Shown here: positions 1-64,000 of the stretch, piece by piece
Position numbering within the stretch: the first letter of the stretch is position 1
Layout of the letters: each line of letters starts with the position of its first letter
From: Paracyclopina nana
Lineage: Eukaryota > Arthropoda > Copepoda > Cyclopoida > Cyclopettidae
NCBI GenBank assembly: GCA_019096065.1
Contig: JAGUCH010000005.1
Span: forward strand, 3,348,001-3,412,000
Reading direction: 5' to 3'
Length of the DNA stretch: 64,000 nucleotides
Made by a program: the position numbers and the translations under genes
Notes under the pieces: model-generated
The model's database searches: none
Seen by the model: only the letters and a program-made list of their open reading frames with translations
What the model was told of the DNA's origin: nothing

Positions 1-250
1 TTATCAAGCAGTCGTCTCGCCGCAAGAAGTCCTCGATTATTTTCACGATTTTGAGGGGGTCTCTCATTTGGAATTCAAAATGATGGAAATCTCTCAGCTC
101 TCGCTTACCTGCTGCATTTTTGGATGATGTCGGTCCAATGATGGTAGGAGCGTTTTGAGAGGATGACAGTAAACTTTGGTCTTCTGCTCTTTTGCCATTG
201 TTTTGCTCCCCTTGAGGCACAAAATCACTTGTAGGATTCTCATCACCCAT
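1..250 (-). CDS. Unidentified protein, N-terminal coding exon (partial)
   Basis: An open frame of 83 codons starts at ATG 250-248 and runs without a stop off the left edge. An in-frame TAA lies a short way upstream of the ATG, so the start is plausible. The first ~47 residues are hydrophilic and rich in Ser, Asn and Gln (begins MGDENPTSDF). The rest looks like a folded domain, with KRELRDFHHFEF followed by MRDPLKIVKIIEDFLRRDD. A GTAAGC donor-like sequence occurs inside the frame at about 112, but reading through it keeps the frame open, so I treat it as coding. I do not recognise the family. Seen: the open frame and upstream stop. Inferred: that this is a first coding exon. Confidence 0.5.
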   Translation of the reverse strand, partial: MGDENPTSDFVPQGEQNNGKRAEDQSLLSSSQNAPTIIGPTSSKNAAGKRELRDFHHFEFQMRDPLKIVKIIEDFLRRDDCLI

Positions 251-412
251 GTTGTAGCTGTACTGTAGTGTCTGCTGATGTTACGCAACTGCTAGCAGTG
301 CTGAGGCTTTCTCGCCATAATTCCGGCGGGAAATTCAAAGTTGCACCAGAACTCGTTTGGCAGCTTTTGGTGATGTATTGTCCCAGTTTCCAAACATGTC
401 CTTCCTCGTGAC
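251..412 (-). other. Candidate 5' UTR exon of the left-edge gene
   Basis: On the minus strand a pyrimidine-rich tract ending in TTGCAG stands just upstream of position 412 and looks like a 3' splice site. From there to the ATG at 250 the sequence has stops in all useful frames, as expected of an untranslated leader segment. No upstream exon could be identified. Confidence 0.3.
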
Positions 413-3400
413 CTGCAAGAGGAACAAAAACAAGAAGAATGAAGATGATCCCAGCAGTATTCGAGTAAAATGCAAATTTTTCTCAGGGACACGCATCCAT
501 TCTGTATAGCATTTGGTCACAAACTTTTATGGGCAAAAAGCAGCCCACCCTCCCCGCAACCAACCCTTTTTCTCAGCAGAGCCGACAAAGCACTTCCATA
601 TAATGGAGCAAAAACAAACATAAACCCAGGATGCATCGTACACGTATATGTATAAGCTGAATAAAAACCTTTTAAGACCAATAAATAATCCGCTGGCTAG
701 TGGCAGAAAAAAGATGAACGCTTTTTATGGCGGTTCATTAACTTGAATGAAACTCACTTTTAGATGCACTTTTTAAGAGCAAGTAAATCACAGCATATGT
801 TTGATATATGATGTCTTTAGCGCTTTTTGAGCAATATCACGCGTTCCATTAAATTGCTCATAGCAATAAAAGGGAAGCATCGCATGATGAACTCTGTTCT
901 CGTGGAGAATGCTTGAGTTTCGAGAGTCCTATCGTGAGTGCTGCAATGTCATTAAAAGAGGAAAAATATATAGCAGTATCTTGGCACTAAAAGTCGAGAT
1001 TGGGGGAAAATAAACGCGCGCACATTTGATAACAATCTTCCAAGTTGTTGTTATGCTTCGAGACTAAGTTTCGCAGCATTGGTCAAGTGAAAATCATGTT
1101 TAAATCCCCATAGTCCATTAACCCACTTAACTTTTATGACTTGGCAATCGATCTAGAGTGGTGGCAAATTTCGATAAGTGATGGAGGGTTAGCCATTAAA
1201 TAAATCGATCCACAAGATTGAACCATGTCGTACAGCCACGATTTATGGACAAACTCGAAAAAAATTCGATTGACATTTTAACGCCGCTAAGCTATGCTTT
1301 TTTAAAGCATCGGCGCGGGGTGGTAAAGATCAACGCGCGTGGAATTCAAAGATGTGAAAGTTAATCCGATATCATGCTAAAAAAAGAACTTGGCTGGCAC
1401 ATATTGTAAGGTTGGTGGTGGTCACTCATTGTTGAGCATCCTTTGTTGCTTCTGACCTAGAGCTTAAATAGGTTTTGAAGAGGCCGCTCGTAAACTAACC
1501 ACTCTGCTATATAGCCAGGTTACTGTGGAACAATTTCAAAGTTTCACAGCTTGAAGTAATAACAATAATATCTGTATTTTGAGCAAACTTCCTCGTGACT
1601 ACAAATCACGTTTCCGAAGCAAAATGAGTCATGCTTGAAATTGTTTGGACGTTTTATTGCTTGGGCGTGGATATGGCTATTTTCTATTATTCTCTGGGTC
1701 ACCGAGCAAATTCAGTTTATCCACACTACGGTGAACCTAGTCAAAACCATTGAATCGTCAGTGCTGGCCATCCATAAATTCATGAAAGGGAATGCAGTCA
1801 GACATTTTGAAATGGGACAGTAAAGTTAGGTGGGAACCAAAAAGCTCAACCGCACACACAATGCTACCACTTCAAATGCTACCTTACTGGCAGACCATAA
1901 AAATTGGATTGTAAATTGAAGTTTAAAAATGTCCATTTCATGGCAATCGCACCCACTCTTGCACCAAAGTTTCTCGGACCACGCGCGCTTAAAGAAAACC
2001 CAAGTTATGGGCCGTTTTGTCATTCGGTCCAGCGCGAGCGAGAACATGTCTTACCGGAAAAATGCACTTTCTGAAGGTGAAAAGTAAGAGAATCTGTATG
2101 TGCGTGTGTGCACACATGTGCCTTTTTTTGGATGGCTATCTCGTAATAGATTTGGAAGATGTCACTAGGAAATTCCTGGCCATTTAGAGAGGCTCGCGCG
2201 ACGCTTGACAAAGACTGATTTGATGCATAGCATAATGCTAACAGATGGGGAAAACTAGCCAGTTTTTGCTGCCATTATATGGCAAGATTGAAACAAAAGA
2301 GCTATATGTCACCAAAATGGCTGCCTATCCTTATATAGGTCTCTAGCGCATTAAGTGAAACTTGTCACTTGCTCACAGAATATCTATCGCAGGGCTTATC
2401 ATACTATGTACGCTCCTCACCAAATAAGCTTTGGGCTGTAGCAGATGTCATCTTTTTTCCAGAAAACGAAGAGTGCCAAAAACCATTTGACAGTTAAGTT
2501 AAGATATGCAGAGAGTTTCTAGTCAATAGCATTCGAGAAAATCCTCCATTCAGTATTGTGCGCGCGGGTCGAATGAGTTTTTGCGGTATTTAAATGCCTT
2601 CACGACATCGGAGTCCAATCTGTCCATTGTATGTCAATCTTTCGGCTTCTTGAAATTCCTTTACGATTTACCTACGCTGCATGGCTTACAGCCTTGTAAG
2701 TTATATGACTAGCCCCAAGAAAAAACCGAGTGGCTTATCTGAAAGGGGTATCTCAGCTAATTGGTGTATACAATGGCTACAAAAACTAGATTATATGGGC
2801 GGCCGTTTAAAAATGAATCCATTTTCCGAGCTGTTATTTATCATGACTGCGAACAGTAGTACGAACTACAATTTATGTAACTCGAGAAAACAATGCAAAA
2901 GGGAAACATGATCCGGCCTTTAAATTCCGAATGCGTGACCTCAGAGGGGGATAAGTTAGGGGCTTTTGCAAAGAAGAAGGAGGAGGAGGAAACGTGAGAA
3001 ATGAGCTTGTACCAAAAGAGACTTGAACGCGCGGGGTGTGCGATTTATAGAAAAAAAAAAAGATTCATTAGTGAGCCAAACAATGGATCCATTGAGTTTT
3101 GATCCTGCGCGACCCCAACACTCGATAAAAATGGTCTTTTCTTGGCCCAAGGAATGTGCGTCATTTCGTAACAAGATTATCATTTTTGGTCCGTATGTGT
3201 AATTTTATTCAGTGACTTGACCCAGCTCATTAGTATCAATTATGGTGCGGCGCGCGATAGTTCGCTTCAAGGTAAATCTTACCCTCTAATCTGATTCGTA
3301 ATGGTCTCCAAATTTATAATACACTTTTTGGCCACTTTTGGTCACTGCAGCTGCACGCACTATAAACTTTCAGGTTTCTCGTCCCGCGATCAACTGAGTC

Positions 3401-6133
3401 AATCTCGCCAAGAATGCACGAGCAGCAACAAAGTTCCGCGCTCAGCCGATCAGTTTTGACGCGCGCCGATGTCAATAAACCTCAGCTCCAAACAGATACA
3501 ACTGAGAACTTAGATATAAGTTTCAAAACAAATAAACTGCGAAACACGAGATGATATTCACAGGAACGAGGTAACACTTTATTTTCTCTGTAAAAGTAGT
3601 TTACATGATGAAATATGATATTTCACCGCGTGACCGCAAATCCGCGAGCGATAAAATAAAAAACGCTCTAAATTTCGAGGCAAAAACGGCAAAATGCAAA
3701 AATGCATTGCCACTCTTTATTGCGTACCACAAGTACTTTTCAAAAAACTGCATCGATGCTTTGATATTTTTTATGTTACCTATAATGGCATTTTGGTGCA
3801 GTCGTTGATGAAGATTTTCAGTGTCTTTTTTATCGATGGCGTGTTATGCTCAATCAGTTTTACAACCTCGTGAGTCACCTCCTTTAGGAGCAATTCGTAT
3901 TTTCTCATCTCCATGTGAACTGTTTTATGATCTTGAAAGGTGATTACAAGTTTGGCTTAAAATGTAATTATTTTTTGTCTACCAACGCAATATATCTAGA
4001 TGATAATCCCGTAGAAAATACAGGATTATTAACAAAACACTCTCGCAAATAAAATTGCAGTCCCTCGTATTTTTCAGCGGTAATATACGTAACAGAATTT
4101 TCTGTTTGCAAGCTTCATTGAAAACTGATTGAAAGGAAAGTCTGAACCAGTCGTAAATTACACCACACTTGTTTTCGAGCAATAAAACTATCCAAATATG
4201 GCGGAACTGTATTCAAATGCCTTGGCCTAGATCTCCAAATTGTTAATTGCATAGATAGCGTATATAGGTAAGCTCACACATCATTACAAGTGTTTGGGTT
4301 AAGCCTTCCTCCAGAAATCTGTCCATATTTGGAATCAATGTTTGTGTGGTGCTCCAAAATCGGAGAAAATGATCTCTATCATGAGGCTGAAGAGGAGGTG
4401 GGGAACACGTGGATGATGGTAGAGATCATGAAAAATCGCTTTCGTGATAAAATTAGGGACTGGAAATGGTCTTTTAATTGATCCAGTTCGTGCCTACACG
4501 ATGCTTTTCCCTCGAGCCTCCTAGCTTATTTGGGCAAATTACCTAACAACAAAATATCGCACAAAAAATATCCAAAAAAAGTTTTCACTGAGCCTCTTAG
4601 AATGCAAAGTGAAATTACTGCCACGTTTACCCAATGTGCTTGTCCCAGAATTTCTATTCAACATTCAATTTATACCTTCAAGATCATCATCATGAAAAAA
4701 GACGAAGATGAAAATTCTAGGGTTAAAAGTTTCCATAAATTCTCTTCACACTCTGGTCAAGGATTTTTTAGCGGGAAAAATATGTCAGTCACGTTCTTTA
4801 TTGCTACGTACGTATGGGACTTGATAATTGTAGTAGAAATCTGTACATTTTTCGAATCGACCTTCCACTTTCTTGAATGAATGTCTGTTATGAGCTGAAG
4901 GCCCGAAATTCGAAGTCTCTTTGACAAATTGTGTCCTGCTTCAGAAATTGAATTGCCTCCCATTGAGCGCACTCAAATCTATTCTGGAGCGAAGCAAATT
5001 CACCAAATCGGGGATTATTACCATCACTATATGGTAGAGGTCACCCATTTTCATTTCACCAAAGTGTCAAGTCACTGCTAAAACGGATGCCGACGCAAAA
5101 GGGCACTGTGGGTAACCTTTTCCAATCTAAAATCATAAAAGCTTCATTTAATTAAGGAAGTTGGAGTTCGACTGTGGCAGCTTGGATAGATTTTGCTGCT
5201 AGCTGAGCTAGTGGTTATGAAAAAGAGGCCATACTTTATGGCTCAATTTAAAACTTGATATCAAGATAATCGTTTTTTTGCATCTGCGCCTTTGTATGAT
5301 ATCCCCGATGTGGACTGCGCGATTTTAAGTGGTCAGATAAAAATCTTTGAGTTGACAGCTGGGAAAACTGATGCCTTTTGACACAAATCAGATTTCTCTG
5401 AGCACCGGTTTCAAATTACTGCAGCTAAAAAGGTGGAAAAGTAGCATGCGCATCCATCATTTTTGGAAATAGCCTTTTTTACAAAGTCCGCCCACGAGTT
5501 TTGCTACTTCTCTCTTTTTTCAGGCTAGCATTTGCACACTGTGCAAATACATGCAAAACAGCAAAAAAATCCTACTTTCCTTGTTGCATTGCCATTTTAC
5601 TGCAGTAATTTTGATTGAATGGAATTTAAGCTATTTAGTGTATATTGTCACCAGAGTGACCGCCAAGGATTTTTCTTCTTTTGTTGAATACTCTTCTTTT
5701 TGAAACGAGCTAAGAAGATTGGGCATGTCCTTAAATGGGTTGTCGTAAAATTCGCCCTTTTCGGCCACTAGTTATGCTATTCATGCCCATTTTCTAAAAG
5801 TGAGCTCCTCGGCGAAGCGCCATTTGAATAATCAAGCGTGAAGCGTTCGGGTGAAAAAACTTTGGAAAAAAGATGACAATGTTCCTGCAAAGTCCGCGAA
5901 GGCTGTTTTACGTGCTCATGCCGTAATTTTTATCGGTTTTATCCTTGAAGTTTATAGCCAATTCATAATGCAAGCATATGAAATAATCGCTCGTAAATCC
6001 CATTATGATTTTATTCTTGCTTGACTTTTATGGTTTCTTCCCTCCCCCCATCATCGCAGAAGTTGGTTATGATATTTGATCAATACTTTTTGGTCTTCGT
6101 CTCAAAGAGACTTTCTCCTTCTTTCCTTTTACA
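413..6133. other. Intergenic stretch without a supportable gene
   Basis: AT-rich DNA with only short open frames (60-116 codons) that show no signal peptide, domain or convincing splice chain. It may contain promoters and untranslated exons of the flanking divergent genes. I see no clear tRNA, hairpin or tandem array here. Confidence 0.5.
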
Positions 6134-6273
6134 GCTATATGTACCACTTTGGTGTACCTTATTCATTATGGTATGACGACAAGCCAGAGAAAAACAAAAT
6201 AATATCAAAGCTACACGCAATCAAAGCATTTTCCTTCGAGTCTCTGAACGTTCGGGTTGTCAACGAGGCAAAA

Positions 6274-9200
6274 ATGGCTGCTCCGGCTCAAAAAAAGGTG
6301 AGATTACCTTTGAGATTTGCATGCTCAGGCATTACCCCACCAGAACTTAGGTTCCCGATTCGAGAACGAATGTTACACGATTCCTCCTGAGTATGTATTC
6401 GGTAAAGAATCGTTCAACGATTTTGTATCGATTAGTCGGTTAATTTGACTCAAAGAAATAATCAGTGATGATTATAACTCGAATTCTTGGCAAAGAATCT
6501 TTAACACAAATCTCGATAAACATTCTTTGATGAATATTACTTGACTATTCAAGAACTATTCAGTAATGTTCAATTCAACAACTTTTCAATAATGAATACT
6601 TTTTGATAATTCAAAAACTATTCAAGAACTTTTAATCATCAACTTGTCAACAATAAATTATGCTTCATTTTTCAAGAACTTTTCAGTGATGTTCATTTCA
6701 GCAACTTTTCAACAACAAAAGCTTCTTGACAATTCAAGAAGTATGCAAGAGCTTATGTTCAGTAGCTTTTCAATAATGATTCAAACTTGAATATTCAATA
6801 ACAATTCAGGAATGTTCATGTCAATAACTTTTCAAGAATGATTATTTTTTCTTAGTTCAAGAACTATTCACATACTTTTGCTCAAGAACTATTCATTATA
6901 AATACTTTTTCACAGTTTCAAGAGCTACTTATGAACTTTTAATTTCAGCAATCTTTCAATTATGTATGCTTCTTGAGCAGTCAAGAACTATTCAGTGACA
7001 TCTGGACTTAAAAAATATGTCCAAGTACTCTAAAAATTAAAGCTAGCTCCATCTAGAGTATATTCTGCACAATATTATAGCTATAAAAGCCCAAATTAGT
7101 GTGAGACATCTGTGGTCTAGAGGCAAGGCACTGGATTCCAAATCTGAGGTTCATGGGTTCGAGTCCACCCTGGGTAAACTTTCATATTGGCTTGTCTAAC
7201 TTTCTTTCTTTCAGTAATAACCCATATCATTGTTTAAAGAATGATTAAGCCTAATCAAAAAGCTAGAAAGCTGCAAAAAAATTAATTTTTGGGAGGTTCT
7301 TGAATAATAGCTGAAATCAAGTCCTTGAATACTAACTGAACACTAACTGAACTCAATTCTTGGAAAGTTCCTGAAAAGTTCTTGAATAATCTGCTGAAAG
7401 TGACCAAGCATAAGAAATGATCAGGAAATAATCAACTTTGAATATCAGTTACTTTTCATTAGCAAATTGATTTCTCAGCATTGAATTCCGTCACCGATTT
7501 GCTACCGAGACAAGTAATCATCGAGAACCAAAATCAACCATGATAAGTAATTGATTATTTAACAAAAAAAAGGGAAAAGTTCTGGTGGGGTATTGTGTTG
7601 AGCTAGCTGCCACGAATGTGTTTTAAATTGCACTTGCAATCATGCGCCAGTGTTTAGAACACAGTGGCAATCACCCTATATTAGTTGTTGAAAAAGATTT
7701 TTTTTTTCAAAATAAACAATTGCAATGATGAGCTAAAAACACACTTTTCTGCACAAGAAACTGTTGTTACATATTTACTTTTTAAAAGTCTGTAAACATT
7801 TCTGACCTCATTTTTGTACCACATACCCATTTGCTACGTTCATGAGTGCACACGCTTATATTATAATTGTAATTCTTCAAGCCAACTGTGCAATTCGATG
7901 ACAAAGTCACTGAACAGGGACCAGCGAAAAAGTCCCCGGTCGCCCCACCAAAATCTCCCTCCAACCAGTTGACCCCTTTGAATGTGGCCAAAGATAAAAC
8001 GAGTCCCAGTGCCAGTCCCGGAGTGAGTCCATCAACGAGTCCAAGACCGAGTCCAAAGGCTAGCCCTCGAGGATTAGGGAGGCGAAAATCAAGCACGGGC
8101 AGTGGCAAAGGCATGGGAAAAGGCCTAGCTGGAAAATTTGGTGGTAAAATCGGTGGTGGAGGAGGAGCTGGCAAAATGAACTTGTTGAGCAAGTTCAAAT
8201 TTGCTGCAGCAAAAGTAGGAACCACATCCGGAATCATCAGTTCAACCGGAGTCCAGTTGGTCTACAATGATTCTTCATCCTCTGAATCGGATTCGGACGA
8301 AGAAGGACGTTTGGACTCCAGAGCCATCATGAACCAGCCGGATTTGCCTCCAGATTTTTGGCAGGTGCAGAAGCTCGTGCGTTATTTGAAAATTGGAAAC
8401 CAAACAGCTACCATCATTTCACTGTGCAATTTGGTCGATTTTGACTTGAAGAAGGAGTATGTGCAAGTTGCCATAATGGATGCTGGTGGTCTGGAAGTCC
8501 TCACGAATTTGCTCGATACCGAGGATCACAAATGTCGAATAGGATCATTGAAAATTCTCCGAGAAATCACTAATCATCCTGACATCCGGAGGCAAATCAC
8601 CTTGATGGGAGGCATTGAACCAACCATCACCATTTTGTCGGAGCCTCACAAAGATTTGCAGCTGATTGCTACTGAAACACTGGCTAATTTGGCCCAATTC
8701 CGGAGAGCAAGAAACATTTTCAGAAGACATGGTGGGATTCCAAAATTAGTTGATCTTCTTGATATTGACACAACGAAGGTAGCATTAAGACTTTCACGTT
8801 GTTCATTTCAGCCATCATAAATTGCTCTTTTGCAGTATGGTGATTTGGAACGGATTCCGGATAGTGATTTGCCTTTGCCTGTAAAAGTTGCAAGGGGAAG
8901 TTGCTTTGCTTTATGGTCGTTGGCCAGATCCAAGAAGAACAAACTATGCATTAAAAAGGCTGGAGGGCTTTCGCTTCTTGCAAAACTAGTCCGAGCCAAG
9001 CACATTTCCGTGGTAATTCCGGCTATCGGGACTTTGCAGGTAGCCAAGCTACTTTGCTTGCTTGCAATATATTTCTTAATTCTCATACTTTAGGAATGTG
9101 CAACCGATAAATCTTATTGCTTAGCCATGCAAAATGAAGGTCTGATGGAGGATCTGGTCAAATATTTAAACACTTCCAGTGAGCAGCTCAAAATGCTGTG

Positions 9201-10622
9201 CGCGAATGCAATTTTTCGATTGGCCGAGGAAAAAGAGAGCCGTCATCTTGTCAAGTAACTAAGCAAACACATTGATGGCTATATTAACATTTTTCATTAC
9301 AAAATCCTCTGATGCAGACTTCATGGTGGCCTCGAACCACTCGTTGATCTCATTAACAATTCAGAAAATTCCTCAAACAAGAAACTGCTCTCCGCTGTAA
9401 CGGGAGCCTTGTGGAAAGTGTCCTCGGATGCGGATAATGTTGAGAGGTTGATCGACCTCGGCATTGTGCCCACTTTAATCCGGCTCTTGCTGGAAAACTC
9501 TGATGCATTAGATGACTTGCAGTTTAATCCTCTCAAAATATCAGTGCTCACCAACGTAGTGGGGGCTTTGGCAGAGGCTGCCAAGCACCAGAACAACCGA
9601 GAGCTGATCAAAAACGAGGATGGGCTCGCACCTCTGATCAAACTCATTGGAACGAACCATCCGGATCTGCTCGTTAACGTCAGGTTATCTCACTTATTCG
9701 CACACAATGTAGGAAACATTCTGTATCTTTTTTTTCTGTGCAGTGCTGCTCTAGGTGAGTGTGCAAAAGACAAGGATTCACTCAAGTCCATTCATAAATT
9801 GGATGGAGTACGTCTAGTTTGGTCTCTCCTCAAAAATCCTTCTGAGAGGGTAAATATATTAATTGTCGATTTTTAAAATGAAAAAAGCAAAAAAGGAAAT
9901 CGTAATAGGTAAAGGCCAGCGCTGCATGGGCTTTGAGTCCCTGTATCAGCAACGCAGCCAATTCCGGAGACATGGTCCGGAGCTTTGTTGGCGGCCTCGA
10001 GCTCATTTGCGGCCTTTTAGAGTCTAAGGACACCGAAGTCCAGGCGGCTGTTTGCTTTGCAATCGCCAACATAGCCAAGTAAGTAAATAGGTTGCTGTCA
10101 CTTTGCGCAATTTATCACTGTTTATCGTAATTTACGCGAAATAGAGACAAAGAAAACCTGGCTGTCATCACGGATCACGGAGTCATTGAGAAGCTGGCAA
10201 AGTTGGCCGACACCGATAATGACGTGTTGAGGGCTAAATTGGCCCAGGCGATTGGAAACTGTTGTGAGTGGCCTGGAAATCGGGCCTTATTTGGCCAGTC
10301 CGGAGCAGTTGCACCTCTGGTGTCCTATCTCGCATCGAATGACATCGAAGTGCATCGATCGACATCAGTTGCTTTGTTTCAGTTGAGCAAAGATCCATGG
10401 AATTGTGTCACGATGCATCAGCATGGAGTCGTTGGTCATCTGCTGCGACTTATTGGTAATTAGCCATAATATCCACATACTTGAATCCATTTCAGTGATA
10501 TTTTATATGAAAAAGGTTCTGATGACGAGGGAGTGCAGGAAGCTTCTGCAGATTGCTTGCAGAATATTCGCAAATTGGCTCTGGCTTGCGAAAAGTTTCG
10601 ATACCAGCATATGAAGAACTAA
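6274..10622 (+). CDS. ODAD2: Outer dynein arm docking complex subunit 2 (ARMC4; Drosophila gudu)
   Basis: Nine coding exons join in phase: 6274-6297, 7882-8778, 8836-9039, 9094-9254, 9318-9683, 9744-9849, 9909-10078, 10145-10455 and 10516-10622, giving 781 residues. Residues ~1-155 are a Lys/Ser/Pro/Gly-rich linker with repeated SPS/SPR motifs. The rest is a run of armadillo repeats that follows ARMC4 closely, for example [24 protein letters not shown] and [17 protein letters not shown]. The family anchors outer dynein arms to doublet microtubules of motile axonemes. The ATG at 6274 has a good context (AAAATGG) and is the preferred start. The frame is also open upstream through the 3' splice site at 6134, so a longer N-terminus is possible. 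The protein is shorter than the ~1040-residue human one because the N-terminal region is missing or lies in unseen exons. Introns are 54-66 nt except the first (1584 nt), which holds a mobile element. Confidence 0.93.
6480..7000. repeat. Degenerate short tandem repeat with tcaagaactattcag theme
   Basis: About a dozen diverged copies of a ~30-45 nt unit, with recurring words ttcaagaact, attcagtgatgttca and acttttcaataatg. Inverted copies (gttcttgaataat, gaaaagttcttgaa) occur at 7305-7400. The array forms the left subterminal region of the element at 6334-7591. Confidence 0.6.
7101..7175 (+). repeat. tRNA-like block (pol III A/B-box remnant)
   Basis: The sequence has an A-box-like TGTGGTCTAGAGGC and a good B-box GGTTCGAGTCC at 7156-7166, spaced as in a tRNA, with an anticodon-arm-like stretch between them. 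The acceptor ends do not pair, so this is not a functional tRNA. It is best read as a tRNA-derived (SINE-like) remnant inside the inverted-repeat element. Confidence 0.5.
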
Positions 10623-10667
10623 GCTTTCTCAGTAAAAATCTGTACCTTTACGATACATATCCATGAG

Positions 10668-10673
10668 TTTATT
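10668..10673 (-). terminator. Polyadenylation signal of the nAChR gene
   Basis: AATAAA on the minus strand, 127 nt past the receptor stop codon. It is only 46 nt from the ODAD2 stop on the other strand, so the 3' untranslated regions of the two convergent genes probably abut or overlap. Confidence 0.5.
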
Positions 10674-10799
10674 TTACAGCAGTTACATTTATGTGACATT
10701 TACGCAACGTATAGTAGTAGTAGTAGTAATATTGGAGCTAGCTGCAGGCAAAGTTTGAGCATATGTGTATATCACTCGCGCGCGCTTGATGGTAGCATA

Positions 10800-13700
10800 T
10801 TACAAACCTCTTCGACATGGCTTTTGGTACTCGTACACTTCGGAATCCGACGACAAGTTCAGCTGGCCCGACTCGCGCAGGTCAGACAGACTGGTAGTGT
10901 AAATGTGCGGGCTCGAGGTCAAAATGGCCAAGCTGGCGATCGTCATAGCGAGGAAGAAAACGAGAAGGAGAACTCTGTCCACGACGAGGGACACCTTTTT
11001 CCACTCTAGCTCAGAGAGGCTGTCGGAATCCGTGTTGACGAACCGCTTTTCAAGCTTGTCGATCGACGCGGACAGCCTCAAGAGTACGGCCTCAAGGGAC
11101 GTGGCGGGGAAATTGGAGGACGAAATGGGCGAACAGGAATTTCGCGTCGCGGCTACAGTTGGTGGTGTGGTAGGAGTCATTTCGTGGAATTGCCCTGAAA
11201 ATAAAGCAAGATTTATTTTTACGACAATATCTCGAATAATGAGGCTTATAAGCAGGATATTAGGATTTGCACACTAACTTGGACCGTTACAGTGGGATAA
11301 CTTTTCAATGCGTCGCCTTCTACGCAAAGACAGCGAGGCTGCGTCATGACGGAATTCATCGGGGTTCACGTGATTTTGGTTGAGATGGTGAAAGCAGCAT
11401 GGAGCACCGACGATGACCTCGGAGGACCCAATTAGAAGTTCTTGTTGCAGGATTTCTGAAAGCACAGAGTTCAACTCTCAGTTCAAAGCTTTTTGGAGCG
11501 GACATGCACGCGGCGACTCTTGGAAGTAAAAGGGGCAGTTTCTACACTTATAGAGCACAGTGGCAGCTTTCCAAATTAGAAACGTCACAATTCGGGAGAT
11601 TTATAGCCCCAGCCTCTGGGCAGTACGTGACCCGAGGAAAGAGCGCCAATTGCGGCTGCACAGAATGTACTGTTTACCTCGACCACCATTAAGATGATGA
11701 GCTCCATTATGCTGTTGCTGATCTGAATCGACTCCACGCTCTTCATCGTCGTCCATCCCATTGATCTGATAATCCTGAATGATCGAGGTTTTTGCATACA
11801 TTATTCAATATTAGATTAAGAACTTTTAGGCTTTTGATGTTGCGGTTACTATGCGGTTCTATAACGATACAAATATCCCGAACAAATTCCTTTCGCTTTT
11901 TTTCTTTACGTTCTTATGAATAGGGGAATATTGAAAAACAGCTCAACTTGTTTACTGCGAGCATAACGTTAAAGGTCGCGCGGCTCTTCCATAGAAGCCT
12001 CGAGGATTTTTTGCTGCTTATAATATTCGGCAATCTATCATTCGCAGAATATGTGTGCCAAAGTTTTTGCTGCACATGATAGTATCTTTACCTGATTTCC
12101 CGAGGTTGCATTGACTGGAAAGAGCTGAGGCTGCCTGCTGCGACCGTTATTGTCCTCTATTGCAAGATTATTGCCAGTAATCTTTTCCTCCTCTTCTTCT
12201 TGATCCTCAAATGTAAGAAAGACAGCCCTATAAAACCGAGAAAATTGTCAGCATAAAATAACTACATCAATGCAGACCATTGCTGTGCATTTTCTCAGCT
12301 TGTGTAGCTTTTGTAATTTACAATTTCGATGGCCTCGAATGAACTCATTTTTGAAAGTATCATACAATCAAACTATCGCTGTCAATTGAGGTTTCCTAGG
12401 TGAAGATAATTCAAATACCAAAAAAGAACGTCATTTCTACAAAGCTTGAATCAATCTAAAATTAAGGTCATGATAAAGAAGAGTGGTGATCTTCTGCACA
12501 ATTAATATCAACCATAATGGGGTGGCGCTATTCTACCTACCTTGAAAACCTACAAATATACAAACTCGACCCCAATTGACCCTGAGGTGCGAATTCAAAC
12601 CTTTGTGAAAGTTTGTATTTTAAAATTAATAAAGTACAAACTCAGTTTAGTGGTGCCCATCAATTTATAGAATGCAAACTTGAGAGCAGTTGACCCGGGT
12701 CCCCTAATATTACGGACGCACAGAAACACGGAAATACGGAAATGCCCTCATTTGACCCCTCCAATTAAAATCACACCTTTTCGCGATTCTGTGAAATTAG
12801 AATTTAAATAACACGAACGCTAATTAAATAGATATAAGCTTGATTGGAATTACACGGAAATGGCTGAACAAGAATAATCAAAGTAGGATTTATTTTGCAA
12901 ACTTGGGTCAACTAGCCTTGATGAACTATTTGTTCAATTATGAACTGTCCAAAGCAATGTTAGGGATTGAAAATACTCTTTTAGGCTGCTAAATGTACTT
13001 ATAAAAACTTTGGAGTTTCCAGAACTGTGCAGACTATGGATGCTGTATGCATATTGTCTCAAAAAATTCATTCTTGGAGAAATTTTACTTATTTATGTTT
13101 TAGTGGCTTTGATCATTTCAGCTGTATCTTACTTGTAATAACTCTGCAATTTTTGAGTAGGTTTAAAGGAATTTGTGTGATGCATATTGATTCAGAAGCA
13201 ACCAGTTTGGCACTGAAATTGAAATAAACTTTGAGTGATCATTTTTCAATAGTCTTAAAATTGGCCCCTTTTTTTCCTTTTTGTTTGTCTTAAAACAATT
13301 TTACCGCCTGTCTTATATACTGAGTTTCATGAGAACAAGCTTATGTACCGAGAACTGATCGCAAAACTTAATTTAATATTTACTCAACTGACATAGTTTA
13401 TACAATTAACTTAGTTTTCATTGTTTTAACTATTTTAAGTATTTTTTCTGTCCGTGTTTTTCATCTGAAGTTCACTCCATGTACGTGTTATTTGAATTTA
13501 GATTTTACGGAATCACGCCGAGGTGTAATTTTTATTATAGGTGTGAAGTGAGAAGAAATTATGCTTTTTCCGTATTTTCCGTCAGGCCGTATTTCTGTGT
13601 TTCTTTGCCACCGCAGTTGACCCCTAAGTGTGAATTCACACTTGTAAATGTGTTTAAAAAATAGTTCTAGCTGCATCAAATTGAGTAAATAAACAGGCAG

Positions 13701-16700
13701 AGTTGGAGAATTTGTTTTTTCTTCTGATTCTACTGATTTTCATTGTTGGTTTATGTGCTGCTACTTATTTTCTAAAGGATTTTGGGGCATCCAAGCTTAT
13801 TAGTCAACAAAGAAGTACTCATCTAAGTATCATCCAATTTCAGCCTAAAATGAAAGCTAACCTGATCATTGAATTGGCTAAAAATGCTCTTTTTGCGAAT
13901 TATTAATATTACAATGCTTTCACATAAAAAATTGTTATAGATTACTTTAAATGACCTTTTGAATGAACCTTTAAGAAGTTGCTAAAAATACACCCATCTG
14001 CAGCCAAATTGAGAATTTGATCTGTCTAGTTTGTGACAAAGGTGTGAGCTCACAAATTGGATCAAGTTTGCATTTTATTGATTATCCAGAGTTTGTATAA
14101 TACTAAATTATAATTGGCAAACTCACGCTAAGGTGTGAATTTTTGATTAAGCATCAGATTGTGATAAGTTTGTATGTTAGTAGATTTTCAAGGTGGCTAT
14201 AGTATAGCCGCCGACCATAATGCAACTACTGCACATTTCCTTTTTGATCCATATTGGCTCGGTTTATTTCCACTATTTTTATGGCGACCTGATGCTATGA
14301 CCCCACAAAACTAAAGTACATTAAATCGCTCTCCACTTCGAGCGATTACCAAGCCCAAAAAGGGCTCACGCGCGTTGTCCAACTGTCAAAACTAGGCTGA
14401 AAAATTGAGCCACTTTCAAGCAAATTGAAAAAAGCAGTAGTTACTGAATACTGCACCAGTGCACTTTTCTAGACAATTTTTATCACTCACTTGGCCATGT
14501 ATCCGAGGACGATTGTCCGCACCAGAGGTGGCACCCGACAGCCTCGGAGGCCGCGATGGTGAATATTTAGCGTCACGACAGCCATCGCAGATGCAAAGCT
14601 CACCAAACAGATTGAGACGCCATAATAAAGGCCTGCGTAATACAGATGCAACTGCAGTTATGATGGTAAGGAGACAGCCAGCTTGACTTACTTATAAGGG
14701 GCGTTTTCTCCGTCGGTGGAAGGCTTTCTCGAATTGTCATTAGAAAGACCGTCATGGATAAGAGGGCGGAAATGCCCAAAGTCACTTTTTCGCCGGACTC
14801 GGAGGGAACATAAAACACCAGCAAGGCTGTTGGAAAAAAGGCCACATTTTGAGTTATGGCGTGCTACTTGCACAATTTTCGCAAGGTCAAGCAAAGAGCA
14901 GCAATGTAAAGGGCTGAATCAGATCTGGCAGTAATTACCTATTCCATTAATTAGCACGCATGGCAGAATGAGATTGAAGACGTAAAACATTGGCCTTCGT
15001 CTGAGCTCAATGTAATAGGTGATGTCAGGAAATGGGTTGGGGCAACACGAGTAGAGAATGCAACTTTTGACAGCTTTGAACGACTCCAGCTTGAACTCGC
15101 CGTTTTCTTGGTAGTTGGAAAGGTCGCCCTCCGTATCCAGGGCATACATGTCGAGCTGAAATTTATGTTCCGGGTTGGAAAGCATCATTTTACAAGGCTA
15201 TATGCACGTGAAGTAGCAGTATACGACGAGACGCAAAAAATGCATGTCGGATAAACCATACTCAATATGTGGAAAAAGTTGAAAGCAACACTTTTGCCAT
15301 CCACATCTCAATAAAATCCACATGCAAAAAGGAAGTTTTCCCTATATCAGATACTACGTGGTAAAAGATTGCCATGCTGAGCGCTTCAAGGTTAAGCTCA
15401 GCAAGTTTCGCCATTTATGAAAGGATGAAACGATTTTTCTCCGGTCTTCATTCAATTGACTACAATTGAAATGATCGCACTTGCCAGGCGCAAATGAACA
15501 TCTGTCACACTGAAAGAAATTGGCTTTTTGCAGTGCACGGTATATATTCGAAAAAGGCCAGGAGGATGCGCTCGCGTGGGGTCTTTTTCATGGCCTTTTC
15601 ACAGTGAATCATTCCTCAGAAGATATCTGGTGTGGATAGGCAGACGGTTTTTTGCGGTGAAAAAAAAGCCCTGCGCCAGCTGCTATGGCTGTTCTCTGAG
15701 GATGGCGTTGGTGAGCATTAAGGAGAGACAAATCGTGGCATGAAAACGATTATCAGACCTTGAGCCATGGCAGCTTTGAAAAAGCCCTCTTCTCACGCGC
15801 TTTAATGAAGATAAAATCTGGACATTGTTTCTTCTAGCCCCTCGCAAAAGAAGAGACTTCATGGCCAAGTGGCCAAGTAAGTGCGTGGAAAAAACCACGG
15901 GCTTTTGTGCGTACAATTGTTGTACTACAAGTTTTTATTCGCGGCTTACTTCCTTTATTATAAAGCGTAGACAATGAAACATTAAAGCCAGACTATCATG
16001 TACACTGCTGAGCTGCGAGGAATGTTGCTGTTGGCCACTTGCATCGATTAATAAACAAACGCGAGATAATGTACGAGAAGAAGATGGCCAAGAAGCAAGG
16101 TCAGAAGATGCATAATTAATCGATAACTACAAGCCACTCGAGCATAATTAGGCTGAAGACAATTAGACGATTGCAATCAGAAATTAATTTGCCAATTTTG
16201 TGAGTACACCAAAAGGATGTGGAGGCCATTGCCAAACTTTCCCAGCTTTCACTCAATTGCACAAGAATCTCGCTGCTGCTGCTGCGAGGGGAGAAGACAA
16301 AGCATATAAAGCCTAACTGAAAATTAAAAAACCCGCCTCCGTATCGCGGAAAAACTACACACACACATTTTTCAAATGAGATCACTACCAGCCAGCTCAC
16401 AGATGGTACCACACTATACTATGTACTATATGCACGAAAAAAAAATCCTCCAAATACAGATCTTGCTCGCGAAAAGTTACCATTCCAGCAGAGCTTTTAG
16501 CCTTGAAATCCCATTTTCTGAATCTGACAGAAAACGGCCTCCTAAGAAGATGGCGTTGAGTAAGCCTCCGCATCCTCAAAAAGTACTTACTTACCCCCAG
16601 AGAATCATATGTCCAAGATGCCCACTTCATCTTGCACACTTGGATGTCAAACGGGAAATACTCCACGCTTATATTGCAGCTCGACTTGTAGATCCCATGG

Positions 16701-19700
16701 GACAGCCAGGTCACGACCCCTGTGTGATTCACCAGGACGTTCGTATTGATGACGGCCGTGTTGTAATTGGAATCCGCACTAAAAATATGCAAAAAGGAAT
16801 CTTTCACTATGACGGTTTGGGAATTGCAGTAGCCCCAGTGAGACGATAATTTACTTGTTATAGAGGATGATGTCCGGCCTCCAAACCTTGTCGTAAGGTA
16901 TGGCCACGGTCAGAATGCCACCGAAATCAGACGCGTTCCAAGTGAGATGAGTGTCGTTCCACACTTGGCTGAGCCAGCAATTGACCGTCAGGATTTGGTT
17001 CTTTTCGTCCACATCGATGATGTGGTGAATTGAAAGCCCAAATACGACCACAATGGGGTCGGACGAGTTGCCCACGGGTCGCACACTGGGCTCGTAGTTA
17101 GACAGGAGGTACTTGGTGAGTCTGTACTCGTGCTCGTCTCCCCGACCTCCTACAAAGTGAAAGAAGCCAGCATAATTACATCATATAAAGAAGAGGAGCT
17201 CGGAGCTGCTTTTTCCCAAGCTGGAAACTGTCCAAGGATGAAATAGCAGGGCATTTGTCATTGTAGAACATAGCCACTTGTTGTGGACGCGATATGCTGC
17301 TTCCACCGTGGCCCTTAGTAGAGTAGACAAAAAATACTACGGCGCGAAACTTGATCTGCAATGCTTGAACGAGCACACTGGTACGACAAAAATAGCTTTC
17401 TCTCTAAACATAGATATTATTACGAGAAGAGCCGATTTTTTCCTTGCAGTGCTCTTGACATGAAGATATTCTAAACAGCCTCATCACATCATAATATGAG
17501 CCTCAATGCGTTTCGTCTGATGGTGCTTTTGACAATATGGATTGATTGCGGAGACTCGAGTCGTGATCGCAGTGGAAGAGCGAAGGCCAAACCTGGTCAG
17601 TTTACAATTATTCTAATTAATAAGGCCTCAAATAATGAAGAATTTATAGGGCTCAATCGGCTGTTCAGAGTCGACAAAAAGACGGAGTATGAGTTCAACT
17701 TGAATCCTGTGGAAAGGCAGTTGCAGCAGGAACTGGAGAAGCAGACCAAACGGGTGAATGAAGACCCTCAGTTCTTTGCTGAACTGCTCAAGAAGAATTT
17801 CATGAAATTATTCCATAATAACTCAGGAGTCGATGAGGAGGAGCAGAGCCCAAAGTTCAGAAGCTCCAAGAAGACATTTGACGCGGGACAAAAGCTCAAA
17901 GAAGAATATGGTGCGTAAAGCAAATTTTACGACGCATTTTCCTTTCATAGCTCTGATCGAAACTACCTACATGCCATATTTGTAGGACAAATACCAGATT
18001 TGTTCGACCTTGATAACGGCGGTGAAGCCGATATTCTGATGAAAGAGCAAAACTGCGATAAAGCCTTCCAAGTACTCTATCAATAAAAATGTGCCTCGTA
18101 AAAGCACGAATTCAATGCTTTCTTTCCCCGCTAGTATTATTTCGAGCAAGCTTCCAAGGGGACGGACACGTTTATTAAGCGTAGCAGGATGAAATTGAGG
18201 GGCAACCTCAGCGAGGAGGAAAACTGGACGAAATTTTTCAATCAGGGGGACAAAGGAACTTATGGACATCCACTGTGTTTCGTGCAAGGCCAACAGGAGA
18301 AAACCAACAAAGTAAGGCCAAATGCGTTCCAGCGAGGTGGTTATCATATTGTCTTTGCACGTTTAACAATAAGGGAGCCCTCTCCTCTGTATGCGCACCG
18401 TACGCCCACCAAATATATGTAGCATGAGGGAGCAAATATGCCAGCAGAAAGTTGTAATGAGCGAGCTAAAATTATGCTTATTTCAGCTCCAAACCATGAC
18501 GTTGCGGCAGAAAAAAATCCAGCTGAACAGTGGGCCGTGTGCCAAGGTATTCGAGAATGGCTCAGATTGCCCTTACTACCCAGATGTACCATTTTTGGCC
18601 AAATTATACCCTGCTTGCTGTGACAAAGAAGGATGCTTTTGCGAATGCACCTACTTATGTGCAACGAAAACCAACATTTTCACCCTCCTCGAAAGCTCAG
18701 TCATCTCCATGGATTATGACGAGTGCTCCTACAGCATCAACTCAACCAGCGAAGGCTTCAAATGGAAAACTGACAAATGCAAAGCTACTGAGAAAAAGGG
18801 CAATTACTTCAAGATTGACGAGAAATGTCGATCTAAAAACAGCACCATTTTATGCGTAGGACAGGCTTATTGCATCAAGGACTTCTGCAAAGTTTGCTAC
18901 AGGTAAATATGCGTTGTGCCAATTAATGCTCAAATTAGGTTCACACCACTCCACATTAAGGTGGCAATGCACCGATGAAATGTCAACAGCTGAGAAGAAA
19001 AAGTTGGAGCTGAGCAAGTGCAAATTTTCAGCCAGTGACAAGGACAAGGAGAAATGCGATGCTGTGACTGAAGAACCCAGGAAAGAGGAGCAACAAAGAA
19101 AACCTGATAGGAAACGTTCAGACAAGAAGAGAAGGCGAAGGAAAAAGGCCAATGGATTGCGAAATCCGAAGAAGAAATGCAGAAAACGCAACAGAAAATT
19201 GTGCACTGTGAAACGACATCGGAGTGCAGTCAAGCGAAAGTTGCAAGTACCCAAACGAGTGAAGCCTGCTACACAAAGGCCAGTTAAACCAGACGTCAAT
19301 TCAACAGAAGTTGATGACGATCCAATTAATGAGGATGACGAAGACGACGACGAAGAAGAAGTGGAAGATGAGGAAAATAGTGAGGAAAATTATTCTGAGG
19401 ACAGAGGTCATGGAAATAAGCAAAAAGTGCCAAGAAAATAAAATATATAAATGCTGTGCCATAAAAATGGGCAAATTAATCCGGGAAATCTGGACTCGAC
19501 TTAATGGGGCAATAATGGCTGGGATGTGCATTTCGTGAATAATTTTAGGAATGCAAATTAGATATCTCCAGAAAATCTTAAAAATATCCGCATATTGAAA
19601 AGGTTGAAGAAAGCTGAAGGCAGAAGACTTCCAGCAGCATAAATTTTCCTGATGAATCGTGGCTATTTAGTCATTTATCTGATAACCAGACAGCCAAAAA

Positions 19701-21839
19701 TGGCCTCATGCTAAGCTAGGGTTGCAGTCAAGCTTGCTAGACCATGACTTTATTCTCAGAGTGAATTTCGCCAGCCAAGATTCTAAAAAATGGCTCCCTC
19801 ATGTCAAATTACAATCAAATTTGATATTTTAAGCATAATTAATCGTCGTACAGCCAGAAGCTGATATCTGGCAAAAATGCAAAAGATTTCTTTCGTACAA
19901 GGCTTTTCTCTCCCTCAGAAGCATAGAACTAGCACAAAAGTAGAAAAGGCCGGTTGGACGCAATGTCCAGCCATGGCACACGCACTGGTCCAAATGAGCT
20001 TTCATTTTCCTTTCTGAGCCTTTTGGTCGCCGTCGAGGACATATCATGCTTAAAGAAAGCACAGCAATCAACATCTATTCCTATTTTGTGCACTACTTGA
20101 TGGCTATTTTCTTTCATACAGTAGTCTAAGAGCCCCACTTTCGACACAAAACTACAGCTTTCTCGAGTTTCCGGAAATCTATATCACCTTCACTACCATA
20201 TAACTGATGCTCGCGCGTGAAGAAAAACTAGTCGGAAAATTGCTGGAGCGCCATCAGGATGGCACGAGCTGAAAAAAAAAATACGAAGCAAAACAAAAAG
20301 TTGTAGAAGATCAATCTATTTGTTCTTGACGAGCGATGGGCGCTCGTTTCCTGCAAATAATGAAATCCGGACAAGAGAAAGCAGCAACTACTTCAAGTCA
20401 CAGTCAATTTGCCATTTTCACAGATAACTGAACAGCCTCGTTGATCGCCGTCGTCTCTCAAAACGTGGATGACATGCTAAAAAATACACCGCGAAAGGAA
20501 TAAGTGAGATAGAGCTGCTTTCCCCTCTTTCTCTCTATCGAAAACTGAGCGATGAAAAATGGCTTTCTAATTCATCTTTTCGAGTTGGCATAAGATTGGA
20601 CGCACTGCTAAAGGCACATTTCCCCCAAGTATTAGGTGATTTCGCCCCGCTGTGACGGACACATCTTGCTTCCATGGTCTGTTGCCTTTTAACACTTTAG
20701 CAGAAAAAACAACAACAACAACCATCAGAAGCAAGCAGCAAGCATAAAATTGTCTAATAGGGCGCAGAATTGCCTTAGCTGTTGTACAAGAGCTCTACTC
20801 CACAATTCTCCACAACGATCAACAGATAAAATAGCCTCAAAATTAGGCTCTACTTAGGCTTTTGTTGACAACTTTGGGCTAGCTGGCAGTAAAAATGCGA
20901 GATTCATGCAGTAGAGGCGTTAACTCGTCACTTAGTGGGGTGTCTCTTCTAAGCATAATTAATGGGGCATAAAATGAGCTCTCCCCATTTAGATACTCAT
21001 AGTATCACGGCTGAACAATGCGGAAAATCCCAATATGCACTAATATTATGATTACCTCGTCTTGATGCCTCGAGAGTGGAAATAATTCCACGCATATTGT
21101 CAACATGTTTTGTTACGTTGCATTCCCTGCACAGCATCATACCCAGCAAAAGAAGACGAGAAGGATGGTTCCCGGATGCCCTACTAAATTTCCAGCAGCA
21201 ACACAAAGTCTACGTAAAGTGCACACCACAATAGTTTTGTGAATTGAAGAAAAGTTGATATTTGCTCGAGACACTGGGAGGCATTTCCAGACACACTTGG
21301 ATTTTAGAGGTTAAAACTAATAATGTCTTTTGCTCTCCTCACAAAATGGAGGAGCTAGGTACTGGTATGTAGCATAAAGAAAGGCCATTACTTGCAGATG
21401 TCCCAATGAAAACCATTAAAGCATGAAGGAGAGAATATTGCAAAGGAGGATTATCATCATCCATATAGTAGCAGCATGAGGGAATAATTCAGATTCTGAA
21501 GAAGGTAGCTAGTACATTTCTATTAGGCTTGGTTGACCTTGCACAGACCTCACATCCATCAAAATGCTCCAAAAGGCCAGGAAGAGGCTACTCAGGTCAT
21601 GCTACATGGCATTGTGGCCTATCTTGACTGAATCACAAGTAACATGATATACCAGAGCACAAAAGGTTACACTGCCACCAGACCTATGACAATTTTGGTA
21701 CATGTACTTGCATTGATGCCAGTGTTTCATTGGCCAATCAATGCAAGCTACTTGATATATCTTGTTATTTAGGCTTACCTTTGAGCTGGATGAGGAAGGC
21801 GGCTGACAACAGAAGGACAGCTGTTGCAGACTTTTTCAT
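10800..21839 (-). CDS. Nicotinic acetylcholine receptor, alpha-type subunit
   Basis: Ten coding exons join in phase: 21839-21779, 17149-16855, 16778-16595, 15155-14939, 14826-14692, 14632-14491, 12227-12092, 11774-11678, 11455-11279 and 11194-10800, giving 612 residues. The first exon encodes a signal peptide ([16 protein letters not shown]). The extracellular domain shows [24 protein letters not shown] (loop A) and WTYD (loop B). The Cys loop has 13 residues between Cys ~153 and ~167, and the vicinal Cys pair at ~217-218 marks an alpha-type subunit. M1 starts near 236. M2 begins [13 protein letters not shown], typical of cation channels. M3 lies in the 14632 exon, M4 at ~551-573, and an acidic M3-M4 loop between them. 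The loop C residue usually Tyr after the Cys pair (CCxxPY) is Phe here. Family role: acetylcholine-gated cation channel of neurons or muscle. Intron 1 (4.6 kb) encloses another gene on the opposite strand. The first-exon link is inferred from phase and position; the rest is secure. Confidence 0.9.
12575..14185. repeat. Diverged dispersed repeats in an nAChR intron
   Basis: The 2.26-kb intron between the M3 exon and the first loop exon contains at least three diverged copies of a segment with the words ttgaccc, aggtgtgaattca and agtttgtat, near 12580-12660, 13610-13660 and 14040-14185. The word agaaacacggaaatacgg near 12720 recurs in inverted form near 13570-13605. No coding signal is seen. 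It looks like decayed transposon DNA. Confidence 0.4.
17496..19441 (+). CDS. Secreted cysteine-rich protein with basic and acidic tail, nested in nAChR intron 1
   Basis: Six exons join in phase: 17496-17595, 17650-17910, 17986-18071, 18135-18311, 18487-18902 and 18961-19441, giving 506 residues. The start encodes a signal peptide ([19 protein letters not shown]). Next come ~200 charged, probably helical residues, then a domain with about 16 cysteines (including [21 protein letters not shown] and FCKVCYR). After it comes a strongly basic stretch ([23 protein letters not shown]), and finally an acidic tail ([15 protein letters not shown]). AATAAA overlaps the stop region at 19436. I do not recognise the family. 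It probably acts outside the cell, and the basic block could bind glycans or other polyanions (inference). Intron 1 is 54 nt and in frame, so an unspliced reading remains possible. The whole gene sits antisense inside the receptor intron. Confidence 0.75.
19442..21778. other. nAChR intron 1 remainder, no further gene seen
   Basis: This stretch between the nested gene and the receptor signal-peptide exon has only short unconvincing frames. No tRNA, tandem array or clear inverted repeat was found. Confidence 0.5.
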
Positions 21840-22580
21840 CGCGGCTGTGTTTTTGCCTATATTCTACTGTATTAGTTCTTCTATAGTAGATTCTGATAGT
21901 CCCAAATCAAGAGCTGAACTGCAGCAGCGTTGTGTGGTAAAAAAGGATCGGTCACAATAAGGGCTTTCGCAAATTGATCAAGACCTCAATAATTGGGACT
22001 TCTTCTACCCAACCAATGCCAGCATGAGTTGGAGGACAAAAGCCATCATAGCTTTCACTTTTTCTTAATTTTGAAACGCCGACGGTGACATGCGGGCTCC
22101 TGAAATTGAAGCAAAAACAAAATACAAGAAATACTTTTAGAGAGAAACGTCAGACAACGTGTAAAGCAAGGCCATAATTTGATTCCACGCTCCTTCAGCA
22201 AAATTGAATCTTGCAAAACTTTCATCCCCGTTTTGGCTGTTTCCTTTATGTATGGAAACAGAACTTTTTGAAAAAGAAGCTTTTACAGTAATTGCAGCAA
22301 AAGAAGGGGAGGACAAATATGTGGGCTGCTCAAAGCCTTTTTTTGCCAACGCTAGCTGCGCGAAGTTTTCATCAAGTAATGTGTCGTCTATCAACTAAAC
22401 TCACCCGTGTATTACATTCGCGAGATGCAAAAAGTGATGTCCTTCAATGGTCTTCACGCCGACCACAGATTGCACGGACTGAGCCTTTTTCCGAGAGGCG
22501 GAGGAAGATATCGCCGACGCGGCCTTTCCAGACTTGGTTGCCGCATTGTGTGCACCAGTAAGCGCACGGCGGCCTTTATA
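21779..22580 (-). promoter_or_regulatory. Probable nAChR promoter and untranslated first exon
   Basis: TATAAAGGCC lies at 22580-22571 on the minus strand. About 30 nt downstream a leader would begin near 22550 and end at a good donor, CACGG followed by GTGAGT, at 22405. A 3' splice site (AAAACACAG) stands just 5' of the signal-peptide ATG at 21839. Joined, these give a TATA promoter, a ~145-nt non-coding exon and the start codon. The leader contains an upstream ATG that opens a ~30-codon frame. All links are inferred from consensus signals. Confidence 0.45.
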
Positions 22581-23107
22581 CTCACGCCAAGCCGAAGACT
22601 GGCAAAATATTTCGCACCTCATGCCATACTAATTATCCAGGCTGCTTTTTTGACATGAGCCTACTATATGAAAGAGGGCCGGAAAGGTACAACGCAAAAA
22701 TGTACTTGACAGCTCTGTACGCCATGATGAGTTTGCAGATGGAGCCCATTAGGAATTACTCGGTCAGCGGGGCGTAAAAGTCGCTCCTTTGTTTTCATAC
22801 ATATGTGCTCACTATTTCTTCTTCGCTTCTTCTGCTGAGCTTACCATATAAGCGAGGAGCCTCCAAGGGGAGCTGGCTTTTACTGAGAAGAAATTAGGGA
22901 TGATAATCGCAGCTCGTTTTGCTTTGCTGGGTTACGAGAAGAGGTCTTGAAATTAACTACCCTTAAACAAATGAACATAATTGTTTAGTATGCATCCTAG
23001 TAATGCATAATGAGTTAGATTTTTTTAAATAAATTATCATATACCACTTTGGCCTATACATACCGATGAATAAAACTTATGCGTTGAACAGTCGTGAAGA
23101 CTCTTTA
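22581..23107. other. Non-coding stretch upstream of the nAChR promoter
   Basis: No coding or RNA gene signal. It presumably holds regulatory DNA for the receptor gene. Confidence 0.4.
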
Positions 23108-23344
23108 TCAATTTCTTGAAGATAACTCGTAATTGAGAATTTCGCCTTTCTTTTCATAATGTTCACTAGATCGTAAATTACAAGATACAACACAAATGAA
23201 ACGAATAAAGATTGAGGTAATTGAGCTGAGTCGAGGCGCCGCGCTGAGTCGCTGACGCTGAGCAGCGGCTGAACCTGATGCAAACAAGCTAAAAACGAGT
23301 AAAATCATAGTGCCATGGATTAAGAGTAATGCATACTTTTTCAT
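23108..23344 (-). CDS. Candidate small secreted peptide
   Basis: A 78-codon frame begins MKKYALLLIHG and continues into a strongly hydrophobic stretch with a plausible signal-peptidase site after FASGSAAA. The remainder is short, with two cysteines and a charged end. The frame is open a further 25 codons upstream with another ATG, so the start is uncertain. No family, splice site or promoter was recognised. It could equally be a chance frame. Confidence 0.25.
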   Translation of the reverse strand: MKKYALLLIHGTMILLVFSLFASGSAAAQRQRLSAAPRLSSITSIFIRFICVVSCNLRSSEHYEKKGEILNYELSSRN

Positions 23345-24128
23345 GGCATTCAATATTCTACTCAAAACAATATTTGTTTTTTTAACGCTGACTCCTAGCT
23401 TTTGGCCAAAAATACACATTTTAAGCCAAAATCAAAAAACACTGAGGTGTCCGATGGCTTTTTGATGGGAGAGTTTTCTTGCATTGTCTTGTTCAAACTC
23501 ACTTCTGCTTGCATCGCGAATGGTGATGAAAACGTCAAATCAGCGTGAATTAAAGGTAAGTATGACTGATTCTTACTTTAGAGGAGAAGATCAAGCTGTA
23601 GAAAATGAAATGTCTCCAATTTCAAATGCAATTTTTGGTCGAATATCTTTTGCTTCTTCTTTATTGGCCGCTTGGGAGTTGTAAGATTGTGCCGCAAATC
23701 AGAGTTAGGGAGCAAGTCTTGATGAAAGTGACAAGTCTGATAGAACTGTGCTACAAAAAGTCGGTGCCCTAGAAATGAGCTGTTAAGTAAGTGGTGGTTT
23801 TCTTGGCATTCTATTTGATAAAGCTATTTCACTTCAATTACAAATCAATTTTCTTGAGGGGTGGTGGGTGAGGATAAGCCAAAATCTCCCCACTCTCTCG
23901 TCTACCCTAATTCATATTCAAAATTTGGAGCTGCGACAAGAGCCATAAAATGCTCTGCTATTTATCATAAGATTGCGCTAGATTAAAGCAACACTGACAA
24001 GTGATAAAAAAACTTGGATGTCTGCATATTTACCAAACTGAACATTGCTTTCATTGTTTGAATGGTTGCTTTACTGGTTTGAGAATCTTTTGGTTTGAGT
24101 TATGGGAAGGCCGCTAGGAAAATATTTA

Positions 24129-24822
24129 CGCACTGTAAACCGAATTTCCTCGTGAGTAATTCACTTTGCCGGTTGACTCAGCTTTTTTGCACTCCCGATG
24201 CGCTATGAAGTAAATGACAACCCTAGGGTTACTTTTTACTTAGTAAATGGTAAATGCGAACCCTAGGGTTACTTTTTACTTAGTAAATGGTAAATGCGAA
24301 CCCTAGGGTTACTTTTTACTTAGTAAATGGTAAATGAGAACCCTAGGGTTACCAACTTGGTCAAGTACTTGTCATAAGCAGGGATACCTGACGTTTCCGA
24401 GGCCGCTGTAGTTTTCTTGGCCTCTTCAATCCATTTTTCCAATGATTTTTCACTTTTTCACTACTGCTGCCGCTGCTTACTGTTAGGTGTTAGGCAGTCG
24501 CTCAGCTACTTTGTTATGGTTTGTAGTTCTTGATCAGGCTAAAGAGGGGAGCAATGTTTCTAGATAGCAGAGCCATCTCTGGATTATTTCAGAAAACACG
24601 CTAAATTGATAATTAATTTATTTCCTAATATATTGCGTTTTTGGAAAAAAGTTACTTTTAAGTCATGCTTGGATTCCACATTTCTATAGCTATGCAAAGT
24701 TTCAGATCTCTGAGCAATTCCCACCAAGGAATCGGCATGCCTTAAGTTCACGGCCCCTTATGAAATTGCGCTTGATTTCGGCAAGTTCATTACTCACTTG
24801 GAAATTCGGTTTAAGTGCATAA
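24129..24822. mobile_element. Inverted-repeat element carrying a 40-bp minisatellite
   Basis: The left end contains aaaccgaatttcctcgtgag and the right end (about 24781-24822) an imperfect reverse complement, ctcacttggaaattcggttt, with further matching bases on both sides. The interior holds the minisatellite at 24221-24351 and no coding frame. The left end resembles sequence at about 52765-52825 in the composite element further right, including the words atttcctcgtg and gactcagct, so both probably belong to one family. Confidence 0.5.
24221..24351. repeat. 40-bp minisatellite, 3.3 copies
   Basis: Units start at 24221, 24261 and 24301 with a partial fourth at 24341. Each unit begins with the palindrome ccctaggg and contains ttacttagtaaatggtaaat-like sequence. 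The units are almost identical (one change near the end of the third), which indicates recent amplification. Confidence 0.95.
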
Positions 24823-24827
24823 AATTT

Positions 24828-25014
24828 GTACCTGCTGCTTTTTGGGACTTCGAAGGTGCGGTAAAAATTGCGCTCGTATGGTAAACATAAAACCTCGACT
24901 CACTTTTGACCTCGCTACGCTCGGTTAAAAGATTCGTCTTGGTTTTATGTTTACCATACTCGCGCAATTTTTACCGCACCTTCTCAGTCCCGAAAAGCAG
25001 CAGGTAAAATACTA
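24828..25014. repeat. Long hairpin (foldback) sequence
   Basis: Two arms of ~70 nt are near-perfect reverse complements. The left arm runs through acctgctgctttttgggact and ggtgcggtaaaaattgcg to atggtaaacataaaacc (about 24829-24896). The right arm (about 24937-25014) mirrors it. The ~40-nt loop contains cctcgctacgctcgg. Related loop cores occur in the hairpins at 52918-53082 and 55130-55305. Confidence 0.85.
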
Positions 25015-25594
25015 TTCCTCCCAATTTGGAATGCTGGTGCATCTTGTAAATGGGCAACTTGGCAATTACATTGTTGAAAAGAAAGTCTTGTTCAACCCTC
25101 CAACAGTAAGAGAGGGACATTTTGGTGCGATACGGCTAATTAATGGCCGGAAATGTAAAAAGAAACTAGGAAGTAAAACATTCTTGCTCATTACGCATGC
25201 GAAAGCAAACAAGGGAATTTTTTGCACTGCCAAAACCAAAAAAGAAACAGAGAGAAAAGCACGGAAAATTTTGGCTATGAATCATGCATTATGCTCAGCC
25301 CACTTGAAACCACATCAACCATGTGGCAATAGAATATGGGGTGGAAAGAACAACAGCCCAAAAGGTTTATTTTTGCAACCAAAGTTATGGTGCGAATTTC
25401 ATGTAACGTATTTTATTATTTGTTGATGACGGAAAGCTTTTGACCTCATTTGTGGCTTGACACCCGAGGCCTTATACAAGTAGTGCATAAAGTATGTGAA
25501 TGTATTCCATTCAATGGGGAATCCTTGCCAAGGAATCATAATAAAGCGTAAAAATAATGATATTGTGTGCCCGAAGGATGACAATCGAGAATTT

Positions 25595-27649
25595 TCAGTT
25601 TTTTCTGTAAATGTAGACTTTGGCCATTTCCGTGCAGGGTTCCTCGCCATGCTTTTCTTTCAGTGAGGGCAAATAAGGAACGGGGTGGCTGATCCACACT
25701 TTTTTCCACAGACCCAAACTTTCGAGTCGGTCTTGCTCAGCCTCCCATTCTGCCCAAACGGAGGTTTTATGAGTGAATGAAATGATTCCTCCTGGTTTGG
25801 CCACTTTGAGCCATAACTCAAGCACCAATGGTTCTAGAGAGAGAGAGAGAAAAAGCTGGTCGTTATCCTTGAGTCTGAAAGCGCCTGCTAAATAAATCTT
25901 ACTAAGGTATGTAGTGACACCAACAGAGAGTAAGCAGTCAAACTGGTCATCCTCAAAGGGCAAAGGTGTCAACAAGTCGTGTTTGTGCAATGTGGAATAG
26001 CATGCTCTTTTGGCACATTGTTTGAGCATCTCGCTGCAAAGAGAAGAAAAAAATAGCATAAACTGTAGACTAAATACTGCTTTTTGGCAATTTATCTCAC
26101 ACCTTGAAAAGTCAATGCCATTGAGGTCTTCAATTCCTCTGTTTAAAAGAGCTTGACCGCAAAGGCCATTTCCGCAGCCGAGGTCAAGAACGGAGGCCTC
26201 GACTCTGAGGTCACCATGCTTGACTAGGGCATCTGCTATGACCTCAGGCATGCAGTACCCCCAGCCAAACATGGACTCTTCGTAGTCCGTGGCCATTTTG
26301 TTGTAGTACTGCTCCACGTTTTGAATGGCCATGATGTCATCGGTGTAGTTGTCACCCTTGGTCACCTCAGAAAACCAAAACTTGGGGTTCTCCTGCCCTG
26401 AATTATGCTCCCAGAGGCTCAAATAGAGTAAAGGGGCGTCTTCGCCAGCCTAAATGGTTGAACAATGGGGAAAAGGGTTGAAAAATGGGTCGCGGAAGTT
26501 TTTTAAAGATAACCACATGGGAATGTTTTTAAAATGCATATCATTTTTAAAAAAATGATTTTTTGTTTTAAAAGTGCGTAGGGTTTTCATTCCGCGCCGC
26601 TCCTTAGACATTTGAAGTCACGCCCATTTTTATGGACTTTTTTCGTTAAGTTAATGTTATGACTTTTATTGTTCCACTCTGCAAAAGAACGAATTGGAGC
26701 CGCGCGAGTGGTAATTTTCAGGACGGCAAGAACAAGTTTTATTGGAACGCGCGAAACTGCGTTGTAGAATTTTCCGAAAAAAAGTTGGAAATTGCCTATG
26801 AGAATGATGTTGCGTAAGAACTGGAAAAAGCTGCTCTTTTACCTGAATAACTTGCGGCGCGGTGGGTAAAAACTCGTAGAACCTCTTGGATACATCCTTG
26901 GCCCATTCTTCGATGGGGCCGATTTTGGCCTTTGTGGCTGACAAAACGTGCAGCAACTCATGGGCGGCCTTCGCGTGCTGAGGGACCTTCACGCCGGCCT
27001 CGAAGTGTACGACCCTCAGGATCATTTGTGGGGTGCGCAGAAGTTCGGCTACTTTGATTTTTCCGTTGAATTTGGACGTACTCATCATCGTGGTTGGATG
27101 GTCCCATGGCAGCAAAGACCACGAGTCACGAAGGAAAGTCTCGATATCCTTGGAGCCGATCCTTCAAAATGCAATGTAGCATATTCCTGCACCCTCCATT
27201 TTGTAAACGCATTTGACCGGCGCGGCACGCAGCTGCGCGCAAGTTGTTATTCGCCGCAAACGTCGATTTCCTTCTCACATAGCTAACTATTATGAGAAAC
27301 TCGTTCTACCTCTAAAAATAGGTAGCACATTTCCCCAAAACTCTCACTTTGCCCAAATGCCCGAACAGTTTTTGCTTCTCATTTTCCTACTATTATGGAC
27401 ATATGATACGCATATGCATGTACATGTAGTCGCTGTTAGCGCGTACAAGAACAAGTGTTTCTCTCTCCGTGCTTACCTATTGAAGCATTCCATGTACATG
27501 GGAGCGGGTTCGGGGGGCTCCCCAAGGGCCTGGATGCCCAGGCCTTTATCCAAGGCCTTTTCCAGCTTATAGCCTGCCACCTGCGAGTGCTCCTCCAACG
27601 TGGACACCCAGTGGTCTTTGATGGCTGCTATAAAGTCCTTCATGGCCAT
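25595..27649 (-). CDS. METTL27-like class I methyltransferase with long N-terminal extension
   Basis: Five exons join in phase: 27649-27477, 27161-26843, 26449-26103, 26033-25903 and 25833-25595, giving 402 residues. Residues ~210-400 resemble METTL27 (WBSCR27). They include YYNKMATDYEESM, the SAM-binding motif I VLDLGCGNG at ~251-259, a GIDFS acidic-loop segment, DDQFDCLLSVG, and KPGGIISFTHKT before a Trp-rich C-terminal part. Residues 1-~185 (starting MAMKDFIAAIKDHW) are not part of METTL27 as I know it and match no domain I recognise. Exons 2 and 3 join in phase 0 with good splice signals, so the parts appear to be one protein. The last intron has a (CT)n polypyrimidine tract. The first ATG at 27649 is chosen; a second follows two codons later. 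The substrate is unknown. Confidence 0.8.
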
Positions 27650-27719
27650 GCTCAGTATTGCGTGTAGTATTGTGAATGGACGTGTTGCGTCTGTCTGTCT
27701 GCAGTCTCTCTAAATTACA

Positions 27720-27835
27720 AATAATAATTTTCTGCGCTCGCGGGCTGGGCTAGGGTAGCTCTAGTGCAGCTAAAGCGAGCAAGGCGGCCGCGCACTTGAT
27801 CCGCCGCTAGCACACCAACACCGACAGACTCGTCG
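27720..27835. promoter_or_regulatory. GC-rich promoter-like region, possibly bidirectional
   Basis: A locally GC-rich segment with several CpG (gctcgcgggctgggc, gcggccgcgcac) lies directly upstream of the methyltransferase start and ~100 nt before a candidate frame on the + strand. No TATA box is seen. The shared-promoter reading is inference. Confidence 0.3.
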
Positions 27836-27926
27836 GTAGTCCTATGACCTACCCCAAAAATGAGAATTTAAGGTGTGTGAACAACACATCAATTTACAAT
27901 AGCACAAGTCGCACTGACTTATATCG

Positions 27927-28139
27927 ATGGACTTTTCGGTGAGAAATGCATATTTTATTGCAGGAGGAAATTCACAAATGGATCTGTATCCATTAGTTTC
28001 GAGCGGCCTCGCAGCCTTCTTTTCCGGCCACGTCAGGACCTTATTTATACAAAGGTCCACGCCCACGAAGAACGACGGCGAAAAAAGCTTCTTTGCGCGG
28101 ATTTCAAACTATATAAACTCCCACCAAATCGATGGGTAG
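27927..28139 (+). CDS. Candidate small protein divergent from the methyltransferase gene
   Basis: A 70-codon frame begins MDFSVRNAYFIAGG, with an internal ATG (MDLYPLVSSGLAAFFSG) that could be a better start. It has one weakly hydrophobic segment and a charged C-terminus. No family recognised and no splice chain found. Its position next to a GC-rich promoter-like region is the main reason to list it. Confidence 0.25.
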   Translation: MDFSVRNAYFIAGGNSQMDLYPLVSSGLAAFFSGHVRTLFIQRSTPTKNDGEKSFFARISNYINSHQIDG

Positions 28140-28931
28140 CATACTACTATGAAAAAAGGGTCTAGCCTCTCGCATAGCCCGCAGCTTGGAGAAAATCTCG
28201 GTACTTCGTCCAATGTCCATGGCCTTTAGGCCATGTATACAACGACACGAGAATGCCCATTTGACAGTGATCATAGAGGATTTGCATTCTTAAAGTTATC
28301 CAGACGCTGAAAAAAATCGTGGATAGACGAAGCATAATTTTCCATATTTGCATGAGGAATGTGCAAAACTTCCAGTAGATGCGAAATCCTTTTCCATATG
28401 GATCAATTGGGGACAAATGCACGGAGACGACGATGAAGACGTGAATGCCACTGCGATTTCCACTCCTCCCTCAATGAGATTCCGTGACAAATGAGGCCGG
28501 AGGCTGAGGTCCTATACACCTAAAATACCAGCACTTTCATCGATTGATTTCTGCAACTGAACGATGACCATCACCTTTTTATATGCTCTCCATTTTATGT
28601 GCATGTATTGCAGGAAAACAGGATTTTAGTCTGGCAGCTCCATACTGCTATTTTCCCAAATTTTTTGTCGTCCAGTCAATGATTGTAAAAAGCAATTGAC
28701 CTTCAACTTTTTTCTTCGTCGCGATCATCATGATGCATCTGTAGACATATGTTGACATTGCAGCAGCTCGTAATTACGAGGACACAGTTGCCAAAAGCAG
28801 CCTCACGTGGACCACCTACTCATGCTCGATGATATATCATGACCGTCGCACAAAAGAATGAAAGCAGCCTCAAACTCGAGGCTGCGACTTGGCACGTACA
28901 AAGTGACATTTCTTATTGTGTGTATGGTATA
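28140..28931. other. Non-coding interval
   Basis: Nothing beyond short chance frames is seen. It contains the 3' flank of the tail-anchored protein gene on the minus strand. Confidence 0.5.
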
Positions 28932-29988
28932 TTAGCAGCAATATTTTGTGTACAGAACGTAGGCCACAAAGGCGCCAATAGCGACCAAGAAGGTTAACAC
29001 GATACAAGACCCGATTTTGCAAGCACGCCGGTCACAGCACGCAACTGGCTTTTTGGGCTCGAGAGGAACTGGGGAAGGAGCCTCAGGAATGGCCTCCAAA
29101 TGGACGGGATATTTTTGAGGCTGCTCACCATCAAAGTCCTCTACATCGTTGGCAGGAATTGAGGTTTGAATGATCATTAAAGGATAAACTTGAGGCCTTG
29201 AAAAGTAATGCTGATGATAGGGGCTGTTGTAGTCGGGGGAAAAATGCATCAAATCTGTCTCATCGTAAGAAGGCTGAGGAGGAGGGATGTATAAAGCTGG
29301 TAGTGGAGGTGGATTAGTCGCTATGTACGAAGGCCGTCGATGAAAATATGGGTCGTGAAGAAAGGGAGAATCACTCGCCCGTCGCGTAATGTACGACTCG
29401 ACTGCTTGAAATTGGTTCTGTAGCCGCAAGTCATCAGCTGTATTCGGATACACTGGATAATATTCTTTCTTTCGCAGTCGAGCCACCTGAAAATTTGGTT
29501 TTTTAGTCAAACAGTGGTTCATTAGGGAAATGTGTGCCTTCTTACAATATTGGCGTTTGAAGTTCAGACAGTTTTATCGATTTTATAAGCATTCTTTTTG
29601 AAGTAGGCGCTTTTAATATTTGCTTTTAATATTTTACTTTCGTGTTAAACTTGTCTTGGCCATCAGCAACGGGAACAAAAGTTTAAGATTTATAGATCCG
29701 GCTTCATAAATCAACGCTTATTGCAGAAACTTTTATTCCATGTATATGAGTTGTGTGATTTTTCAAAAAATAAAAAACTATGCTCACCTTTCCGGATGAA
29801 AGGAGGACATCCTCAGGTTCAATATCAGTGAAGATGGCGCCTCTATTGGTGCTCATGGCTATGGAATTGGCTATGTCATCGTGGTGTGAAATGCAAAGGT
29901 CGATTGGCAGCGAAGAAAGCAACTGAGGGGCCTTTCCATGGCCTTTTGTTAAACCTAAACGCGTAGCCATGGTTTCAACGCCTACCAT
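28932..29988 (-). CDS. Proline-rich protein with C-terminal membrane anchor
   Basis: Two exons, 29988-29788 and 29486-28932, join in phase 0 across a GTGAGC...TTTTCAG intron, giving 251 residues. The middle is rich in Pro, Tyr and Ser (TNPPPLPALYIPPPQPSYD). A C-terminal hydrophobic segment (CIVLTFLVAIGAFVAYVLY) is preceded by a basic, Cys-containing stretch (CCDRRACKIG) and ends KYCC. The layout suggests a type II or tail-anchored membrane protein with a cytosolic N-terminus. The PPxY-like and polyproline motifs could bind WW or SH3 domains (inference). The frame stays open upstream of the ATG to a possible 3' splice site just beyond 30000, so a further 5' exon may exist. Family not recognised. 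Confidence 0.65.
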
Positions 29989-30263
29989 TGGTAATAACGT
30001 AACACCCTAAAGTTATGTGGAATAAGTAATGAAAATCGATAGGTTTATTTTCAGAAGCCTAACTGCTGTCATGATTACCACTTATTTATAAAAATGAAAT
30101 AGGCATGTGTCAAGATCTTGGTATATGGTCGTCGTAAAAAATGGTAGGTATAACTAGAAATATGGCATAAAAAGGTTGTAAAAGCAGTCCAGGACACTTG
30201 CTAAGTAGTGAATGTGTGCGAACTGGCTTTGTGGCACTTTTCCATCATAAAATATCATCATAG

Positions 30264-33200
30264 CTACGGATAGCCAGAACTGCTTCTTGGCATCGAGTAC
30301 ATAGTAGCGGATTGGCGAGGTTGGCCGTATTGATCAGCATTATTGTTGAAGTGACTTGGATGTTGCATGTAGTTGCCTGAGCCGCCAGCGTGGCCGTTGT
30401 TATACAGGTCATACTCGAAGTAATTCGACTTGGGCCGCTGCGGCTTATCTCCCGATCCGGAGCTGAGGTTGCTTCCGGTCCGATGATGCGCGATTTGGGG
30501 CAAAGCCTGCTGATGATACCCATATTGGTTGTACATGCTGTATTGCTGTTGAGGCGGCGGATAGACGTAGCCGCCGTATGTGGGCTGCCGAGAGGCCACA
30601 GGCGGCGGCGGCGGAGGCTGGACGTGAGTATTTTGCAGCCTTTGGATGACATCATAGTCAGCTATCTCAGTCGAGGTCGGGTCCGCAATGCCCACTCTGG
30701 AGCCGGGTCGCATGATGGACGATGGCATGTACTCGTACATGGCGTCTGGAGGATGTTGTCTCGCTGAGTACCGAGGCTGAGAGTGCGACCTCGGATGGGG
30801 CTGCGGCACGTATTGCTGAGGAAATAGGCGCATCTGAGTTTGCTGCTGGTAATACGACTGATGTGGAGGCTCGCTCGGGAGGTCGCTGCTGCTTTTGGCT
30901 GGACCTCGCGCTGCTGCGGACGAGTTTGTCGACGATGACACATTCGATCCCAACGACGAGGCAGAGGTGAGAGCTTCCGGACCTGGCATGGACTTTCGCA
31001 TTACTTTGGTTTCTTTGCTACGCTCAATGGCGTTGTTATTGTTGCTGCTGCTGCTTCCCAACTTGAACATGTTTCCGAAGCCGCGCAGCAACTTCGAGTT
31101 GCGATTCTTCTTCCGCTGCTCCTCGCTGTTCTGCTTGTCCTTTCGCCTCATGACAACCTTGGTGTCTTTGCTACCCTCGCTACTCAAGTCCTGAATGACA
31201 TAGTCAGCAGTGGGCCCAACCTCAGGGAAATCCTTTTCGTAGCTGCGATCCACGGCGGCCCGGAAGCTCTCGTTGCAGCCTCGGTTACGCGAGACCCTCA
31301 CAGAATTGGCCCTCTGATAAGGTGACATCATTTCACGGCTCTTATTCTCGTGGATCTGCAAGCTCTCGAGGCTGGCTGATTTCTTCCACAATTGCTGGTG
31401 GTTGTTGCCGCCTTGCTGCTGCTTCATTTTCTCCCTGTCCTCTCTGGCCTTCTTCCGTTTTTGGTAAGTATCTGTTGACTTTGCGTCCAGAGTGGCATGT
31501 CTCTTTTCGGACATGGATTGTCTGCCTGGCATGTCTCGGGCAAATGGAGGATAAATCTCGACTAACGAAGTGAGGCTCTCCCTTGTGTTGATGTGGTCAT
31601 CCGTCACGGTGACGTCGTCATCGTTGTCTGTTGGCATCATTGTTGGCTGCTCGATGAACACCGAATCAGGCGATGCGTTCGGGGACCTTTGGTCCATTTG
31701 CTGTTGAATCATGGAGCCGTTCCAGGTTTCGTGACTGGTCGCCATGTAGTAGGACTCGTTGCGCAAGTTGGACGGCACGAGTGAGGAGGACGCGTCTTTC
31801 CCCATGAGACGATCAATGACCGGGTTCCGCGAGCCTTTCAGGCTGCTTGTTGAGGGCATCTTGAAAGACGGCGGAGGCTGGACAAAACTTGGGGCTGACA
31901 CGTGGTACTCTCGAACAACTTCATCGTCGGAGCTGGTTGGTAGAGAGGATAACGAGTCTCGCCTGGCCAAATTACTTGGTTTGCTCAAAGGTGGCGCAGC
32001 TGCTGGAGGCTCGAGGCCAGGCTCCTTTTTGCGAGCCACAGTCAACGAGATTATTCCTGGTACGGGCCCTTCTTCGTGCATGGCCTTCCTTAAGGTCTCC
32101 ATGGCCGCGGGGTTGGCCTTGCCTAGTAGGGACATGCCGTTAATGCTGATAAGCTGGTCATTGGTCACTAATCGGCCATCCCTCGAGGCCGCCCCGCCAT
32201 GGAGAACGCTCTTAACGAAGATGCCCAAATCAACAACTCCCTCTGAAAAATACGAGCATAAACAATGCATGTCTAATGAAGGTCAGCCGTCGCGTATTAT
32301 ATATACCTTTGCCAGTCGAGGTTTTTCCTTTGACGCTGACACCTAAGCCAGCTCTTTCGCTGTCATGGACCGGGATGTCAAAGGTGAGGATCTCCCTTTG
32401 TTTCCAAGGGAATTGGAACTCGTCTGAGGTCATGTCATCGTAGTTGTCGCTTGAGATCCCTGGTGAGGCACACGATGATGGCATGGAAGAAGCAGGCTCC
32501 AGCGAGTCCATGGGCTGAAAAATATTCAACAACTTTAGAAAAAGATCCAAGGTAAAAATGTGGACCACTTAGGCGACTCAATTGCATGGAAACTTTGGAG
32601 GGCCAGCTATTGCTAATCAGGTTTTTTTGTCTTGACAAAATTCTTTATATAGCATAAGCCCGTTAAGGTGAAATCCTTAGATAAAAACTTGATTTGAGTG
32701 CCAAAAAATAAATTGACAAATAGCTTCGTCAATCACTTCAACTTGTTGTTTTGCCAAAAACATATTAAGAAGCAGTTTCGCAAAAGATGCACGCGCATAG
32801 ATCAGGGGTCGATTTTCTAACGCTCACTTTGTCTACAAAGAGATAAGAATGATAGCCAAATATTAACTCGTTTTTCCATGCCATGACGCCTCCACGCTTG
32901 TGCACATGGATCAGCATGCGTTAAGAATTGAATTTGAACCTTTCGCAAGGCTAGCTGAGCTATTGGTGGCGGCATGTAGATCTAGAAACGCAATTAAAAG
33001 TTGCGGTTTCGCCTTCGTGCAAATTAAACATGGCTGCCTCATTAAGCTTCATACCTCCTCATCAGTTTTGACTTCATCCTTATCATCACAGCGATTCTGG
33101 AGCTGGAATTGCAATTTGCGACCAGACCCCAAAGAAGATAAGCTAACAGGCTTGGTTCCAGTCTTGTTTGGCGAGCTAGTTTTGCACTCCTGTTGTTGTG

Positions 33201-36200
33201 GCTCGCCATTATCAACGGCATGACGAGAAACCACCAGAGCGACTGTGGAGTCGAGGGGTACATTGCGAAGAAGTGTCACTACATCCGACTGACACATTCC
33301 ATCAACGCAAACCTCGTTAACCTCGAGCAACCGGTCTCCAGGCTTGAGAGATCCATCCTCAATGGCTGCACCTGAAACGAGCATAACTTTTTTTAAGGAG
33401 TGCCGGGAGCAGCAGCTAAAATTGTTGTGGTGGGACCAAGCATTCATTCATAAGATCTTTGATAGGAACGTATAAGGTCTAGGTCGAGCAGCACGAAGAA
33501 AATTGCACACCAGTCAAAGTAGCTTCTAAAGAAACATAGCATAATTGAGTGTGCACAATAGGCAATTCTTTTGTTGTAGGAATTTTTAAATAACAATTCA
33601 ACAAGTGAGATGGGATGCGTGTTGTAATTTCAAATGCAGCACGAGCTGGAAAAAAATTGCAGCGCAAGCCAGCTCGAGCAAGATTTCTACTTCAGCAAAA
33701 ACGATTAGCATTCAATTAAAAAAAGCAATAATTATTACCTTTGGGCAAGATATTCTTGATGTAGATAGGAGTATTGTCACCAAGTGCATTATCACGAGTG
33801 GTTATGCTGAATCCCAGACCAGCACTTCCTTTCCTCAGGCTGATCTTGAGGATCTTTCCAATTTTTCGAGTGTTGTTGGCATGCACGGCGGAGGTGATCT
33901 TGGTACCGGCGGCCATCTCAGTTTTCCGACTGAGCGTGTTACATTTATCAATTTCATTTTCTTTGTTGTTCTCCGAAGATCCCGAGGACTCAAGGCTAAG
34001 CATCAGATCAGGGGGCAGGCCATGGCCTTTGAGAACACGCAACCTCAGCTCCTTGGCATAGAGAGCTTCTTTAAAAATCTCCTGGGCTTTGTTGAACGAG
34101 GTTTCCCTTAGAGGGTATCCATTTATGGCCACGATTCCGTCACCGACTGCTAGCCGCCCATCACGATCTATGCGGCCACCGGGCTCAATACCCTGAACTA
34201 CTAAGCGACCGTCCGTATCGCATGGCACAACGTGAATTCCAAGAGGGCCTATTTCGTTGGGAATCACGATATCAAAGTAGGTCTCCTCATCATTCTTGGG
34301 CATCATCATCTGACCTCCGCCTCTATTAGGGCTTCTAGAAGTTTGAAAAAATCATATTGATTATAAGGGGGAAAATAATGGACAGGGATTTCTCATTACT
34401 TTGGCCGTTCTGGTTTATTGCCGCTAGCTCCGAGAGGTTCTCGGCGCCGCATTACGCTTAAAGAGCCCGATTGATCGCCCTCATATTGAGAATCCGGGGA
34501 GCTTTGCTGGTTTGAGCGATCTTCGGGATACACGGAGTAGCCATAGCTATTGACCATCGTCTTGCGTAATGACGATCTCAAATGCTGCTGCTGATTTTGA
34601 CCGGGAAGGAGAAAATGATCACCACTGGCTTGTCGCGTGAGGACATTTGAGGAGACGGACCGAGGCACTGAATTGCCGCTGCTCACTGAAGTACTTCTCG
34701 CATTGATCGAGGCAATCACGGCCTGCACTGAAGTGGAGCCTTCGTTGCTGAGGTTCGGCTCGCTCCCTTTGCGGTGATTCTGTAAAGAAGGAAAAAAATG
34801 AAGCAGGATGCAATGCAAGGAATGAGTAATTACAGCTTTGGAGGAACACATGGTCGGCCGATTTGTGAGCATATCGAGCAGATCCGTCGAGATAAAAGTG
34901 CCTCAAGGGGAAATCGAACACTTGTTCGCCTTCACGAGGTAGATTTTCACTACTTTTAGCTGAAGCAAGTTGTGCAGTAGCCTCAACAACAACAACAACA
35001 GGAATTTAAATGGCCTTATCAGTAGAGCCTGCTGAAATATAGCAGTCAAAGCTAATGTTATGTTTTATCTCACAAAATGCCAAGAGGAGCAAAAACACCC
35101 TTTTGTAATTGTGAATTTGTCTTTGAGCACGCAACAATGACACACGAGAGCCCTGGTTTTTTTCCTCAAGCAAAAAAAGGCTTGACGGAATTGAAACACA
35201 GATGCACGTACTCCTCGTTTCAAAATAATCAGAAGAGCGAGGAGGCCATGGAAATTTTACGCCTGCTCGTCTTCAAAATTCACTTAAAGTCTTATTAGTT
35301 TTACCTCAAGCGTCTTTTGTCGGCACTCTTTACGACTCACACTAACAGCAACCGACAAGACTTAAAATCCAAAGTAAATAGGGAAGAAGAAGTTAAACGA
35401 GCAGGTAAGCAAACATTATTTATCTGTCATTGACGTGAGCAAAGGTGAATCGTGGGTAAAGGACGACCTTGCAGTTGTGGTGGTTCTTTACAGGGGAATA
35501 AATGGCCGTAATTTTCCAACAACCAAAGCATGATTACCATCATCTTTTCTTCTTTGGAATTATTAGCAGGAGCGATTAGAAACGCGGCTCACAACTGAGG
35601 TCACAGCAGCAAAATAAATCTATTGCCGCCTTGATGCGAAAATTATGGGAAATAATGCATCGCATAAACATTGCTCTAGGGCCACTTTCGCCCTCAAAAA
35701 AAGAAAGAAAGATTTTTCTCGTGGCATTCGCACTAAAAATCCCGACTGCTAAACTTGCGCAATGCATCATCAAGTGAAACCATTCAATAATGATGACGCT
35801 CCAACATTCACGTGCTTGAATGATTTTTACTGATCAAACTACGGCTGCTTCTGCAGCTAGCAGACTGATTGGCGTACGTGACTGCCAAATGCTGCTGCTA
35901 ATGCACGCTGGGAAAATTATCTTGAAAAACAATTCAAGGAATTCGTGTTTTTGGATCTCATTGCATAATCACTTGACACTTTCATGGTGAGCATGCAACT
36001 TAAATTAAAGCGATTCTTGAGAAACTTTCTACTGGCTCAAATCATTTTCACGAATGGCTCATTTGCTTGATTGTCTCCACAACATATGGGCAGAGGAAGA
36101 AGAAACCTGACAAATTTGCAAAATAAATTCCGTCTACTTAGGGACTTTATTTATGGTGGTTTTTCCTGTAGGGAATTTGAAAACTCCCACGACAGCACAA

Positions 36201-36939
36201 TAGGACTCTTATTTGAAAAAATGTTTCCGCGCCAGATATGTGATGAAAAAGTTTGCTTTTTTCATTCTTACATCATCTGTGTGTGGACATTGAATTATCC
36301 TATACGCCGAAGGCTTGACGCAATTGGAAAACTTTCATGAATTAGCTACCTTGCTCATGGCCATATAACGACAATAATAATGGTATAAACAGTAGACATT
36401 ATAGCTATAAAAACAATTAAACCAGTATTTTTGGAGTCCTCGCCATAAAGACGACGCGTTGAAATCATCCACATAAAAAACCGTGTGGGAAAAAAGGCTA
36501 CTCCGAATTTTCCACTATTGAAACGCCCCCAGATCGAAATAACGACAGGAAATGCATTGTGATATACCTGCAGCAAATTGTCCATCGATGCCGAAGAGCT
36601 GGAGGCCCCTGGAGCAGCGATTACGGACTCTTTGGTATCGGAATCAGAGGCCGAAGACATGCCATCTCCGCCTCCATGATAGTGACCGCCGTCCTGCTCG
36701 TCGTATATCGCATCCAGCTGCTCGCGGTCGTCGCAGACGTCACAAATGAGGTCGTCGGGGTCCAAAATGCCGCCCTCGTGGGACTTGAGGCTGGCCACGG
36801 ACACCCAGTAGGCGCTCGTTTTGCCAATGGCTTTTTTGTAACGTGTGGCAGCAAGATTTGTGACCTCTTGCACACTGATGTCGCCATCCCCACAAGGAAC
36901 GACGATTTTGGTGCCGTTGAAACTGATCGTCACCTTCAT
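30264..36939 (-). CDS. PARD3: Partitioning-defective 3 homolog (Par-3 / bazooka), complete
   Basis: Six coding exons join in phase: 36939-36568, 34779-34400, 34334-33739, 33371-33055, 32514-32307 and 32242-30264, giving 1283 residues. Par-3 is the scaffold of the Par-3/Par-6/aPKC polarity complex at the cell cortex and junctions. The N-terminal CR1 oligomerisation domain (~1-85) is plain: MKVTISFNGTKIVVPCGDGD and ICDVCDDREQLDAIYDEQD. PDZ1 (~272-355) contains EIGPLGIHVVP, PDZ2 (~405-495) GSAGLGFSITTRD, and PDZ3 (~595-690) AGLGVSVKGKTS and GGAASRDGRL. The CR3 aPKC-binding and phosphorylation motif GRQSMSEKR is conserved at ~868. The C-terminal third is low-complexity, rich in Gln, Ser, Pro and Tyr, on one long exon. 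An in-frame TAA precedes the first ATG closely, supporting the start. Non-coding 5' exons probably lie upstream. Confidence 0.97.
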
Positions 36940-39900
36940 GATGTTTTAGCGGATGTTGACCACCGGGGGGTAGTTTCTCTTCTTGCACATGTTCTTCAGT
37001 CCTAGAAGAATAGAGCTTGGTTTTTGGCAGGTCAACAAAGAAAACGAACTTTCACGCGAGCATGCAAAACGACAATTCTTCAAGTGATCAGTGTTATATG
37101 CGCACAGGAGCTTTGGCGTGTCGAATATCTACTAATAACCTAATGCATGATTGTGCTCCAGGGGTCGTAATAAGATATGTGGCCAAAGACTTTTCCTATT
37201 CGCTCGCGCCCTGATGAATTATGACGAATCCGCATAATGGCTCAGGGCCCCAAGGAGATGGCTATAAAAACGGCAATTTTGTGGGCTTTTTTTAGTGACA
37301 TTACGACCCATGACGACAACGCCCATGATGATCTCAGCCTACATTGGAAGAGACACAAAAGGATGAACTGTACTAGATTTCACGCTTGAGGATTCTGTAA
37401 AAGCCCTCGAATGTCGGGAGAAAATGATGTGCGAAAATCCAGAGCATTTCAGAACTTCCTGCTAGTTCAACAGCAAATAGCTAAAAGAAATTATCAAAAC
37501 GGCTTCTTATTTTTCATTTTTCACGAAGATTGCAACGACTGCTACAAGAGTTTCTTCCCAAGCTGGTAAGACGTGGAAAAATGGACCGAAGCAAGTTTTT
37601 AGCAAACATGCTACACGCTTAATTTTTAGCATGAAACAAGGCAATTCTGCTTGAAACCGAAGCAAATTACCCGGATTTTTCATGGCGAGAGAGAAACTAT
37701 TGTTTTTGTCACAATTCTGTCTGATTGCTCTAATCTGCGTTCCACTCGCTCTCGTGTCACCAACGAGCCATTTTCGGTGCACTTTTTTTGGTGGAAATGT
37801 GGAAGTGGCACACCAAAACACGCCCTTATTTGGGTGTAGTTGGTATATTCACGGAAATTGGTTGCAGCACACAATATGCTTTTTTGGCCTGCTACTGTTG
37901 AAAAATCTCGCGCATTCCTGAAAGGTTGTCAGATTCACACATGACTCTCAAAATTGTAGCCCTCATCTTACGCCTTGGGCATTTCGAACAGAGCCATTTC
38001 TGATCACGGCCAAAAACATTGGTCAGATTCGCGTTTGACTACATCCACTACATTATACACAGGCGTACAAAAGAAGACAGATCTAGGTAACCTTGCTGCA
38101 GCATTCTCAAACGAGTGTTTTTAACGAAGGTCATCATCATCATCATCATCTATGGCTATAGCACGTGTTTGACGTCTTTTCAATTTTCTAGCTCATTCCA
38201 ATACACGTAAAATAGTGCATAATCCTACTACCTGGTTTCGAGACTATGCACTGATGGCTTCATCGCATCTTTAGCATCTGCGAGAATAATTTCTCCTTCC
38301 TGCTTATTTTTTGCCCCGGCATTGCAATATAGGCCGTCGTCATCATGACGCAGAGCAAAATATGAATAAAAAAGAAATTACGGTGCAGTTGTTGAGTCGT
38401 GAAACGCGAGACCCACCACCCCCTTCATGTCACGATCTGGACGGATACACCTTGGTACGAGGGCTGATTTGTAGATGCCACACCAATCATAGATAAGAAG
38501 ATTGCTGATTGGGATCTTTTGGCAGACTCAGAAGGAAGCAATTAAAAGCCCGGCAAAAGTATATCTTGAGCGAAATCCACGTGCAGCCGGCGGAAATGGA
38601 AAAATGAAATCGGATCGCTCCTGACCAGTATGTGGAATGCAGCGAGGAGGGGAAAGAAACTATTAATTGCTAAACCGCATTTTACTTCATTAGCCTCCGC
38701 AAGCAGCCAATAACAGCTGAAGTCACGACGACCACGCAAGTGCAAATGAATTATTGATGCATTTTTCAACTCTCTTTTGGGTAGCCAGAATGCTACTAAT
38801 ATAGTTCATAAAATACGGATAGATGGCACACTGGCACCTGATGATTTGGAAATGTATGCGTCATCGTGATTTTGCGCGAGAAGCAAGAGAAAGGTGCGCG
38901 ACAGTTAGGCGCTCCTGTTGTTTTTCAATGGTCACTACTGGCACTCATTGACTGCTAACGAATCCTTTCTTTGTTAATGACAGGCGATAACAATGGGTCA
39001 GGTAAATTTGACCATTCGTTGGGCGCTTTAATTGAGCCAACTACCGAGTAGCCGTGGACACGGCCTGCGTGGGCAAAAATAGAATGGCATTCCAATGTCC
39101 AACGTAGATGATGATGATGACGACGAAACCAAAAGCTCCCACGCCACTTTGCCACCAGTCCTGCTTTGCGCGTGCATTTTTTCCCTGATTCGCGCGAATA
39201 AATGAAGCCTGGGTCAAAAATCAATAGAACGCCTACCTTTTAAAACGAGGACTCCGATCGATGCTGGAATGTTTGGTCCGTTACGACGGCTTCTGCTTAG
39301 TCATGGGGAAGTGATTTGAATTTTTTGGAGGAGCTTAGAGGCGGATGTCTTGCAAGTCCTAAGGTCCTTGGGCAGTTGGTCCGCACTAATATTCAGCAGT
39401 CCACAGGGCACTCGAGCACTGACTGAAGCCTCGCGAGTGCCACCGAGCCACTTTTCGCCAGCAGCAGAGCCTACCTTGACTCGAGCGAGCGCGCCACACA
39501 GCTACACATTTGCAACGACGACGACGACAATCTGACGCGAGAGAGTTGAAAATTCCACCTGGATTTGGGCCTCAGAAGTCTGCTCCCCTCCAAATGTCCA
39601 CAAAATAACGTCACTTTACTGATTGATCAAAAATCACGCCATTAGGGCAAGTCAATATATGTTCGATTGATTTGGCGTAAAATCACTCCTTGTTTACGCT
39701 TGTGAATATTTGAATTTTTCGCCACTGGTTTCAGTTGGCGTTGAGCGAGAGTCGGCATAAATATTTTTAGGCAATCAAAGGATTTCCCATTTTTATTTTG
39801 TCCGTTAATTAACTCAATCACATGGTAAACAGTTGCGTAAAATTAGACTATCTTATTGATTTCTTGCAAAAAAACCCAAAAACTGATGCAATCTTAGAAT

Positions 39901-40241
39901 TTTCCAACAAATCAATTTTAAAGAGATGGATTGAGGCGGATTCGATCTCATGAAAACATAAAACCAACCGCGAAATTTCAAAATAAATCTTTCAGGATTA
40001 ACTTTAACTGGCGTAATACTTCTTAAAGTGTAAAATTAATTTTCTGAGAAGATTACAAATTCTTAACCGCTAAATGTCCAAATTCAAAGTACCACTGTCA
40101 GGCGAGGTTATTTTTTAACGGAGCTCAAGTGGCGCAATATTGCGACAAATATCTCTCTAAACCTCACGTGACTGCCAAATCAAAACAAATTCCAACTTGC
40201 TATGTGTCAACTCAAGTGGTAATTCCGAAGCTTCATAAACT
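36940..40241. other. Divergent intergenic region between Par-3 and TRAPPC11
   Basis: No coding gene is seen. Minus-strand donor-like sites, TCAAG followed by GTAGGC near 39475 and AAAAG followed by GTAGGC near 39235, lie in CpG-containing DNA and are candidates for Par-3 untranslated exons. A short acceptor-like sequence stands just upstream of the Par-3 ATG. These assignments are weak. Confidence 0.3.
38130..38150. repeat. Short (tca)n microsatellite
   Basis: About seven uninterrupted trinucleotide units. Confidence 0.8.
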
Positions 40242-43200
40242 ATGGAAAACACATTGCCAAGTGAGCTACTGACGGTTCCAGTGCCACCAGTGGCTCTCGT
40301 TGGTCTAGATGCCAACGGAAGTCATGCTCGACTATGGAAAGCATTGCTTCAGGAAGGGGGCGGAAATCGGTCCTTGAGGTGGCTCCTCATTGACGATCCT
40401 GGAAATGACCTGCCAAAGTCTCCAAAGGCCAGAAGAACGTCATATGAGTGGTTCATTCCTAAAGGGATGCTCAAGACAAACTGGATGAACAAGCACTTGA
40501 ACATGGTGCCGGCCGTCGCAGTCGTTTTCGTTGATCTCGAATGGACTGATCCAGAGTGGAATGAAAGGAAAATGGAGTGCTCTGCTCGAGTTCAAGCTGT
40601 TCGAGCTGCATTGAGCGGCCGTGGTACTAAAATTGCTCTTGTCTTAATTCAGAGAAAGGAAATGACTCCACCTTCAGTGGGATCGGAGGAAAATACAGCT
40701 TCCGAAAGAGCCACGGCACTTTGCTCAGCTTGTGATTTATCCGCTCGGTCCCTCTTTGTGCTCCCCATCAATGTTGAAAACTTGTCAGGCTACATTGTCA
40801 GGCTGGAAAATGCGTTTTCTGAGCTCGCACAAAACTACTACCACCAAGTACTAACCTTTTATTTTCTATGCTACTGCATATTCAAGTAATGCTTATTTCC
40901 TTAGGAAATTCGCGGAGTCAAAGGTCATCGGGACTATTTGAACAAGACCACTCACTTGTACTTATTTGTGAGGCATCAGTTTAAAATTGGCTTTTTGAAT
41001 GAGCTGAAACGAGACTGGCATGCTGCTTACAAACACTACAGCCAAGCATACAACCTCTTAATGGAGGTTAGGGCTACTGACACCAATATCATGGAAGTCA
41101 AAACAATCGGAGGATTTGTCAACTTCAAGATGTGCAAATTAGCCTTCCAGCTGAATCTTCCGAGGGACGCAATTTCTCAATTCAGACGCCATATGGACAT
41201 ATTTCAGCATAAAGTTGGCCTAGAGGAATTGGCTTTTGAGCACCGAGGATGGCAATCAAATCAATGCAGCACTTTTGCAGCAATCTTCGCCGACGCCATC
41301 AAGCATGGACTACCAGCAATACAGACTCAACACCCAGGCCTTTATTACCAGCAGGTAAGAATAGCGTAATAGAAAAAATATGATTATCTTCATTTTTTGT
41401 CAGTATCAGGAAAATCAATGTTATTTGTTACAAATCTGATTGGCCCAACCCGCCCATTTTTTCATGAATGCTCTTAGACTTTTCTTTTGAACTAGCAGTA
41501 AAATGAGACCGGAAAGATGTCAGAATCGTAAAAAAGATGGCCAAGTCCTTTTGCTTCAAACGTGTAATTTAAATTCACCACACAGGCAGCGCAATACGCC
41601 ATACAAAGACGAAAGTTGGCCGAAGAATTTTGTAGTGATGCTGCGACGTATCCGGACCCAGACCCTTTGATAAATGAGCAGTCCTTGGAATTCTACGGAC
41701 AGAGGTATTTGTGTCATTCAAATTCGTAGGAAAGGTCTTGGTCATCTTGTTATTTTGTCTTTAAGGCCATGGAGACCAGGAAAAGTGTCGATTGAGCCTC
41801 CAGACATGGAGCTCGAACAGAATGGAATCAAAGCGCTGATTTTCAAGGAAGGCAAAATTCAGCCATCGCATTCAGAAATCATAGTGCATCTTTTGCGCCT
41901 GGCAATCCATCATTACAAGACTTTTCGGTCACCCAGAGCTGAAAGCAATTTAACAGTGACTATGGCCGAGGAGCTCGTGTCATCTCAACGCTGCAAGGAG
42001 GCTTTGAGTTTGTTGGATCCAATAGTCGACCAATATAGACGAGATGCATGGAATATCTTACTAAAGGCAGTTCTGCAATTGGCACTCAAATGTGCCTTTC
42101 TCGTAGCTGATGTCCCCAAGTATCTAGCCTTCGGCCTTGAATTGGCTTCAAACTCGTCTGAGGAAGAGGCTGAAGAAAAATGCAGAATCATGTCAAATGT
42201 CAGCAAGCTTTTCCAATCACCCCCGAAAATCCCATCAACAGAGCCAGGTAAGGGAAAGGATTAGTTTTGAATCCAGCCATTTACAGCCTTCATTTGATAT
42301 TAGGTCTGACTTCCAAAGTGGAGCGAGTGGCTGTCGGCGAAGCAGCCAAATTGTGGACCGATTTAATCATGGGGGATCCTAAAACTGAAACCGTCACAAT
42401 GGGGCCAGAGTTATACGACAGGTCGGCCTTGAAGGTCAGAGTTGCCTTTCACAGCCAGACTTTTAAGGCCGATGAAAAAGTTGTCCTTTCCGTATATGTG
42501 AAGAACAACTCGCCCAAGTCGTCTGATGAGGCCGTTACGTGCACGATCCCTTTAATGGGTGTGGAATTATGCACCGAGGGTGCTGCAGCGAAAAGTCTGA
42601 AATGGGAGGCCTCGGCTGATGCTGCCATTCATTTAAGTCCAGGCGACACCCATGTGCAGCATTTCGAGTTTTTGCCCGCTTCAGAGGACGTGGGCAAAAA
42701 ACTGATTGCGGACAAAGTCATTCTGTCAATAGGCAACAACCGTGGCTTCAAATTGAGGCTCCTTGTAATGCTCCCCAAAGAGAGGCCCGCAATGAACACA
42801 GACTTCCCTAAATGCGGATCTAAAAGTTAGTGCCACCACTTGCCTGTAGTCTATTGGACTTTTGATGCTTAATATGACTTCTTTTAGGCACTGCTATATT
42901 GTCCGAAGATGCCGTTGATGGAGGGTGTGGTGATTTAGACCTCATTCCCCTCTCTGCTGCCTCAGTTACTATAGATCAGAGGGAGCCTCAAGTGGCCATG
43001 ACAGTCATAACTAATGGCCCAGCTCTTATCGGAGAGTGGTTTCACATTAAAGTGGAACTTATCAACAACGAGGCTGTCAGGGTAACCGACGTGTCTGTAG
43101 TGGCCAAGCTCGAAGAGGCAAATGATCCGATAATAGCTGACACCACTCGGCTCACTTTGGACTACAAGTAAATGCAATGTTTTTCTCTCTTTTAATGCGG

Positions 43201-44495
43201 TAAAGTAAAACTTTCTCTCCAACCAGAACAAAGGAACCAGAAACTCCAGCCACTCCAGATGATGCTCCTGGTGGCCCAAAAGAGTTTGCATTCACGTCAC
43301 CTCCTGCAGTGAAGGTCATATCCAATGGCCTTTCAGTTGGGGGAAAGGCTTTTGTCACATTTTACATTCGGTCATCAACCACTGGACATCGAGGAGTCGT
43401 CCTTGACGTGTCTTACAAGTTGGAAGACGAGCGGAAAACTGGCTACGAATGTCACTTGAACGAGAAAATCGACCTTGAAACCATCGAGCCGTTCCTCATT
43501 GGATCTGAGCTGTTGAGGTACGGTTTTTCAATCGAAGTATACGTACTTACTTAGAACGTGTGATCATATCATTGCAGCTGCCGAAATCAAGTTAAGCTGC
43601 AAACCGCTTATAGCGATGAGCCATTCCTATTGATGCCGGAAATAAAAGCCCTTTCTAGACACGCCATTCGGATCGTGGATACTTGCGTCGAGCTCCGTTT
43701 TCCTATGAAGAGATTAGGGGCCTCACACCTGCAGCCTCAGCTACAAGGTTGTACTCTTTACCAAGAAAGCGTAGCGAATGAGTGCTACGCTCTCAAAGTG
43801 GAGCGTGGAGACTTGGCCTCTAGCAGCCTCGAAGTGCAAGACCTCACCATTGGGAAGTACGTCATTAATTGGATACGAGAGGACTACGTCGAGAACGAGG
43901 ATCAGGTTGACAAGGACTTGTGTTCATCGTCATCATATGAATTGCAGAGTGTTCAAGTTTGCCAGAGCTCATTATATGCCGAGGCCAAATTGCCAGCTTA
44001 TGCCGTTGCGCGAGTGCCCTTCGGCCTCACTTTTCGTCTTACCAACCGAACTGAGGTTGTGCTCGAATTCAACATGACAATGGAGTCGAGTGACGCATTT
44101 ATGCTGTCTGGCAACAAGCAGCAGCACTTTAAAATTTCGCCCGGATCAACGCATGATCTGAACTACGTCTTGTATCCACTATTAGCTGGTGAGGCCGTGT
44201 CGTTGCCATTGCCCAAATTAAGTTCCCTGAGGCCGGTCTTGCCTCACGATGATGTTGGAGCAACTATACAAAGGCTGTTGCCATCACACATTACTGGTAT
44301 TATTTCTTTAAAAAGGGCAATTGGTGAGCTTTTCCACAATTGTTTTTTTATTTTGCAGTTTTGCCACGGAGCCGGGGAAAATATTCGCCGAGCGCTGAAA
44401 AACGAAGTGAAGACAGGAAGGAGCCGTTCTTCACCATATGTAAGCCTGTTTTTGTCCCCGAGGTGGCTTTCGTGAAGGCTCGAAACAAATTATAA
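40242..44495 (+). CDS. TRAPPC11: Trafficking protein particle complex subunit 11 (foie gras / gryzun), complete
   Basis: Nine exons join in phase: 40242-40847, 40905-41354, 41586-41704, 41766-42247, 42304-42825, 42888-43167, 43227-43517, 43578-44296 and 44359-44495, giving 1201 residues, about the length of human TRAPPC11. The match is clear throughout: RTSYEWFIPKGMLKTNWMNK, SERATALCSACDLSARSLF, LNKTTHLYLFVRHQFKIGF, AIQTQHPGLYYQQ, YPDPDPLINEQSLEFYGQR and the C-terminal SDAFMLSGNKQQ. The foie-gras domain covers roughly residues 240-520, followed by the beta-rich gryzun part. The protein is a subunit of metazoan TRAPP III, acting in ER-to-Golgi traffic and autophagy. Introns are 51-66 nt except intron 2 (231 nt). 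The ATG is the first after an upstream stop. Confidence 0.97.
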
Positions 44496-44517
44496 TCTCT
44501 AGTCAATGTGTTGTGCA

Positions 44518-44523
44518 AATAAA
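44518..44523 (+). terminator. TRAPPC11 polyadenylation signal
   Basis: AATAAA, 23 nt after the TRAPPC11 stop and only ~86 nt before the start codon of the next gene on the same strand. Confidence 0.75.
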
Positions 44524-44566
44524 GGGACTTTGATTGAGTTATGGCTACGATCCGTGCAAAAGAAGT

Positions 44567-44587
44567 AGTTTATTGCCTTTCACTTAG
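44567..44587 (+). promoter_or_regulatory. 3' splice-site-like tract just upstream of the SLC15 start
   Basis: A pyrimidine-rich tract ending tttcacttag stands 22 nt before the SLC15 ATG, downstream of the TRAPPC11 polyadenylation signal. It resembles an acceptor. It could receive a spliced-leader RNA or an untranslated exon lying inside or upstream of TRAPPC11. No TATA box is visible in the 113-nt gap. Confidence 0.4.
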
Positions 44588-44608
44588 CGATATTGCTTAG
44601 TCACTGAA

Positions 44609-47600
44609 ATGGAGTCGAAAAGGCCAGATTCATCGCGACCTCAACGTGAGCTTCCAGGTTTCAACTTTCACGAGCTTTCCTTTTATAGCACACTCTTTAA
44701 TTGAGACTTTGATCTAGTGATTATTTTTCCTGATGACCGAGACAGTAGTTTCAACGGCTTTGCTTTCTCTGATGACGACTCGACTTCGTATTACATGGGA
44801 GGCTCTCGAAAAGCAAATTCAGTTCCAAAAAATGAGCAGGCTTTTCCTAAAGGCGTCTATGTCATTTGCGTGTCCAAGCTGGGTGAAAGATTTTCGTACT
44901 ATGGAATCAAAGGTTTGCTGTGAACGATCTGTTTTAGAAAGCTAAGCATGATTATCTAATGACGTAGCTGTTGTATCGCTGTATTTACGATATTTGTTTG
45001 AGCAAGATGCAACCACGATTTCCGACGCTGAAGACCGAGCAGCAAGTACTTATCATGCATTCAATTTGATTGCTAATTTTATGCCGCTGATTGGTGCTTA
45101 CATGGCCGATACATACGTGGGAAAGTTCAAAACCATGATGTATTTGTCCATAATCAATATAATTGGCATTGCTGTATTGTCGTTTTCCTCGATTCCACCA
45201 GACAGCAACCGAGTTCAGGATCTCTCTCGACTGTAAGTTTTTGACCTCGTTTACCAAAAAAGAAACTTTAGAGTAGCAGCAGGAAAACTGTGCCCAAAAC
45301 ACGACGTGTAGAACCTAGAAAAGGCCTTGTAATGACAGCTGCTCGTCAGTCAACCAGCTGTAAGTAAGTACTAGGCTAGCACGGGTCTGATTAATCCCAG
45401 TAGAAAAAAACATGTTGGCTCATAAGTAAGGTAGCCTAATAATTTGAGCAAAGCCTTTTTTTCAAGAAAAAAATAAATACCAAGATGGAGTACAAGGTAT
45501 GATGCAATGTATGTAACTTTACCTCCGCAGGTTACTTGCATAAAAGAACATCTACATACAGAGGCAGAATACATTTCATTTGTCTCTAGGGGATTTTAGC
45601 TAGCAATTACATTTTCTTTTCTTTCAAGAGGTTTGGCCTTGACAGGGCTATTTTTGGTGGCCATTGGAAATGGCGGACTTAAGGCTTGCGACGTCGCTTT
45701 AGGCGGAGATCAATTTCGCCTGCCAGAGCAGCAGTCTCACATGGATACGTTTTTCAGCAACTTTTACATATGTGCAAATATTGGCGTCTTTTTGGCCCTT
45801 CTGATTATCCCACTGTTTCGCGACTTGGATTGCCTTGGCCTCAATGATTGCTACATTTTATCTTTTTCGATCGCAGGAGCTGTCATGGTTTTAGCCACAG
45901 GTTTGTAGCTTTTTTCTCACAGATCCACTGTTGACCCTTTTTCAAAAGGCTAACTCAAGTTTCATGCAGTGATACTGGCCTTGGGAAGGCCTTTATATAG
46001 AGTGCAAAAACCACGGCGTAATGTCATATCAGCTTTCTTCAAATGCATTTGGGTAAGCTATTCGCTTCATACTCATACACTAGACCCAAATTGCAATTTT
46101 ATTTGCAATAAAGTCGTATAGCTCTAGTGAATCGTGATTTCTGCATCACCACTCACTGCTGATGCAAATTTTGGCTTTCAGATTGGAGTGAAATGCAAAT
46201 TCGTGGCTGTTGTGGCCAGGGACAGGCACGAGTTTTCACCTCGAGATGAGCAAGACAAATGTGCCAGCAAATTTGGCGGTGAAGGCAAAAAGCATTGGCT
46301 TGATCCCGCTGCAGAAAAGTTTGGCACCAAATTTGTCCTGGGAGTAAAGGATGTTTTGAACGTGTCCGTGCTATTCCTGCTATACCCAGTTTTCTGGTCC
46401 CTTTTTGAACAGATGGTAAGTTTAGGTAATTGCAAAAACTCGGCATGCAATTCTCGTACGTATACATTTTGACTGTAAGCTTTATTGTTGCGAAAAAGAA
46501 AAGGATTCAAGCGGCTGAAAATATTGCGCCAGGCAACTTTTGAAAAGAAGCATTACAACATTTTGAGCAGCATTTGCATTGAGCGTTGATAATGCTAATT
46601 TGCAGAGACAGCCGTACGTACTACATCTCACCAAACAATGCAAACAATAGAAAAGTAGGTTTTTACGTAATTTCCATTTGCAGCGATGTCATGAAGAAAG
46701 GCTTGGAACATTATTTTCTTGCGAATTAGCAGTGCGAACAAGTAAATGCATTCTAAGTGAAATTGCTCTAATTAATAAGGATTAAATAGATACACTAGTG
46801 CAGCTTCTTTTCAATATTTTGCTGATTCCTAATCACCTTATACATGTTCGTTTTCTAGATGCAGACATTGTATGACGTCAATCCTCATTGCTGCTTTTCA
46901 CCGAAACTTGAAGCGCAGAGCATAAGGCTAGCTGAGTTTCGGGCTAATTAGCATGTTTCATAAAAAAAGTCTGAGCACGTGATGCTAACAGATTGTGACC
47001 TAAAAGCTGAGCAAGTTACCAAAACAAACTCATTTCATTAAATATTGATTGTTGTGATAGCTTGAACAAGATTAACTTTCGAAAAGTTTGACAAACGAAC
47101 AATTCTCAAATAAGTCGAAAAAGACGCGCGGGTGTGAGTAGCATCTTGAAGGAAAAAAGTTTTAATGCACTGAGAGGTTCTACCAAGTCTACTCTTATGT
47201 TCTCGATAACCACCCACTCGTGTTCATGCTTTGGAAAACTCTCTTAAAGGGTTCAAGATGGACTTTCCAAGCAACGCGAATGAATGGAAGAATAGGTAAC
47301 GTCAAGGTGCTTCCCGATCAATTACAGCTCGCCAACTCATTACTGGTCATCATATTGGTGAAAATATTTGACCTCCTAATTTACCCGTGCCTAGGTAAAT
47401 AACCATATATGGCATAATTAATAGTTTTTGAGCTATCAAGGCTATGATTTTTAGCCCGAAAGAATTTGCTGAAGAAGCCATTGCAAAAAATCGTCACAGG
47501 AGGCCTCGTTTTATCTTTGGCTTTCTTTGTCTCAGCTTACTTGGAACACGAACTGGAAGCTGATCAACCAGAGCCCATTGGGTTTCAAGAATCACACATC

Positions 47601-50600
47601 ACAATTGTGAATGGGGTTAAAGATTGTAGGGTTCATGTGACGTTAGAAAACGCAAGCTATGCGGAGAACTTTACTTTTGACAAGACACAGCACACCGATA
47701 CATTTGACACTAAATTCCAAATGAATGAGACGTCAGAGCTAAAGATTTCAGCAACGAAGTTCTGCAAAAATTCGCCCACGATGCCAACTGTCAGTACTAC
47801 TTTCTTGGTTGATCCAGGAGTGGTTAGTTGAGAAGAAATATGTAAAAATTGGGATTAAGTTATGAATTTTCAGAAAAAGTCGCTGTACCTATGGAGTGAA
47901 ATGGAAAATGTAGGAGATTTGCATATACATGTGAGCGAATTTAATGATTGCATGAAGAAGTCTGACATGGGTGATCCATATGTGAGGTAAGGAATTTTAA
48001 TGCTACTCTTATCCAACTACAAAAGTTCATGTAAAAGCCACAAGATGCCAAAACGGCTTAAACTTCTCAACTAAATTATTAATTCATTGTCATGAGAAAA
48101 AGTTGAAAAGTTGTATAATGCAATTTATATCGTTGCTCAATATTTGAGTATCTCACAGGCTGGTTTATGCCTTTGCCAAAATACATGGATTAATTGAGAA
48201 CAATTCAGCTGAATTAAGAGTTGAAATTCGAAGCCTGTCCAAATTTGAACTTTTGGCTGATTTTTGGCTCAACTTGGAAAACTCATCGGGAGACCAAAAT
48301 GTGACTTACATCGACGATGCAGGAAGGTATCAATGTTACTACTACAAGAAAAATAATAGGCAAATGAAGTATTCTGGCTCCTAAAGGGTTCAAGTTTGCA
48401 TAAAAATTGCGAATGGCACGAGCCGCTGCGAGACCGAATTTATGAAACCCAAATACCACGAACTGAAGCAGGGAGGAGGCTACAACTTTTTTATCACGCT
48501 AATTGACGAGCAGAATTTCCAAGTTGTCGTGGACGAAGTTTTGCCTCCAAATAGCATCCACATTTTTTGGCAATTACCTCAATACTTTCTTCTAACAGCT
48601 GGCGAAGTTATGTTTTGCATTCCAAACATCCAATTTGCCTACACTCAAGTAAGTATTTTTCGATAATGTAGACCAGAGACTTTCAATATAAGTCTCTGAT
48701 GTAGACGAGCAGAAATGTTCATCCGCTCTACTTTTTTCGCTGCTTTCCTGTCTTACCTTTTGATTAGCTTCCACGAATTTCAGATTTTCAATGAGCTCAC
48801 AAGCCATTTTTGCCACTAACTTAGCTGTCGTAGACTCGTAGCCTACAGGAACTGGTGTTATGTCTTGGGACTAGGGTTGACTAAAGCAATAAAAACTTTG
48901 TTGGGACCCTTCTCAATTATAGACCTTTAAAATGGTTTAGTCATGCCTAGCAAGCCGGCTTTACTTGCGATGATAAAGCTCGTATCAATGCTAGGGTTGA
49001 CTAAACAGTAAACCTAGGTAGTTTTAGTTTAGCTAATCAACAATGATTTAAAGGATGGATCTAGCCGTTGTGGATGAGCTCAGTGCAAAAGCAATAACTG
49101 CATTGCATACCTAGAAACCAAATACCTTTTTGTAAAAATGGCCATTTTTATTTGAAACCTTTCATAATTCAAAGAACACTAGAGAGAGCACCTCATGAAT
49201 TAGGGCTCACAATTTCAGTACAGCGAGGATTTTAAAATTTGGGGCAGTCCTCAACTGAAGGGGCACATTGAGATGGCATGGGGCATTCAGTATTGGGGTC
49301 AGGGGCGCATAAGACCATTTCTGGTGGGCAATTAGCCGGGCAATGAGCGGGACATTCTTTTCCATCTGGTCCAGGCGCTGTGAAAAATTGTTGGTGAAGT
49401 CTTTGCCTCATAAACTATACATATAGAGTCCTTACTTGTTCGTGCAATGCAGTAATCTCCAAGGTAGCAGCCATTTTGATCTGTTCCTTTAGAGCATGGC
49501 ATCTCAAGGGGTCCACATTGAGCAGGGCACCCTAGGGCAGGGCAATCATTACCATCCAAGCCTTGAACATCTATGATTTGATAAAGAAATCAGTAAAAGT
49601 ATATTATGTTCTTTTTAAGAATACCAAGATGCTACTAACTTGAGAGTGGAAGGCAAAAATCTGGGGAAGGGCATCCATTGGGAGTTTTTGGTCCTGGGCA
49701 AGTTAAAGAATTGGGCCCACAGTTAGTGGGGCAAAAAGGAGGACATTGACCACCTGAAAGTGTATCATCATCAATTTTGGCTGAATCAGAATTCAAGATA
49801 CCATTAGCTATTACTGGCATTTCTGTCCACGCAAAAATCTGCCGTTGGACATCCATCATTGCCAATTCCACCATAGCATTGCATCTGTTCAGCTGAATTG
49901 CAGTGCACAGGACATAAACCTGGGCAAACTGACCCATCATCTTTGATGGCTGCAAATGAGTTTTTTTCATCTTTTTATTTCGATTAGAGGAAAAGGAGTT
50001 AAGCTAACTCACGCCCATTTGTTGGTGTACAGAAATCAGGCATGGCACATCCCCTATGGTCTTTGCCACCAGCACAAGTTTGAAAACCATTGGAGCAGGT
50101 AGTTGGGCAGATAGGTGGGCATTCTCCATCTGAATTCACAGAAAAATGGTCAAAACAATTTATCGCGTAAAATGGAATCTTAGTGAAATACTTATATCAA
50201 TTGGCAAGCAAGTGTTTTCGATAGGACACCCTTCAGGGCTAACCCCTCCACAAGTTAATTCATTGCTGCCACATTCTTTTGGGCACACAGCTGGGCAAAA
50301 TGATCCATCTGACTTGACGGCTGGAAAAGGACATTTAATTGGCATCTTAGAAACATTTTAAGAACCTGATATTGCTTACGCCCTTTGTTAGGAATACAGA
50401 TGTCTGGTCTAGGACAACCATTTTGGTCTTCTCCACCTGAACAGACCATTTGGTCTTCTCCACAAGCAACAGGGCAAAAAGCTAAGCACTCCGAGCCGTC
50501 CAATCCAGTCATCCCACTTTTGCTTGGAACGCATACATCTGGAATTTTACATCCACTCTTGTCTGTTCCCCTGGCGCAGAAAAGCTCATCTGGTCCACAA

Positions 50601-52341
50601 CTAACAGGGCACTGAGGGTTAGGACAGTCCTTGCCTGTGAAGTCTTGATCCGTTGGGAAACAAAAATCAGGCATGGGACAATCACTACTCAAATCTTTTG
50701 GTCCAGGGCACTTCATCATTCCTAGTCCACAATCAGTGGAACAAAAATTTGAGCAGTTCCCATCTAAAAAAAGACAAAGCCTCTTTTACCATCTTTTAAA
50801 GAATTCCTTGTACTGATTTCACAATTGTTCAATTTGTAGAAATTAGATACTTTAAGCCTCTCGATTAAATGTCCCTCATTTTCCACCGTAAAATTACCAC
50901 GTTCGCAGGCTCGGGCTAGTAAAGTTTCACTCGTATTTAAAATCCTCTCATAGCTATTGAACAGCCCTGTTTTTTGTTCCCTATCGCGATATACAAATAT
51001 CCAGAATGCGGCACGGAAAATGCACTCAGTGGGCTGCTCTTAAGAAGTAAATAAATGGGCTGATTTGGCTGGAGTGCCGTTGCAATTTCGGAGCCGCGCT
51101 CTGTATATTACAGCCCCGTTTTATGTTTACGCGCTAGAAGTAAATAACTATTTAATACTGATTTTTGCTGGGATACAGTAGTCCGGCTGTTTGCAACCAA
51201 TTGCGTCAATCCCTCCATAGCAAACCATTTCAGTTTCAGAGCACTGAATTGGGTCCTTGATTTCTGGGCATGGATTATTTTGCCCCAAAGTTAAGGGGAA
51301 GAAAAGTATGGCAAGCACACAAGCTGTTGTGTCAACCTTCATGATCAATTAGAGATTAAGCTTCACTGTTGAGCAACAAGGCTTTATATAATGGCGTCGG
51401 TCTGGGTCACTTTGGGGGAATCCTGCCAAAAAAGCATTTTCGGTTTCTTTGTATGGAAAATATTGCTTTTCTGGGATCATCCGTGTGGGCTTGATATTTG
51501 CACTTAGCAACAAGCCTTTTGTTAGGAATGGTTGTTTCCACAGTGCACTCTTGCATAGAAGAAACATTTTCCTCTCGAACAAGTGTCTCGTCATCTATTG
51601 TCATTCAGATGGGCAAAAATGAAAGCCACTCCCTATAATCGCTTGATCGCTTATCTATTATGCATGCACATGTTATTTCTTCAGTAATTGAGTATAACAA
51701 ATGTTTTACCTTTTTTGTTACATTCGTACTGCATTCTTGCACACACATTTTATTCAATAGAAACTTATTCAGAAAACTGTGAGCACTCTTATTTATAGGC
51801 AAATCATGAGTGTTCACAAATCGCCTTGATCTGACTAAAAACTGCAAATTATCAACTTAGATCTTGCACTTTGAAAGGTATGCGCGATGGTCTGTGCTTG
51901 TAACCATGATGTTTGTGTTTCAGTGTTTATTTGAAGGCTTTTGAGTGGAAATACTTGCTTTTCTTTCTCTTAAAAGTTTGATAACTTTTACTTTGAAGTG
52001 TTCTCCATTTTTCAGGCACATTTTACCTTTTTTTGCAGGCACCAAGAAGCATGAAATCTGTGGTTCAGGCCCTGTATCGTCTGACTCTTACGTTAGGCAA
52101 CCTTATTGATTTGCTGGTGATGGCGGCCTCTTCAAAACTGCTGAAAAGTCAAAAAATGGAATTTCTGTTTTTTGCACTTTTGATGCTCGTCGATGTGGCC
52201 CTTTTGTCATACATGGCAACAAAGTACACGTACAAAGAAGAACGAACGGAAATGGAAGCTAATGAGGAGGATGACGATGATAGCTGCTATGAAACGAGCA
52301 AAAAATCCAACATTATAATTGCCATAAACTCTCCAACATAA
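44609..52341 (+). CDS. Proton-coupled oligopeptide transporter, SLC15 (PepT) family, complete
   Basis: Twelve exons join in phase: 44609-44645, 44718-44912, 44968-45232, 45629-45900, 45970-46052, 46182-46415, 47250-47394, 47455-47822, 47874-47986, 48159-48326, 48387-48648 and 52039-52341, giving 814 residues. Family motifs are clear: GERFSYYGIKAVVSLYL in the first membrane helix, GAYMADTYVGKFKTM, GGLKACDVALGGDQF, HWLDPAAEKF, SLFEQMGSRWTFQATRMNG, and QLPQYFLLTAGEVMFC before the last helices. A large extracellular domain between helices 9 and 10 is present, as in animal PepT1/2. It has several N-glycosylation sites. The tail is acidic. The family imports di- and tripeptides with protons across the plasma membrane. 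The last intron (3390 nt) contains a complete antisense gene, and exon 1 codes for only 12 residues. Confidence 0.96.
48871..49005. repeat. Pair of direct repeats in the SLC15 last intron
   Basis: The word ctagggttgactaaa occurs at 48871-48885 and 48991-49005. The surrounding DNA is non-coding. Related gtttagtttaac words occur in the MITE at 55908-56080, but the link is weak. Confidence 0.4.
49232..51342 (-). CDS. Secreted protein of ten tandem cysteine modules, nested in SLC15 intron
   Basis: Eight exons join in phase: 51342-51159, 50763-50380, 50320-50192, 50129-50013, 49949-49815, 49753-49640, 49561-49436 and 49377-49232, giving 444 residues. A signal peptide (MKVDTTACVLAILFFPLTLG) is followed by ten copies of a ~40-residue module. 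The consensus runs CPxxCPxxCGxxxxxC, then GGxDxxGCPxPDxCIP. All seven introns are phase 1 and fall between modules. Exons 3-8 each encode one module, exon 2 encodes three, and exon 1 a slightly shorter first one. The modules have 5-6 cysteines, probably forming disulphides. I recall similar modules in uncharacterised arthropod secreted proteins but cannot name a function. A TATA box lies ~40 nt upstream of the ATG. Confidence 0.88.
50900..50965. repeat. Fragment of the foldback-element family
   Basis: The word gcaggctcgggctagtaaag is shared with the loop of the hairpin at 55130-55305, followed in both by a ctcg...ttttaaaatcctc-like stretch. It lies in intron 1 of the nested cysteine-module gene. 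No inverted partner is obvious here, so it seems to be a truncated copy. Confidence 0.6.
51381..51390 (-). promoter_or_regulatory. TATA box of the cysteine-module gene
   Basis: TATATAAAGC on the minus strand, 39 nt before the ATG. With the usual ~30-nt spacing, transcription would start near TCAACAGTG, leaving a leader of under 20 nt. The gene therefore has its own promoter inside the SLC15 intron. Confidence 0.6.
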
Positions 52342-52450
52342 AATGTCTGCATTTTTGAGAACAAAATTACGCATTTGCATATTTTGCGAACCAGCTCACT
52401 TTTCAATGACTGACTTCTAGTTTTTGCAAGCTTTGATTACTTCATGCGTG

Positions 52451-52456
52451 AATAAA
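52451..52456 (+). terminator. SLC15 polyadenylation signal
   Basis: AATAAA about 110 nt after the SLC15 stop codon, before the inverted-repeat element begins. Confidence 0.6.
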
Positions 52457-52656
52457 TTCATCGCACTTTGTTGAGTAAATTAAATGTGGCAATTTATTTT
52501 GCAAATCTTACATAAAAAGAGTTCGTTACCAATAAAATGAAGCGATTAGCCTTAAAAGCGTCTTTATTTAGTGAGACCAAAAGAGGCTGCATTGCACTGC
52601 TGTAAAACATTTTTAGTATAGCTACTATGGCTTAGTCTTTCGCAAGTTTTGCATAG

Positions 52657-52750
52657 GCACGCTATTTAAATACCTCATAGCATAAAACGTATTTAAATAG
52701 CAGCTATTTAAATACATTCAGGGGCTATTTAAATACATTTTATGCTATAA
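52657..52750. repeat. Cluster of ctatttaaatac motifs
   Basis: Four or five copies of a self-complementary AT-rich word (ctatttaaatac or its complement) within 90 nt, next to the left end of the composite element. The repeats are in both orientations and could form small stems. Confidence 0.75.
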
Positions 52751-52917
52751 GCTATTTTATATACTGTAATACGATTTCCTCGTGTTATAATTCAGTTTAC
52801 CGATCCGACTCAGCTCTTTTATGTCACATTTCTTTCTAAGCAATTTGGGGGATATTAAATACTTAACAGCCCTGGAATCAAATTTGAGGGATTTTTAATA
52901 GTTCCCTACCGCCTCAG

Positions 52918-53082
52918 CAAAAGTTAGACCCCAAGAAAAATCCCTGAGAGGTCGGGAAAAATTTGAGAACCGAGCAACTATTTTTTATCCGAGCGCAGCG
53001 AGGAAATGAAAAATTGTGCGAGGTTCTCAAATTTTTCCCGGCCGATCAGGGATTTTTCGAGGGGTCTAACTTTTGCTGAGGG
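52918..53082. repeat. Long hairpin with ccgagcgcagcgagg loop core
   Basis: The left arm (cagcaaaagttagacccc through gtcgggaaaaatttgagaac) is mirrored by the right arm (gttctcaaatttttcccgg through ggggtctaacttttgctga). The arms are ~60 nt and nearly perfect. The loop contains ccgagcgcagcgagg, similar to the loop of the hairpin at 24828-25014. Confidence 0.85.
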
Positions 53083-53352
53083 TGGTAGGGATTCATTTTT
53101 CTCTAACAGTAACCGAAAATCCCAGGTTGGTTGAAATTCCAAGACAAGCTCGACTTAATATTTCGATCTATTTTAAAGTGACCTAAGTCAACTCGCGCTC
53201 GCTTGGCTGGACTGCCCACTGACTCATCAAAATTCAGCACTCTACTGGCTTCTAGCTGAATACTGAAACTCAATTAGAAGTCAGAATCACCGCCGAATGA
53301 CGCCATTGAACATTTTTAACCAGTGATGTGATGTAAAATTGGAAAACCAAGA

Positions 53353-54468
53353 CTCCCGCACCTCAGAGTGACTCCCGCACCTTGGAGGAGCGACTCCCGC
53401 ACCCGACAGCGTCTCCCGCACCCGGCAGCGTCTCCCGCACCCGGCAGCGTCTCCCGCACCCGGCAGCGTCTCCCGCACCCGGCAGCGTCTCCCACACCCG
53501 GCAGCGTCTCCCGCCCCCCGGCAGTGTCCCTCTCCAACACCCGGCAACGTCTTTAACTGCAAATTGAGGCTGCCCAAGACCAAGACAGCAATTTGAGGCT
53601 CCCGCTCCCGGCAGCGTCTCCCGGACCCGGCAGCGTCTTCCGCCCCTGGCAGCGTCTCCCGCACCCAGCAGTGTCTTCCGCCCCTGGCAGCGTCTCCCGC
53701 ACCCGGCAGCGTCTTCCGCCCCTGGCAGCGTCTCCCGCACCCGCCAGCGTCTCCAGCACCCGGCAGCGTCTCCCGCTCCTGGTAGTGTCTCCCGCACCCG
53801 GCAGCGTCTCCCGCCCCGGGCAGCGTCTCCCGCACCCGGCAGTGTCTTCCTCCCCTGGCAGCGTCTCACGCACCCGGCAGCGACTTCCGCCCCTGGCAGC
53901 GTCTCCCGCACCCGGCAGCGTCTCCCGCACCTGGCAGCGTCTCCCGCACCCGGCAGCGTCTCCCGCTCCCGGCAGTGTCTCCCGGTCCCGGCAACGTCTT
54001 CCGCCCCTGGCAGCGTCTCCCGCACCCGGCAGTGTCTTCCGCCCCTGGCAGCGTCTCCCGCACCCGGCAGCGTCTTCCGCCCCTGGCAGCGTCTCCTGCA
54101 CCCGGCAGCGTCTCCTGCACCCGGCAGCGGCTCCCGCACCCGGCAGCGGCTCCCGCACCCGGCAGCGTCTCCCGCACCCAGCAGCGTCTCCCACACCCGG
54201 TAGCGTCTTTATATTCAAATTGAGGCTGCTCAAGACCAAGACGGCAATTTGAAGCTCCCGCACCCAGCAGCGTCTCCCGCCCCCGGCAGCGTCTCCACAC
54301 CCGGCAGTGTCTCCACACCAAGCAGTGTCTCCACACCCGGCAGCATCTTTAACTGCAAATTGAGGCTGCCCAAGAACAAGACGGCAATTTGAGGCTCCCG
54401 CCCCCGGCTGTGTCTCCCGCACCCGGCAGCGTCTCCCGCACTTGGCAGCGTCTCCCGCACATTGTGGC
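53353..54468. repeat. GC-rich minisatellite, ~18-nt unit, about 50 copies
   Basis: Unit close to ctcccgcacccggcagcgt, with variants such as ttccgcccctggcagcgt. The array is interrupted three times by a ~45-nt non-repeat block (caaattgaggctgcccaaga and following bases) near 53560, 54215 and 54355, giving a higher-order structure. Composition is far more GC-rich than the surroundings. Because 18 is a multiple of three, long open frames appear on both strands; these are repeat artefacts. Confidence 0.95.
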
Positions 54469-54486
54469 TACTCAAGACTATGAATT

Positions 54487-54566
54487 CGGTGGGAAAAAAA
54501 TTCGCCTGGTGATTTTTTTTCCCGGGAAAAAAATTCCCCTGGTTAATTTTTTTCCCAATGTGTTTG
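54487..54566. repeat. Palindrome of A-run/T-run with cccggg centre
   Basis: Runs gggaaaaaaattc and gatttttttt are arranged as inverted repeats about cccgggaaaa, next to the right end of the minisatellite. Confidence 0.6.
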
Positions 54567-54727
54567 TTTACATTTCGTCTTGGTAGAGAAATAAACTGAG
54601 AACTATTTGGAAATTGAAACCTAACCAGGGATTTTCGGTTACCGGTAGAGAAAAGCAATTTAATGCCCCTCATATTGCATGGAACTAATCCAAATTCCAA
54701 AGAAGTTGGAAAAAAGAGAGGATCATC

Positions 54728-54788
54728 CATGGTTTGAACCTTAGACAGTCGGATTAGCAATCCAATGCTCTAACCACTGAGCTATGGA
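54728..54788 (-). repeat. tRNA-like sequence, serine-type anticodon GCT
   Basis: On the minus strand, GCTCAGTGGTTAGAGC (D arm and A box), an anticodon arm with loop TTGCTAA and a GGTTCAAACC B box are in tRNA spacing. The T stem is poorly paired, the 3' end does not pair with the 5' end, and there is no long serine variable arm. I read it as a tRNA-derived remnant. Confidence 0.5.
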
Positions 54789-54869
54789 AACATCATGAAG
54801 ATTGGATGCTATGTACAGGACTTTAACCATAACTTAAGCCAGATAAAGAAGTAAAAAAATTAAGAAGGA

Positions 54870-54938
54870 ATGACTGGGGTTTGAACCCTAGACTGCTGAA
54901 TCAAGAGCCAAGCGCACTAACCATTGTGCCATAGGAGC
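54870..54938 (-). repeat. Second tRNA-like sequence
   Basis: On the minus strand, TGGCACAATGGTTAGTGCG resembles a D arm, and GGGTTCAAACCCC is a good B box. Anticodon-arm pairing is partial and acceptor ends do not pair. It lies ~80 nt from the other tRNA-like copy in the same orientation, as in tRNA-derived SINE material. Confidence 0.5.
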
Positions 54939-55129
54939 ACCTCTGCAAAAATCAATCTTAAAAGTCTATTTTAATGCTCCCAAACCACGAGATGCTAGCT
55001 CATGAGAGCCAGTGACATTCACATAGCTACTAAAACCGAGCAGTATTTTCTAGGGCACGGGGCAGCCCGGTAACGTCATTAAAACACTCAAAAATCGTAT
55101 TACAGAATATAAAATTGTATATTTTGAGC

Positions 55130-55305
55130 TAGGGCACGTAAAGTAGGGTCATTAAATAGCTGACCTCGGATTTTAAAATGGAAAAACACTCGTACAACTA
55201 CAGCCCTCGCAGGCTCGGGCTAGTAAAGCTGTACTCGAGTTTTTCCATTTTAAAATCCTCGCTCAGCTATTTAATGACCCTACTTTACGTGCCCCAGCTC
55301 GAAAT
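55130..55305. repeat. Long hairpin near the right end of the composite element
   Basis: The left arm (gggcacgtaaagtagggtca through gattttaaaatggaaaaac) is mirrored by the right arm ending tgaccctactttacgtgccc. The arms are ~70 nt and nearly perfect. The loop contains cctcgcaggctcgggctag, the same core as the fragment at 50900-50965. Confidence 0.85.
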
Positions 55306-55907
55306 AAATAACTATAAATAGCGTGCCTATGCAAAACTTGCGAAAGACTAAGCCCATATGTAGCCACGATGCATAAAAAGTTTCTTTGATAGAAATTCTC
55401 TCAAATGCCGTATATGCGAATTGCATTACAATATGTGAGTGGGAGTCCTGGCAGAGTCGTTTATTTGTCTCCCAAATGACAGTACCACTTTTTAGGCTCG
55501 AAAAAAATCGCTCATGCACTCTCGCATTTGAAAAACAATGGTTCAACATATTTACCTTTTCTTTAGCATGTACATATGCGGCCATCGATAATCGAATAAC
55601 AACACCTACTAGCTATGGAGCCTTCTGCATACGTTCTCAACACATATCTTTTCTCTCGAAATTGGCAATTACAGAAAGTACGGTCACCGTGCGTGAATCT
55701 AAGAAAAAGGACATATATTGCAAAAAAACACGTTCATTAGGGTCATTTTACCTAGAAATTGGTGCGCCGCTTACCACGTGGGCAGAAGGCTTGTGCAAAA
55801 AGAGATCCTTACAAAGAAAACCAAACTGAAACCGCGACGTCTGTTTTTTTTTTGCTGAAAACAGCCTGATTCTGAGAATTGTGAACGCTTATGCATAGAC
55901 TTTTAAA

Positions 55908-56080
55908 CTAAAGGGCGTTCTCATATCGCATTTTAGTTTAACCCAAACTGATACTGGTCAGGCCGAACTAACTTTAGTCCGGACAAAAGTCAGCCTTCTT
56001 GTAGTGTTTAGTTTAACTAGAATTTCAGTTTGGTTTAACTTTTGGTTAGACCATACTGCGGTATGAGAACGCCCTTAAAG
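55908..56080. mobile_element. Small MITE with gggcgttctcata ends
   Basis: The left end (aagggcgttctcatatcgca) is matched by a reverse complement at the right end (tgcggtatgagaacgccctt) with one mismatch. The ~170-nt element is itself largely self-complementary, with gtttagtttaac and gtttggtttaac words. It lies just outside the composite element and upstream of the GPCR gene. Confidence 0.8.
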
Positions 56081-56704
56081 CATTCTCAATTCCCTGTATC
56101 AGCCTGTATGCAGTGAGACGAAAGCCAATTAAGCACCTTTCGTGAATTTTTTTGCTAATTTGGAAATATTTAGGTTCGCATGTATCCTTGCAGTTTTACC
56201 GGTAAATTGGCTCATCATATGGCTCACGCAAAAAATTCTTAGCTTCAGGACATGCCAGCAGCTGCGTAAGTGTGAAATTAAGTTTTAACATTTTACTACT
56301 TTATTGTACCTATGTACCACATATTTGGTCATTTATAAAAATGCAAATAATATTGTTCTACCAAAGAATAAAACATTTGTTATTTACTAAACTCAAGCAT
56401 ATTTTTTAAATAGCGCGCGGGGATCGTCGTCCGCAACGTAACATCAAGGAAAAGAGCAAGCGCAAATTGACCACCACTTTAAACAGAACCTCAGTCTTGA
56501 AAACGAAGTGGCGTTCTCGGTGCGGAAAAATACAGAGGCCGCCGCTACTCCACGAAAGCTAAAGGCCGGAGGCGAGCAAACGAAGCGGCCTCAATTTCCT
56601 CTCCCGCGCGCATGTACAAGTCTTCCTAGACTGCAAGTGGCTGTCCGCGAGGCAACAGGTTAAATCGGTAATTAGCCTTGAAGTGCGCTCGTAATTCAAT
56701 TACC
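56081..56704 (+). other. Upstream region of the GPCR gene
   Basis: No other gene is seen. A CpG-rich segment (about 56415-56660) directly before the ATG probably contains the promoter and 5' leader. No TATA box was found. Confidence 0.4.
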
Positions 56705-59380
56705 ATGGCCACAACAGAGGCCAGCAGCGAGGTCACGACCATTCAACTCTTTGACGACGTGTCCTCCGGCTCTGTCAGCATGCTACGGCCTCTATTGAAC
56801 AACAGTTCTTCGATCGGTGACTTTGAAGAAGGTCTCGACTTTCCCATGGAGGATGAGAATATGGACATTGACTGCATGGGCATGCCTCAAGGCTCGCAAT
56901 CCTGGAGCATCGTGTGTGAAGGCATTTTATCGGTCATTGTCGGAGTTTGCGGACTCATGGGAAATGGAGCAACTATCGCGGTTCTCACGAGGCCAAATTT
57001 CAAGGAGACGTTCCATAAGTTACTCATCTGCTTGTCTTGCTTCGACTCACTGTTTATAGGTAAAAAGCAAAAATATTCATCTCTGTTTGTTCACGTGTTC
57101 CTTGGGAAATCATGAACGGGGTATTGTGCTTGGAAATTGAATTGTTGATATTGAAGCTAAAAACCTTGCCTACTTTATGAGCTATATCAACAAACTTGAT
57201 AAAAAGAAATGCGGGGAAAGCAGACTGAATATTAATGGAAAATGCTTAGCTGTAGGCATCCTCTTTTCAATCCCTTTACACAAGCATGAGGTCTGCAAAA
57301 GAGGAAAATAAGATGATTTTCTCTATAAGCAATTTGCAGAAATGCATTTGGCATAAGCGGATTAAAGAACCGCTAAATAACCATATACCGAGGCAGGGAT
57401 TAAAATGCTAGAAAATTTTTCGTCCCATTTCTCGGAGAATCCATATGTAACATGAGAGTTAATGAAAGTTGCGTAAGCAAAGAAAACTTAGTCTATAAAG
57501 TGTAAAAAGCAGGATGCTTCGCTGCTTTTGACAGAAGGTATTAACTGCATGCAATTATCTCTCAAGCGTCAATTGATAAAAAGCCTAATTTGAGCTATTC
57601 AAATGCAGATGTGAGTTGTTACAATTTATCACTTTATTCTCAAGCGTTTTTCAAGTTGTTGTGGCTTTATATTTAAGTTTTTCGTGAGTTAAAGAGGCAA
57701 CTCGCGTTTTTGAGTTGTTAGTAGAAGCATTATCTTCGTTGATGGCTTGTGTACGACAGACAGAATCCATCTTATGGTCTGCTTTCCATGAGAGCATCAA
57801 TTATAATTGATATACTTTTTTGAGTACTTGAAGGCCAACTCGCATTATTCATTCTGTGTGAAACAAATAATCAACTTGACTATATTGGTTAGAGTTTGAT
57901 AGCATACCCGCCAACCGTTGGCAGGGTTTCAAAAAACACGCGGCTCAGACAAGGAAAAATACCTTCGTGATGATGCAATTGCTATTTAGGAAATTGACAA
58001 ATCTCGTTTTTCAGGCAGCGCAATGCTGATTTACTCTATTAGAGCGTATGGCCTCTACAAAAAAGGCTCAGTGGTGGTTCACTTTATTTTTATGGCTCTT
58101 TTTCCTATCGGTAACGTGGCTCTGTATGGATCCATTTACATCACTTTGGCGGTCTCCATAGAAAGATTCTTGGGTAAGCGCGTTATCCTCGAGAGCACAA
58201 ATTAACATTCTATTTCCATCTTTCATTGTTTTAAATTATAGGCGTCGTTTACCCAATGCAATCGAGAACTCGCCCACGACGTAACTTGTGGGCATATCTG
58301 CTCCCCGTTCTGGTTTTGGCCATAGGCTTTAACATCCCCAAAGCCCTCGAGTTCAGGCTCAACATAGTCCAGGTAATTGCTATATGCTACGAAAATCCCC
58401 TAATATGTAAAGCAACGAAATTGTATTTTTGCTTGCAGACCAAAAACGAGACCATTTTCCAAGCAGGCGAGTCCGAGTTGGCTCGCGACCTGACCTACAC
58501 GTACTACTACAAGGTGTGGTCCAACCTGATCATCACAACGATTGTCCCCATCACCGTCCTCGTGCTCTGCAACACTCGCATCTTTGTGCAGCTCAGACGC
58601 AGCCGCAAGGAAATGCTGACCTCCAGACAGCCAGCCTCCAATCATCAGCATCATCCCTTCAACAGCATTGAAAACAATTGCTCCTCGTCCTCGTCCTCAA
58701 ATGGAGGCAATCATGGATGTCAGTCTCCAGACTACAACTTGGCCATGATCCTGGCTGGAATTGTGATCGTGTTTGCGGTCTGCCATTCCCTCCGCTTCTT
58801 TCTCGCATTCTACAACGTGTCCACAGTGGAGAGGACGAGCCTCTGTCTGGAAAAAGGCCGAGAGGCCGCGCATCCTTCGTGGCTCTACGTGATCTCAGCA
58901 CTCAATCATCTCATGCTCATGGTCAACAGCAGCATCAACTTTGTCATTTATTGCGCTGTAGGCTCCAGATTCAGGCAGGCTCTGGCCATCAGGCTCTTCG
59001 GCCATCCTGGCCTGCCAGGGTGCACAATGCACTCAAGGGCACACATGGATTTGACTCCGTTAGCTAATCATGGGAGGATCACGCATAATCCTCACCATGG
59101 AGCGGATTTGGTCAGCCAAGTTGAAGTCAAGGAGGAGACGAATTTGATTGACTCGAGAATCAACAGGATGACTTTGGCAGAGCAAGAAGAGGAGGAGGAG
59201 GACAATATAGCCATCACTGAGGTAGTAGGCCTACCTGAGGCCAAGGCCTTGATGGCCGTGGACATCAAGTCAATTCAAACCTTGTCAACAATTTATGGGG
59301 AACAGAACGGCTTCAGCACCAGCTCTTCGAGTCACAACTCCTCTATGAAAACGCACAGCGCGAAAATGACCGATTTGTGA
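56705..59380 (+). CDS. FMRFamide-receptor-like neuropeptide GPCR
   Basis: Four exons join in phase: 56705-57059, 58015-58173, 58242-58372 and 58439-59380, giving 528 residues. The extracellular N-terminus (~80 residues) has an NNSS glycosylation site. TM1 contains CGLMGNGATIAVLTRP, with the GN motif. TM3 ends ITLAVSIERFLGVVYPMQ, with ERF replacing DRY. TM5 follows YYYKVWSNLIITTIVPITV. TM7 has NSSINFVIYC, an NPxxY variant. These features fit the FMRFamide/myosuppressin-related rhodopsin-like family of protostomes; the ligand cannot be told from sequence. A long Ser/Asn/His-rich third loop and an acidic C-terminal tail are present. Intron 1 is 955 nt. Intron 3 (66 nt) is in frame, so an unspliced form would add 22 residues. 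The ATG context (ACCATGG) is good. Confidence 0.9.
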
Positions 59381-59816
59381 GCACATTTCGAGTAATGTAC
59401 TACTCTTAAAATCATATACCTATTCGCGATTCGATTACTATAGCTACAATTGCTGTGATGTTTTTTCTCACTGGAAATCTGTTGAATGTGCAACACCCTA
59501 AAAAAGGCAAATAAAGTAAACTTCTGCATGAGAGCTTATATATATATAAATGGTTGTTGCAGCCCTCTCCGAATGAGGTAATTTTCGCGATCTGTGCAAA
59601 AATGGCAAAAAAATGCTCCAACTCAGTAGTTTTGCGCTTTCAAACAAACTCGAGGTAAATCAAGAATTTGCAGGGAGGATCAGGCAAATCTCAGGAGGCT
59701 TAAAAAAGCTGACATTATCCGCAATAATAAATGATGCGCGATGAAAAAATTCCGCCAGGCTTTCACTTTCACTTCAAGATTTTTTGGAAGTCTAGCCGCT
59801 AAAGAAGCACGAGGAG
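59381..59816. other. Convergent 3' interval between GPCR and TTI1
   Basis: It contains the GPCR polyadenylation signal AATAAA at 59510-59515 and a short (at)n run near 59540. No gene is seen. Confidence 0.6.
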
Positions 59817-62800
59817 TTAATTGCACTTCATTGTCTTGAGATACAATACATCAGCGTCCATTAGCCTTACGGGCGTGAAAAAGGCCAAGGTGTCTGCTTC
59901 GCCCTTTCTGCTGTGCTCCAAATCCATGCAATGAGCCCTCTCAACAAACTGGAGCATGTGATCAATGATGGGGTCGACCTCAGACTCACTTAAGTCGAGC
60001 AAGGCCATAAAGTCCCACAGACCGTGCGTCATTTCCCTGAGCAGCCTTCTTGATTGACGAGCGGCCAAGGTCTGATGAAGGTTACGATCTTCCACCATGA
60101 CCTTTTAAAGAAATAAGGATAAGAAGAGAAAAGGAAACAAACACAGTACTTAACATGTGAAATTCGAGACTCTAAGCAATTCTTTAGCTAGAAGACCAAT
60201 GGCTAGATTTACGCATTGCTCTAAGCAAGAAAGAAAACACTACTCTTTCGCTGGCTACCTTTCAATACACATTACAAGACAAAGCTTCATGAATGGATGT
60301 CATAAATTGCAAGAAGGTTGAATGCGAATATTACTATGATCGATGCAGAATGGTCATACCAAAATTAAGGAGCGGCAGTAAAAATTACAAATTTTCTCAT
60401 AAAAAGGTGGGATTCTCTGTTGTTTTATTCAAGGAAAATGCTAATGCTCTCCTTAGCACATCCACTTAAACAAATCAAGCTTTGAAGCTTTTGAGGCTGA
60501 AAAGCCAAATACTAATAGAAAAAAGTCTATTTCAGCTTAGCCGTAATACAGCTATCTTTGGGCATTGTGGAGGTACTGCAACGAGCTTCATTATTTCTGT
60601 AATGCCAGTTATTTAGCTTACATTCGACAGAGCACAGAATGCAATGGCAACGATGGAGCAATAATGCTACACACATGTACATAATAATAAGCCTTCCGTT
60701 ATTAATGCGTATTCACTCACCATCAGCTTCTTAAGATGAGCAACAAGGGCTGGAAAGACATCATCCAACGTCCGCTTTCTAATAAAGTCTCTGGAACATT
60801 GGGCCAAAATACGTAAGACATGGAAAGCTTTGTCAACAACAAATAAGTTGTTCGAGGTAAATAGAAGCTTCAGTGGCTGCCACGTTTGATGCACTAATGG
60901 CAAAAGCTCATCTCTGAAAATAGATCCATCGTGGGTTAAGTAAATCCATTAAAATGGATTTCAGGGCGCAGAAAACATCATATAACAGAAGTACGCGAGT
61001 AGATTGAGTGGGGGAGAAAGTAGTGAATATGTAAGCAGGCAATTCTCATAGCAGCTTGCAGAGTCGTTTCCCCAAATATATTCAGATGGAAAAAAGCCAA
61101 CCTGGCATTGAGGCAATATTGCATCTGGCTAATATCAAACATGAGGTCAGAGTGCAAAAGACCCATTTTAAATAGGTATCTGAGTTATTCTTGGAATAAC
61201 TGAGAAAGAAGAAACTTTAGTGCCATATTGATGTCACGACGTTTGACAAAATGCATTTAACTTTAGGTTTAGCATCTGGTTTGCTATTAAATTCAGTCAC
61301 TACACTGCTGGCTACAGAAAAAGAACAAAAGCCCCAAAAGAGAAAAGTATAAAAAGCTTGACACGCAACAAGATGCTTACTGACGATAAGAACTATCAGG
61401 AAAATGAACTTGGAGGAACTTACTGATGCATTTGGATGCCAAGTATTGATTTCCCAACAATTTCCATGGCTAAAAGCTGCCACTGAGGATTGGCAACCAT
61501 GGAAATAAAGTGACGACAGTGCTTGATTGTTTCTCGGAGAAACTTGACTTTTTCGGGAACTTTTTCGCTTTTTTCTTCATTGTCTTCTGCAGTAGTTTCT
61601 TCTGTGTCATTATTAGTTTGATGAAAGCCCTCTTCAGGGCAGGAAACTCGCTCCATTTCTTCATCATCTTGCAGAGCTTGCCGTTCCAATTCATCACTAT
61701 ATTTTAGGGCTGGAAAATCAAATGAAATGTTGGCATTTTCCGCAAGAAAAATAAAGCCCAGTGTGGAATTAGGCCTTTGAGAAAAAACACGACTTTGAAT
61801 GATGGAGCTTTCACACCATACGACATGCGATTCATTACAGTTTCGACTTTATTTGAAGCTTTTAAAAAGACACGCAGAGAAAACTCGAGTGGAAAACCTG
61901 CATTTTGTATGTTTTGATACGCCAGCAGGTGAAAAGCTAGATATGTGCAAAATTGTGATGAGTTATGCAAAACGAGGCTTTTTTGAGTATGAGCCGTAAA
62001 ATTATGCTTGGATTTTTGAAAACAAGCATTAAAGTGTCACAATTTTTAGAAAGTGTTTTTTCAAAGAAGAATGTTATTCAACTACTTTCGAGGGAAAGAG
62101 CGCATATTTCCCACGACAGGAAATATTTCCTTAATGCGTAGCAAGGGACTAAAAATTGCGAGGATAATTAAACATAATTACAACCGTAGTAGGTGATGCG
62201 CAAATTCTTCGTAATTATGATAATGACATCCGTGAAAGCATAATCAGTTAACAATTATTAAAATAATCCCTGACCATGAAATTCCAGCTGCGCAAAACTA
62301 GTTTTCTCCATTAAAACAATTGCGTGCCCTATTTGAACGTTAAAAAAGAACACCGTTCTAAAATTATCAAAAGCTCTACTTGCCTTTGATCAGGCTGGTT
62401 ATTTTTCCTCTACGATCAGATGAGTCGGATGACACGGGTCTTTTTTGCTCTCGCGGCTTTTCGCAGTCTTGGAGGTTTCCCACGAAAATGGCAATGACAC
62501 CCAAGATTTCAGTGGTGAGCGAAATATCCACATCCATCCATGAAATGTCTAGTTGCCGTAGCAGCGAATTGATTGCATCCCTCAGTGATTTCTCGTCAGA
62601 TTGCTGGCGAGAAAGCCTCAAGACAACCCTTAATAAAGTTGGAAGGCCAGTTGGCCTTTTTTGTCGGCCATCATTGAAGCGTGTGAAATGTTTCCTCAAG
62701 AGGATGGTCAGTTGCCGGCTCATATAATCTAAATGACTTGCGAGCATATCTTCGATCTTTGGATAACCGCAGGCCTGAAAAAATGGCAGTGTGAAGTTCG

Positions 62801-63951
62801 CAAGAAATGCCGGTTTTTCTAGTATATACCAACCAACCTTTGACAACTGGGAGAGAGCATGAAAGAGTACATGAGCTTGATGGCTATGAGTGACATTGAC
62901 ATGCTTGAGACAGTAGACCAGGCAGTTGCCAACGTTATCCCGATCAAAAGATCTGCAAAGAAATTAAATCTTATGAAGAATATGCTACCAAGAAATCATG
63001 CTATCTTATTGCGTAACGTTCATATCGGATTTCGCATATATGCCTAGAAAGAGCTTCAATTACGTTCTATGCGCGTGGAGAGCCAAACACTCAAAAAATA
63101 ATTGCATGCTTCAAGAAAATATTAACTTGTACAAAATAGCTTCCACGCTGTAATCTGTTGCTCGTAAAAAGTGGTAAACGCAAGTCATGTTCTACTTTTG
63201 GAGAGCTACACTGTATGTTCAATTTATAAAGCTACCTTATGGAGTTTTCCCCGATGGCAGCCAGATTTTTTGCCATGAAGCCAAATCCCTCCATTATCAG
63301 CAATCTTGAGCTCCACTCAATGTCCTCGTTGCTTTCCTCATTGTTGCCCTCTCTATTTCTCATAGGAATGCTGAGCTCATGATTTCCAGGTGGCTCGTAG
63401 CTCAAGTAGGATTCCACCAGGTCGAAAACGAGCGAGTCATTGTGAAAGCCATGCAGTATCATTAAGTTGAGCAAAATAATCGACTCTCGTTCGTGTTGGC
63501 TGCTGCTGCGCATTTTCACACTCAAGTGGTTGACGATGATGTCAGAGCGGCAGTAAGTAGCTAAAATCCCTGCAATCAATTCCATTCTCTCTTGTAGTTC
63601 AAGAGACCCTAGATGCCTGTATAGCTTTTCTGGGGCCCTCAAAGACGCAGAAGAGGAGGACTCGAAGAGAAAGTCGCAGTCTCTCAAATTAAGAAATGCA
63701 GCTTCGGTGACAAGGCTTTTCTTACGTAGTTGCACCAGCGCGAGCAGAGCATCCAAGAGCTGGCAAACGTAGGTGTCAGAGTAAAAGAAAAGGCTGAAAG
63801 AGATGAAGAAAAACGAATCATCATGGTTATCAATGCAAAGTCATGTGCAATCGTTATAAATTGATTTTAAAAAACGCTCGCACTGCAATATCATATAGTC
63901 CTCAATTATGACATACCATTTTCCACGAGTATTAGCTAAGAGCACTTTTTT
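59817..63951 (-). CDS. TTI1: TELO2-interacting protein 1 (TTI1), 3' part; gene continues past the window end
   Basis: Visible exons join in phase: 63951-63917 (tentative, 35 nt), 63793-63236, 62952-62838, 62774-62384, 61709-61424, 60913-60721 and 60101-59817, giving ~620 C-terminal residues. The HEAT-repeat protein matches TTI1 at ACGYPKIEDMLASHLDYM and LPLVHQTWQPLKLLF, followed by VVDKAFHVLRILAQCSRDFI. TTI1 works with TELO2 and TTI2 as an HSP90 co-chaperone complex stabilising PIKK kinases such as mTOR, ATM and ATR. The intron after the 62774-62384 exon appears to start with GC, not GT (AAAG then GCAAGT); only this join keeps the frame. The acidic, Lys/Glu-rich insert in the 61709 exon is normal for the family. 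The N-terminal half lies beyond position 64000. Confidence 0.88.
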
Positions 63952-64000
63952 CTTTGATATGGTTGATATACTTTTCATGAAGGAAATTGTTCACTAGCTG

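Follow-up and report, generated by a model that had tools for sequence, protein, structure and literature searches.

A nested gene of tandem cysteine modules in the genome of a probable copepod, possibly coding for a secreted structural protein

What kind of protein is encoded by a gene of repeated cysteine modules that lies within the intron of another gene, and how did its repeats come about? The window, by which we mean the whole analysed stretch of 64,000 nucleotides, contains on the minus strand of 49232-51342 an uninterrupted frame of 447 residues, which according to a gene model made from the sequence is spread over eight exons (Table 1). An eight-exon gene had been proposed here in an earlier note, and the model agrees with it; all seven introns have GT-AG borders. 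Six of the introns are 58-69 bp long and the first one has 395 bp. As the earlier note had it, all of them are in phase 1 and are placed between modules (7/7). The chance that seven out of seven introns share one phase is about (1/3)^7 by a hand estimate that assumes equal phase frequencies. The further claim of one exon per module holds for seven of the eight exons and fails for exon 2, which carries three modules. A 27-bp repeat (two copies, 86% matches) is found within exon 2 at 50417-50472.

Table 1. Features of the nested gene and of its host gene, in positions of the window.
Feature	Position	Strand	Basis
Recognised part of the SLC15/POT host gene	44952..52338	+	PF00854 matches
Last intron of the SLC15/POT host gene, phase 0	48652..52038	+	Frame join and POT profile
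TATA-like box TATATAAA upstream of the ATG (putative)	51383..51390	-	Read from the sequence
Exon 1: start codon, signal-peptide-like stretch, first module	51159..51342	-	Profile match of 31.2 bits; signal judged by eye
Exon 2: modules 2, 3 and 4	50380..50763	-	Gene model and module profile
Exon 3: module 5	50192..50320	-	Gene model and module profile
Exon 4: module 6, of the modules the nearest to Antistasin	50013..50129	-	Gene model and module profile; 18.9 bits (cut-off 21.2)
Exon 5: module 7	49815..49949	-	Gene model and module profile
Exon 6: module 8	49640..49753	-	Gene model and module profile
Exon 7: module 9	49436..49570	-	Gene model and module profile
Exon 8: module 10, C-terminal tail with one lone cysteine, stop codon	49232..49377	-	Gene model and module profile
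AATAAA, polyadenylation-signal-like (putative)	49147..49152	-	Read from the sequence

The gene had also been credited with a TATA box of its own, and a TATA-like element is indeed present, with the last base of TATATAAA 41 nt upstream of the first base of the ATG. The AATAAA lies 80 nt past the stop codon. The protein starts with a hydrophobic N-terminal leader which reads, by eye, like a signal, and 61 of its 447 residues are cysteines. These are arranged in modules of about 40 residues with the spacing C-x3-C-x3-C-x6-C-x8-C-x5-C. Ten such modules had been counted, and the same number of matches is found by a module profile which was built from 29 sequences and includes nine of the gene's ten modules, not the first. 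The lowest scores within the gene belong to the first module, which has five cysteines instead of six (the second is missing), and to the last one (33.1 bits).

These two low scores could be taken as the marks of a decayed or unexpressed gene copy. We regard this as very improbable, given the intact frame, the seven regular introns and the two putative signals upstream and downstream. The codons argue against it as well. When the nine regular modules are compared with each other, positions 1 and 2 of the cysteine codons never differ, and position 3 differs in 49% of the comparisons; at the other aligned codon positions of the same modules the rates of difference are 56, 51 and 63% (positions 1, 2 and 3). 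Selection on the protein is plain from this restriction of the variation to the third position, which tells of past selection and not of present use. In addition, paralogs elsewhere in the genome match the protein with E-values down to 2.6e-14. Judged from its sequence the gene thus looks intact and carries all marks of a real gene.

The genome (91.95 Mb in 10 contigs) was searched with three protein queries, and the locus counts given here are lower bounds. At least seven loci belong to the family: the nested gene, L019 and L021 (C1), L023 (C6), L020 (C7), L022 (C3) and L027 (C9). Two architectures can be distinguished, since four loci, among them the partly modelled L023, have phase-1 introns between the modules, and three carry most of their modules in one long exon. 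The shortest array, in L021, has four modules; the longest, in L022, has about twenty or more, and its two module frames contain 145 cysteines. L021 has five exons and phase-1 introns throughout (4/4), so that exons with the symmetric phases 1-1 are seen there and in the nested gene (7/7) and are not seen in L020, L022 and L027. In L019 the junctions between modules are in phase 1, and four modules share one exon (partly read by eye). In L020, L022 and L027 an intron near the N-terminus, between the fourth and fifth cysteine and therefore inside a module, appears to be in phase 0, and a second intron of this kind lies further on in L022 (both partly by eye). The gaps between modules are nearly fixed in the long arrays, with 6-9 residues in 44 of 47 cases.

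It had been suggested that modules of the nested gene can be duplicated or lost by exon shuffling. No shuffling is visible in this gene. Its introns have no mutual similarity at E up to 0.1, and a recent exon duplication, which was looked for in the introns and in the module comparisons, was not seen. The best partners of the nine regular modules are found in a paralog in five cases and in the gene itself in four, and on this sequence evidence the module duplications look old. Nor is growth exon by exon supported by L020, L022 and L027, where most modules share one long exon and phase-0 introns fall inside a module. L027 contains within its exon a near-exact duplicate of a two-module unit. Together with the difference between the loci with phase-1 introns and those with long exons, this indicates that the arrays of the family grew in more than one way.

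Some other observations were made at these loci. Around the L027 paralog there are open frames of 1045 to 1421 residues (L038, L027:1051-4185 and L039; G000 C9). Tandem LNR-like repeats after a hydrophobic stretch, recognised by eye, form an apparently separate gene which adjoins the L019 paralog (L019:6163-7001, G000 C1). LNR domains are numerous in the whole genome, with at least 38 matches over the cut-off when 150 of 437 candidates were scored, and they suggest that the animal is an Oithona-like copepod. Two of the three contig starts that were read carry telomere-like CCTAA repeats, and the third carries another repeat.

Regarding the position of the gene, the earlier note placed it as a whole, in antisense direction, inside the last intron of a peptide transporter, and the profile of that family supports this. 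POT (PF00854) matches six of eight successive plus-strand frames from 44760 on, the first of the matches (44952-45233) being weak (E 0.023). On its own the frame that ends at 48651 reaches 15.1 bits; once the frame beginning at 52039 is added, the score rises to 39.5 bits, and the joined sequence (48651|52039) covers positions 316-381 of the 392 positions of the profile (E 4.4e-10). The last exon of the host alone has no PF00854 match. The whole gene thus lies within the intron of another one, as is characteristic of nested intronic genes. For other members of the family a partial scan, covering ten ORFs within or next to the regions of five paralogs, gave no sign of nesting. L021 sits between two ORFs of the sodium channel family on different strands, and the other paralogs in these five regions (the neighbours of L027 lie outside the scan) have no single family on both sides. 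We consider the nested position a curiosity and not the main point. Upstream of the transporter, a plus-strand frame at 43630-44472 of the window matches Gryzun (E 2e-08), a family that acts in Golgi trafficking. A 19-bp tandem repeat lies on the downstream side of the host gene at 53353-53500, with some 6 to 8 copies in the scanned part, and two overlapping ORFs there match no Pfam family at E up to 0.001.

The module had been described as one of no familiar function, and the libraries that were searched (Pfam, NCBIfam and PDB sequences) name no domain for it, although Antistasin comes within 2.3 bits of its cut-off in one module of the nested gene. No Pfam or NCBIfam family exceeds its cut-off for the module, the PDB sequences give no match to the module protein, and a fold search gave no convincing or significant match. 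Models of viral structures yielded 112 matches at E up to 10 and none at 0.001. Collections of non-animal sequences, in which an absence means little, gave eight pattern matches in viral contigs and 25 in bacterial and archaeal genomes, none of them confirmed, and no relative in a tblastn search of phages. The module is therefore not named in the libraries searched; the literature was looked at by topic, not by module sequence. C_tripleX (PF02363) resembles the start of the module, C-x3-C-x3-C, and matches one of 29 single modules (E 0.053), but none of six longer family sequences. LNR (PF00066) matches the modules neither singly nor in the longer sequences.

The nearest family, Antistasin (PF02822), leads to the main rival explanation, a multi-headed secreted protease inhibitor in which the loop of each module would plug a serine protease, as in antistasin- or Kazal-type arrays. 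When modules were scanned singly, three of 29 matched at E up to 1. The strongest of these matches, with E 0.0022 and 18.9 bits against 21.2, comes from module 6 of the nested gene; it is nearly at the cut-off and makes this explanation the more alive. The other two, from L020, score 13.7 and 12.2 bits. Trypsins and protease inhibitors are moreover listed among the male-enriched genes of O. nana (PMC8301441), which counts only if the animal is an Oithona. Still, no module reaches the cut-off, and all three matches cover positions 1 to 21 or 22 of the 26 profile positions, so that the last five are never matched. Six longer family sequences, searched at E up to 5, have no match. The genome has none at E up to 1, in a search without a positive control, since its 14 control genomes also stayed without a match over the cut-off. 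The module alignment also has no conserved basic residue. Taken together, an inhibitor seems unlikely.

We tentatively prefer a disulfide-braced secreted structural protein, to which we give a little less than an even chance. Each module of about 40 residues would be a small unit braced by disulfides, and ten of them in a row would form a rod or a string of beads. If expressed and secreted, the chain could help to build a material outside the cells, for instance mucus, the lining of the gut or the cement of egg sacs. The paralog L019 points in this direction. Directly 3' of its modules there is a mucin-like frame of 427 residues with 30% Thr and 20% Ser (L019:4337-5617, G000 C1). By eye, from frames and splice sites only, the modules can be joined in frame to it by a phase-1 intron, so that they may run on into this Ser/Thr-rich sequence. 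The mucin-like frame, the regularity of the long arrays and the content of cysteine point to structural material outside the cell. A frame containing cysteines follows the Ser/Thr-rich one in L019; at E up to 0.01 it is matched nowhere else in the genome.

Against a structural rod counts the variable gap between modules in the class of the nested gene, which has 6 to 15 residues and one gap of 31 that reads through an intron. Against a structural role in general it counts that no fold match supports a function and that Pfam, searched with the full protein up to an E-value of 5, finds neither EGF nor TSP1 domains, which are present in cement proteins of the salmon louse. A secreted bioactive or defence protein, be it antimicrobial, lectin-like or a binder that gains avidity by repetition as in SCREPs, would agree with the general description given for secreted cysteine-rich repeat proteins (PMC6262176). 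We hold such a function to be quite improbable, as there is neither a sequence match nor a significant fold match to any protein of that kind, and long arrays next to a mucin-like frame are better suited to structure.

A detail of the structural protein concerns its end. A lone cysteine follows 6-8 residues past the last module in five of seven loci (nested gene, L021, L020, L022 and L027); L019 is without it, and the end of L023 falls outside that count. Situated at the site of the first cysteine of a next module, it may form a bond with the last module or connect one chain to another. It is also conceivable, if doubtful, that the modules interlock, each first cysteine pairing with the preceding module, and that the chain is one covalent rod with the lone cysteine at its end. 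The disulfide unit would then be shifted relative to the exon, and the phase-1 introns would cut inside the unit. In both structure models confidence is lowest for the block that contains the first cysteine, at 66 in one (others 68-91) and 53 in the other (others 65-78), the second model being weak as a whole (pLDDT 68.3). Fraying at the chain end would explain this low confidence in the models as well. Joint cysteine losses in degenerate modules were inspected by eye for the disulfide pairing; the losses seen (first and fifth, first and second, third and fourth) disagree with each other, and no pairing was drawn from them.

The repeat architecture and the nesting are both of known kinds. What is added to the secreted repeat proteins of an animal that is probably a planktonic copepod is a module without a name in the searched libraries, in two contrasting architectures within one genome. 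Should its role be structural, it is a candidate component of the mucus, linings or egg sacs of very abundant animals. For the nesting, intronic genes are reported to make up about 6% of fly genes, and Drosophila 2mit lies in an intron of timeless2 in opposite direction (PMC3786989). The gene described here is likewise protein-coding, intronic and oppositely oriented, although both the protein and the host gene are unrelated to that pair.

With its ten modules the protein is, like the SCREPs, a cysteine-rich tandem domain repeat, and by its leader, as read by eye, it may also be secreted. The SCREPs are a descriptive class and not a homologous family; the characterised cases with which that source opens are mostly two-domain spider toxins (PMC6262176). 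An expanded family with cysteine modules of about 40 residues, many of its members predicted to be secreted, is also known from the LNR-domain proteins of Oithona nana, a species perhaps of the same genus, whose LNR expansion its authors call unique in metazoans (PMC8301441). LNR is another, named domain which the modules of the nested gene do not match. The nearest analogy is found in the salmon louse, for which the following is described in PMC6947537. FCGMB1 has 708 residues, 11.7% cysteine and no conserved domain. The female cement gland secreted proteins FCGS1-6 are modular, contain 11-16% cysteine and are parts of the egg-string cement, and their knock-downs lead to missing or deformed egg strings. 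They are built of EGF and TSP1 domains; neither is found by Pfam in the protein of the nested gene, which therefore does not belong to the FCGS family. Common to both are the cysteine content and the tandem modules and, as far as predicted here, the origin from a copepod, the disulfides, secretion and a structural role.
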